From: Tetrahymena thermophila SB210
Lineage: Eukaryota > Ciliophora > Oligohymenophorea > Hymenostomatida > Tetrahymenidae
Direction: 5' to 3'
DNA length: 64,000 bases
Assembly: GCF_000189635.1 (NCBI RefSeq)
Contig: NW_002476387.1
Location: 806,001 to 870,000 of the forward strand
Numbering within the stretch: the stretch's first letter is position 1; the number at the start of each line of letters is the position of its first letter. Below are positions 1-64,000 of this stretch, one piece after another. The notes beneath the pieces are model-generated. The model was not told the origin of the DNA. It was given only the letters and a program-made list of their open reading frames with translations, and searched no databases. The translations under genes and the position numbers were made by a program.

Positions 1-2046
1 ATTCGAAGTATTATCAATACACTATTTTAAAATTCCCATAATTATGTCAGCTTCTACAGTTCTTTCATGTACTTCATCAAGTAAAATGTAACTTATTTAG
101 CTAAGAATTCGACACTAATTAAGCTGTTATTACTTTTCAGACAGTTTTTTGATTCTTTGGACTAAAAAACTTAAAAACATTGCTTGAGTTATAAATATTA
201 TGCGAGTCTTATTTTTATCATAAAGCTATTCGTGTTTCTAATACCCAACAATATATCCCACTTCTTATCCTAAAGTAGTGTGTAATTCTTTTGCTACTCT
301 ATCTGAAATAGTTAAGCAATTCAGCCTTTTTGGTTGAACACAATATATTTTCTTTGTAAAATCATCAGACAAAATTTATTTTTGTAAAATGTATTAGCAT
401 ATTTGAGTAGTTTTACCAGATCCAGTTGTGCCAATTAGTAGTGTAAAAGGGTTCTTAGATTATTCAACTTACTGAATTAATTACTTCTTAATTTAGTATG
501 ATGGTAGGTTTCTTGCCAACATACTTTTCTCCATTTTCAAAGCAATAGTAAATTTATTTAAAATGGAGTAATAAAATTTTGATAAGTAACTTATTTACTC
601 TGCACTTAAATTCTTTATATCTGACTAGGTATCTAAATTTTAAGAATCACTTAGCTCTTCAGAAAATCCTACCTCTTCGTCATATTGGTTATCTTCATCA
701 CGATCTTTGCTGTTACTGAAATCTTAGAGGTTTTATTAGACAATCTAAATTTCTTAATCCTATTAATTACTATTAGAATTTTCACTCTTCAATTTTAATT
801 GATTCACTATTTATTAGGATTAAAGCTAATTTGCTATTTCATCTTGAGAGTAAAATTTATTTTCAAATTATACTTCAGAATTATCTAAATTAGTTTATGT
901 TTCAATTAAAGCAGCATGATTAATAAGTTGAGAAATTTTTTTATTTATGCCTTAGTCAACTCTTTATTTGAGATCAGCTATATTATTTATATACAATTTG
1001 ATTAAATTCATATAATTTATCTCATAATTGTTGAATTATTTATTTTGTTAATTGATATCTATGTGTTATTTCAAGTATTCAGCTAAATACTTTAAAGCAC
1101 TTCTCATCTAATAAAGTATTTCTTTAAGTTAAATATTAGACAATAAATTGCTATAATTAACATTGAACCAAGAGTTTTCATCTTCTCTAAGTAAGCTAAA
1201 GCTAAAATGTTACTTGCAAAATTGATTAATAATTTTTAAATCTTGAATTTTTTGCTACTTTTGTTATTAACTTTGTAAATCATCTTCAGTGCTTTATCTG
1301 TTTTAAGGTTTTTTAAAATACCTTTGATCTTCAGAAAATTCTTCATCTTATTTTTTGAATTAATTATGTTATTAAACATTTACATTCCTATCATTATATT
1401 TTTACTTTCTCTATTTATCTTTGAATTCTTTTTGGTAGTTACTATATTTATGATTTTATTACTATTCTTGTGTATTTTCTTCAAAATTTTGATTCATCTA
1501 CTATTCACTTTAATTGATTCGATCATGTATTTTTTCATTTCTGTCATCGTATTTTTATTTTTTATATCTTTCTTTGAATTCATTTTATTAATTCTTAAAT
1601 TTATTATTCTACTAATAATCTATTATTTATCCTTATTTCTACATCTAAATTTCTTCTTCTTCTATTTAATTATTATCTCCTTTTTTGGGATGTTAAAACA
1701 TTCTGTAATTTCGAGTTTTTTCATTTTATTAATAGTTTTTGTATTATTCTTTATGATGATAACTCTTTTACTCTCTTTTTTTCTTAAATTCATTTTAAAA
1801 TTCACTCTAATCTTAAAGTTACTCTTCTTCTTTAATTTAATTACCTTAAAACTATTACCCATAACCCTACCTTTTATTTCTAAAATTTTATTCTTAAAGC
1901 TTTTCGCTTTGTAATGGTTAATTGCTTTAATCTTGAATTTATTCACCCCTGTTATCCCTTTAAGAATGTTTAAAATCATCCTTTCTATTATCTTTATTGA
2001 CTTCCTTATTATCTTAATTGTTATTTTTAGAATGCTCTTAACCCAT
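1..2046 (-). CDS. DEAH/DEVH-box helicase, N-terminal part (runs off the left edge)
   Basis: RNA-helicase-like ATPase of superfamily 2. The frame starts at the ATG at 2044-2046. About the first 300 residues are a Q/K/E/N-rich low-complexity tail. A helicase core follows: LPSYQIKKQLIQQVEQ, then motif I GTTGSGKTTQ (near 405-435), motif Ia CVQPKRL, the VGYIVGYQ segment, and motif II DEVHER (near 55-85). These match the DEAH/RHA group, which remodels RNA or ribonucleoproteins using NTP. DEVH instead of DEAH is seen in several animal DHX proteins, so the subgroup (DHX9/29/36/57-like against spliceosomal) cannot be settled. The usual PQY after motif I is CQY. The C-terminal motifs III-VI and the OB fold lie outside the window. 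The frame contains no TGA from the start to the edge; introns were not needed in this part. Confidence 0.88.
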
Positions 2047-3461
2047 TTTTTGTTTAACTTTTATAAGATGATCTTATTTCAGTTTTAATGAAATGTTAAC
2101 CCTCCTGATTTTTATTTAAATGTAAAATGTTTTTTTTGGTAGATTATTTTTAAATTGACTTATAACTCTTTTTTAATTTTTTTCAAATTTTAAGTTTTAT
2201 TGTAGCTTTTTTATGATAAGAAATGTTAAAAGATCTTTTGTTTTTGATTTATTTATTGATCAAAAAAAATAACAATTTCAGTATTTATTTGGCTTATATC
2301 CAATCAGAAATATTATATTTTATATAGAAAAATGCTTATCATTTAAAATTAAAAGCGGCGTCTCAAACTTCTCAAAATTTTTAACATAAATATGATCCAA
2401 TGTTAATTAAATCTGATAAAATAAAAGAGTTTTAATAATCAAAAAATAGTTTTAAATTTGTCAATTTCAGAATTTAAAAAATGTAATTAATCAGAATTAT
2501 GTAATAAATTCTTTTGAAAAATTCATAAAATTTCTATATAAATTTAAACAAAGATAATAATTTTTTATATCTTCTACTGTCATTTAAAATTAAAAGCATC
2601 TCAAACTTTTTAACATAAATATGATCCAATGTAAATTAAATCTGATAAAATAAAAGAGTTTTAATAATCAAAAAATAGTTTTAAATTTGTCAATTTCAGA
2701 GTTTTAAAAATGTAATAAATCAGAATTATGTAATAAATTCTTTTGAAATATTTAAAATTTCTATATCATTTAAACAAAGATATTACTTTTTAATATCTTC
2801 AATCTGTAGAATATGTTTCTATCATTTTAAAATTTATCTTACTCATATCATATTTTTAAATAAAAATAGATATTTATAATTCAGCTACAAATTTAATAAA
2901 ATATTTATATTTCATTAGCAAAACATGATAATATATTATTATTATATTTGATTACTCAAACCATTTTTCATTAAAATAATATAAAAAACTTTTGAAATTT
3001 AATGTATTTTTGGCAGAATTTATTAAAATCCTCCTTATCTTTCTATAATTCATACTATCTTTTGATAAAGTTTCAGAAAAATGAAAAATGGAAAAAATAT
3101 TTTTTAATTAATTTTTAATATTTCCAATTATCTATTTTTCTTGGTTTAAACTCTACCCTATTAGTCTTTATTTGAGAGAATAGAATAATAGGTAAAACAT
3201 GCTTAGTATAAAATCATTCATTTTTAATAAAAGAGAGTGCATTCTCATTAATTAAGATATTTTAAAAAATCGATTTTTAACTCAACTTAAACTTAGAGAT
3301 AATAATTTTATAAAATGAATTTTTAGATCTTAATTAAATGGATCATAATTAATGAGAATTTGCTGTAGGTAGTTCATATTTTATAAAATTTTAAATTTTA
3401 GCTTATTCAAATATGATTTATAATCTATCACACATAATTAAAAAATAAAAAATATTATTTT
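2047..3461. other. Intergenic region between divergent genes, with a tandem duplication
   Basis: AT-rich spacer between the helicase start (-) and the next gene start (+). It should hold both promoters, but I can recognise no specific motif. Its only clear structure is the direct repeat listed separately. Confidence 0.6.
2340..2807. repeat. Two-copy direct tandem repeat, about 230-240 bp each
   Basis: Copy 1 (about 2340-2579) and copy 2 (about 2581-2807) start 241 bases apart and share long identical stretches, for example the block beginning ACATAAATATGATCCAATGT and continuing through AAAAAATAGTTTTAAATTTG. Differences are a few substitutions and small indels, including a GGCG-containing insertion near the start of copy 1. 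It lies in intergenic DNA with no coding sign, so it looks like a simple recent duplication. Confidence 0.85.
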
Positions 3462-4301
3462 ATGAATGATGTTTAAAGACATTTACAATTACAATAGCAC
3501 ATAGAGATGATATAAATAAAATAGATTTATAGAGATAGCTTAAAGAAGATAGATTTAATTTTTTAGTCAAATCACTTTTAATTTTGTCTTTTTGGACTTA
3601 AGATTAAGTATTATCAACCTTATGAATACTTCTTTATATTTGTTTTTGCTAATAGATATATTTTCTTAGATTAAAGTATGTAGTATAAAGGTTAGCTATT
3701 ATTGGAGGTGTGATTAGTATAATAAGAATTAAAAACTTACCTTAAGAACTAAAAGCCAATTTTACAAATGATTAAAGCTGAAATAAATCTTTAGAGTATA
3801 ACATAGGGTGCTAAAGTTACTGCTAATATCTCTTTGATTCCTCATTAAATTATTACAGTACATGCCTTACAAAAATAAAAATAGAAACGGTCATAATTCC
3901 TTTGTTTGTGTTAAAGAATTGCGAGGGTTACTATTCTTATCTCTTTAAAGCGAATTCATGGGTTTTTGAAGCTAACAATTACATTTAATTCATTTAAAGT
4001 TAGTTCAGAATTTACGTTTGTATTTAAAAACCCATTTATAGAATATATTTATTTACTTAAGACCTTTAAAATGCCAATTAAATATCAATAGACGTCTTAA
4101 TAAGCATTTAAATCAACAAAGTAAATAATAAATTCAATTAACAACTCATTTAAAGTTGTGATAGAGGAATAAAAGAGCTAAAGCTAACAGAAGTAGCAAG
4201 TATATTGCAACTAGTAGAATCTGTATTGTAACTAATAAAATTAAAAGAGAATCCCCAATTTCTAAACCTATAAACCTAAATTATATATATAATCTTAATG
4301 A
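3462..4301 (+). CDS. Unknown protein, about 265 aa, with one 42-nt intron
   Basis: I do not recognise this gene. From the ATG at 3462 the frame runs to the TGA at 4299-4301 with a single in-frame TGA at 3711-3713. That TGA lies in a likely intron, 3676-3717, with a strong GTATGT donor and a TTAG acceptor. The intron is 42 nt, a multiple of three, so the frame is kept when it is removed. The product would be Q-, K- and I-rich. It has short hydrophobic runs around residues 50-70 (YEYFFIFVFANRYIF) and a C-terminal half with SQSQQKQQ-like stretches. Base composition is clearly less AT-rich than the spacer DNA. The gene converges on the Bdp1 gene. No known domain is visible, and the existence of the protein is an inference from the open frame and the intron. 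Confidence 0.5.
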
Positions 4302-4379
4302 TGGCACCCTTCATCATTATCATCTATTTATTAAAAAAATTCATATTAATAAAAGCGAAATTAAATTTAAATTAAAGTA

Positions 4380-5482
4380 ATTACTTAAGCAGTTTATAGG
4401 GCCTGTTATCGGAATTAAATCCTTTATTCGTTCAAATCATCTATCGAATCAGGGATTTAATTTTGTTGGGGTTTGTTCAGGTCAAGGAGATATTGATAGT
4501 TATTAGAACCTACTTTGAAAGATTGCTTCTTCAGAGCTTCATTGATTTTATTTGGGTTCTTCTTTAATTCTTGATGGTACTTTTTCTTTTAATTAGAAAG
4601 ATAAAATGTTGAAAAGTAGCGGAAAATTTATTTTTATGTTTGTCAGTAAAGTATTTGAATGATTTTAATTTAAGTTAAAATTTTACCTTTATTTGGCCAA
4701 TCGTTTTTGTTTTTAAAAAGGAAGAGATGAGTGAAAAATCAGCACCAATAAACTCAAGCAAATTATAAAATTTATCTAATTCTTGGCTCTCCCACATGCA
4801 GTTTTTCATATTTACACACTTTTTACGGAGTAATGATTGGAAAGTACTAGGTTTTGCTTCTACTGTTTCTGACGTTTCAGACTTATAGTTACAAAAACTG
4901 CTTAGGCTTTCTGTATCATCGCTAGTAAAATTTCCTTTGTTTTTAAGTTCTTCTTTAATTTGAAGTCTTTTGGCTTGTTTCCTACTCTATTTTTGAAATT
5001 TAAATTGATTTAAAATTAAAGTTATATTTTAATAAGTTTACATCAACAATAGTTTCATCGATTAACTGGCTTAATGTTGCATTTTTATCTACTACGAACA
5101 TCTTTTGTCTATTCTCAAATTCATCATCTGATAGCTCTTCCATTAATTTTGCTTTCCTAACATATTTTCTCTTTTGGCGTGGTTTTTCTGCTTCACTTCT
5201 TTCCAAAAGTAATTTATCAGTGCTATCAAAGCTAAATTTGCTAGGTATTTGATTGATTTCCATCCAAAATTTGGCTTGAATTTCTTCTAAATTCATTAAT
5301 CCAGAAGAAGGTGAAGATGAACATAGAGAATATGTATTCATTTCACCAATTTCTTTATTAGGTGTATCGATTATTTCGTCAATAACCAGATTATCACTTT
5401 TAAATCCCTTTACAAGTGATTGGGATTCCTCTTTGGACTGAGGGATTTTAACCCCTATTCCGAATGCTAAATCCGATATCAT
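4380..5482 (-). CDS. BDP1: TFIIIB subunit B'' (Bdp1) with SANT/Myb domain
   Basis: Bdp1 is part of TFIIIB, which recruits RNA polymerase III to tRNA and 5S genes in the nucleus. The diagnostic stretch is the SANT domain near 4540-4790: W-E-S-Q-E-L-D-K-FYNLLEFIGADFSLISSFL, then KTIGQIK and KKYHQELKKNP, ending KINEALKK. This fits the Bdp1 pattern FGTDFxxI...RxRxQIKxKFxxEExxNPxxIxxAL. The N-terminal part is acidic and Ser-rich with a basic RQKRKYVRK patch. Two introns join the frames: 4987-5041 (55 nt) and 4586-4686 (101 nt, splitting QIK from KKY). The first in-frame ATG is 5480-5482; the frame stays open a little upstream, so an extra 5' exon is possible. The 3' end is not res­olved: the frame remains open past 4380 down to a TGA at 4085, inside the convergent gene, so a last intron is likely. 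The protein is shorter than yeast or human Bdp1. Confidence 0.8.
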
Positions 5483-6189
5483 AAATCCAATTATTTGCAA
5501 TTGGGTGTATTTAATTTGTCTTGCTATAGCTTTCTATCTTCTTTTATATTTTGACTTTTTTATATTTTTCAATATTTTTTTTAATTACTTATTAATGTTA
5601 ATAGATCAAATTAAAGTTTAATTAATTAAACATTTCTAGGTAATCAATATAATAATTCATGTATCTGTTTTTCAATTTATTGTCTATATTTTTAATAAAT
5701 TTCAATGAGTAAATTTTCAATTAGATATTTCTTTTTTAAAGTGTCTTCCCAAAAAAGCAATCAAATAATAAAAATAAATAAATATTTGTTCACATATTAT
5801 CAAAAACTTAAAACTGATAAATATTAAAATCTATTTTTAATAAAGAACTCTTTTGATGATATTTGAAAAAGAAGATTTAAAAAAAATGTTATTTTTATCT
5901 TAGTGTTTTAAAAGTTAACTTTCTAATAAAAAAAATTTAAATTAAAAAACATATTTTTAATTGTTGAAAATAAAATATTTAAATTGACTCCTTTTTTACA
6001 TTAAAAATAGTTATTTGATTATTCTAAACGCATTTTTGATAAAATTAATTGATTAATCTAGATTTGTATTCTACTTAAATCTTTTTGCTTAATATTACAA
6101 TGATTAAATAAAAAATATCCAAATTTTTAGTATAAACTTAAGGTTAAAAACAAAAATAATTAATAGTGATTAAAAGCTGATTCATCAAA
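5483..6189. other. Intergenic, divergent promoters
   Basis: Very AT-rich spacer between the starts of the Bdp1 gene (-) and the importin-5-like gene (+). No coding frame, RNA gene or repeat seen. Confidence 0.5.
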
Positions 6190-9100
6190 ATGGCTGAACA
6201 ATTTTTAGAAAAGTATCTCAAGGCTGAAAATAAAATATAGGAAATCCTTACTGCAGGCTCTTCCGATCCTAGCATTAAATAAAAAATACTCAATTACATC
6301 ATTGAAGGTAACAAAAATTTTCATTTTTGTTTTAAGAAATAATCTCTACTATTTTATCAAAAGGTGTAAACCAAAGAGATAAATATTTAGCAGCTCTTTA
6401 AGTTTACGTTTGTGCTCTTTCCAATTAATTCGTATAGACAAGTGACATAAAACTTAATGAAATTGAAAAGAGACTTTTCAGTATCATTAAAAAAAATAAA
6501 GATGACCAAGAGATAGTAGAATAATTGAGCATTGTCATTTGTAAAGCTTATTCTCTATTCATAAAAGATGATGAAGAAAATATTAATTATAAGAAATAAT
6601 TTCCAGTTTTCTTTTAAGAATTTGAAGTAATGATTAAACAAAAGGAGTTATTGTTGGCTGCTCTTAGCATACTCAAGCAAGTTATAGTAAACTGGCCTGA
6701 CTTTTACACTTCATACTAAGATAAGATTATTGAATCACTCTAAAGTGGATTGTCTCACACTGATAAAAAGACTTTTACTAGTGCAGTTAAGGTTGCTTTG
6801 ATGATTATTTAGTAATAACCTATCTAACAACTTAGATAATTCAATCCATTAATAGATCCATTAGTACAAAAAATTTATAAAAATTTAAGTGCTTTTGATA
6901 CAATTTGTATGCAATATTTTGAAGAGTGTATAGTATCACAATCTATTTTGTTTAGGAAGCATTACAATTTTATCTTAGAATAATTGAATAAATAATTGAA
7001 TGATTCCTCTATTGATCACAAAATCTTTTAATCTGCTATTAAAAGCTGGCTTTTGCTATTCGATAAATAAAAAAGCTTCATAATTTAATAACACACTAGC
7101 AGCTCTATCAAAAACATTTATAGTCTTATCTTTAGCTATTTGGCTACTGATAATATAAACGAGGAATTGTTTAGCCAAGCTTAAGAAAAGAAGAAATCTT
7201 CAATCAAACTGATATCTTTAGTAAATAATCCTATTTTTGCTAAAACACAATTTGCTCTTAAACAACTCAGAGATTTGTCAAAAATAATGACTTTGCAAGA
7301 AGTTAAAAACTATTATATAGAAATATTTGTTGAATTCTATTAGAAATCAGTTCCTAGCTTTACTTATGCTGCATTTATTGGATTTTCTACAATAGGTAAA
7401 ATTTAAATATATTGAATTTGTTTACAATAAATATTTATTCTTAAAATAAGGTGAGTATAAGATTACTGTCTAAGATTTGGTTGAATTTTCTTAGTTAGCT
7501 GTTAAAAAAATTAAAAAAGGTACAATAGTTGAAAAATTTGCAGTATTAAATAGCATTTCATTTATGTGTGACTTTTTAGGAGCTAAATTTACAAACAAGT
7601 TTTAAACTCTAATTATGAAAAATGGCCTCATTTTTTCGTTATAAAATTCAAATAGCGAAAGAGCTCTCATCTACTAAACTTTAACTCTATTTATAGGCAA
7701 TTTGAAAAATGGTATAGAAATAGAAGATCTCAAATAGATATTTGAAGCAGTTAATAAAGATTTAAAGGAGTAAGACAATGAGAGTGCTAAATATTATAGC
7801 CTTATCCTGATCGATCTTTTAATATAAAAATACAACAATGAAATGAAAGTGTACTCAGATGATTTGTACAACTTAATTAAAAAGTTAAAGAGCGAAAATA
7901 TAGATTTGAATTGTTTAAAATATGAAGTTCAAGCAAACTTCATTTAAAATTATAGTGAGAATAAACATTTCTAAAATGATGTGGAGAATCTCGTGAATTC
8001 AGCAATATAATTAAAAAAGATTGAAAACTTGGAAGGAGTAGAATAATATAATTATATTTGTAATCAAATAAATATTTTATTTAAGATAACTTAAGCTCTT
8101 TAGCAAATTAAGAGTATAAATAAAAAATCTGAAATTCTTGTTAGTGCATCACTTATAATGTTAGAGAAAAGCATTGAATATCTTATTTAGAAGAAATAAA
8201 ATCAAGAAGAGGAAGAAGAAAATCCATCAGATTTAGATAATAATTAAGATGAAATAGACTTAAATGCACCTCGCAAAATTTTCCAAGCCTTGAAAATAAT
8301 TTTTGAAGAAAATGACAAAGCATAAAACGCAGATAAAGTATTACAAGTAAATAAATTTTATTTTTTAAAAATTATTTAATTTAATTAACTTGAATTTAAA
8401 TTAAAAAGTTGGGTTTAAAAGTACTTAGTGACTTAAATGATCATCTTAACTTAAGAGACTCAGTTATTGATATACTCCCTTGTTTGTTTAAAATTTTAAA
8501 AGAAAGAAAAAGTGAAAACTTATAAGAAGGAGTATATGAAATGATTAAGTCTTTAGTAAATAACATGCAAGCAGAAACTGATCATGGTGTAGTGCTTGAT
8601 TAACTAGAATTAATTTATAAAACTTTAGAATAAGTTGGAAAATGCTTTGATGCAGAAACAGTTAAAAGCATAATGATCTTCCTTTTTGAAGTTTGCTAAA
8701 ATGCTGTTGAAAATATAGACTAAAAGACAGATATTTCTTCAAAAAATACTCACAAAAAAAGCAAAGATGATGACGAAGATGAAGATGATGAAGAGGATGA
8801 TGATGAAGAAGAAGAAGATGATGAAGAGGATGAAAATGAAGAAGAAATAGAATAAAATAAAGAAGAACTAGAATTAGTCTAAGCAATAGGACCAATTATT
8901 GAATTACTTTATAAAACTCATACAGAAGAGGTAATAATAATACTTACAATATATTAATTAATTAATAATTTTACTTATTTATATTTCACCAAATTTCAGG
9001 CATACCAATGTTTTGACGAAATTATTTGTGAGAGAGTTTTAGGACTCTGTGATAGCGAAGATGAAAATTTTAAATTAGTAGGATATAACATTATCTCTAA

Positions 9101-9656
9101 CTTAATATCTATACTTGGATATGAAAAGCTTAAAGATTATATTGAAGAAATTTTTGCTTATCTCACGGAAGGTATTGAAGCTTAAATGTATTCCTTGAAG
9201 CAAACATCTGTTTATGGTTTGGGATTACTTTGTCAAATTATGCCTTAGCAAGATTTCAAATAATACAAATTATATATTTCAGAAGCTATCATATCTTGTA
9301 TTTTACATGAGCCAGAAGGAATCAACTTAGAAGAAGAAGAAATGGATGAAGAATTAGAGGAAGAATTTACTTTGTTTATTGACAACTCGATATCAGCTCT
9401 TGCAAAGTTAATCAAATACTAAAACTTTAATGATGAATCTGGTCCTTTCATTGATTTACTACCAATTAAAATGGATGAAGAGGAAGGATTAATAGCTCAT
9501 GAAATTTTTGTAGATTTAATTTTGGAAAATAAATTTTCTGATGAATTTAATAAAGAAATTAAAGAAGCTGTATTAAGAATCAAGGAGAGTGAATTTATCA
9601 ATGACTCAATCTTGAAAAAGTTAAATAAAATTTTAACTTTGAAATAATTTAAGTGA
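6190..9656 (+). CDS. Importin-5 / karyopherin-beta3 type nuclear transport receptor
   Basis: HEAT-repeat transport receptor of the importin-beta superfamily; these carry cargo such as ribosomal proteins and histones through nuclear pores with Ran. The model has four introns (6308-6363, 7396-7450, 8347-8408, 8931-8999), giving 3225 coding nt or 1074 residues, close to the usual length of about 1100. An Asp/Glu tract near 8765-8850 is the acidic loop typical of the family. Downstream, the segments QTSVYGLGLLCQIMP and DNSISALAKLIKYQ, followed by LLPIKMDEEEGLIAHEIF, match the C-terminal repeats of IPO5/Kap121 (VYGLGVMAQ..., ENCISAVGKIMKF..., LPLxxDxEEA). The N-terminal Ran-binding part is poorly conserved, so the name rests mainly on the C-terminal half, overall length and acidic loop. 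Many TAA and TAG codons read as Gln. Confidence 0.85.
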
Positions 9657-10357
9657 GTGAAATTCTATTTCTTGCAATAAAATTTATATTTTTTATTTGT
9701 ATATAATTTCTAATATCCAAAGCAAAATTATTTCTTTTTTATGAAAGATATAAAATTATTTTTTCTTTTAATGTTATAAGGATAGATCCAACTATTCCTT
9801 TTTATTAAAACATTATCTTAAATCAAATGATTGAGGAGCTTATCACAAATTATATATATATACTAAAATTTGTAAATTAAATCCAAAATTCATTTAAATT
9901 AAAAAATGCATCTAACCAATAAATATTTTAAAATTAGATTTTTGAGCTTAATATATATCATAAATTCTCTCAGTGGTTAATATTTAATAAGTGCAAAATA
10001 GTGAAAAATGCAAAAAAGTATTATTCCATATTAATAATAATAGCTATTATATTTAACATTTAAAAAAAATAAATATTGAAGTATCAACTTTTTTTTAAAG
10101 TTCTTCTTATTTGGTTAGTTATATGCATTAATCTTAAGTAGGGTTCGACTCAAACTAATATTTATTTTAAGAAAAAAAAAGACAAATGATATACTCTTAT
10201 TTTTGTTTAATTAGGAAAGATAAAAATACAAATTCATTTAACAAATAGAGAAAAAAAGTAATTAATATAAAAATTTTATTATCGTAATAAAAAGTAAAAA
10301 ACAAATAAGAAATAAAAATTACAAATTAGGCTATTTAATTAGGTAAACATTTAGTTA
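9657..10357. other. Intergenic
   Basis: AT-rich spacer between two genes on the + strand. Nothing further recognised. Confidence 0.5.
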
Positions 10358-11797
10358 ATGATAGATAAATTAATTTTTTTCTAAATAACCAATATTGTCG
10401 CTCGTTTTTTGAATATTACTAGTGCTGCTATCGCTGTTTATAAAAATGATTGGGATTATGCTTAGTTAGCTTATTTTATCAGCTTTTTATTTATTCTTGT
10501 AGTATAAAATGCTTATATATTACTTGTATTTAGAGATTTGGAACATTGGTTGTTAGACTTAATTTAAATGGATTTTCTTTTGATCGATTCTACAAACAAA
10601 TTTTTAACATAAGAAAAAGCAATAAATTTTATCTTCTATAAAAGTGTAATTTAAATAGCTCACCTTTTATTGTTCTATTTTTACTTAGGAGTTCTAGGTA
10701 ATGATCTGAATAATATTTTAAATAGAATCTGGATGACTAATTACATTTTATAAGTGATATCAATGTGTACCTTATTATTTACTAACGAAATGTACACTGT
10801 AATTTAATGGTTCTTTAGGGTTACTACATACTTGATCACAATGGCTACCTTTACATTTTATAAAGATATTTTTGGAATAAATCTTTCTTTTTATTCATTA
10901 TTAATAATTTTATTACCTTAATTATGTTTGATAATATATAAATCAAAATTAAGTAAAACTATTTTGATATAATTTTTCACCAGTTTCTTATTTTATAATG
11001 TGCCGATATTTAAATAAGAAAATTTAGATAGATCAAGATAATATTAGTTTTTTGATATAGCTAACTATATTAGTGATATAATTAGAATAATAATCATGCT
11101 TTCTTATTGCTATCAAGACATTCTATCAGCATCATTTTTATAAACAAAGATTGCACTTCTCTATCTGTCTCTTTTGTTATGCTTTTTATCACTTATTTTT
11201 AATTTTTAATCAGTTTACAGATAACTGTTTTAGAAAAAAATATTTAGCTTGTAAGGATATGACTAACTCGGAGATGTTTATTAATACATAGCATAGAAAA
11301 ATAAAAGAACTAAAGTAATAATTAAATTTAAAAAACTATAAAATAGTAAGATCTACAACGTTTAGTTGAACTAAAACAAAATCAAATTTAAGGAAGAAAT
11401 AATTACTTTTGTAAAATATCTTACTTTATTTTAGTTCAGCGATAATGTCATATTTTATCTAAAAGAGTCTGATTATGAATATTTAGAAAACTTTTATTAG
11501 ATGATTTTAATAGATCTCCCAGAAATAGAAAATTAATTGGTTTAAAGAATAATTTTTAGCAAATAAATTTAACAAAATTTATTTGATATAATTATGAAAA
11601 GAAAAGAAAATGGATATAGTTTTACTCATATTAGCTATATTCTTTTATATCAACGAATTAAATCAGCTTATCAAAAAAAATTTATATGCCATGATTTATC
11701 ATCTACTCTTTCAGTAGTTGCCTATTATAAACATATATCATAATTTATGTAATTTAGTTCATATCAAATTATTTATGATTTATATAGTCCAGATTGA
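10358..11797 (+). CDS. Multi-pass membrane protein of unknown function, 479 aa
   Basis: One uninterrupted frame from ATG 10358 to TGA 11795-11797. About the first 290 residues contain six to eight hydrophobic segments, for example AYFISFLFILVV, SVIQIAHLLLFYFYLGVLG, SFYSLLIILLPQLCLIIY and TKIALLYLSLLLCFLSLIF. The last 190 residues are hydrophilic and probably cytoplasmic, with NKIKFKEEIITFVKYL and a region of short aromatic-rich helices. No signal peptide, catalytic motif or known transporter signature stands out. It belongs with the many lineage-specific ciliate membrane proteins; I cannot assign a function. Confidence 0.7.
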
Positions 11798-13102
11798 ATT
11801 AAATTCCTTATTCTATAGATCTAAAACAATCGAAAAATTAGCGTTAAATAATTTCATAAATTAATTAATCTTATAAGCTATGTGTCAGTCAATATTAAAA
11901 TAAATTAATTTTTTGAAAAACATATTTTAAAATAAGCATATATATTATAAAAATAACTTTAATTTTAGATAAAAGTACGATTTATTTTAAAAAAATTTAT
12001 ATTAGTGATATTTTTCACAAGCTACAAGCTGTTGCTTGCTTAATCCTTCTTTATTTATTAATTAGTTATTTATCTGGATTGTTTTTTAAATTAAATGCGT
12101 TTTAACTAACATTTTAGCTTTTTTGCAGTTGCTATTTATCATTTTTTTCTATCAGTATTTTTTTTAATTTTTAAAAATAGGTTTTTTTTTAACCATAATC
12201 AATTAGTTTAGGAGCAATAAGTTATTTAAAATCTTATTTTAAATTTTTTTATTAATTAATTTTAAATTTGTTTTAAATCATATTATATTTAAAGTAATAG
12301 CCTGCATTGATAAAGCTAATACAATGATTTTGAAATAACTACATAAAAGTATTTAGTTTCTATTTTTTCATTCAATATTAAAGTGGGTTTGTTATCATTA
12401 GAAAATAATAAAATATAAATTAGAGACACTTTAATATTAAAAATTTGTAAAAAGTAGCTCTCTCATGAAAAGACTTTAAAGATAAAAAATTGGTTAGTAA
12501 GCCTTGTATTTTAGCATTCGACTATAAATGCACAGATTGTAATTTTTCTATTTGTACTTACTAAAAAATAAAATAAGCAATAAAGTGGCAAAATTTTACT
12601 CATTTTAAAGTTTGCAAATTTTATTTTTAAATTTAAATTTTTTTCCTTTTTTAAAAAAACCTTGATTAAGAATATAATAAAAATATAAAAGTTTGAATTC
12701 TTTCTAAACTGAATAATAAAAAATATAAAAATTATTTTTGAAGTTGTTTTTATTGTGTAAAAATTAATTGAAATTGTTGAAACAAACTTAATTTATTAAT
12801 TATAATTATTTATTTATTTATTTTTGTATTTTAAATATTAAATTTTCAATTATGTTAAAATATAAATAAATACAAAATATATTTAGAAAACGTAATAACA
12901 TTACATTTAAATAGTTTTAATAGATTTCTATGTATGCATGCACTGCTTTTTAGTTGGTTATGAAAATAAAAATATGTTTTTTTATTTTAGATTGTTTTCT
13001 AAATATTTTTATATTTATTCCTGATAGATTTATATATAATCATTAATCATATTTTTTAAATATCATTATTATCAATCAGCAAACAAAACTAATTTTGTAT
13101 AA
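11798..13102. other. Intergenic, convergent genes
   Basis: AT-rich 1.3-kb spacer between two converging genes. It holds a 12-bp inverted repeat (12374-12385 and 12427-12438). A TGA-free hydrophobic frame near 12000-12330 has no good start and was not called as a gene. Confidence 0.45.
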
Positions 13103-14973
13103 TCATGCTAATTTATCAGCGCTTTCAAGATAACTTTTAATTTTTTCCATGATGACTTTTAATTAATCATTCATGCTAATCCATTCCTTTTTATCAAGAT
13201 ATTTACCATAATTAGCCCTAATTTTTTTAAATAAAAAGAAAATTAATTAAATTCTGCTTTCAAATAAGATAAATTATTTACTTAACATATATAATTTAAT
13301 TGTATTAGTCGATTTGAGCATCAATAATTTTGCTAGTGATAGCGAGGATGACCCAGTTTTCAACATCTTCTATGTTAATCTTTAAAAAAATATTATTTTA
13401 ACTATTGCTTTACTATTTATTTTACATGGAGGTTTTATGCGAATTGTTGATAGCTAATGAGTTCACCTGATTTAGCGAATCTGGAAATAGATTGGACTCT
13501 AACTTTTTCAAGGTATTCCTCTTCAACAATATTATTATCTTTCAAACCATTAGGATTGCTTTTTTTAAAATCTTCAAATCCCTTAACATCACCAGTAATG
13601 AAGAAAGAGAAGATTTAGAATAAAACTGGATTGGACTTTTGTAAATGTTTTAATCCGTTTGTTTCGAAAATGGAACCATATTCAGAAAGAACTTGGCCGT
13701 AGTTGAGAAGTAAGTGAATATATTTCTTTAAAGTTTCGTCGTCTTACTTATCTTAAAATTCAAAGCTTTAGAAGTATTTCAAAACAATTTGGCATCTGAA
13801 GTCTTACCTAAATTAAAGATTTAAAATATTTTATGAAATTTAAAAATTAAAGTTATTTTTTTGGTTTAATTCAAGATTTTATTCTAAATTAGAATTAAAT
13901 AAAATCTTTGACTTAGTAATTTATTTATTCAAAAATGGCTTGTTTAAAATAGAAATCCAAATTTAGAGATATAAAATTTGATTTAATTTTATAATAAAAA
14001 AGAATAATTGTAAATTACTTGATAGATTTATCTAAAGCATCAACAATATGAGAAAGAAGTTTCTTTTTTTCATTGTTGGTAAGATTCCAGTTCTTAGTGA
14101 TAGTATCGATATCAGTGAAAGTAGTATTTAAAACACCAATTTTATCGTTTTTCTTGCTATAAGCAATAATGTAAAGCAAGAGAGAATATTAAATCTTAGG
14201 TAAGCTGTCCAAACCGTTGAAAACAATGCCATATCTAATTTAAAATTTAAAAAATAAAATTTTTTTATGCTTTTCTATTTACTTTGGCTAAATTTATAAT
14301 TAAAAATAAATTTTGTTTCTATCTATCTATCAATATCAAGCAAGACCATAAATTATTTTTAATAAAGCTTGTTATATATCTTCTAATATTTTTTAAGCTT
14401 TTAAATACCGTTTAAGATAGAAGTAAGTATGTATGTGCTTGATTTCAGAATCTGAAATTTCTTATTTTTCAAATTAAATTAATATATTACTGAATTAAAA
14501 CGTTGCTTGCATGTGATTCTTCAGCTTCAAGAACAGTTTAGTACTTTTTAAGAGTAGCTTCTTGTTTAGGAGAAGCAGTTATCAAGTAGGAGGTAATTGC
14601 AGAAATACTATTTAAATCTAATTATTAAAAACTGTATTAGAAAATTTATTTTCAAACCAATTAAAAATAATATTCTAATCTAAATAAGAAAGCAAATTCC
14701 TTATTTAGACCTAATTAATTGCGAAAAAGAAACAAATTTTGAATAATCACATTTTTGATCAAGCTTGAGATTCTTTTTTGCTTAGAAAAGAAGTTCAATA
14801 AGAGCTTCATAGCTCTAAGATTTCAAATATTAACTAGATTTTTGCTTAAATTCTTCTAAATACTTTTCTTCTTCTTCATCAAACTTAGAAGCTTTGGTTA
14901 AAGCCTATTCGATGTGAGCAGCAAGTCTATCTAAATTATCTAATTCAGTAAGCTTAATTAATTGGTAAGACAT
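13103..14973 (-). CDS. eIF3 subunit M-like PCI-domain protein
   Basis: Probable translation initiation factor 3 subunit m, a PCI-domain scaffold protein of the eIF3 complex in the cytoplasm. It starts MSYQLIKLTELDN at 14973 and ends at TGA 13103-13105. Family matches: KNWNLTNNEKKKLLSHIVDAL corresponds to human WISDWNLTTEKKHTLL; the PCI winged-helix end SGELISYQQFAQNLH, then EDVENWVILAITSKIIDAQIDQ, corresponds to ADDVEAFVIDAVRTKMVYCKIDQ; and ANYGKYLDKKEW aligns with HRTFGKQQW. At least five introns are present, including one between LH and INIEDVENW and one between YVK and ANYGK. The splice sites around 14440-14500 and 14620-14720 could not be fixed to the base. Total size is compatible with the family (about 370-400 aa). 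Confidence 0.78.
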
Positions 14974-17373
14974 TTTTGACTTTTTCTTGTTATTTGGTTA
15001 AAAAGGATATTTTTTATTTATTTAATTAGTTTTGTTTTAATAATTTAATTAGATTTTTACTTTCAGCAATTCGCTCTTTTTATTTTTTGCACTTTTTAAT
15101 TTTCTTACTTTATACTAATTAAAAGAAAAATCAATCAAATTAACAAGCAAAAAAACATACAAACAAATAAAGCCAATGAAGATACAAGTGCCAAATATAA
15201 TAAATAGATAAAGAAACATGCCATATAAATAGATATAAACTTATCTTATTTAGATATAATTTATAACAATTACTCTATTCCATTTAGAATTTAATTTATT
15301 TATAAAAAATTTATAATAAAAATTATTTTATAAAATGATTAATTAATATTGTTTGAATAAAGCATCATACAAAGCAACAGTTAATTCAACTATTTTAAAA
15401 TAAATATAAACCATATAATTAATATACAAGTACCAAGTATAAAAAATAAATCATATAAATAAAGAAACATATTCCAATAAATTTAATTTTTGAATAATAT
15501 TCCATTTTTAAATAATTAATTAAATAAAAAATGATAGAATTTAAATTATTTTATAAACTGATTTGGCTATTATCTGAATTTAGCATCATAAAAAATAATA
15601 ATCTATCCTTTAATATTTTTCAAACTTAATAGTGATTTAATAATTAATGTAAAATTTGCATGCTTTTTTTAATTTCTCTTTATATATTTATATATATAGT
15701 TTTTTATTTCATTTTTTTTAATAAAAATGATTTTTAGATTGTTTGTTTTTAAGTTTAATCAATAATAATAAATTTAAACAATTATTAATCAAATTTTTAT
15801 TATTTAATTAATTTACCTTTTTGCCTTATTTTAATAAAATTATTTATTTAATAATTCAATGAATTTTAAATATTCATTTTGTTCTTAATAAAATAAATTA
15901 TTTGCTTAAAATATTAATTTTTTATTGAAATCTTATAAAGTTTAATTAATAATTAAAACCTTTTTTATTACTTAATTTTTATTATTTTTATACAACTCAT
16001 TATTTAGAAATATGTGTTTTAAAACAAAATAAATTTTTTGTTTTTAATTTATATTTAATTAATCTTTTTTTAAGTTCATGCTTTTAAAGCATTATTAATT
16101 TCAAATTACTAATAAATATATGAAACAAACACAAAATTATGATAAATAAATTATATATTTTTTAAATAAAAAATATTTTAACTTATTAAAGTTGGGATCA
16201 GAAGCTTAAATTTTCATACTCTACATAATTTTTAGTATTTAATATGAGTGATTGCTTAATTATAACATTTTAATTATACGAATTAGCAGTAATATGAAAT
16301 CAATCTATTTCTTTTTAATATGAATGTTATTAATGATAAATTACTCCCTTAATAAATTAAGGATAAATGAATAAATTAATTAAATTAAAATACATTATGA
16401 ATTAATCGCAATTTTTAGTCTGTTATTTTTGAATTCAAGGTTGTATCTTAATCAAATCTTTTAATTAAAAATTCTGTACTATGCTTCAAATTACTAGAAA
16501 TGTATATTTTTAATAAGTATAATGAATATCTTTTAGTATTTACTTCTCGCCAAAGAAAAACCATGAATGGAATTATTTAGAGAAAAATCATATTATTTTT
16601 ATTATCTTTGTTTAAGCTTACTAATTTTAGCTCTTGATATATAAAATTAGTAAGATAGAAAAATTTAATAATATGCGATACTATTTATTTTAGTTCTTAG
16701 AGAATAATTTGCAATTTTGATAACAAAGATATTTCAATTATATTTCAAAACTTACCTGATGGACTATAATAATTTTTAATTAAATAAATAATGAAATTTA
16801 TATTTTTAAATAAATATTAAGTTTTTAAAATATTTTAGAAGTTCTGTAGTTTATACTCACCACACTTAATCCTGATTTAGGTTGGCTAAATCAACAGTTT
16901 TTTTATTTTATAGTTTGTATTGAGAATATGTACACAAGTATGTTGAGAGAAATTTATCTGATAAAAATTAAAATGAAATAAATATTGATAAAAATCAAGA
17001 AAAAGAAATTTAGAAAAATAGAAAACGTAGACTAATTATTATTTGAATAGTATATAAATCATTATATTTAGTGTCTATGTAAAAAGAATATGCTTGTTTT
17101 TAACACAATTACTGCTTTTATAGGTGGATCTCTCTTTGTATAATACAATAGCTTGTTTTAAACCCTTTTTCATTTTGGATTGCTTTTGAAAGACATTATT
17201 ATTATTTTTCATGTTGAAGTTTCTAGAAATATAGAATAGAAGATTATGAAGTAGGGGTCTTCTAGTTATTAAAAACTTAATTTGAGGTCATATCCGCTTA
17301 AAAATTAATAAATAATCAAAAGATACACAAAACCAAAAAATAAAACAAATCAAGTAAAAATAAAAACACAAAA
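14974..17373. other. Long intergenic region with the HSP60 promoter
   Basis: 2.4 kb of AT-rich DNA between divergent genes. I see no coding frame of normal composition and no RNA gene. The last 200 bases carry the heat shock element listed separately. Confidence 0.5.
17215..17229 (+). promoter_or_regulatory. Heat shock element upstream of HSP60
   Basis: TGAAGTTTCTAGAAA is a perfect three-unit HSE (nGAAn nTTCn nGAAn, alternating) about 145 bases before the HSP60 start. A further GAAT/AGAAG stretch follows directly and could add weaker units. This is the binding pattern of trimeric heat shock factor, so heat induction of the gene is expected. Confidence 0.75.
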
Positions 17374-20083
17374 ATGTTCGCCAAGAAAGCCGTTACCCAA
17401 TACATTAAGTCTAGCACCAAGGGTTTATCCCAAAAGTTCCCTATGTTCTTCGCTGCTAAGGAATTGAGCTTTGGTATGGAAGCCAGATAAAAGATGCTTA
17501 TTGGCTGCGAAAAGCTTGCTGATGCCGTTCAAACCACCCTCGGTCCCAAGGGTCGTAACGTTGTCATCGAATAGTAAGAAAAATGATTTTTTTATTTCTA
17601 TATCAATCTTAAAACATTAACAATACATCATGAATGAGAGAAGAAAAGATAACAATTTCAAATATGGTGAAATTATTTCTTATCCTTTTGTTGGATGTTA
17701 AAATTTTAAGATTTTCAATAAAAAAAGCTTGACATTTTATTCGTTAAGAAGGAATACTTTTATCCTTGATAAAAGAAAATATTAGAATAAAAGTTGAATT
17801 TTAAGTTATTAACTTATACATTTAATTATATAGAACTTTCGGTCCCCCTAAGATCACTAAGGATGGTGTCACTGTTGCCAAGAACATCGAATTTTCTGAT
17901 AAGTTCGAAAACATTGGTGCCTCTTTGGTCAAGCAAGTTGCTTCCAAGACTAATGACGAAGCTGGTGATGGTACCACCACTGCCACCGTCTTAGCTAGAG
18001 CTATCTTCAAGGAAGGTTGCAAGTCTGTTGCTGCTGGTATGAACCCTATGGACTTAAGAAGAGGTATCAACCTTGCTGTTGACCACGTCGTTAAGACCCT
18101 TAAGGCCAACTCTAGACCCGTCAACACCACCCAACTCATTTCCGATGTTGCCACTATTTCTGCCAACGGTGACCGTGAAATCGGTGATCTTATTGCTAAG
18201 CTCATGGAAAAGACTGGTGAACACGGTACTATCACTGTTGCTGATGGTAATATTTTGAATTTCAAATGCAAACAAAAAAAATACAGAAAATTCTATTAGA
18301 TTTCTTGAATGATCTAAATAAAATAATTTGAGATAGATATTCTTTAGTTTAAATACGAAAACTAAAAGTTTATAATAGGGAATAGCCACGTTTGTATCAA
18401 GCATATAAAAACAAGCGTAGTTAATGAATACTATGACATAAAATAAACATAGAATAATAAGTAGTACTTAAGGATTTAAGCAGTAATAGATTATAAATTT
18501 ACTCTTACATCAGTAAGTTAAGTGATGTATAAGTTGATTAATTAATTAATTTATTTATTAATCAAATAAATAATTGATAATTAAAGAAGCAATTTAATTG
18601 AGATATTGACAATTTTATTTTCTTGAAAAGTGATCATTGATAGATAGCTGGTGAAAAATTTTTAAGAAATTTCTCAAATCAAAATTAAATATAAAGAAGA
18701 AAATAAAATTTCTCGAAATTCTTTAAAAAGATTAAATAAACAAATATCTCAAATTAATGAAGCTTTAGCAACAACAATTTAATTTATTTAGAATATTTAA
18801 GAAATCTTAAAGAATAAAAAAAATTGTTTATGATAAAATATTTTTTTTTTAATTTATTAAAAATGATATTTTTATGAAATAAATAGGTAAGACCTTGAAC
18901 CACGAAATCGAATTCGTTGAAGGTATGAGATTCGACAGAGGTTACATCTCTCCCTACTTCGTCACTAACACTAAGTCTTAAAAGTGTGAATTAGAAAACC
19001 CTCTTATCTTGATCGCTGAAAAGAAGGTTACTAACATCCAAGCTATCTTGCCCTACTTAGAACACGCCATGAAGTCCAACAGACCCATCCTCATTATCTG
19101 TGAAGATGTTGAATCTGAAGCTTTGGCTACTTTGGTCGTCAACAAGCTTAGAGGTGGTCTTAACATCTGCGCTGTTAAGGCTCCCGCTTTCGGTGATAAC
19201 AGAAAGGCTATCCTTAACGATATTGCCATTCTCACCAACGGTACTGTCATCTCTGAAGATGTTGGTCTTAACTTTGACAATGCTGAAGTCAATGTTATGG
19301 GTACCTGCAAGAGAGTTATCGTTACTAAGGACGACACCGTTATTATGGATGGTTCTGGTGATTAAACTGCTATTAATGAAAGATGTGCTTAAATCAAGGA
19401 ATAAATTTAAGAAACTACTTCTGAATACGACAAGGAAAAATTATAAGAAAGACTTGCTAAGTTCTAAGGTGGTGTTGGTATCATTAAGGTCGGTGGTGCC
19501 TCTGAAGTCGAAGTTGGTGAAATCAAGGACAGAATCACCGATGCTCTCTGTGCTACCAGAGCTGCCGTCGAAGAAGGCATCGTTATTGGTAATTTATTGT
19601 TTGATCTATTTATATATTTGACTTTCAAATAAAATTTTAATTTATTAAAAAATTATTTCTTAAATTAATAAAGGTGGTGGTTGCGCTTTATTATATGCTT
19701 CCAGAGAATTAGACAACTTGAAGGGTGAAAACTTCGATTAAAACATTGGTATCTAAATCGTCAAGAAGGCCATCCAAATTCCTTGCAAGACTATTGCTGA
19801 AAATGCTGGTAAGGAAGGAGCTATCATTGTTGGTAAATTACTTGAATCTAAGGATGCTAACCTCGGTTATGATGCTTCCAAGGACAGATATACTAATTTA
19901 ATTGAAGCTGGTATTATCGATCCCACTAAGGTCGTTAGAAGAGCTCTTATCGACTCTACCTCTGTTGCCTCTTTAATGATTACTTCTGAATGTATTATTG
20001 TTGAAGATGCCAGCCAAAAGAAGGATGCTGCTCCTGCTATGGGTGGTATGGGCGGTATGGGTGGTATGGGAGGTATGTACTGA
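17374..20083 (+). CDS. HSP60: Mitochondrial chaperonin HSP60 (GroEL family)
   Basis: Folds imported proteins in the mitochondrial matrix. Four exons: 17374-17573, 17834-18246, 18887-19588 and 19674-20083; introns are 260, 640 and 85 nt. The exons sum to 1725 nt, 574 residues, normal for HSP60. The N-terminus [20 protein letters not shown] is basic and Ser/Thr-rich, as expected of a mitochondrial presequence. Chaperonin signatures follow: [75 protein letters not shown]. The C-terminus is a GGM repeat, the typical GroEL tail. Codon use differs sharply from the neighbours, with many C-ending codons, as in highly expressed Tetrahymena genes. In-frame TAA and TAG fall at conserved Gln sites. Only the first exon boundary splits a Gln codon (TA|A). 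Confidence 0.98.
18247..18886 (+). other. Unusually long HSP60 intron 2 with possible structured RNA
   Basis: This 640-nt intron is about ten times the usual length here. Between about 18340 and 18525 it holds less AT-rich sequence and several possible stems: CTTTAGTTT with AAACTAAAAG, CGTTTGT with ACAAGCG, and AGTAA with TTACT followed by an ACA triplet. That layout resembles a box H/ACA guide RNA but is not proven. Confidence 0.35.
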
Positions 20084-21203
20084 TCTTACTTACCATCACT
20101 ATTTACAATACTATTAATAATTTTCTAATATATTTTTAATCTAAAATACTAAAAAAATAAGCAAGTCTTAAATGAAATAAATAAATATAACTCAAATATT
20201 TTAAACAATTTTATAATGTATTTAGCCTTTCATTAAATTCATATTAGTAAAAAAGATCCTTGTAAATTTTTTTAGTGTTTTTTACTAATTACTTCATTTC
20301 TGATATTTTTGATATTATTTTGTATTAATCACTATGTCTTTTTACAGATAATATTTATTAATTCTATTTTCAATAGAAATTATCACCTTAAAAAACTCTC
20401 ATAATAAATATAATAAAACTTAAATTAAAAAGAGTTAACTAAATTAGAAAGTATTATATTTATTATTATCATATACTGTAAATGCTCATTAATTAAGGCA
20501 TTCCCTAAGTATCTTTTTTGTCCAAAAAAAATTGCCTTACCAATTTTAATAATTACCTTCATTATTTTATGAAAACTTGTAATTAATAAATAAATACAAT
20601 AACTAAAGTTATTTTATTTTTTAATAACATTTTATAATATTAAGAATTATTTAAAAATATTACAACAATTAAAATGTTCAAACATTTGCATTTAATTAAT
20701 TTGTCAACAAAATAAAATTCATTTCAAAAATAAATTAATTTTAAAAGAAATCTTTAGCAGCTAATTAAAGTAAACGTTTGTTTAAAAAATATCCAAACCA
20801 TTATACAATTTTTCAATTTTTCATTTTAGAAATAAATAAATAATTTTAAATAATGTTTTATTACTTAAATAATGATATTTTATGGCTTAATTTTTATAAA
20901 CAACTAAATTTGAAATTAATTAATAGAATTCTACAGCTAAATATAATAAAGTAATATATCTATCTAACTTCTTTTAATATTAAGATCTGAAAAAATTAAA
21001 CTAATTTAAAATGAAATTATTGAAATAAAATTTATTTTTTAATCATTTATACTTGGCTTTGCAATTTAATGCTTTTAGACACAAACTTTATTATTTAAAT
21101 AAATTAAAAGATTGATTTTAATATTTATTTTTCAATAAACAGAGAAGTAATATTTTATAAATATAATACTTAAAATAATTTAATTTGCAAGATTTTTATA
21201 TTT
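20084..21203. other. Intergenic, convergent genes
   Basis: AT-rich 1.1-kb spacer holding the 3' ends of HSP60 and the dynein gene. Nothing else recognised. Confidence 0.5.
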
Positions 21204-24167
21204 TCATTTTTTAGCAGCTTTAGAGTTTTAAGGTGCTTCTTAATCTGGCTTGACTCCTTTTATAACTTCATTAATATATTAAAGAGCTTATTCTTAATAT
21301 TCTTTTTCTAATTCTTCGTCTTCATCTACTTAGTTATCCTATATTTAGGTAAATTTAAGTATTTAGTTAAATATGAGAAATAGAGCTTTATTACGACTTT
21401 TTAGGTTGTAGTTACTTCTTCAGCAACTTCTTAATCTTTCTTTTCTTTTAATTTTTTAAATTCTTCTTCTCTAATTTCAAATCTATGTTTAAAGTATCTA
21501 ACTCTTAAAACTTCACGATTCCAAAAATCGTTCATGGTTTTTTCTTCTTCTCCTATCTTTTTCCATAAGGTATATGGTAATTCTAAAATATGTACAGTAC
21601 CATCATAATCACCAACTGCCTGTTTAAAAGTTAAAGCAAAAATAAATAAATAATTAAAAAGCTTATTATAATAAAAATATATACTAATGAATGATGTTGA
21701 TTTTCATGGAATTTAATATATGAGAGAGGTTTAGCACCAACGTGATATGTAAGAGTTGCTTTATGAGATTAGTCGAGGAAATCCCAAACATTTATATTAC
21801 CATCATTAAGTCCAATGATTACAACACCAGGACGTGAAGGTGAAAAAGCACCACATGTAATTTATCCTTATTTAACTATAGCAGAATCAAAAATTGGTAC
21901 ATCAACATCATGCTTCCAGATACAGAAATTGAAATCATGGATAGTAAGAATTATATCATCATAAAAGGGAGAATTTTCTAAGGCAACTGTAGGACGATAA
22001 GATCTTTCATTTTACCATAATTTAGTTACTTTGTCATTTCTGTTACTATCTTCTGTTGGGTGAACTGTCCAATCAACCAAGAAAAGTTCACCTTCATCAG
22101 ATGTTCCTGTGAATGTAGGATTTCTTTAACCTTTTCTAAATGCAATTTGTGCACCACCCATTGTACCTCCACCTTCAGGTCTAACAAGTTGCAAACCGTA
22201 ATTTGCTTTCCATTGATGACTGGTAATCTAAATAAATAAATAAAAAAAATAATTTTAAATTTAAATTTCATCATAAGTAGCTAAATTACATCAAATTATT
22301 TCTTAGAGTCTTTTTAATCATTAAATCTTGTATCCCAAAAACAAACTTGGCCATCCCAAGAAATAGATGCAAATTAGTAACAATCTCCATCTAAAATAAA
22401 TAAATAGATAATAATTTAATAGAGCCTTAATGAAAATTGAAATTTTATTTACGAGTGGGATGAACAACATTATTAAATACTTTTCTATCAAATTCTACTG
22501 TAGGAGGAATCCAAGAAATTGAAAGAACTGGATTTTTATGGGAGCAAACATTTTTGCGGACTATTTCATTATTTGGTAGTTACTAGGCACTTGAAGGATC
22601 TTGAAGCTGAGAAAGAATCAAAGGATTTATTTCAGGAATTTCACTTTTACTGTCTTATTTAGCTTTCTACCCTTTTTTACCTGTTACAGTGTAAAGACTG
22701 TTACTTTATTTCAAATCCCACATGATAATTTAACCATTTGCAGCACCACCTATATTATTAATTTATATTTAAGATAAAAATTGCATTTTTAGAATAGTTT
22801 TATTTACCGATGACTATATTTGGATCTTTAGGATTAAATTAGAAAGTTATTATTTCTAAAGGACTTGTGAGAATAAGAACAGGATCAATTGAATGTTAGT
22901 CATCATAATCCCAAAATACAATCATAAATTTATGAGATTTCATACTATAAATTACTCTTTCCTCAAAAGTTAGATTTTCCATAAATGCAGCTGCAATATA
23001 TTTTCCTCTTTTATTTAAAATGAAAGAAAAGTCATAAATAAGATTTAATTTAAATTTAAAATAGCTTTTCTTAGTTTTTTAATCATTTTATAACATTAAA
23101 TTTTTATAATTTTTGCTATTTCATTAAAAGAAATAATGTAATATCTTTTTTTAAATTTCAAAATGCATTTTTATGCAAATAAATTAAATCAATTTTTATA
23201 TTTAAAAATTGCAGTTATTTCCTACTTTTAATTGAGCTGGTTATTAGGTTGGAATTGAATACAAGATATTTTCTTGCCTTTGCATTATAAATAGTAAAAT
23301 GTTTTCCATTCTTTAATTGCATTAGAAAGTTCAGTGCCTTCTGCAGCTACATCATCGGCATCAAATAACTCAAAATCGTTTTGATAAATATCAATAGTTT
23401 CATTTGATTGTAACGCTTCTTCCATCAAGGGATACACATTATCTAAAAATTTGAGAAGCTCTTAGTTATCATCTTCTATTTCTACAATTGTTTATTCATT
23501 ATCTACAGTGAGAGCTTTATTTATACGCCTATTCCAGATTGTTTAAGTGGAAGAATTTACTATTGGATTACAACCTTATAAACCTATATCAATAACTTTA
23601 TTACGGACATGAGCAAATGGATCACTTTGCTGTTTTACTTCCAACATTTTTTCACTTGCATCAGTTTCATTTAATTTACATGGTTATCCAAACTCTCTTC
23701 TTTTCTTAATGAATTGCATTTTTATGGTTGGTCTATTTTTCTTTATCATAGACAATTATATCTCCTTTACTGTTTCTTCAAACTAAGACTACCAGAATCT
23801 CCAATAGCGATTACGTTCTACTTTATTTTCTTCATCACTTGGGTCTATTTTAAATTAGAATGTAAATTTAAATACCAAGACATTAATTTCACTATTTAAA
23901 AAAATATCTCATATTATTATGGCTATGCATCTAATTTTATATCTTGTAAAAGCTAGATAGATACCTTCTTTATATATTTAAATTCATATGATAATAATGA
24001 TCATATTGAATATTTATGAAGCTTAAAATAAACTTTCATAAAAAAACAAATGCTATTTCTGTAAAGGACTTAATTGGGTAATAATATATCTAATGCGTAT
24101 TAAATTTAGCCATATCATATTTGTAATGAATACCTGATGAGCTTTCGTCTCTCTTGCTTAATTTCAT
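21204..24167 (-). CDS. Axonemal inner-arm dynein intermediate chain, WD-repeat (DNAI3/WDR63, IC140 type)
   Basis: A WD40 intermediate chain of the inner dynein arm (I1/f) that helps anchor heavy chains in the cilium. Start MKLSKRDESSSDPSDEEN; the first intron is 23845-24133 (289 nt), and more short introns follow. Residues about 100-250 hold a TQT dynein-light-chain-like site (NSSTQTIWNRR). The pre-WD segment has LMEEALQSNETIDIYQNDF, then EWKTFYYLQCKGKKISCIQF, as in IC140. WD repeats include NPKDPNIVIGGAANGQIIMWD, FASISWDGQVCFWDTR, VVIIGLNDGNINIWD and VGDYDGTVHILELPYTLW. The segment PTVALENSPFYDDIILTIHD matches the family hallmark VVAMERSPFFPDI. A charged coiled tail ends VIKGVKPDQEAPQNSKAAKK before the TGA at 21204-21206. 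WDR78-type chains are the main alternative. Confidence 0.8.
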
Positions 24168-24738
24168 TTTTTACTTACTTTTATTAATATATAGAAAAGA
24201 GTTCTTTGTTAATAATTTAAATCAAAAAAATAGTGAAATAAATTGAAACTTAAGAATTTTAATTAATTAATTAATGAATAAGGGCAAATCATTTATATAA
24301 TTTTTGTTTATTTATATTTATTTATTTTATTAGTCATTCATTAAGGTTGATCTGTGATTGTTTTTTAACAAATATTAAGTAAGATAATCAACCTATTTAC
24401 TAATCATACATATCTTTTCTTTTCTTCTTAATCTCTTGATAATCTATTTGCAAATGGCGCTAGTTTACTTATTTAAATACAATAAAAATAAAAAGTATTT
24501 TACATTTTTGTTGAATTCATACAGTTTATTTTGAACAATATTAAATTTTATTATTTAAAATTATTTTTTATTTATTTTATGATTCGTTATTTTTAAGGTA
24601 AAATTAAATTATTATAAGATATGGTATTTTAGAGAATGTTCTTTCCATTTTTATGAAAATACTTAAAGTAGTTAAGTAGGAGATTTGTTCTTTGATAAAA
24701 AAATTTATATTAAAAAATTTTCGAGTAATTAAAAACAA
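24168..24738. other. Intergenic, divergent promoters
   Basis: AT-rich spacer between the dynein chain start (-) and the TPR gene (+). No element recognised. Confidence 0.45.
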
Positions 24739-26310
24739 ATGATTTGTTCAATTTTCAAAAAATCTATTTAACTTTAAAGTAGAATTTGTAAATAGATTCT
24801 AAAATAACATAAAAATCATAATTCTATTGATTATTTCAATAGATCTAATTTATTAGATAAGATTTGTCTAAACTCAAAGTAAATTGCATTCATATTTTCA
24901 TAATATATTCTACATGGTTTTTCATAAATAAATAATATTAGGCTAAATAAATATCAGTTTACTTCTTAATAAGACAATAGAGTTGACAATGAAGAGGAAA
25001 TTACAAAATTTTATACACAAAATTAGATTTTAGTTGAACAAAATAAATTTGAGGAAGCAATTTAAAGTTGGAATCAAATGAAGTCTAATTTGTCATTGAA
25101 AGGCATATCAAAAGAAGAATGTGATTACCAAATAGCAAAGATTTATTTAGAAAAAGGAGAAACTTAAAAGTCAATTGAGCTTTTTAACGACTACTTAAAA
25201 AATATTTCAAATCAAGAACATTATACTGATTAAATTATAGCAGATGAACTGTTTCATATTGCTCAAGAATTTTAAAAAGAAAGTTAATATGAGGAATCGA
25301 TACCATTTTACTAAGAATCTCTTAAAAAAAACTATAAAAATGTGGAAATTCATTTGATGTATTTACAAAATTTGATTAAAAACATGAACAAAAATGATGC
25401 TGCCATCGAACATATTTACAAAATTATTAACCATAACGAACTTTATAACCCTATACTTTTTTCCTTTTTAGGTGAAGCTTATTTCAATAAAAGAGAGTAC
25501 AGTCATAGTGTAGATTACTATCTTAAGTATTTAGATGTTATTTTAAGTGGCAAGAAAAAAGATACAAAAAACCAAGAAGAAGCAATAAATGAAGAGCTTA
25601 AAAATGCAAATTTAGAAATTGCTAGCTTATTTTTAAAGGTAGCATCATCATATTACTTCTTAAACAACTATGAAAAATCTTTAGAATATTATTTAAAGAA
25701 TTATGAATTTTAGAAGGAGCACAAATATGAAATAAGTCATCAGATGTTTTTGAATATCTCTGAACTATATTTGAAATTATAAAACATATAAAAAAGTTTA
25801 GAAATTCTACAGATTGGATCTGAAAATTATCCTGAAATGATAGAATTTTAGTATTTCCAAGGCATGATTAACTTAAATTTTTTAAAGAATAATGATTAAG
25901 CATAATAATGCTTTGAGAAAGCTATAAAGATAAATAAAAAGCATTCTGATTCTTACAAATAGCTAGGCCTTTTGTATTTAAGACAACAAAGATATGAGGA
26001 AGCAGAAGAGATGTTTTTGAACTGCATTAAAATTTACCATAATGATACGGATGCTTTATATTACATGGCATACATTTTATAATATCATCATAAATCTCCT
26101 TAAGACGCCTTAATATGCTATCAAATGTGCCTTGATGTCAATTCAGAGCTGCCAGCTCCTCTAATGCAATGTGCTATCATTCATTACGATACCTCAAACT
26201 ACGATAAAGCTATTGAATATATAACTAAGGCTCATTAATCTGACCCTGATTCTGAATAAATAAAATTACTCTATGAAAAAATGAAATCAAAGCAAACTAT
26301 TAACTTTTGA
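24739..26310 (+). CDS. Tetratricopeptide-repeat (TPR) protein
   Basis: Single open frame from ATG 24739 to TGA 26308-26310 (523 codons). From about residue 85 onward it is a chain of degenerate 34-residue TPRs: FYTQNQILVEQNKFEEAIQ, LGEAYFNKREYSHSVDYYLK, VASSYYFLNNYEKSLEYYLK, LNISELYLKLQNIQKSLEIL, FEKAIKINKKHSDSYKQLG, LYLRQQRYEEAEEMFLNCI and CAIIHYDTSNYDKAIEYITK. TPR arrays act as protein-binding scaffolds; the partner cannot be told. The first 75 codons are very AT-rich and unlike the rest, so the true start may lie in a small upstream exon or nearer 24990; the next in-frame ATG is 25078. TPRs of this kind occur in ciliary transport, anaphase-promoting and TFIIIC proteins, and I see nothing that picks one. 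Confidence 0.82.
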
Positions 26311-26514
26311 AATATTTTTTTTTAGTATTTTCAGTATTTATATTTTCTACAAAATTTTATTATATAAAAATAAAATGCAAAATTATGGATGGATGGATAT
26401 ATAAATTGGTAGATTGATTAATATTTACAGTATTTAATTTATTTTATAATTTTCTATATTTATAAATAGTTTTTAATTATATTTTATTTATCAGATAAAA
26501 TTTTGTTTTATAAG

Positions 26515-29500
26515 TCATTGATAAGATGATAGTCTTGGTTGGTTTTGGTACTTTATAATTAAAAAAATTGTTAATAAAGATAATAAAAATGAAACATTAT
26601 TTTACATTAAGATTTGATGGCTTCAAGATATTGTTTATGTTCTATTGATTGTTCTAGAATTGCGAGTTTTATTTGGTACTTAATCCGTTTTGTTATTGGT
26701 TATATTATTTTTTTTATTATAGAATGCTATTAAAAGAGTAGTTTTCATTGTAGAATTTATTCTGATTTCCTGCATTTTGAGGTTATTGAACGAAGCTGCC
26801 TTTTTAGCTGTAATTAAAATTATTGCTATTTGTAATGTTGCAATTGTTTTAAAATTTTTATTCTTTTTCTCTAAGTAAATATGACTTATTTTAACTTGAT
26901 TTTTAATCGCAATAGTCAATAATTTAATTCATATTTTTATTTTATAATAGAACTTATTTTTAAACCTTTTAATTAAAGATCTCATTTGGTGAATCTATGC
27001 AAGATATGTCACTAATATTTATTAATTTATTTTTATTTTTGGTTATGTTAAATTTATTTTGAATTTAATTTATATTTTACGTAAAAACATTAGTTGAAAC
27101 TTCTTATTTCTGTTATCTTAGGAGTTATTCATAATCGCTTTGGGATTTATGAAGCATTTGTAATATGATTGTAATGCTTTCTTCGTTTTTTTTAGTGATT
27201 GTTTCTAATTCTATAATTCTCTGCTTGCTTTCTAAGTTTTCCTTTTAATTTTTAGTTAATTGTTAAAATTGGTTTGAATAAAATAATTGAATTTACCTTG
27301 ATGTAATTTGCTTTCTCTTCTTTAATCTTTATTAATTCTTATGTAAGATTTTAGTTTACTTTTTCTAAATTGTCAGTCTTTTATTTTAAAGATAAAACTT
27401 TTGACTCTAGCATGAAAACTCTTCCTTCAAGCTGATTGCTTTAGGTACTTTTTGCAGACAGAGGATTAGTAGATATGCTACTGTTTTTAGGCTTTTGCTC
27501 TCTAGTGATGGTGTTATTGCTCTTCTACAAAGTATTCTAATTGCTATTGGTTTTGCTAATTTAAACACTGTTAGTATTGTGAGTGTTTTAACCTAGCTTA
27601 AAAGAACTGCCATTACCTTTTAAGTAATCTTTAATAATCTGGGAGTAAGTTTTTCTTTGCTATTCTGAGTCTATTGTCAAGAGCTATTATTAGTTAAGTT
27701 ATTATGCAGGTTGCTATTATTACAACATTTAAAATTGCTGAAGCTACTTTTAAATTTGCTATGATTGTTCTATTGACATAGTTTAACTTATACCTTAAAA
27801 TTATTGCTAACTAGGATAACTAAGTTAGGAAGAAGTTTATATATTGATAATTTATTAAGGATTAGAAATGTTGTTGCTGCAGTTCAGAATGTTGTTGCTG
27901 CTTTTGCTATTTGATGAAGTGGTAGAATTACCAATATTTTAGGAACTTACTAGCTAAGACATATTTGTATTAAAACTTACTTTTCTTTAGGTTGATTCAC
28001 TTTCTTTTGGTAAGTTTCTAGAACTGTTTAATTATAAATTAGAGTTTTAGTTGTTTTATAGGTAGTTATTTTATTATATTTGATGGATTTCTTTTTCAAA
28101 ATTGTTTGAAGTTTTTTAGATGTTATTGCTTGCTTAGTTATTATTTACAAAGGATTAAGTATTTTAGTTTTATTTGTTGTTAAATGAAATACTTTAATTA
28201 ATTTAATGAGTGGGATAAGTGTTAGAATTACTTACATGTAATTATTCAGTGTTATCATTCTAATGTCTTCTCTATGATTTTTAATCGTTAGAGTTTAGAA
28301 TATTGTTAAAATTATTAATTTGCATGTTTAACTGATTTGAAAAACTCATTAAATTACTGCTCTTTTGTGAGTTAGTAGAATTAGAAATGTTTTGATAAGT
28401 CTAAGATTGGATTTATTATTAATTATTTTAATTCATTTTCTCAGTTTAGTTTTTATTTGATCTAAAGCTTGAAATTTGTATATTTTAATTATTATCTTAG
28501 CCTCCTTTTGTTTGCGATGTAGCGGGGGTTATTGATTACCTGCCTTCTTTGGGTGAGGCTATTGTTTCAATCATAGAGTGTTATTCAGAAGAGTCATTTT
28601 AATTTTGTTAATAGCGCTACTTGCCTACGTCCTTTCTATCAACAAAAGCTTTATTTATCAAGAGATTTACCTTTTGAGGAAAAAGCAAATGACTTTGCTA
28701 ATTGATTGTTTAATCTTCCTTTTTTTCATGTTCATTCATATACAAGTTAAACTACTAAACAAGAGGTCTAATGGAATCAGAAAGGTTAGATCCTCTTCCA
28801 CTTAGGCTATTATTAGTATTAGATAATTGCTATTATTGTTGTTGCTACTATTATTGTTATTAGTACTTTGATTCATTTGATTAGACTTAAAATATTTAGC
28901 CGTTTTGAGTATTGGTTTTTTAACTACCATTTAAAGAAGCTTAGTTAAAAATCTCATGAATTGAATTTCTTTTAGAATACTTACTAATGTTCAAATCTTT
29001 AAATTCATTCTAATTATTTGTTGCATAGAATTAAGAAGATTCGCCTCTGCTGTGATGATATTGAGATATATTTGAAGAGGAGGTTAATGAAGGATTAATT
29101 TGTTGGGATTAAGATGAACCAATATTTTTATTAATTAATCCTGATGCTTAATTATTAGATTTAGGTGAAATAATAGAAGGATTTTGATTATTTGAAAGAG
29201 GAGATGTAGATTGTTAAAATGAAGAAATATTTTATTAGTTTAGATTTTTATTGTTTAAGTTATTGCTTGAGAGTGGTGAATGGCTTTATGATTTTTATGT
29301 CTTGTAAGATTAGTTAGTCTCTTATTATGTCTGTTAGTTTATTTTGTTAGAAGTGTTTTGCTGGCTTTGGAATTAACTTCCTTTTTGGAAGTCAGATGCA
29401 TCGTTATTAAGAAACTGTGGATTCTAGATTGATTTGATTTAACCAGCATTACTTTCATTTGACTTAGCTTTGCTGCTGATTTAACTATTAGTCTATGTTA

Positions 29501-30428
29501 AAGGCTGATTTTGTCTTAGTACTTAATTCATTTAATATTTTTACTTGGCCTACTCATATTCTTATTATTATTGCTTTAAAATTTGCTAGTTTACCATATC
29601 TTATTAATATTATTGTTAATTGAGACTAGCTAAAAAAGAAGATGGAATAGTTTAAATATTTTTCTATAAGAGGATTTAATCACAGTTAAAATCGGTGCTT
29701 GATGAGTTGCTTGGATGAGTGTTTAGAATCTTTGTTGTGTTAGCTATTGATTTTTTATGACTGTGGAGACTCTATGTGTCTTTGTTAATTGAAGTTCCAA
29801 ATTCACTAGAATTAGCAAGCTCAGGAATTGCTTATAATCCATCGCTGAAGGCAGGATAAGGAAAACAATTATGCTAATTAGAATAACTATATTTCTTATA
29901 CTTTTAGAAAAACATGCTATCGAAATCATCATCTGCTTCCCCATCTTCTTCGTCTGAACCACTACTTCTTTTAGTACGATATTAGCTATCTTCGTTGAGC
30001 TTTTAAAGGTCTGCAGAAGGTTGGATGAATTAAGAACCATTTCTTGATAGTGTTCCCACATCGCTATTGTGTCTTTTCTTTTTTTGTAAATTCTTTCCAA
30101 AATTAAACATAGAGCTGGTACCTGCCGAAGAAGGAGGTTGTGTTTAGGATTCATCTTCAATACAATCCACAATAGTTTTTTTTTCTTCATGATTATTTTT
30201 TTGAGCATTAAGGGCCTCCACAGTAGAGCTTGCATCTATAATTCTGTTAATCTGAATCATTTTTTCGAAATCCTCTTTATTTTTTTTTTCTTCTTCAGTC
30301 ATCTAAGGAGCCACCTAGAGCTAAGTGAAATCATATTAGGAGTTAGATTATGTTCTTCTGTGCCCACGAGTGGATCTTGCGTTTTGCAACTTCTACTAAT
30401 GAGAAAGTTTGTCTTCTTCTGCTGACAT
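26515..30428 (-). CDS. Giant Q/N/S-rich low-complexity protein with C-terminal coiled coil, about 1267 aa
   Basis: Not recognised. The frame begins MSAEEDKLSHQQKLQ at 30428 and, with introns 27242-27296 and 26551-26605 (55 nt each), ends QPRLSSYQ at the TGA 26515-26517. Coding length is 3804 nt, whole codons. Residues 1-200 are mixed charged and Ser-rich, with an acidic GSDEEDGEADDDFDSMF patch. About 700 residues of Gln, Asn and Ser follow, including a long Gln run near 28820-28860, largely spelled with TAA and TAG. Near 27300-27450 comes a heptad-like coiled coil (SKVLSLKQKTDNLEKVNQNL) continuing across the intron. The composition is prion-like. The final exon is only about 36 nt. A scaffold or regulatory role is possible but unproven. 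Confidence 0.8.
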
Positions 30429-31345
30429 ACAAGTAAATTAGGATAGTTGATAAATGTAGAATATAAAAGAGACTCTGAGTTAATTTAGTAAGTGTAGTAA
30501 ATAGTTTTATATTGAGCTTATTATGAATTTTTGCGGTTTATAATTTATGTTCTTCTATGTTTTATTTATAAGTTGTTTTGATAATCTTTGAAAGATAAAG
30601 ATTTATTTTATAATTAGAACTAAATATACGAAGATGTATGCTTTTTTTCTTATTTTTATAATTAAAAACTTAAGGTTCGTTTAACTCTTTTTAATTATTT
30701 ATTTTTTAATATTTTCTTTTAATAAATATGCGATAAAGGATATGATATCTATATATATCTTGCCTTATCTCATTGTATTTCATAATGCTTTTTTAACTTT
30801 ATTATGCAACTAAATGAAAATATAAATGATAAAAAAACACATTCATTATTATCTTAATAAAAACAATTCAAAATCTAATAAAATTATCTAAATTTTTTTA
30901 AAATAATCTTTAGCACGACTAATTTTTGAATTTTTAATTGAATTTCAATCTGAAAATTTTTGAATTTAATTATTTCTTCTATTTCCAACGTTTATTTTCT
31001 TTGGTGTTAATTTTTTTATGGAGTCAATAGTCAGTTTAAAAATAAAAAATATAGTAAATTAAATAATATAATTTCTTACTTAGTTACAAATATTATCTGT
31101 CATAAGAGAACAAATATGAAATGAAATAATTAATTAAGTTAATTTAAAAACTGTTTAGTTTATTTAGGAAGATTTTTAAATTCTGTAATAATATTTTTTC
31201 TTCTTCAATTTATTTTACAATATAAAATAATATGCAATTCAAAGATATAAATTTAAAGTAGTTTTAATTTTTAAAAGCAAAATTATTTATTTTATTTTAT
31301 TGCTAAGTTTAATTGAAAAAAATTTTTATCTTAAAATATTTTTTA
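30429..31345. other. Intergenic
   Basis: AT-rich spacer between two genes on the - strand. Nothing recognised. Confidence 0.5.
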
Positions 31346-33775
31346 TCAATTTGCTAATTTTTGAGGAGAAAATTAATTTTATTAAATGTGAGGAGCTTCT
31401 ATTTCTTAAATTGATATGTTTGGACTATATATCGAATTTTCACCACATTTAATTTGATAGTCTTAATTTATTAATATGCTGCTTTTATTTCTCTCGTTTT
31501 TTGTAATCGATGATAGATCATGAAAGCTTTTTTTATTTAAGCTCTTTATGACAAATTTTTTGTCGTAGTAGTATTTTGTTGAGTCAGGAATATTTTCTAA
31601 AGACTAACTTCTAGATTTACTATTATTTGTATCAGCGTAGTTTGATAATTATGGTATTAAATTTTCTTTATTCTGATTTAAAAGATTCTTAAATTAATTA
31701 GGATTATCAGATAATTAGCCTAAATTTTAATTATCTTCTTTATTTAACATTTCCTAAACATTTGCTCTGCACTTATCAATTTAAGACTAAGAACATTTAC
31801 TGTTTATAAAAGGATGTTTTAATATTTCGTGGGATTTAATTCTTTCTTGTGGATTAATCTTAAGCATTTAAATAATTAAATCTAATAGAAGTTCTCCTTT
31901 TTCCTAATTATCAAATTAAGATAATATGTTTGTTAAATATGCTGGTAGTATTTCATTTATAGCTTTTTATTTTTGCAAGAGCTTCTCAAAGTCTTGATTT
32001 CTAATTGAAAATATCCCTGTCTTGATAACTGTTTTTTCTTTGTATGAAACTCTACATTTATAGCTCAACCACTAAGGCAATCCAGTTAACAATTCAAGAA
32101 GGGAAGCTCCAAAAGACCAAACATCTATTGTGTCTAAAGACCCTTACAAGTTTTAAATCATAGTGTGATTATTATTTTTAATGCGATTGTTTTCGTTGAT
32201 AATTTAGTTAATTACTTCAGGAGGCATGTATTCTATAGTTGCTAAATTTATTGTACCCTTTTCATGATAACTAACTACAGATCCAAAATCAATCAAGGCA
32301 ACTTACTCTAGATTGAATTTTTAATTTCCTTCAGATTTATAATTAATTAAAATATTTTCTGGCTTAATGTCACAATGTATAAGTTTATTCTCACTTAAAA
32401 GAGAAAGAGCAGAAGCAACTTTATATATAAACTAAGCCATTAGATTGTTTTCAAGTTAAATGAAATCATAATATGATTGCTAAAAATTAATTTTATAAAT
32501 TCTCTCATTATTATGAAAATCCCCATTCAATCCATAAAATAGCTTAGCTGATGTTGATCCACCTAACTCAAATATTATCCAAGTGTCTTTAGAGTCTTTG
32601 ATAACTTCAACTAAACCAATAAGGTTTTTTAATCCTTTTTAAATAGATTTAATTTTAATAACAATTTTTATAATTTTTAACTAATTCTTACTCTAATCAT
32701 TTTAATATTAAGCTTTTGGTTAACCATCATCATTATAGAAATTTTGTAGAAGCTTAAGCTCTCTTTGAATAGATTCTTAGTTATTCTTGTTGACTATTTA
32801 TTTTACTGCCACTTTTTACTGTGTTTTTGAGCTTTTACACAACCAAACAACAGAGAACCCTCCTCTTTTTTTAGTAATTAATTAATTAATAAATTAAATA
32901 TTATTAATCATATTTACTTTCCTAAGATTTCTATTTTTTCATACCCCTAAGGACATCTTGATCCATAAAGCTTTGTCTCTTCTTCGCTTAAAGCAATTAT
33001 TTCTTTTTTTAATAAAAACAAATATAAACTTTTTTATTGATAAAAGCAAATAATAAATAAATTTACCTTTAAAATTATTTTTGAAATTTAACTAATCTCC
33101 CTTTATTGCATTATTTGGTGACCTATTAAATAGCAAATTGATTTAATTAAATTTATAAAAATTATATTTCAAATTTATTATTTAATTATTTATATTTATT
33201 TACTGGTAGGATTTTTTTTGGTTGGGATTTTATTTTTATAAGTCTTTCTAGAACTATTGCAAATAGCCATCTTTTGGAAATGGGATAAATGTTGAGGACT
33301 AACATCTAATTTTATTTTCTAGTTAATTCACATTGTTTATAAGAACAGCAGCCTTTTGTTTATTGATTTATACTTTTAAGTTTTATTTAGAGAGATAAGG
33401 CTTTATTATCTCAGAAGGATATTTTTTATAGGAAAGTTATGGCAGAAGGGATTATTAAATTGATGCATTTAATTAATTTTAATTGCTAATATTTTAACTA
33501 CTTTATTAATAATATAGCTGCTACTAGTTTTAGTGATTTTGTTATTAAGAAAATAATTAATGCTAATTTAAATTTTATTAATTCATATTCTTTTCTTATC
33601 TAATTGACTTTTCTGAGGCTACTGGCACAATATTATTTTATTTGGCAGAAGGTTATCTATTATTTGTATTGCCTAAGAATTCTAAGTTTCCCTTTTTTAG
33701 ATTGTCTTATAGCATTGCTAGTCTCTATATATTATCGTTTATCTTTTGGATGTTTTATTATTAAACAGACTTCAT
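31346..33775 (-). CDS. Serine/threonine-type protein kinase with Q/N-rich N-terminus
   Basis: Starts MKSVQQQNIQK at 33775. The first 210 residues or so are Gln/Asn-rich. Introns at 33123-33203, 33003-33066 and 32865-32917 are phase-consistent (744 codons including the stop); a further 57-nt intron around 32650-32710 is likely and keeps the frame. Kinase domain landmarks: LGKGGFSVVWLCK (Gly loop), KVAVKQIV (ATP lysine), IQRELKLL (C-helix Glu), LIHCDIKPENIL (catalytic loop with Asp), LIDFGSVVSY (DFG), ATIEYMPPEVI (P+1 loop), DVWSFGASLLELLTG, and ERIKSHEILKHPFI (end of domain). The tail is about 140 residues. HCD replaces HRD, and the activation loop is short, so it sits outside the common AGC, CAMK and CMGC groups; substrate and pathway are unknown. 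Ends at TGA 31346-31348. Confidence 0.9.
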
Positions 33776-33993
33776 TTTTTTAAAATCTTGGATATTCTTT
33801 GCTTTGAATAAATAAAAATAGAAATTAAGAAAATGTAGAAATTGCTAATAACATTATTTAAAAATATTTTGAATTAAGATGTAAACTTTTTATTAAGTAC
33901 AGTTGATTTCTAAATAAAAATGTATGATTATTTAGGATTCAATCAACAAGTAAAACTATAAAACAAATTTACTCTTTGTGCTTTCAAATTATT

Positions 33994-34594
33994 TCAGACG
34001 AAAGAAAGAAAATAATTAATTCTACCATAAGGATTAGACATCTAAGAAAATTAAGGTTTATGTTCAGTTGCTGTAATGTTATTAAATTGTTGATTCGATT
34101 TGGTAAATTTTAAATCTTCATCAAATTTTTTAACCCTTGGAAGAGTTCCTTCTTCCTTCAAATTTTTAATAATGCTTTTGATTTCTACAGTATCACTAGA
34201 AGAAACTGTGAATCCATTAGGATTATTAACTTTGAAATCAGCGCTCACAAGTAACCCTCTATTTAAATCAGTTTCTCTAGATCTTTCATTCATAATCCTA
34301 AATAACAAACATTAACTTAACTTCAAAGCTGAAAAAATTGAAGTAGAAATAAATTTTTAGAGTGTTTAGATTAAATCAAAATCCTTACTTATTCATTTTT
34401 TTTGCGATCAGTTACTTATTATAAACAGAGTTAATTTTTTAAATTCTATCTTCTTCAAATGCTAACGCCTTATCAGTAATCGATTTATTTTGTTTTCTTT
34501 CTAAAATAGGTGATATTCCATTAAATCTATTTTATTAACTAGAGTCGTTGAGGACGCTAGCACTTTAAGAAGTTCCAAGTTTTAGCTTATTCAT
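33994..34594 (-). CDS. Small unknown protein, 169 aa
   Basis: Starts MNKLKLGTSQSASVLND at 34594 and ends at TGA 33994-33996. One 91-nt intron (34298-34388, GTAAGG donor, TTTAG acceptor) joins KKMNK to IMNERSRETDL; the coding length is then 170 codons. It is hydrophilic, with two mixed-charge blocks (ILERKQNKSITDKALAFEEDR, and VEIKSIIKNLKEEGTLP) and no membrane segment or known motif. It lies upstream of the kinase on the same strand, about 220 bases from its start. Function unknown. Confidence 0.72.
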
Positions 34595-35164
34595 TATGTT
34601 TGAAATTAATTTTTAGTAAATTAGTTTGTTTACTTTCTAATTTTTAGCAAAATAAATTATTAATATTGTTATCCATTCAAACTCCCTTCTTATAGTTTTT
34701 AATAATTAAATTAAATAATAAAAATAAATCTTTATACTAAAAGCAAACTAAACTATAAATAATTTAAGTAGATATTTATCATCAAAATACTAGAAATAAA
34801 TCCATATTTTCGATTCAGTATTAATTTTACTTTTGATTATTACTTTTATAAGTAAATTTATTATTTTTTAAGTGCTTTTTATATTAAAAACAAAAATACT
34901 TAAGAAGAAATCATCTTTTATGTTTTTAATTTATTACTATTCTTATTTTTAGTAAATTTTAATCAAGTTTAGCATTTAAAATGATATTAAAATAGAAAAA
35001 ATATTTTAATTCAAAAAAACAATACATTTAGTTAAATAATTTAAATTTGAACAAAAAAATAACACAAAAAAAATACAAAAAATATTAAAATTAAATATGT
35101 TTTCTTCATTTATAAAATTTTTCCATAATCGGTAACAATTTGTTTGTAATCTTCTTCATTTATT
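34595..35164. other. Intergenic
   Basis: Extremely AT-rich spacer between the formin 3' end and the small gene's start, both on the - strand. Nothing recognised. Confidence 0.5.
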
Positions 35165-38100
35165 TCATTTATTTAAGAAACCGATCTTAGAGATAGCAGA
35201 TTGTAAATCTTCTCCTCCTTCTCCTCCACTTTGTTAAATTCCTGATTATTTTTCTAAGTAAAAAGTTTAATTAATTTAAAAAAAAAATATTTAAATTTAC
35301 TCATTTTCATTTCCTTAAGAAGGCCTAACATATCTGACTTATTTTTGGTCATTAACATACTCTCTCTAACATTTTAATAGCATTTAGACATTCTGACATC
35401 GCCAGAATTAAGATTTTGCATACCAATAAATGTTCCTCTAACGTTTTCTAAATTTTCAACCTTTTGGTTAGCTTTTTAGCTAAGTTGACTTTTAAATCCC
35501 TTCATAATACTAGCTAAATTTTGTTGTGGATTAGAAACACTCTGTTCAGGAACTTAATTCTTTTATTGTACATTTGATGTGGAAGCCTTTAAGTCTGGTT
35601 TTGCTTGTTTTTAATCTACTTTTGAAGTTGAGGTCTTCAAATCTTCTTTAGCCTTTTTTTCCTCTTCCTTCTTTTTCTTTTCTTCCTCTTTTTTCTTTGC
35701 CTCTTCTATCTTCTGCTTATCTGCCTTTTCTTTCTTAATTTTTCTAAAAAGCTATCCAAACTTTTCAGCAAACTTTTCAGAAGGATCAGTTGGCTTTTCT
35801 CCATACAAGCTTGCAACTTACTTGTAAGTTTCATCTATAGTTTTAATTTCAACATCCATACTATTTATACGTTATTCGATAGCATCTACGCTTCCATCTA
35901 GTTTTGATTTGATATTGTCATTTGGAAGATCTGTCTGGGATTAAATAGCTTTTTGCATAAAGCGGAAATTTTTCTTTATTTCATTTAAATCTGCATTCAA
36001 TTGTGATATAGGGAGCTACTCACAAAGATTTAAAGCTTCTTCATCTTCTAGAGATATGAGAGGATTGTATTTCTTTTCAAAAATATCTATTACATACATC
36101 ATCAAAGTTGTTTTATTATCTTTCATTTTTAGTTCACTTATTTTAATCAAAGAATCAAATTTAAAGCCCCAGGCTCCACCTCTTGCTGATTCTCCATTTA
36201 AATAGTTACCAAAAGCTAAAACATACTCAAGCATTTCAGGTATTAATTTGTTATCTTTCAAATAGAAAATACCTCTTCTTAATTTTTAAACTTTTGGCTC
36301 TAAATCTAAGAACATTTCTTCGTGAGTTTTAAGGAAAATTAAACCTCTGATACGATCACCAAATCCTTTTACTTTTTTTACTTCGTAAATAAACTTTTCA
36401 GGGTTAGCTAAATCCTCAGGTTTACCTCCACCTTCAATATAACCTGTAACTAGGTCTACTTCTTCTTGCTTAGGACAAATGTTGTTAAGAGATTGAAGAT
36501 TATTAAGAGTTAAAATTTTTTCATCACAGCTAACTAAAGCATTGCTGATTAAATTTGAAGATATTTTTAGCTTTTACAAAACAATTTCATAAGTCTTTGT
36601 TCTATCACCATTAATCAAGCTAGTTTTTTGAATAATCATTGGTTTTGGTGGTGCTGTTGTGCTGCCTTAAGTGCTATTAGAGTTAGATCCATTTGGTTAT
36701 GAAGAAGCTCCACCAACTTATTTGACAGGAGCAGTAGGCTTTTCAAATTAATCTTCTATAAATTTAATATCCAATTCAACTTTTTCATCATTTAATTTCT
36801 CCCATATAGTATTTTTAATATTATTAGCTGTTATTGTGTTCCACATAAAAGGTTTGAGAGGGACATTTGGCTTTTTCTTTTGTTTCTATAGAGGCTGCTA
36901 AGGCATCATCTAATCATAAAATTAAATTATAGTTGTAGTATAAAGGTAATTAATTTACCATAGGCATATTGAAAGAAGGCATCATCTTTGATATTTTAAA
37001 ATAATTAATTAGCATTAAATGAAAACTTTGTTTATTTTTATTTTACTGGTGCTTAAGTTCCAATAAGAAATGGTGGTGGCATCTTTAATAGATAAAAAAT
37101 TAATAAATTTGATGAGAATTTTCATTTAAAAATTACAGGTGCTCCTCCTAAATTAATTGCCTTTTTTATAATTAATAAATTAATAATATATGTAAAGAAA
37201 AAAAAAATTACAGGTGATTATCCAAAAGGTGGTGGTGGCTATTAAATAAAAAATTATATTGTTCAAAAAAATAATACATTTTTTCTAAATATATTTATTA
37301 CTGGTGGAATACCTCCAATTGATGGTGCCTGTTTTAGAAAGTAAATAAATCTTTTATTTCTAATTAAAAATAATTTACAGATGGAATACCTCCGAAAGGT
37401 GGTGGCTGTGAGATTAAAATATAAAAATTAATAAAAATAAAACATTTTTATTTAATTTACAGGTGGAGGTGGGATACCTCCAAACGATGGAGCCTAATTT
37501 TAAAGAGAAATAGAATTATTTATTTTTTGGAAATGAAAAAGTTAGTTTACAGGTGGAATACCGCCTAGAGGTGGTGGCTAAGAAATAAAAATAATAATTT
37601 CAAAACAAAAAATATAATATTTTGAGGTAATTTATTTACTGGTGGAATACCTCCAATAGATGGAGCCTTTTATTTATTTAAATTGGAAAAATAAAATAAA
37701 ATTGATGATTTTATTTCAATTTATAAAATTAATTTACTTGTGGAATTCCTCCAAAAGGTGGTGGCTAAAATTATATTTTTAAGTTAAATATAACAAAAAT
37801 AAATTTAAAATGTTTACTGGTGGGATGCCTCCAATAGAAGGAGCCTTTTTAAAATAAAGAAAATATCATATAAAATATTTTTAAAAATTATTTATTTTTA
37901 TTTTACAGGTGGAATACCTCCAAAGGATGGTGCCTTTTTTCATAATTTTTAATAATTATTATTATTTTATTTTTTTAAACAAGATTTACAGGTGGAATGC
38001 CTCCAATAGGTGGTGCCTAGATTAGTAAGTAAAAATAAAAATAAATAAACTATATTTATTAATTTATTTACAGGTGGAATGCCTCCGATTTATGGTGCCT

Positions 38101-41100
38101 TTTTTCATATTTTAATAATAATTATTAATTACTTTTTTAATTTTTTTAAACAATATTTACAGGTGGAATGCCTCCAATAGGTGGTGCCTATAATAGAAAG
38201 TAAAAATAAAAATGTTTAAATAATCTAATTTATTAATTTATTTACAGGTGGAATGCCTCCGATTTGAGGTGCCTTTTTTCATAATTTTTAATAATTATTA
38301 TTATTATTTAATTTTTTAATTTTTTTAAACAAGATTTACAGGTGGAATGCCTCCAATAGGTGGTGCCTAGAATAGAAAGTAAAGATAAAAATAAAAATGT
38401 TTAAATAAACTATATTTATTAATTTATTTACAGGTGGAATGCCTCCGATTTGTGGTGCCTTTTTAAATAATAAGAAAATATTTAATTTAATGAAAATGTT
38501 AAATTTATTTAATTTACAGGTGGAATACCTCCAATAGGTGGAGCCTAAAGGAAAAAATAAAAAGGTCAAAAAGAAGATAATAATTCTCAAACAATCTATT
38601 TACTGGTGGAATGCCTCCAATTTGTGGTGCCTATTTTAAATAAATAAGTACATAAATACTATATATTATTATTAACAAGTAAATAAGTATGTAAGTAAGT
38701 AAGTTGTTTATTTACTGGTGGGATGCCTCCAATTTGTGGTGCCTTTTAATATAAATAAATATAATTAATTATATTTTTTATAAATATTTATTTGAAGTTA
38801 AACTTACAGGTGGAATACCTCCGATTGGTGGTGCCTTAATAAAATAAATAAAAAATATTTATATATGTTTTAAATTTTCTATAAATTTTATTTACTGGTG
38901 GAATGCCTCCTATTTATGGTGCCTTTTTTAAAATAAATTAATATTTTTATTGGGTTTTTATGTATATATCAAATTACTGGTGGAATACCTCCAATAGGTG
39001 GTGGCTAAAATAAAATATACAGTTAAAAAATTTAATGATTGTATAAAATATTTATTTATTTACTGGTGGAATGCCTCCAAATTATGGTGCCTTTATTTTT
39101 ATTAAAATAGTAATAATGAATAAATTGATAAATAAAACAAATTTAATTACTGGTGGAATACCTCCAATTGGTGGTGCCTATAATTTTTAAACAAACAATA
39201 AAAATTATTTAGATTTAAAAATATTTATTTATTTACAGGTGGAATTCCTCCTATTTATGGTGCCTTTTAAATGAAATAATAAATTGAATATTTAAAAATC
39301 AACTATTATTTTAAATTTTACTGGTGGTATACCGAAAATAGGTGGTGCCTATTGAATTAAATACAAATAAATCATAAATATATAAAAAATAATTTAAATT
39401 TTTATTAATTACAGTTGGAATATCTCCCAAAGTTGGTGCCTTTTTTATTAACAAAAATTAGATATTTAGATTGCTTAAATTTTGCTTACTTATGGTACAC
39501 TTCCTAAAATAGGAGCCTTTATATCAAAATTAAAAAGTATTTAATAAAATAATTGCTACTTATTTGTTTAATTATTTAATTACAGGTGGAATGCCTCCTC
39601 CGATAGATGGAGCCTTTATTTTTAACAAAATTATTTTAATTTAAAATTGTTTGATTATCAAAATTTAATTCATTTATTTTAAGGATTATTTTTTCTGGAA
39701 AATAATTTTTTTTATTGAATAAAAATGAAGTTTTTTTTTTAGTTGATTACTTGTGGGATACCTAACTAAGGTGCCTATTTTTAAATAAAATAATCTATTA
39801 AGTTTTCTTTAAGCTATAAATTACTGAGGGTATGTTTGATGATTCCTTTTAAATTAATAATTATCTTAAAAATTTTTAATAAAATAGAAAATTAAAATAC
39901 CTAATTATTAACTATTTAAGCTTTAAGCTAGTTAATTTCCTTTAAGAGAGTTTATATCTAGCTTTCCATTTCTTTTGTTTGGTTTTTGAGGTCTATAAAT
40001 TTAGCTGATATATCATCTTTTTGCTACAAGATACCAGATATTTCAGAATCCTTTATTCTATTTTATTCCTCCAACTAATTGATTTGTTTAATTAGACTCT
40101 CCATATCTTTATTGCTCTCAACTAGAGCATTTAGTTCCTTTTCGCTTATAACTGTTTGGATAAAATTTAAGAAACTAATTTATTTATTTTTTTATTTTAC
40201 CTCCTTGAGGTGAAGCGAATATCTTAGATAGTGCTTTATCTAAGTTAATAAATACTTTTTTAACTTTATCTTAATCACTTGGAAGCAATAAAAGCTTTTG
40301 TAAAGATCCAGTTAGCTAATCGTAGCAATCATTTTCAAATGCCTTTTTTTTAAGCTTTTCAATTAAACTTTCAAATGTAATTTCATAGTTTTAAGGTTTA
40401 ACAAAAACAGAATCAACAGGATCTAAGATTGTTTTTTCACTATCATCCAAATTGAAAGTCAAAAAAAGTTGCATTTAATTCTTTATGCCCTAGATATGTA
40501 ACTAGAATATTTTAGTATCTCCTTCGTTTAAAGTGCAGGAAAGTAAGAGCAAGCGGTCAACTTCCTCATCTACCTCATCGTCTTCTTATTTTTCCTCTTC
40601 AAAATTCTCGAGTTTATCTGCTAAAGAATTATAATCTACTGTTTCAGCTTCTTCTGACTCTTCTTTTATGATATCTTCTTGTTCATTTTTTTTACTGAGA
40701 AGCATCATCTTTAGGTCTATAAAAAATGTATCAATTTAAAAAGAAAAATGTAATATTTAAAGTCAGTTTACTGCTATTATTTTAATCTATGTGACCATCT
40801 TCAAAATAATTTTATTCTTAAATTTAATTTTTCAAGGCATTTAAATAAGCTTATTATGTACAATCTTTGATTTTGTACTTTCCTAACTTGATTCTTGTAA
40901 GGATGATCTATTTTATATAGAAATAATTTTAAGGACAAGATTTTTATGTGATTCTTTGGTAGCAAGTAATAATTAATTAATAATATTTTAACAAACATTT
41001 TATTGTAAAAGAAATTACCTCAAATATATTTTCAATATTAAGTTCTATAAATTCTTATCTAATGAGTTTAGCACGCTATTTGTTTGAAGGAAGTGATATG

Positions 41101-41924
41101 AAGCTAAACAAGAAATCAACTGTGTTCCTAATCAAAATAATGTTAGGAGAGTCTTTTAGGATGTCAATCAAAATTTAAAAACGAGAAGATAAACTGTTAT
41201 TTATTTTATACTCGCTGAAACCACGACATACACTTTCTAAATCTTCATCGTTTCCAAGTAAAAATTATGAAGAAACATCAAACACATATGCTGTAACCAT
41301 AGGATGGTAAGGGTTTATGCATGAAACAATAGTTTAAATACCATTAGGTACACGCTTCAAGTAATCAATACCTTAATCGAAAGTGGTAACCATGTAATGA
41401 ATAAATTCAAATAGTTTTATTAGCAAATCATATTTTCCTGATTGTCTTGATTGTGTATTTTAATTACTGATTATATCGATCAATATTTGAGGTCCTCTAT
41501 AATTCTTAAAGTCTTTCCAAAAGATTTCATCATTCTACTTTCTTTCTAATTCGATTTAGTCAAACAAATTGTTATATGCGTAAACGCTTTGTTCTTCAAT
41601 GAGTCTTTCGAGTAACTTTTAAAGAGGAGTCTTAGTAATATTCTTTTATGATTTTCCTTCCATTATATCCTAATGTTTATTTAGAAGACGCCATTTATAT
41701 TTCTTTGGAAGATTGTAAATTATTTATTTTTAATCTTCAGAAGCAATAAGCTTTGAAGCAAAATTTTCAAAGTCTTTTTGAAGAATTTTGTCTGAAGGTA
41801 TTTTCTTTTGAAAACGATGTTTGTTTTTAAGACTCCCAAAAACTAATTCTATCTCATCAGGATAACCTTTGAACCTATATCTAATTTATTAATCTAGCTC
41901 AGGCTTTGCTGACTATTGACCCAT
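35165..41924 (-). CDS. Diaphanous-type formin with micro-exon FH1 domain
   Basis: Actin nucleator and elongator. Exons on the - strand: 41019-41924, 40772-40907, 40201-40716, 39901-40151, 32 micro-exons between 39774 and 36959, 35301-36909 and 35165-35253. They sum to 4380 nt, 1459 residues. Residues 1-350 resemble a GTPase-binding/FH3 regulatory domain (GYPDEIELVFGSLKNKHRF; ILIDIISNQNTQS). Residues 520-603 are a coiled coil (LVESNKDMESLIKQINQLEE). Residues 604-894 are FH1 repeats of the APxIGGIPP kind, which bind profilin-actin. Residues 895-1430 carry FH2, starting PLKPFMWNTI, with the hallmark EYVLAFGNYLNGESARGGAWG and FKFDSLIKISELK, then a Lys/Glu-rich helix. The short tail ends KIGFLNK. 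The frame is open above the chosen ATG, so a further 5' exon is possible. Such an architecture fits autoinhibition relieved by a Rho-type GTPase, but no clear DAD motif is seen. Confidence 0.93.
36959..39774 (-). repeat. Array of 32 micro-exons encoding the formin FH1 repeats
   Basis: Each unit on the - strand is AG|GCACCA...GGAGGCATTCCACC|GTAAAT. Exons, 5' to 3': 39751-39774, 39584-39613, 39490-39516, 39413-39439, 39322-39348, 39237-39263, 39151-39177, 39064-39090, 38978-39004, 38896-38922, 38808-38834, 38716-38742, 38604-38630, 38518-38544, 38432-38458, 38340-38366, 38246-38272, 38161-38187, 38072-38098, 37990-38016, 37907-37933, 37818-37844, 37738-37764, 37640-37666, 37551-37577, 37461-37493, 37379-37405, 37302-37328, 37212-37235, 37137-37160, 37047-37082, 36959-36985. 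All are multiples of three in phase 0. Most give A-P-[PQST]-[IFL]-G-G-I-P-P; four begin PPP where TAG|CC replaces AAG|GC at the acceptor. Introns between them are 50-137 nt. The + strand shows no matching donor after the units, so the array belongs to the formin. Confidence 0.93.
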
Positions 41925-43598
41925 AAGCTAATCTAGTTAGTAAATGTGAACTTTATTTTTTAGTTTGAATCCTCTTTTAAACCTAAATATGAATACTTGT
42001 ATTCTAATGATAATTTTTTTGTTTATCAAATGTTTTATTTATTGAAGGAATATTGCTTTGATAGAATTTTAAAGCTTTTATTTTAAGGTTAATAATATTA
42101 AAGGTAGATTGATTGATTGCTTACTTTAATTTTTCAACTATAGTGCATATAGAAAAGATCTTAATTTCTAATAAGTTAATATTTTGAGGCAAATTTTTAT
42201 TTAACAAATAATAACATTTTTACTTCATATTAAAACATAATTAAAATATCTTTCTCATTGCGTCTCCGTCAAATCAAAAAATGAATATTAGATGAATGAA
42301 TTTTCTATAAATATTTGATCTAAAAACTTATTTAATAAAATGCATAAAATTATTTGCTAGATTTATAAAGTTTTCTAAAGATAATTAATTACTTATTTTT
42401 TTTACATTTCAAAGTTTAATAATAAATTAAGAGTAAAGTAATCCCATAATACTATCTCCTTTACCTAATATTGAAATTTTAAATAAAATTAAGATATTTA
42501 TTTTGATATTTCTCAATATAAAAATAGAAATTGAAAATATAAATGGATATTTTATGATAAAAAATGGGTAAAAAATAGAAAAATATTGCAAAAAATTTAT
42601 TTTTGAACAATAAATATTTAAAAAACAAATTATACAAAATAATAGAAAAATAAATGGTTTTTAAAATAATAGATAAGATTTTGTAAATGAATTAAATTAT
42701 TATTTAATAATTAGCTACATTTTTTTATAAACTACTTTCAAAGAATAGTTTAATAATAATACTCTCTCAACAATTAATTTTAAAAAATTGTTTTAATTTA
42801 ATTAAAAAATAGGAAAATTTTTGAAAGTTATAAAAAATTTTAAAAGTAAATAAATATTATTAAATAAATTTTAATTATTTAAAAAATGTAGTTTTACTCA
42901 ATTAAATTTATAAATAATGCTAATATAAATTTTATATCAAAATTCAAATCTTTTTTAGTATTTTTATAAAAATTTTACATAATTTTTAGAATAAATAAGT
43001 GAATAAATTAATCTTTAAATTTGAAAAATTAAGTATTTAAGCACATAGAATATTTTATCATAATTTTATTGTTAAGAAATAATAATAAAATCAAAATAAA
43101 AAATAATTCAGAAATAATAATCTATTTCATTATTTAAAACTATTTAATATTTTATTAAAGTTAAAAATGTTTAAAGATATTTCATATATTTATTTCTGTT
43201 GAAATATTAATTAAACAAAAGCTAATTTTTATATTAAAAATTTGCGCGAAAATTTAATCATTATAAAATTTTTGATTTCAAAAAGTAAAAAAAATAAATT
43301 ATATTAAGTATTTTTATTAATTTATTGAAAAAGTTGTTAAGGAAGAATTTAATCCTCAGTCAGATCATCTATAAACAAACATTCAAACTTATTTATAGGT
43401 GTATCTTAAAACATTTCATCTTATACTTAATCCAAAATGAATGCACTAAATTAACAATATTTTTTCTTTAAAAGTGAAATTTACCACCAAAAAATTAAAA
43501 AAAAATAAATTAAGAAATTTTAATAATTGAAATATTTAAGAAAATATAAACTTAGCAAGAAACAAAGCAACACTTTTAATAAATCTATCAAAATTAAA
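41925..43598. other. Intergenic, divergent promoters
   Basis: 1.7 kb, among the most AT-rich DNA in the window, between the formin start (-) and the importin-alpha-like gene (+). The 100-200 bases next to the formin remain in open frame with it and may hide an upstream exon; otherwise nothing seen. Confidence 0.45.
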
Positions 43599-45498
43599 AT
43601 GGAGGTATTACAAGGCAACTAAGAAAATTAGTCATATAAAGATGAAATCCAATACAATAATAATAGCAATGATGATAATTAGGCTGAAAGCTAGTTGAAT
43701 AATGAAATATTTAGCAAGAAGAAAAATCTTTTTAGAGTAGAAATTAGAAACAAAAAGACAAGGACTCTTTTGTAAGCTAAAAGAAATATGTCTTTGAATG
43801 GAAACTTACTTCAAGATTATGAAGTTTTACCTCCTTTTTACCCTTAAATGATAGAGCAAACGATACATGAGTTTAATTAATAAAACCCTAATCTCTCGTT
43901 GATTCAATAGAATTTAAGAGTGATCAGGAAAGAAATAGATTAGAATCGCGAGAATACTTTGCTAATGATTAAGAACTCCTAATTATTTATGAAGTTGGTT
44001 TAAATGATAACATGGGGTAGAAAACAACCTTCATTGGTATTTTATTTAGTTTCAATTTAATAGTATAAAACCTCATTAATTATTTTTAATTTTTATCAAT
44101 ACTGATTAATAGAATGCTCATTTATTAATTAGTGTTTGTTTGTCAATGCTCTTTTAATTGACAGAAAGAAAAATTTCAAAAATATTAAAAAAATTGTTTT
44201 ATTTATTTGAATAGATGTTCGAAATTGCTTATGATTTGGTTATTAATGTCACTAGCTTTTGTGATTGTAGTGATGTTGTAGATTAAATAGTTGATATACT
44301 TATAAAAAGAGATGAAAATGGGTAAGAGATAAATGACTAAGAGAATAACTACCTCTTCTAGTAGCCTGATAAGAGAAAGTTTTATGTACTCAGTGTTATC
44401 GAAAATCATATTTAGAATGACGAGTATTTGAACATTAGAGAGTCTGCCATTTGGCTTTTATCAAATATAGCAGCAGAAAATACACAAAATGTTGTAAAAT
44501 CTATCCTTTCAAAAGGAAAGTTGTTTTACATCTTAAAAGAAAATATTGAATTAAAAAATCATACAAAAGATATGCTTGAGTCAATAGTTAATTTACTTTC
44601 TAACCTCTCTATGAAAAAAGAGTACACTACTTATATAGATTTTGTTGATGCTCCTGAGTTGATTCTCTCTATATTTCCTTTAGTTATTAATTAGGAAATT
44701 GTAAACACCACTTTGATGAGCGCTCTAAAAAAGATAGTTTTTAAAGCAGATGATGATGAAGTTCATTAAATAATTAATTACTACTATGATCTTATTCTAC
44801 AAATGGTAAATTTTGTGCAAGGTTGTAATTTATAGATTAAATCTCACTGCGATTGCTGCTCCTATATTCTTGAAATATTTGATTATCTCTGTGATTTCTA
44901 TGAATCCCTCACTAATTAGGTTGTTGGTATGGGTATTTTTGATCCTATTGCTCACCTATTAAATTAAAATATCCCTATTGAACTGCAAAGCATATGCTTA
45001 GATCTCCTTACTACTATATTTTCCAAGCATTCTCACCAAATTAATGATCGCTTTATTTTCGAGGAGTAGTTTAACTAAAATCAATATTTAACCAAAATAA
45101 TTATAAATTTAGCTTCTAGTTATCATTCAGATATTAAGAATTCTGCTCTAAGCTGTTTAAGCAGCTTACTTGCAGGTTGTAATCAAGATCAATGTGAGGC
45201 TATATTTGATAGCAACTTAATGAAGATTTTCTTAGATTCTATGTAATAGGAAAGCGTCAAATAAGACACCATCACTGAAATACTTAATGGATTAATTAAC
45301 CTAATTTTTATTGGAAATTTGAATCATTCAATAGAATAAAATCCTTATAGCATCGTTTTTATGGATTTATAAGGTGATGCAATACTAGACAATATCTAAG
45401 AAAGACTTTCAAATGAAGGCTATAGCTCATCAGAAAAGCTTTTAAGATATATTACTGAAGGAAATGTTGATGACGAAGAAGATAATGAAGGGTAATGA
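43599..45498 (+). CDS. Importin-alpha-like armadillo-repeat protein, 573 aa
   Basis: Probable nuclear import adaptor that reads nuclear localisation signals and pairs with importin-beta. One 178-nt intron (44037-44214) joins WGRKQPSL to MFEIAYDLVINVTS; coding length is 574 codons. Residues 50-75 hold a basic stretch (KKNLFRVEIRNKKTRTLLQAKR) in the place of an importin-beta-binding domain. ARM-like repeats follow: MFEIAYDLVINVTSF (compare LQFEAAWALTNIAS), IRESAIWLLSNIAAEN (compare EQAVWALGNIAGD), ELQSICLDLLTTIFSKH, IKNSALSCLSSLLAGC. The C-terminus is acidic (GNVDDEEDNEG). The usual NLS-pocket Trp-Asn pairs are mostly degenerate, so this is a divergent member and may not bind standard NLS cargo. 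Confidence 0.72.
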
Positions 45499-46047
45499 AC
45501 ATTTATTTAGTTTTACATCAAAAATGTAAAGACATTTCTGAATGTAAATGTAAAAAAAGAAAAACAAAATATTATTTATTGATAAATAATAAAATTAAAT
45601 TTTTAAATTAGCTTTTATATGAATTATTTATCTATGTAAATTATTAAAATTTTAAAGTATTTGATAATTTAATTATCATTATAAACCTTTTACTACTTGA
45701 CAAGCAAAAACAAGTAAATAAATACTCCATAAAATATATAAAAATAAATTTTTTTAAATGCAGAAAAATACATATTATATAAAAAGAAAAATACTGCTTT
45801 AATTAATACAAGTTAGTTTTTTAGTTTATTTCAAATGAATGAATGAATGAATGATAAATCCTTAATTAATTAAAATATAAATTAGTTGTTATTGGAAAAA
45901 ATATTAATCATCTATTTTTAAAATATTGTTTTATTGTTGTTTATTTGCTTTTTTGGTTATTTGGTTATTTGTTTTTTTGTTTGTTTGTTTACAAACTTTT
46001 TCAAATTAGTGTAAAATAAATATTTTAATTTCTTTTAAAATAAATTT
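45499..46047. other. Intergenic, convergent genes
   Basis: AT-rich, with a short GAAT microsatellite near 45836-45853 and a G/T-rich stretch near 45950-45990. Nothing else seen. Confidence 0.5.
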
Positions 46048-48311
46048 TCAATTGCTTAAAGCTTATCCAAGAGTCAGTAATTTGAAAAAGCTTGGGATAT
46101 TTTCGTTTTAGGGGTTATCATTATTTTCGTTAGTAGAGTTATTTGATAAATGTGAGTAATTTGTTTAAACCAATCCAACTTAGTATTTGTTCTAAGAATT
46201 AGAATCTTATTAGTTAGTGCTTTTTGAAGATACTTTGTCTGCATAAAGCTATTTCATTAATTAAGTTTCGCTTTTGATTTCTCTATTTTCTTTCTCAAGT
46301 TCTATGTAGTTTTTAAGTATTTCTTTGTGTTAGTTACGCAATTGAGTATATTTTATTTTATACTTATTGTATGCCGAAGATGAGGAAGAACCTTATGAAG
46401 AGGGATTTTATTATTGCTTATTTGTAGACTGTGAGTTTAAAGCAATACTTTGACCACACATAGAACAAGATGAGCAGTTTGTTGGGTTAGATTAGTTATT
46501 ACTGCAATTGAATGGTGAAGAGTCTTGTTATTCAGACTTTTATTAACGCACACTGCGTTAAAACTCATCTACGCTGGAAGTTAAGTTGGAACTATTACCT
46601 AAATTGTTAAGGAGTAAATTTTTATCAGCAGAGTTACCACAATAGCTCATATTTATAGAAGTGTTATTAAAACTATTTATTCTGCGAATTTTAGAGTTCT
46701 CTAGTGAGATATCTCTATTAATATTTTCTTATTTTTCTAAATTTTCTGAAAGCTTCTTAGTTTCTTTTTCTAAAGTAGCTATGCGCACTAAATATTTTAT
46801 TTCTCTGTTTTTGAACTATTCAATTTCCATTTTTAAGCGCTTGATTTCTTCGCTTTGCTGTGCTTTAGAAGAGGATGATGTTGATGTATTTAATCTGGTA
46901 GCAGAAGGGTTAGCCTAGCTGGAAGATTAGTTCAAGGGTGAAAGGCCATTTATTTTTCCACTTGTATTTAATGCAAACTGATAGCTATTTTCTTATATAT
47001 AAGGTTGTTAACGAGCTGAAGTCTTTGAGTGGCTACGACATGAAGTATTTAAAAATTTACTTGAGCTATTACAAGATGAGTTTTAATTATTTTAATTTGT
47101 GCTGCCTTGCACTAAGCTGCTGCTGTTATTAATATTATTGCAATTGATCGTATCTTACCCTTTCCTTGGTGTTTGATTTGGTATCATATTGACTTTCCAT
47201 GAAGAATTAAGTATATTTTGATAAAGGGTTTTTTGATTAGGAGATTAAGAAATAGAAGTGTTATTATTGTTATTTTATTAATGCTAAATCTGATAAAATA
47301 CATTTTAACTATTCAAACTATTCGTTAAATTTACATTAATATTGCTGTTATTGTTTATTTAATTATTGGAAATTTGTGAGTTTGTCCCAGCTAAAATAGA
47401 GTTATTATTGTTGCTGCTACCAGATGGGATTTTGTATTGATTTATAGCTGATGAAGAACCACTATGCTTATGCATAGATATGCCAATATTTTCTTTAGTA
47501 TTACTGAGAATTGAATTTTAGTTCAAATATTTTTATGAAGAATTTGAAGCTGATTAGATTGGCTATTGTTTTATCCCAGAGGAGTTGCTTGTGTTGCTGT
47601 TATTATTCTATTGGACACCACTTAACTTTGAATTAGAGTTTAGATTTTAAGTAAAGTTCTAATTTAAAGAAGTGGTATGGCTTGTCTTTGTTCCTCCACT
47701 CTCCATGATATACATTGAGATATTTTCCTTCTTTTTTTATGGAGTTGCACTAAAGTTAGAATTACTACGCAAAATCTAACTGGCTTTAATATTGCTAGAT
47801 GATGAGTTATTACATGCAGAAGAGTTTTAAGGATTTGCGTTGTTTAAAATGCTTGTGCTTATTGATGATGATGTATTTCTATTTTCTGAGCTATTCCTTA
47901 CAGCACGTAGCTACTGTTAGTAGATAGTTGAAGACTTTTAATTAATGCAAAATTTTGATTAACTAAGTGAAAAAATTAAAAGCAATATGGCCAATTATTG
48001 TAAAATGTAAATATAAATATCTCTATTAAATAAAAAAATAAGCTGTGCTTGCTAATTGATTAAATTAAAAAATATTCAATTACTTGAGAATTTTGCTGAT
48101 TCATTGAAAGCTGAGCTAAGTTTCCAGCTCCTTCGTTGTAGTTGCTACTACTAATAGATGATTATTGATGCATGTTATTACCAAAAAAGTTAACTGAGTT
48201 AGCCAAATTTGATGAAGATGTATCCCTTTATGTTTTACTGCCAGAAGAACGAGAAGCAGTATGATTTTTTCTAAAAGGACTTTGAGAGTCTATTAGAACC
48301 TTACTTGACAT
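46048..48311 (-). CDS. S/N/Q-rich coiled-coil protein, 704 aa
   Basis: Starts MSSKVLIDSQSPFRKNH at 48311; one 149-nt intron (47935-48083) joins MNQQNSQ to SSTIYQQQLR; ends LTLGQALSN at TGA 46048-46050 (705 codons including the stop). Most of the chain is Ser/Asn/Gln low complexity. Two coiled coils stand out: EEIKRLKMEIEQFKNREIKY with LEKETKKLSENLEKQENINR near residues 480-540, and YTQLRNQHKEILKNYIELEK near 620. A single CSSCSMCGQS cluster (CxxCxxC) lies between them; one such cluster is too little to call a zinc finger. No known family recognised. Composition resembles centrosomal or kinase-scaffold proteins of ciliates, which is only a loose analogy. Confidence 0.8.
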
Positions 48312-49001
48312 ATTGGTTAGGTGAATTTAGATTATTGATAAATATATAGATAGATATATAGCAGTTTGCTTGTGTTTTGATACTTATTATTAATTATATT
48401 TGTTTTTTTTCAACTTACTCTTGTGATATTTGTTAAAGTAAATTTCTTTCAAAAGAATTTGATTGATATTTTAACAATTTCTTGAAGATTGAATTAATCT
48501 GATTGTTAGAGTTTAATTTATCTTTATATTTTATTTCTTGAACAATACATAATTATTTGTTTCATATTTTAACAAGACCATTAAATTAGCATTGTTATTT
48601 ATTATTTATATGCTTGTTTTTTTGTGCGATTGGTTGGTTGGTTGATTTATTTATATATTTGCAAAAACAGAAATATTTTCATGTAAAAAGTAATCAATCA
48701 ATCATAAACATCCATATTGTTAATTTAAATTAAAAGTAATTTTTAATATTTTATTAGTAAATTGAAAAATAATACTTTAACACTTTGAACTATTTTTTTT
48801 AAAGAAAGATTTTTTTAATTTTTTTAATAAAAGTTAGCAAATAAAAAATTAATGAATCAACAAATAAATAAAATAAATATTTTAATAAAGAAATTTTTAA
48901 AAATTATTTATTGTTTTAAAATATTAAACAACCAAACAAATAAGATATTATTCTTATAATTACAGTTTTTATTTATAAAATGAATCAATAAATGATAAAT
49001 A
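48312..49001. other. Intergenic
   Basis: AT-rich spacer between two - strand genes. Nothing recognised. Confidence 0.5.
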
Positions 49002-50864
49002 TCAAAAAGCGAAACTAAAATTGGCGAATATACTTCCTTTTGTGCCGTCTCCCAAATCCATTTTTCTAAACTACTAAAAATCTTATTGTTATAAAATATA
49101 CTCGCACTTCCTGAAATTGCTAACGTCTTCCTCATATTCAAATTTAACTTCATCCTATTGTTTTTAATTATTATTCTACTATTCTTATTCACCTACGAAT
49201 TTCACATCACTTTTTGTTTCTTATGGGCCAACATAAAAAGGACAGATAATCTTAAAATTTGGGAAATTTTCATCAGTCTCAAATCTGTTTTAATCTTTTT
49301 CCAATATTTTCTTTTCTAGGTATGCTCTCATTGATTCTAAACAGACTTCATGCCCACAACCCAATTTAAACTTTTTATTAGAACATTTATCATTGGTAAA
49401 ACTATCATAAGAATGATCAAAGTGGCATATAGGGTAAATATATTTCTTTTATTATGGAACAACCTATTAATTCATTTATTATTATTATTTAGGTTGTTAG
49501 TAATTAGTAATTTATTACTATTATTAAGCTTGAGCTTAACCATTATTATTTATATTTCTCATTTGCTACTATTGGTTTTAACCCATGCCCATGTTATTAA
49601 TACCATTGTTGAATGGTCCATTATTATTTTATGCATTTATTTGATTTGGGATATTTGGCTGGTTTTGATTTGCCATATTATTTCCTACTCCAAACTAATT
49701 AATTTATCTTTAGTTATTCGCCATTCCTTAACCAATTTAATGTGCTATTTAATTACTATTTTGATTCTATACATTATTTAACTAACCTTGAGGGACTTGA
49801 GATGGTTAATTAAAATTATTAGGTTATCTATTTGGTATATTGTTATTATCTTATACAATGGGCTTTACATTCTAATTGTTTTGAGCTATATTAGGATTAA
49901 AATTCGGATTCATAGGTAATTATGGTGGTTAAATATTGTGATTCAGATTATTAGGTTAGTTATTTTGAGGGTTAGTATTAATTTGATTATTAGTTGTTCC
50001 TTGAGGTGTGGTTAAAATTTGTTTATTTTATCCATTAGCAGTATTTTGTTGGTTATTTGTATTTGCATTGTTTTGAAAGGTAGGATAATTCCCTAAACTA
50101 GTATTCTGTTGTGGCATGTTGTTAAAATTGGATTAATTTGTTTAATTTTGATTCATATTAGCAGGGGGCTACATTTGTTAATTATTTATATTTGGAGGCA
50201 TAATTGTAGGATTATTATTTCCCCTAGGATTAAATTAAGTTTAATTATTATTTAGGCTATTACTCTACATTTATTATTATCCAACCAAATTCTAATTTGG
50301 AGGTACCATGTTATTTGGATTACCTATATTTGCAGGTAAGCCATTGCTTGCAGGATTTCCCATGGTTTATTATTAATTCATCCCAAATTGAACCTGAGGA
50401 GGCATTATCAAATTTTTAGGTAGCTACATACCAAACTACTAGTTTTAAGCAATATTATTGTTGTTGAATTATTAATTTTGAGTAGGAATATTATAGTTAT
50501 TATTGATATTATTACTTTAATTATTAGGATTAACATTGCTCACCTCTTACTAGTTTGAAAATCTGTTTTAGTTAATGTTTTATTACATGGTCATATTATT
50601 AGGAAATCCCATTTGATTATTTCCATTTGGTTGATTCTGATTCATTGGTAATTACATGTTATTTTACATCCCAAATTAGTTTTACTGATTTCTGTTTTGG
50701 TTTTGGTTTTGAAGATTATTATTATTATTAAATCCCTAATTATTATTCTAGCCAAAGTTGTTAGGAGGTTAATTACCATTGAAGTTATTTTAAGGGGGCT
50801 AAACATTTGGTTAAGTAGGTTTCTAAAATTGAGATTAAAAGTTACCTTAGCCAAAAGGATTCAT
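49002..50864 (-). CDS. Prion-like Q/N-rich protein with C-terminal RING-like Cys/His domain, 620 aa
   Basis: One intronless frame of exactly 621 codons, MNPFGQGNFQSQFQKPTQ at 50864 to TGA 49002-49004. Residues 1-465 are Asn, Gln, Pro, Gly and Met with almost no charge, a prion-like composition. Around residues 475-560 lies an ordered domain: YPICHFDHSYDSF, KCSNKKFKLGCGHEVCLESM, RAYLEKK and FKIICPF. The spacing C-x2-H, then C, then C-G-H-x2-C, then C-P is that of a degenerate RING or related zinc-binding fold, as in E3 ubiquitin ligases; only one Cys of the last pair is clear, so zinc binding and ligase activity are inferences. The acidic tail includes VKFEYEEDVSNF. Confidence 0.8.
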
Positions 50865-52019
50865 TTTTAAGCTTTCTTTTTATAACTTGATATGAAAATA
50901 TTTTTAGTTAATAGTTTTGTGAACTTCTTTCTTTCCTAATATCTGAATGTTTTTCTTTATTATATTTAATTTATAAAAAATAAACAATATAGATTAGTTT
51001 TTGTTTTAACTAATTAGAATATTTAATTAAATATCCTCTTGTCTTCATAAAAATAAAAATCTTTTAATAAAAAAGGGGGAAAATCCATCCGTATCTAACT
51101 TATACCTCTGATTTTCATAATTTTATAAACGCTATTAACTTTAAAAAAAAAATATCTATTAATATACTATAAAAAATTTATTATAGATACATATTTCATA
51201 AAATTTTAAGATATTTGTCTAAAAATATTAATTAACACTTATTCAATCTATTTTTTAGAAATTATTGAATGTTATTTTATTTTATAAAATTTTGTTAAGA
51301 TAGTGATTTTAAAGTAAAATCATCTTACAAACAAATATTTTTAATGTTTGAACAAAGGTAAATAAAAACCTTTAAAGTATTGTTTTTGTAAGCCCGTCTC
51401 AAAAAATTTATTAAGAGGAATAAAAAAGAAATCTAAAAAAAATTAAATTTCTAAAGTAGCTTTTTTCATATAAAAATAATGATTCATTTAATTTGAAAAT
51501 AAGATAGTGATTGATTTCATATCAAATTAAATTTTAATTTATTTTAATATAAAATTATTATAGCAACTCCCTTAATAAATCAGATTTGTTGAACAAAACA
51601 ATTTAGAATATAAATAATTTTTTAACATACATTTTAATTTCTATTAAATTTGTTTTCCATTCCTATTTATGAATCAATGCTAAATTAAGATTTTCTAATT
51701 ATTTATTTGTTGCTTAATTTTTACCCATATTAGATATATCTTATTAGAATAAATGAAAAATTAATAAATATATAGCCAATTAAAATACCAAATTAATAAA
51801 AAATTTGTTTCATTCATTTTTTGTTATTCTTTAAGAAGAATATTTTATATATATATTTTACATACGAAAATAAGAAGCGAGATATCAATAATGCCATGCC
51901 TTTTATAAGTCTATAATTATACAAAAATTGTATTTAATCAAAATTTCAAAAATTAACAGTTTTTTAAAAATTTTGGTTCATAAATTAATTTATTATTAGG
52001 CAAGTAAGTAAATATAGAA
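50865..52019. other. Intergenic, divergent promoters
   Basis: AT-rich spacer between the RING-like gene (-) and the WD40 gene (+). No element recognised. Confidence 0.5.
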
Positions 52020-53606
52020 ATGAGTTAATAAAGCAGTACAAAAGTTCCATCATTAGTATTTAAAATGGAAGATCATAGCAAATAAAAACAAAAACCATAA
52101 AACTCAACTTTAGGTGGAAAACATGGGTAAATAAATAAATAAGAATTTTACTTATTGGTATTTAAGAAGAAAAATATTCGATTCTAAATATAAAATAGAG
52201 TAGTAAATTATAAAGACAGTGAAAAGAAACTAAGTTTATAAAGATAAATTTAAATAAAAGATGTTGATATTTTTTCTTTGAGATTTAGTTAAGATGATAA
52301 GCTTATAGCCGCTGGTAATTTATAATGGATTTTACAATATTTTATGTAGTTTTCGACTAGCACTAACATTTTAAAATCTCTTGTATTAATTAGGATGCGC
52401 AGATGGAAGCGTCAAAATTCTTAATGCAGAAAATGGTACAAAATTTTATTTTAAATTAGCTTAATTTAAATTTAATTTATAAAAATAATATTAATTTTAA
52501 ACCTATTATTGCTTTAAAAATAGGTCAATAGCTAGGATCTTTATAGGGGTAAGTTAAAAGCATTTGTTTAACCATGTTGCAAAAATGATAAACACACTTA
52601 ATTAAATAATAGAGCAATCCATATTCTCAATGCTCCAACAACAAGCGTCAGGTGGAAACCAAAACAGTAATAAAATGACCCATATTAGTTGCTATCTGTA
52701 AATTCAGATGGCTCTATTACTCACTGGGATGCTTTAGGATGTAAGTTTCTAAATTAGAATTTTATTATATAAAATAATTGTTTATTTTCTATATAACTAA
52801 CTATATAGAGAAAGCAATCCATAGAATGATTGAAAATAAAGGACATAATATACTTTCATTAGATTATAATAATGATGGGTCTAAATTTGCAACAGCTGGA
52901 AAAGATTTTAGAGTTAGTTATTTTTATTTATATTTAATTATAATTTTATGAAAATATTATCTTATTGTTCCATAAAAGGTGAGAGTATACGATGATTAGA
53001 CAAAGTAGTTATATATTGATTTTGAATAAGGAGATTGGAATATTCCTGGACACACAAATAGAATCTTTTCTTTAAAGTTCTTACAAGATTAGCCCGATAT
53101 TCTTCTTAGCTGTGGATGGGATAGCAATATACATATTTGGGATTTAAGAGCAAAAAAGAGTGTTGCCCATTTTTATGGACCAAAAGTCAGTGGTGACAGC
53201 ATAGATTACAAGAATAATTAAATACTTACTGGTTCTTATAGGAATGCTGATTAAATTTAGTTATGGGACTTCAACACAAGAAAACTTATAAAGAAGATAG
53301 ATTGGGAACCTGGAATACAACTTGATAAAGCATATATTTATTCGATTTAGTTTAGGTAATATTGTAAATGTTTTTTAAATTAATTATTTAATATTTAACT
53401 GTAGTAAAAAAAATGATGAAACCATAACTGCAGCATGTAGTGGATTAAATGAAGTAAGAGTATTTGATTAAAAAGACAGAGTATGTGGCTGCATAAATGA
53501 CATGAGTGATAGTATATACACTCTTGATTACTGCAATACCAAAGATGTTTTTGCATTTGCTGGAACTGAAAGCATTGTTTATTTAATGAATATAGAAAAT
53601 GTATGA
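52020..53606 (+). CDS. WD40-repeat protein
   Basis: A beta-propeller protein of about 390-400 residues starting MSQQSSTKVPSLVFKMEDHS. At least seven small introns of the usual size interrupt it (for example from about 52127 to 52194, and one beginning GTAATT at about 52317). Repeat blades visible: IFSLRFSQDDKLIAAGCADG with SVKILNAENG; SVRWKP then LLSVNSDGSITHWDALG; ILSLDYNNDGSKFATAGKDF then RVRVYDD; GHTNRIFSLKF then DILLSCGWDSNIHIWDLR; QILTGSYRNADQIQLWDFNT; TAACSGLNEVRVFDQ; and VFAFAGTESIVYLMN. That gives seven blades, a complete propeller. Ends NIENV at TGA 53604-53606. WD40 propellers serve as binding platforms; partner and pathway cannot be read from the sequence. Confidence 0.88.
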
Positions 53607-54435
53607 TATTTATTCAAAATAATTCAAATCAAAAAATTCCATAAACATCTTCTCATGATAACCAATTAATCCTATATTTGATAGAGCTTTTCTAGCTTGA
53701 GAGTAATTAAAAAGAAAGAGATAAATTATCGAATTAAATTTTATTATAATTAATTAATTATTGGCATTTTATATTCCATTTTTCCAAATTAAAAAAAATT
53801 TATAGAGTATTTCAATTTTTAGGTTGTAAAATTTAATAAAATTAGCTTTATTTAAAATAGATTTTATACAAAATGTATTTTTATAATTTTATAGAAAATA
53901 AATAAATTTAATAGTATTTACTTTCAATAAAATAAGAAAATTGTTATGTTTTCTTATTTGTATAATTATTCAGTCTTTATTACACATTCATTTTAATTAT
54001 TAGGTTTTTCAAGTTAAGTTTTATATATTAAATATTAAGAATAAGTTTCATTATATTTATCTCAGATATTTTATAAATAGCTAATATTCAAATACTTTTG
54101 TTGTTTAAGAGAAAAACAAAATTTTACAACAATTTCTGTAATTTTGACATTTTATTCCAGTGATAATTTTTTAAAACATTTAATTAGATTTTTGAAAATT
54201 TTAAATAATTTATTGTTAAGATATAGATTTTAAGAGATTTGTGAGTTATATATATTCTTTGGATGATATTTGTTTGTTTTTTTACTTATGAAATTTCAAA
54301 TTTTGGTTTATTAATTAAACTGTAAAAGATAGAAGAGGATTTATAACATTTTAAAATATTGAAGTTATTGTTTTTAGTTATTAAATTAGTATTAATCAAT
54401 TAATTAATTAATCAGCTGTTTATTTTTCAATCGAT
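53607..54435. other. Intergenic
   Basis: AT-rich spacer between two + strand genes. Nothing recognised. Confidence 0.5.
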
Positions 54436-56881
54436 ATGAGCGATTTAGAAGATATAGATGATTTTTATAATGAATCATTTGAAAATGATAAAAAAGTAAG
54501 GCCTCCTGCGGCTCCTCCAAAATAAAATGCAGTAGTCTCTTCAAATAATAAAAATAATAAAAACTCAAATTAACAAGATGATGAATATTTTGATGATTTT
54601 AATACAAAGCCATTAGATGAATCTATAAATGATGATCATGCAAAATAGAATAACCATGAAGAATATGATTCTTATGGAGATTAATAGAAGAATTAAAAAA
54701 TTCCTATTATTCCAAAATAAAATTAGCAAAAACCTTAAGCTGAATAGCACTAACCAGTTGTTTAGGAACATAGAAAAAGCGAGTAACAAATATTATGATT
54801 TGCTTAATATTGAATATTTAAAATGATTTATTTCTATAGGCTTCCTTCATAAAATCAGTCCGCAAAAAAAAATGAAAATCAAATACCAACTACAAATTCA
54901 ATTTAAAATTCAGTTATGACCAGCTAAAATAAGCAAACTTTGATTGAGAAAAATAAAAAGTTAAAATAAGATCTTAAAATGTTGGCTACTGAACTTGATA
55001 AAATATTAGTCAAAGAGAAAGAAAAAAGAGAACAAAGATACAGTCAGAAGGAGGAAGACGAAGAGCTAAAAGGTATAGTAATTAGAAAATAAGCACTTAA
55101 ATAAATTTTAATTCTAAAAATAGATCGTAAACATAGAGTGTAAAAATAATTAGCTGAGATAAATAAATTGAAATAGAATATTACGAGGATAAAAAATCAA
55201 TTATAAAATGTGTTTGAAAATAATAAGTAATTTAATTCTAAAAAATATAAATAATAATCTTTATTTTAGTGTAGTCTAAAAAGAAGATGAGTTGCTCTTT
55301 TTGAAGAAATAAATTGCTGAAGTTAAATCTGAGTATGATAGCTTGCAAAATATAAACGAAAAGTAGTAACAAGCTTTAAACGAATTAAAAGATAATGGAC
55401 AGTATTCTTCTAATGTAAAAAATCATAACATATTATGATTCTACTACTATTAATAATTTTTTTATAAAGGTTGAAAAACTACGCTAAACTTTAGCCAAAG
55501 TCAAAGATGAATATAGAAAGTTGAATGATTAAGTATAAGATTAAGAAAAAGATTTAAGGAAATAACATGAAAACTTAGTAACAAAAGAAGATAATATCAG
55601 ATAGCTAACAGAAAGAATAAATGAAAAAAAGAGATCTTAAAATAGTCATCAGTCTCAAGCTGGTGATGATGATGTAAATTAAATTAATAATTGGATAAAT
55701 GTCTTTAAAGCAATTTATTTTTTTAAATAACAAAGGTTTATGAGAGAGACCTCCAAGATTTAGAGGAAAAAATTAAAGAACAAGAAAATAAAAAGAAGCA
55801 AATTGAAAAAAAATATTTGGAAAAGTAAAAATAAATTGAGAAAGAAAAGAGAGATCTTCAGCAAGAGCTTTCTAAGAAAATGACAATTTTAAAGAGCAAA
55901 GAAAAAGAAATAAAACTTAACTAAATCAAGCTTAAAGAAGTAGAAAAATATATAAGAAATATGAATGCAAAAGAGGGTAAAATTAAGAAATATTCAACAA
56001 AAATATTAAGGTTTTTATAATAAAAGATACTAAAAGTGTTGTTAGTGAAAGCCATATGGATATTATTAATAGAGACCATTCTAAAAATGTAACTTTTTTC
56101 TTTTAAATTAAGCCTATGATCTAAAGAATGATTAATTAAATATTTCTAAGGTAAAACAACTTAAACGCCCACCTATGCTGAATAAAAAACCAGGAGCTTC
56201 TGCTAACCCTAGAAAAGACGAAGGACAAATAAAGGTTGAGGATTAATAAAAGTAGTAGCCTTAAAAGAAATAGAATGAAGCTGATGATTAAGAAAGAGGT
56301 AGAAGAAAAGAAAGGACACCTGAAAGTAATTAAAAGTAATCTAATAAAAAGCAAAGGTAAAATATATTTGATATGAAGTATTTATTTATTTATTTATTTA
56401 CTTTTGTTAGAGATTAATCCCCTGAATAGAATAACAACTAGTAACACAAATAAGAAAAATAATAAGATTATAAAAAACCTTCAGAATAAGAAGTAGATCT
56501 TGATGAATTAGAGTATGCAAACAACGACTTTGACGATTATAATAGCAGATAAAATACTGCTTAAGGGTAAAGAAAACCAGATTCAACAAAATAGATTAGT
56601 AATAATTAAATAAGTTAAAATCAAAATAAAAAAGATGATAGCTTTGATTTATAAAGTGAGTCCTAACCTTCAAAAAATAAATTTAAAGAGCTTGATGATG
56701 ATAAGTAATTATTTTTAAATTAATAATCCATAAAAATAAATTTATTTTTATGATTTCAATAAAAAGTGCAAAGGATCAGGAAAATAATAATTAAATGAAT
56801 TCAAAGGAAGAAAATATTGAAGAAAAAGTAGAAGAAAATGTATTTTCTAAGCCAGCTTTCATGCTAAAAAAGAAAAAATGA
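54436..56881 (+). CDS. Coiled-coil protein with acidic N-terminus
   Basis: Starts MSDLEDIDDFYNESFEND. Introns of about 50-120 nt join the parts: GA|GTAACA...CTATAG, then G|GTATAG...AAATAG, two more between 55200 and 55470, and others at about 55678, 55980, 56356 and 56703. Residues about 30-120 are Q/N-rich and Pro-poor. A long coiled coil follows: LKQDLKMLATELDKILVKEK, DRKHRVQKQLAEINKLKQNI, VEKLRQTLAKVKDEYRKLND and VYERDLQDLEEKIKEQENKK. The C-terminal quarter is Gln/Lys-rich and disordered, then EEVDLDELEYANNDFDDYN-like acidic sequence, ending FSKPAFMLKKKK at TGA 56879-56881. It resembles axonemal or basal-body coiled-coil proteins in build, but I can name no family. Confidence 0.78.
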
Positions 56882-58054
56882 AGAAAATAGATTTATCATA
56901 GGCGATTATGGTTTTTAAAAAATTAGATTAAGAAAAAATAATAAAATATAAAAACAAACACATATCATATTTATTTCTTAAAAGAATAAAACGAAAAATT
57001 AAAGTTAAAATTATAGTATTATATTATTTAATAAGAAAGAACTAATTATGATACCAACATATTAATTAATCAATTTTATTTGTATTTATTCTTTAATATT
57101 ATTTATAAATCTATCAATTAATTAATCAGTTAAAATCTATCACTTGTTAATTCACTTATTTTAATAGAGATGAAATATTACGTTATTCTTTAACGATAAT
57201 ATTTATTTTATATCATATTCCAATTATTTTATTTTATTTTATTTATTTAAAAATCATTAAAGTATTAAGTTATTACCTTATGTTTTCAATATTTTTTTGC
57301 TTTAAACAATCTAATATCAATTATTTAAATCACTAAATACATATTATCTTTACTTAAAATTGTAAGTAAACTTACTGTTTTCCAAAAATATTTTTTTAAG
57401 TTAAATATTTTTCATAGTTTTTTTCATTTTAAATAATTAAAAATTATTTTTCAATTAAATTTAAAGGAAGGAATTAAATAAAAAAGTAGTTAAATTTGGT
57501 TAAATATAAAATATAAATAGTATTTAAATGAATCAAACAATGATAATATTTACATAATTGATATAGAAATACTAATAAAAGTAATTATTTTGCAAATATT
57601 ATTAAATTTTAATGGTGATTATAGTTAAGATAATTTAAATTGTTTATATAACTCAAATAATTATAAAAATATTTACTTTGTTAGTATAAAAGTCTTAATT
57701 AATATTTGATTGATTAATTTTATTAATTCTTATTTACTTAATGAATTACTTATATTTGTAGTTTCAAATTTATGTTTGTTTTTTTAATTATTTTTGCTTT
57801 TTTCTTGCAAATCGAAAATAAATTTGATTTATTTTTATTTATCAATATTAATTTTTAATACTTATTAAATTTATATTATAATTAATTAGCTGGATTTAGA
57901 TAAATATTAAAATCCTGCTCTTTTTATATTAAAGTTTTTAATTATATGTTATTTTTTTTAATTTGGTCGCTTTGCAACAATATAATTTTGATAGATAGTT
58001 AGTTATGCTTTATTTTCAAAAAACTATCTATTAATTATGATTTTATTACTTATT
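56882..58054. other. Intergenic, convergent genes
   Basis: 1.2 kb of very AT-rich DNA. No gene or structure seen. Confidence 0.5.
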
Positions 58055-61000
58055 TCATCTGTTATTGCTATTGATTTTTCTATCAAAAGATGAGAATTAA
58101 TTCACTTTGTTTGATATTTCAGATATTTTTTAATCTAAAAGTCTCAACTTGTTGAATTGGGCGTGAATTTGATTTCCAGAATTAGTGTTACTGATTTATG
58201 AAGAGTTTGATGATTGGGGTTAATTATTTTAATTATTGTTGAAGTTATTGTTTCCGTTGTTTGTACTTGAATTCATATAAGAATAATTTTCATTATTTCC
58301 ATAAATCTAGTTTTCTTTAAATTTCTTTCTTAATTATAATTCACCAGCTGCTGCTCTGTTACTTGGAGTAATGTTCAAAGATTTTCTAAAATCTTTATCT
58401 GAAAATTTATTGAAATCTCCATTGTAATGTTATGAAGAAGAAGCTGTTGCAGTTTTATTGCCTTAGTTTAATACAGATGAATATTCTAACTTATTACCAT
58501 GAGAAGCATAATCAGCAGAGTTTAAAGCAGGTTGTTAAAAGTTTTTGCGTTCCTCAAGGATTGGTTTATTCTTTTTTTCTTAATTTCCAAAAAGCTTTAT
58601 TTTATAATTATTAAATGCTATCATAACTACAGTGACATTGTCTAGTGATCTCTTATTGAGAGAATCACGGAGTATACTCTCTACAGCCACGCTGCATTAT
58701 TTGTGAATATTTTCTGATATTTCTTCATTATTCCAAACACTTTGGATGACTTCTTTACTGGTCATTTTATCAAACACACCATCACCTATTTAGATAATAA
58801 ATATATTTAAATTAATAATGATTTTTTTTCTAAAATGTATTTAATTTAATTTAATGATTTTCTAAAAATATTTAATTTACTAGCCAAAACAATAAAATCA
58901 TGATCATCAGTAATCTTAAAAGACTTAATCTCTGGCTCTGAGATGACAACATTAGGATTCCCTCCTAGTTTCTCAACTTTCGCTTCAATGTCACCAAATG
59001 TTCTTGAAACCTTAATATTCAAATTAGCTTAAGAAATGTAAATATTTTAATATAATTTTTTACAGATAATCTTCCAGGGAAAACTCTGAGGGGTCCAACG
59101 ACTAGTTAAGTCTATGCCTTTTAATCTCCAGTTCCTTGCTTAACTTAAGTAGCATGAGTTCTATATTTTATTAGATTAAATGTTATTTTATGTAATTTTA
59201 AACTTTTTTATTTTTTATTACTGATAAATTTTTCCTCCTCCTTGAATGATTCTCTTTTATTCTAACTCATCTGTTGGCTTATGATCACGAGAAAGAGTGT
59301 AAACTTTTTAACCAGACTCTCCAGATAGCACTGCTCTAGAATCTCCTACATTGGCAACATAACAGGTATCACCAACTATCAATATTACAATAGCACAAGA
59401 GCCACTGCGATCAATTTAATCTTCCTAAGCCTAAGCAAGGTCTAAGAATGCTTTTTCCGCAGCTGCAAAGCCATTTCTTAAGGCCTCTTTAGGATTCCAA
59501 GGGAAACTACTTTCTTTAATCACCTAAAATAAAATATAAAATCAATATTAAAATTCATTTGATTAATAAAAAAGAAAATTAATCAAAATAGATTTAATTA
59601 ACTTAAAAAATTTGTAAACAAAAATATATTCAAACACATTTTAAATATGGCTAATTTTTGAAATTTTAAATAAATTAATTTACAAATTAGTGGAGATTAT
59701 CACGAAGGAAATCAGCGCAGTTTACACCACCATGACCATCGTAAACTCCAAAGAATGAACACTTAGGCCACTGCTCATTAGCACGAGAAGCTGGTTTCAT
59801 GATATTTAAAATAATAGAAACTCTATCTTCGTTATAATTTCTGACTAGACCTTAGTTTGTGTTTGCAGCATACTATTTTTTTAATGTTAAAGATATTTTT
59901 AATTAAGTTATTAATTCAAATTTGAATTTGATTATAAATTAATAAACTCAATAAAAAGCTTTGTTACTTGTTTTGAGTGTAAAAAAAATTTTTTAAACTC
60001 CTCAATTAATTAATTAAAAATTGTAAACTTAAATCTTATTAAAGACTTTAACTTTAACAATAAAATAAATAAATAATCAATCGTATAATTAATTACTGCT
60101 TTAACAATTCCGTTTCTTTTGAAAGAACACTTAGTGGGCTCGTGGTTAGGGAGAGGTTCAGTTTTTCCTATAAGTGGTTCATTTACATTCTATGTTAGTT
60201 AAGCTTTTAACATCTACTTTTAATCCATAGCAGCTTAATTTTACTGTTAAATTTAAGTTGAATTTTGATTTGTAGAAACCTAAGAAGAGTTTTAAAGTGG
60301 AACTTGCTTCTTAATTTAGTTGTTTTATATTTGCTGTTATTGTTATTATGATTATTGTGTTAAAGGGTTGATGTTTTCGTTATTTTGACTATTCTTTTAT
60401 TGGTTTTACAATTACTGTTGTTACTGATAAGGTTAATTTGGTTATTACTAAGCAAATTGTTAATTTTATTAAGATTAAATAACTCTCTATATTTCATGTC
60501 CTTATATGCTTTTAGAGAGTCTTTTTTATTCTTCCTGCTATTTATATGAAGCAAATCCTTCTTTCAGATTTATAGAAGCTCCAACTTACTTTTTGAATTA
60601 GTTATTACTGTTTTGTCCATTCATAAAAGAGTTATTTCCTTATGATTATGACACCTATTACTATTATCCATTCATGCTGCTTGGCTACATATAATTGTTT
60701 TATTTAGCTTTAATTGAGGGTGATTCATCCCTAATATTTTATTACTAATTATTTCCGTTATTGTTTGAGTTTCTTTAAAGGTTATTTGATAAATGATTGT
60801 GGTTTGAGTTATAGTTTGCTTATTAGTTATTTTCAGATCCATGAGCAGCAAAGTGCTGATTTGTTAAATTATGGCGCTAATAAGATGTATTTAGTGTTGG
60901 GATATTTCCTGTTTAGGTAGAAGATGATGGTTACTGTTATTATTATAGTTGCATTTAATTGTGAGTAGACTAAAATTCTAAGGAAGCCTTTTCATTGAAT

Positions 61001-61905
61001 TTGGTAGTCATCAATCCATTTAAAGAAGAAATCAAAGAATGTTTTGTGCCGAACATAGGAGCAGATGAATTTGTAGCAGAGTAAGAAGTAAAGTTATTAG
61101 CGCTATAAGGACGAGTTTCTCCTGAAGTATCTATAGAGAGTTTGTTTATGTTAGAATTTAAAGTATTGCCTGAGCTTCCATTTATATTTTGGAAGTGATT
61201 ACTGTTATTGTTGCTGTTGGCAGTAGAAGTATTTTGCTAGAAGTTACGAGTAAAATTCATAGAGTTTTATAAATTATCACCTTGCTTGCCAGTAATTTTA
61301 GTTTATTACTTTTGAGAGTTATTTCTTGCATTTGAATTGCCGCTACTTGTATTCAAAAGTATTTATTAGGTATTTGAATAGTTTTCAGATTTATTTTAGT
61401 CTTTATTTAAACTACTTGAAGCGTTTCCAAATTATCTAGAGAATTGTTGCTCATATGAAGAACTGCTGCTATTGGTATTTCCATTTTATTAATGATTTCC
61501 ATGTGATTAGTTCTAATTTTACATAGCTACTTATTGATATCTATGCTAATGTTAGAAGTGCTAAGCACCAAAGTTATTTCCTTAAGCTTAGTTTATATTC
61601 TATCCAAAAACACCTTAGGTAGTAGAAGAAGCTTCAGGAGTCATGGATTATATAAAGTTTACACCTCCTTTTGATATGCGGAGAGGATTATAACTTGAGC
61701 GTACTGACTCGCTTTCTATGTGGAGCTTTTATGATTAATTATAAAAATTACTGCTATTGCTTTGCAAAGACAAAGAAGGTGCTCCTAATCCTCCATTATA
61801 AGAAGTAGTTGTATGAGGAGGATATCCAGCTGAAAGCGGAATCGTGTTCCCAATTAAGTTATTGGAAGTCTCTATATTGGTCAACCCAGGTCTATTTCTT
61901 TACAT
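58055..61905 (-). CDS. PP2C-type protein phosphatase with long Q/N/S-rich N-terminus
   Basis: Metal-dependent Ser/Thr phosphatase. Starts MQRNRPGLTNIETSNNL at 61905. About 590 residues of Ser, Asn and Gln low complexity come first (61.9-60.2 kb), with a long Gln run near 60310-60350. The catalytic domain is split by four or five introns between 60.1 and 58.6 kb. PP2C motifs: NQGLVRNYNEDRVSI (Asp of motif 1), FFGVYDGHGGVNC (metal-binding DGHGG), CYVANVGDSRAVLS, LSRDHKP, LSVSRTFGDIEAK, IVLASDGVFDKM (split by an intron after LA), and SLDNVTVVMI (final metal Asp). All key Asp residues are present, so it should be active. A further 150 Asn/Ser-rich residues end KINSNNR at TGA 58055-58057. Substrates are unknown; the disordered flanks may target or regulate it. 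Confidence 0.93.
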
Positions 61906-63342
61906 TTTTTTATTGAATAGCTTTATTTTTTTGGATTAAAATGGGTTTATGTTAGAGATGCTAATTAGCTTTCTTCTTTCTCTCTTTCTTTTATTATATT
62001 AAATGTTACTAGTTCTTCAACTGTTTTTAATAATATAAATAATATCAATTAATTAATGTTTTTGTTTAATTCTTTTGCTTATAGATTTTTTATTTCTTTT
62101 TGAATTATTTCTTTTCGTTTGTAATTCGTTTAAGATTGCTTCTTTATCAAAAAAAAAGCAGTGTCAAATCAAATCAAATTTGATTTTTTTTTTTTTTCTG
62201 TGTTTTAATTACTGCTTAGGATCTTTATTATATCTCCTTGAAAATTAAATAACAATTCTATTTATTTATTAATCAAGTATTTCGTTGATAATTATCATTG
62301 ATTGTCTATGAAGAAAAAGAAAATTTTAAATAATTGCTTGCTTTGTTAATTTCAATTTGATTAAAATGCAGTAAATTTTGAAGTATAGCTATCTTTATTT
62401 ATTCCCAACTGAATTAAGATTATTTTGATTAAAGATATATTCAGTAGTGTAAAAAATTCAAAAAATTAACAGATATTTAAAAAAAACCTTTAATATTTGT
62501 TTGCTTGTTTGTTCCCTTTCTTTATTTTCAAAAATTAGCATTTATTTATTCAAAAAAAATTAATTAGAAATAAAAAGTTAAAAGTATTTGAAGCATCACT
62601 TCAAAAATTGATCCATATTATTTAATATTAGAAAAATTGGAAAAAAAATGCATATTTATTTTAACTAATAATGAAGTAAAGTTAAAATTTCAATTTTTTC
62701 AAATAAAATTTAAAAAAATAAATAAAAGTTAAAAGCAGTAAATATGTATGAGAAAATACAATCAACCAATCATTGATTACTTCCTTTAATTTTGAAATTT
62801 GAAAATTTATTAGAAATAAAATATTTTTTAACAACTTTTAAAACAAATAAATACAACACTGATAAAAATAATTTTAAACAATAAAAATTTTATATTTTGA
62901 AATTGAATTTAAACAAAAAAATAATTTTCTTTCTCCAAATTTATATATTTTATTTTTATTAATTATTTATCTATTTTTAATTGGCATTTCAAATAATTTA
63001 CAATTTTGTTTTATTATTAATAAAAATTTCAAATGGTTTTTTTGTGCAGATTTAATATGAATTCTTAGTTTATTCTTTATTCTTTATTTTAAACTAAAGA
63101 TTGAATTGATTCTACTTATTATTAATTACTTGATAAGTTTATTTAACATACTATTTGATGAGTATTTTTTAATAATTAGAAAGCTTATTATTCTAATATT
63201 TTTTTTTAGCTTTTTAAATTTTACAAATATTTATGTAAAATTTATTTGTTGAATATTTAGGTAAAGGTTAAATAAATTACTGCTTTTTAATTTCAAAAAT
63301 AATAACTTGTATTTATTTATGTTTCTTACTTTTTAGTCTAAA
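61906..63342. other. Intergenic
   Basis: 1.4-kb AT-rich spacer between two - strand genes, with homopolymer T runs near 62188. Nothing recognised. Confidence 0.5.
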
Positions 63343-64000
63343 TCAAAAATCTATCATCTATTTAGAGTTTTTTCTTTGATTAAATGTTTTTCCTGTAAAA
63401 ATAGATTTTTGAGACTACTTTTTTGGTTATTCTGACATGACACTGTCTTATATAATTTTAGTTTTTATTGAATCTTGTTATATACTTAATTTTGTAGGAG
63501 ATTATTCTAGAGTTATTAAAGGAATCTGATTTGAATTCTCCTTAAGACTGGGTTTAGCCTATATTCCAGAAAATTGTAGCTATTGGTTTGACCAAAGAAT
63601 TTCTTTCTACTTATCTAAACTACTATTTTATATATTTACAAAATTTTTAGGCACTGGCTAAGGGCTTAGAGCTTCTTCGTTGTACACATTAGAGTGCATT
63701 CTTTTCTTTAGCTTGTTCTTACTCTTCCCATAAAACTATGTATTTGTTTTACCCTAGGGAAAGTTGTACATTTACACCTATGCTGTATCGTCAATATTAT
63801 CATCATTACCATCTCTATTTTATTTTTTATTAGTTTAGGCTTTCTTCTTTTTTATCAGGTACCCAAGAATAAAATTTTCTAATATTTTTTTTCCTTTTTC
63901 CATACTTTGTTAGTTCTCTAATTCCCTTTTTTTAGGGTCAATTTTCTTTTTAATAATTCCTTTTTTCTCTAGATAGTTGCTATCTAGTTCTGTAGGTAAA
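63343..64000 (-). CDS. C-terminal part of an unknown basic protein (runs off the right edge)
   Basis: An open frame enters from the right edge and stops at TGA 63343-63345 after about 218 codons. It is rich in Lys, Gln, Ser and Asn: KKRELENQQSMEKGKKILEN, FILGYLIKKKKAQTNKK, an acidic RDGNDDNIDDT patch, then KTNTQFYGKSKNKLKKRM. It ends SIFTGKTFNQRKNSKQMIDF. The stretch with TAG at 63600-63640 could include a 27-nt intron-like segment but reads through cleanly, so no intron is assumed. No domain is visible in this part; the protein cannot be named without its N-terminal part. Confidence 0.6.

Follow-up and report, generated by a model that had tools for sequence, protein, structure and literature searches.

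The formin gene and its domains

The window analyzed here is a stretch of 64,000 nucleotides from Tetrahymena thermophila SB210 (contig NW_002476387.1, positions 806,001 to 870,000), and positions are counted from its first letter. A GT-AG gene model on the minus strand, running from 41924 to 35165 and read in the ciliate code, comprises 1463 codons plus stop, three codons more than the 1460 given for the whole formin in a preliminary description of this DNA. The exons on either side of the FH1 region are:

41019..41924, minus: exon 1, ATG at 41924, GBD/inhibitory-domain region, open in code 6
40772..40907, minus: exon 2, GT-AG model, frame preserved
40201..40716, minus: exon 3, GT-AG model
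39901..40151, minus: exon 4, coiled-coil-like by eye, GT-AG model
35301..36909, minus: exon 38, FH2 domain, PF02181 match
35165..35241, minus: last exon, 3' of the DAD-like motif, TGA stop, GT-AG model

Domains in the model run in the order Drf_GBD, FH1 and FH2, followed by a putative DAD-like tail. FH2 was recovered with Pfam at model residues 911-1288 (PF02181, E 1.1e-64, 219.3 bits against a cutoff of 34.8), and the region also matched the DAAM1 chain (E 1.4e-36). Immediately ahead of the FH2 exon lie 299 residues with 109 prolines, the predicted proline-rich FH1 of a Diaphanous-related formin. When the model N-terminus was scanned, Drf_GBD scored 31.5 bits (Pfam cutoff 30.1); it reached 29.3 in the raw ORF and was absent from the whole-protein scan at E 0.05. 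Drf_FH3 appeared in none of the Pfam scans of the whole protein, the raw ORF or the model N-terminus. Using phmmer, the N-terminal region matched the INF2 inhibitory-domain chain (E 6.3e-6) and mDia1 (E 0.007). By these matches, the predicted protein has the N-terminal GBD/FH3 (inhibitory) domain of the Diaphanous-related class. Near the C-terminus, the motif MLGLLKEM resembles, as judged by eye, the DAD consensus MDxLLxxL; the last 50 residues gave no Pfam match at E 0.1.

The model contains 65 in-frame TAA/TAG codons, which do not fit a flatworm nuclear gene, since these use the standard code. A signal peptide was not obvious by eye at the N-terminus (MGQQSAKPEL), and no LRR family was found in the Pfam scans of the formin. 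Our best reading of the whole locus is a single diaphanous-type formin gene from a ciliate using code 6.

The FH1 micro-exons

The array was scanned for AG, followed by 21-42 nt in a multiple of three with at least two proline codons, followed by GT. The scan returned 37 rows, namely 31 units and six rows that were dropped, four in which a listed unit was extended to a GTTT further on and two lying within the FH2 exon. Because AG/GT ends and lengths divisible by three were demanded by the scan, neither feature is an independent test of the micro-exons. In the gene model, FH1 is made of 33 consecutive phase-0 micro-exons of 21-36 nt, 27 of them exactly 27 nt long. They are listed below in coding order (27 nt where no length is given, found by the AG/GT scan unless noted):

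39825..39845, minus: micro-exon 1, 21 nt, ESSNIPS, found by eye, gene model
39751..39774, minus: micro-exon 2, 24 nt, APQLGIPQ
39584..39613, minus: micro-exon 3, 30 nt, APSIGGGIPP
39490..39516, minus: micro-exon 4, APILGSVPQ
39413..39439, minus: micro-exon 5, APTLGDIPT
39322..39348, minus: micro-exon 6, APPIFGIPP
39237..39263, minus: micro-exon 7, APQIGGIPP
39151..39177, minus: micro-exon 8, APPIGGIPP
39064..39090, minus: micro-exon 9, APQFGGIPP
38978..39004, minus: micro-exon 10, PPPIGGIPP, junction 9/10 PPPPP
38896..38922, minus: micro-exon 11, APQIGGIPP
38808..38834, minus: micro-exon 12, APPIGGIPP
38716..38742, minus: micro-exon 13, APQIGGIPP
38604..38630, minus: micro-exon 14, APQIGGIPP, alternation broken for the first time
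38518..38544, minus: micro-exon 15, APPIGGIPP
38432..38458, minus: micro-exon 16, APQIGGIPP, young exon-pair block
38340..38366, minus: micro-exon 17, APPIGGIPP, young block
38246..38272, minus: micro-exon 18, APQIGGIPP, young block
38161..38187, minus: micro-exon 19, APPIGGIPP, young block
38072..38098, minus: micro-exon 20, APQIGGIPP, young block
37990..38016, minus: micro-exon 21, APPIGGIPP, young block
37907..37933, minus: micro-exon 22, APSFGGIPP
37818..37844, minus: micro-exon 23, APSIGGIPP, alternation broken for the second time
37738..37764, minus: micro-exon 24, PPPFGGIPQ, junction 23/24 PPPPP
37640..37666, minus: micro-exon 25, APSIGGIPP
37551..37577, minus: micro-exon 26, PPPLGGIPP, junction 25/26 PPPPP
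37461..37493, minus: micro-exon 27, 33 nt, APSFGGIPPPP
37379..37405, minus: micro-exon 28, PPPFGGIPS, junction 27/28 PPPPPPP
37302..37328, minus: micro-exon 29, APSIGGIPP
37212..37238, minus: micro-exon 30, PPPPFGQSP, junction 29/30 PPPPPP
37137..37160, minus: micro-exon 31, 24 nt, AINLGGAP, single Pro, found by eye, gene model
37047..37082, minus: micro-exon 32, 36 nt, MPPPFLIGTQAP
36959..36985, minus: micro-exon 33, MMPSFNMPM

The preliminary description had placed 32 consecutive phase-0 AG/GT units of 24-36 nt between 39774 and 36959 on the minus strand, most of them exactly 27 nt. All 32 were located there (31 by the scan, one by eye) and 27 have that length; a further 21-nt exon at 39845-39825 precedes them. 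The 32 units supply 292 residues instead of the 291 stated, and all 33 supply 299. The repeat APxIGGIPP, said to be encoded by most units, is present in 16 of the 33 with Q, P or S as x, and the outer units are degenerate. Of the 27 units that are 27 nt long, 22 have GGI as residues 5-7.

Chance does not account for the array. There are 18 occurrences of the exact pattern of AG, a 27-nt unit and GTAA in the window, whereas 100 shuffles gave a mean of 0.00. Similar pairs of short AG..GT units on the minus strand number 230, and every one falls inside the FH1 array. The only similar pair on the plus strand is an antisense shadow of the array, and the similar-pair scan found no second micro-exon array in the window.

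Predicted splicing and coding of the array

All 34 array introns are GT-AG, with a median of 59 nt, and 33 start with GTAA. GC content is 50% in the micro-exons and 11% in the array introns. Within the last 20 nt of the introns, AG occurs in 2 of 34 against 7.9 expected (P 0.0064), and the reversed GA in 7; depletion of AG across entire array introns was not significant (21 vs 24.2, P 0.22). Merely 5 of the 32 neighboring pairs of units share a genomic frame, so that removal intron by intron is the economical reading, and an unspliced reading was rejected on this ground. Intron lengths divisible by three are avoided (5/34, P 0.013). Since an in-frame TGA is found in only 6 of the 34 introns, an open frame is not in itself proof of splicing.

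Differences among the units lie mainly at silent positions of the coding frame. The pN/pS ratio is 0.29 in that frame, whereas the remaining minus-strand frames give 0.84 and 1.40, and the observed value was reached in 4 of 500 column shuffles. The plus-strand frames gave 1.68, 0.54 and 204, synonymous changes being nearly absent in the last, and plus-strand coding was rejected. When 22 units were joined in a spanning tree, 41 changes were counted, of which 25 are synonymous (P 4.5e-5) and 27 fall on codon position 3 (P 2.1e-5); these codon-wise tests take units of shared ancestry as independent.

These data also bear on the possibility that the array is a tandem repeat within one large intron (39900-36910), exon 4 being joined to the FH2 exon in a protein nearly devoid of FH1. 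Tandem repeats are common in introns, and as the end of exon 4 and the start of the FH2 exon are both phase 0, such a skip would stay in frame. However, a single intron gives no reason for a silent-site excess in one frame, for the splice-site features or for the GC contrast, and the array content suits an FH1 at its proper place. We rejected this reading on the frame, silent-site and splice-site evidence and regard it as very unlikely. We infer that the array units are spliced, and constitutively so: the short AT-rich introns would each be recognized singly, by intron definition, and the 33 short units, mostly of nine residues, would be joined into a 299-residue proline-rich arm before FH2.

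Exon junctions fall within the proline motif (..GGIPP/APP.., ..GGIPP/PPP..), and many junctions would therefore make a likely profilin-binding site. FH1 holds five tracks of 5-7 prolines, and the third nearest FH2 contains four of these; 17 of the 32 junctions read PPAPP, PPAPQ or PPAPS. We expect this FH1 to bind profilin and to affect actin, and we assume that the weaker PPAPP and PPAPQ/S motifs would bind as well. The phrase "Tetrahymena profilin" was not found among the literature matches listed.

Probable growth of the array by exon-pair duplication

A tandem repeat with a period of 171 bp and 3.0 copies lies in the array. In the young block of units 16-21, introns are 82-88% identical between units two or four apart. 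Two unit types alternate, as expected if exons are duplicated in pairs: units 7-30, a range picked after inspection, form 22 runs, a value as extreme in 11 of 200000 shuffles. The young block holds just two exon changes, too few to indicate that exons change less than introns. The FH1 array probably grew through repeated exon-pair duplication, and exon number would, to go by this single sequence, change over time, the array growing or shrinking at the DNA level as units of two exons and two introns duplicate in tandem.

The gene model, its frame, the splice-site features, the silent-site excess and the paired duplication of the young block can be read from the DNA itself. Taken as a whole, we consider it probable that this formin has its entire FH1 encoded as 33 phase-0 micro-exons that are constitutively spliced, with FH1 length arising from tandem exon-pair duplication. 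Changes in length would then come from duplication of the DNA, with regulated splicing not the main cause.

Possible regulated or noisy splicing of the FH1 units

The preliminary description read the locus as a formin FH1 of serial in-frame micro-exons, mostly one repeat each, which holds, and proposed that splicing tunes its length and thereby the elongation rate, for which we found no support. Regulated skipping of micro-exon subsets would yield FH1 arms of differing length and elongation rate. As all micro-exons are symmetric, joining any donor in the array to any acceptor in it leaves the frame intact, and alike splice sites could permit slippage; yet exon symmetry follows from duplication alone. 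The cassettes were also called interchangeable, which they are not fully: all are phase 0, but two types alternate, and of the five long runs of proline four sit close to FH2. RNA structure was rejected as a regulator, the single stretch folded (501 nt, 38600-38100) showing no greater stability than its shuffles (z 0.60).

Schistosome micro-exon genes with tiny symmetric exons are reported to use skipping of this kind (PMC4350168), and T. thermophila has stage-specific alternative splicing in 172 genes and 139 cassette exons among 1474 alternative events (PMC3274533). These cassettes are, however, a minority with long introns (279 bp on average), compared to the array median of 59 nt; retained introns average 80 bp, and short introns are described as retained instead of serving cassette use (PMC3274533). 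Retention would break the frame at 29 of the 34 array introns. For Bni1, faster elongation is reportedly supported by the FH2-proximal tracks (PMC5969902, PMC9705415). An mDia1 reduced from 14 to 2 polyproline tracks is reported to accelerate elongation still, though less (PMC5969902), and thus one FH1 unit more or less would probably have a small effect. Regulated skipping therefore seems unlikely to us. The broader idea that the length of the profilin-binding arm is set at the RNA level, stage-specific or stochastic micro-exon choice giving graded actin polymerases from one gene, is in our view unlikely.

Skipping might also be noisy and unregulated, differing per transcript, with in-frame and partly redundant units making the protein error-tolerant. 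Any skip within the array stays in frame, the likeness of the 33 exons and of their donors and acceptors favors mispairing, and mDia1 FH1 function is described as partly redundant (PMC5969902). Short-intron definition should nevertheless favor nearest-neighbor pairing, and we hold such a design to be quite improbable beside constitutive splicing of the whole array.

Comparison with known systems

An FH1 that appears to be encoded as 33 tiny exons is an extreme gene design. Among the literature matches listed (titles and abstract starts of open-licence papers), no report of micro-exons in a ciliate formin was found, and the array pattern was not found in viral and bacterial sequence collections, which says little about ciliates. 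Fibrillar collagen genes offer a familiar parallel, as their 54-bp exons are in-frame, uniformly small, encode a repeat protein and derive from duplication. The FH1 array likewise consists of duplicated uniform in-frame exons, but these are smaller and belong to another protein. With mDia1 and Bni1 (PMC5969902, PMC9705415), the formin shares a GBD/inhibitory region, FH1, FH2, several proline tracks before FH2 and, as judged by eye, a DAD-like tail; the encoding of FH1 by 33 micro-exons sets it apart, as do the junction motifs and the five long proline tracks given above.

Schistosome micro-exon genes (PMC4350168) have most of their coding region in very small symmetric exons, as has most of FH1 here (33 exons, 21-36 nt, phase 0). 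They are described as apparently restricted to platyhelminths, with a signal peptide, and as varying by alternative splicing. The present gene, in contrast, is a formin with homologous repeat exons, the 65 in-frame TAA/TAG codons and no signal peptide by eye.

Together with the schistosome genes, the closest known parallels are the Tetrahymena LRR genes (Xiong et al., 2019, PMC6564038), which also have tandem exons of one length divisible by three and a uniform intron phase. Their exon-intron units are proposed to multiply by unequal crossing-over, and exon number differs among genes. They comprise thousands of genes with 90-bp exons in phase 2, and intron lengths in T. thermophila peak near 257 and 122 bp. 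Unlike them, the formin array encodes FH1 with a modal exon of 27 nt in phase 0, introns of about 59 nt, exon-pair duplication and one gene in the window. With 33 consecutive exons of about 27 nt, alike and shorter than their introns, it would offer a test of spliceosome pairing by intron definition. It is also a natural series of FH1 units; as their number may differ among strains, natural variation could be used to study how FH1 length, profilin sites and actin assembly are connected. Exon-array evolution in Tetrahymena, described for LRR genes, would then take in a gene of the cytoskeleton as well, at micro-exon scale.

A single formin gene model encloses the micro-exon array

One formin gene model, assembled from the genomic sequence, spans 41924-35165 on the - strand and comprises four exons, the serial phase-0 micro-exons that encode FH1 (39845-36959), an FH2 exon and a short terminal exon. 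It lacks internal TGA codons, and the gene fits the ciliate code because 65 TAA or TAG codons are read as Gln. All 32 units of the preliminary description are present in the sequence as stated; a 21-nt exon (39845-39825) had been missed, which gives 33 micro-exons. We count 292 FH1 residues for 32 units and 299 for 33, rather than 291, and the model gives 1463 codons plus TGA instead of 1460.

The FH2 exon and other genes and ORFs of the window include:

4-2259, - strand: ORF with partial DEAD helicase
17733-20080, + strand: gene for a mitochondrial-type Cpn60 (HSP60), split over several ORF pieces
24583-26307, + strand: ORF with TPR repeats
31349-32938, - strand: ORF with protein kinase domain
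starting at 36909, - strand: FH2 exon of the formin model

GC content is 17.5-32.7% across 2-kb steps of the window. The Cpn60 gene sits in the most GC-rich step, and a 9-bp tandem repeat, TATGGGTGG, lies close to its 3' end (20038-20077).

FH2 was identified by Pfam (PF02181, E 1.1e-64), and its best solved-structure chain is DAAM1 (E 1.4e-36). Drf_GBD reached 31.5 bits, slightly over the curated cutoff, when the N-terminus of the model was scanned alone, and 29.3 bits, slightly under it, in the N-terminal raw ORF; it was absent from the hits of the whole-protein Pfam scan. The N-terminus also matches the inhibitory-domain chain of INF2 (E 6.3e-6) and, weakly, that of mDia1 (E 0.007). It starts with MGQQSAK (41924-41904), which would fit a loose N-myristoylation pattern. 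Close to the C-terminus a DAD-like MLGLLKEM was recognized by eye, in a region where Pfam gave no match. A 2008 survey places three Tetrahymena formins within a ciliate clade and names GBD/FH3 and FH1, not DAD, among ciliate formin domains (PMC2386819).

The units have properties of exons

The unit scan preset AG/GT ends and 3n lengths, and therefore neither tests exon status. Likewise, open frames alone prove nothing on splicing, because only 6/34 array introns (those flanking the micro-exons) carry an in-frame TGA. These introns avoid 3n lengths (5/34 vs 11.3 expected, P 0.013), and three of these five lack an in-frame TGA; just 5 of the 32 neighbouring unit pairs share a genomic frame. GTAA starts 33/34 array introns. 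Within their final 20 nt, T makes up 54% and AG is scarce (2/34 introns vs 7.9, P 0.0064); AG depletion over their full length is not significant (P 0.22). Micro-exons have a GC content of 50%, and the long exons 29%; array introns are at 11% and the remaining four introns at 15%. The AG-unit-GT array pattern is unique within the 64-kb window.

Comparison of 22 canonical units gives a pN/pS of 0.29 in the coding frame, a value matched or undercut by 4/500 column shuffles, and 0.84 and 1.40 in the remaining two frames of the - strand; one + strand frame gives 0.54. On their minimum spanning tree 25/41 changes are synonymous (P 4.5e-5), P values on unit changes being rough since the units share ancestry.

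Probable growth of the array by exon-pair duplication

Two unit types, with and without P as residue 3, alternate across micro-exons 7-30 (numbered 5' to 3' along the gene) with two breaks, giving 22 runs; for this range, picked after inspection, 11/200000 shuffles were equally extreme. The array holds a 171-bp tandem repeat in 3.0 copies, and in the young block, micro-exons 16-21, introns two or four units apart are 82-88% identical. This shows that the duplicating unit in this block is two exons plus two introns. Between copies, young-block introns show 0-4 substitutions as well as gaps. In the exons of this block, CCA/CCT and CAA/TAA are the two changes present; each is silent, CAA/TAA only because TAA encodes Gln, and two exon changes are too few for exon and intron rates to be comparable. 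Outside the block, intron pairs have a median identity of 0.62 vs a shuffled mean of 0.56, thus near or slightly above shuffled, and the best pairs reach 0.77. Identity to a central unit is 67-100% for micro-exons 7-29 and 37-80% for 1-6 and 30-33; more degenerate outer units are the pattern expected if exchange homogenises the middle of the array. An MP-rich start is common to the final micro-exons (MPPPFLIGTQAP, MMPSFNMPM) and the FH2 exon (MMPQQPL) (37082-36890), and may point to ancient duplicates at the edge of the array.

Proline tracks and FH1 length

Other formins use polyproline tracks to recruit profilin-actin. Here, the proline motif of FH1 spans exon junctions. Six runs have at least three prolines, and five of them are 5-7 prolines long, located at junction 9/10 and, FH2-ward, at 23/24, 25/26, 27/28 and 29/30. 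Of the other array junctions, six read PPAPP, eight PPAPQ and three PPAPS, all putative profilin-binding motifs. Reducing the 14 tracks of mDia1 to 2 reportedly made the acceleration of elongation lower yet did not abolish it (PMC5969902), and in Bni1 the tracks closest to FH2 reportedly support higher rates (PMC5969902, PMC9705415). We infer that the FH2-proximal third would do most of the FH1 work, with middle units supplying reach and local concentration.

Codon choice in the micro-exons favours CCA (76/109 Pro) and GCA (21/27 Ala), a preference reversed in long exons (12/39 and 13/39, respectively), and CCA occupies codon slot 8 in 25/27 units of 27 nt. This preference may have been inherited from the founder sequence or may act as a splicing signal within the exons.

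The preliminary description proposed that skipping or inclusion of micro-exons could tune FH1 length. Its main argument, the in-frame symmetry of the units, is what duplication of an already symmetric exon yields as a side effect. A T. thermophila study reports intron retention in 832/1474 alternative events and 139 cassette exons, mean introns of 279 bp for cassette events and 80 bp when retained, and intron definition inferred as most often used (PMC3274533). With array introns at a median of 59 nt vs 279 bp for cassette events, and retention shifting the frame at 29/34 of them, the proposal is unsupported and regulated tuning appears unlikely. The wider reading that stage-specific or stochastic micro-exon choice sets FH1 arm length at the RNA level is likewise improbable.

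Comparison with known exon arrays

Among the literature matches listed, none describes a ciliate formin FH1 as a micro-exon array; the gene may nevertheless already carry an annotation in a genome database. Tetrahymena LRR genes contain exon arrays in which each exon measures exactly 90 bp and the introns are in phase 2; the authors ascribe these arrays to unequal crossing-over, with retrotransposition as a possible contributor (PMC6564038). Schistosome micro-exon genes are an established case of serial tiny symmetric exons (PMC4350168). The formin locus unites both features, the exon array of Tetrahymena LRR genes and the tiny symmetric exons of schistosomes, in a cytoskeletal gene.
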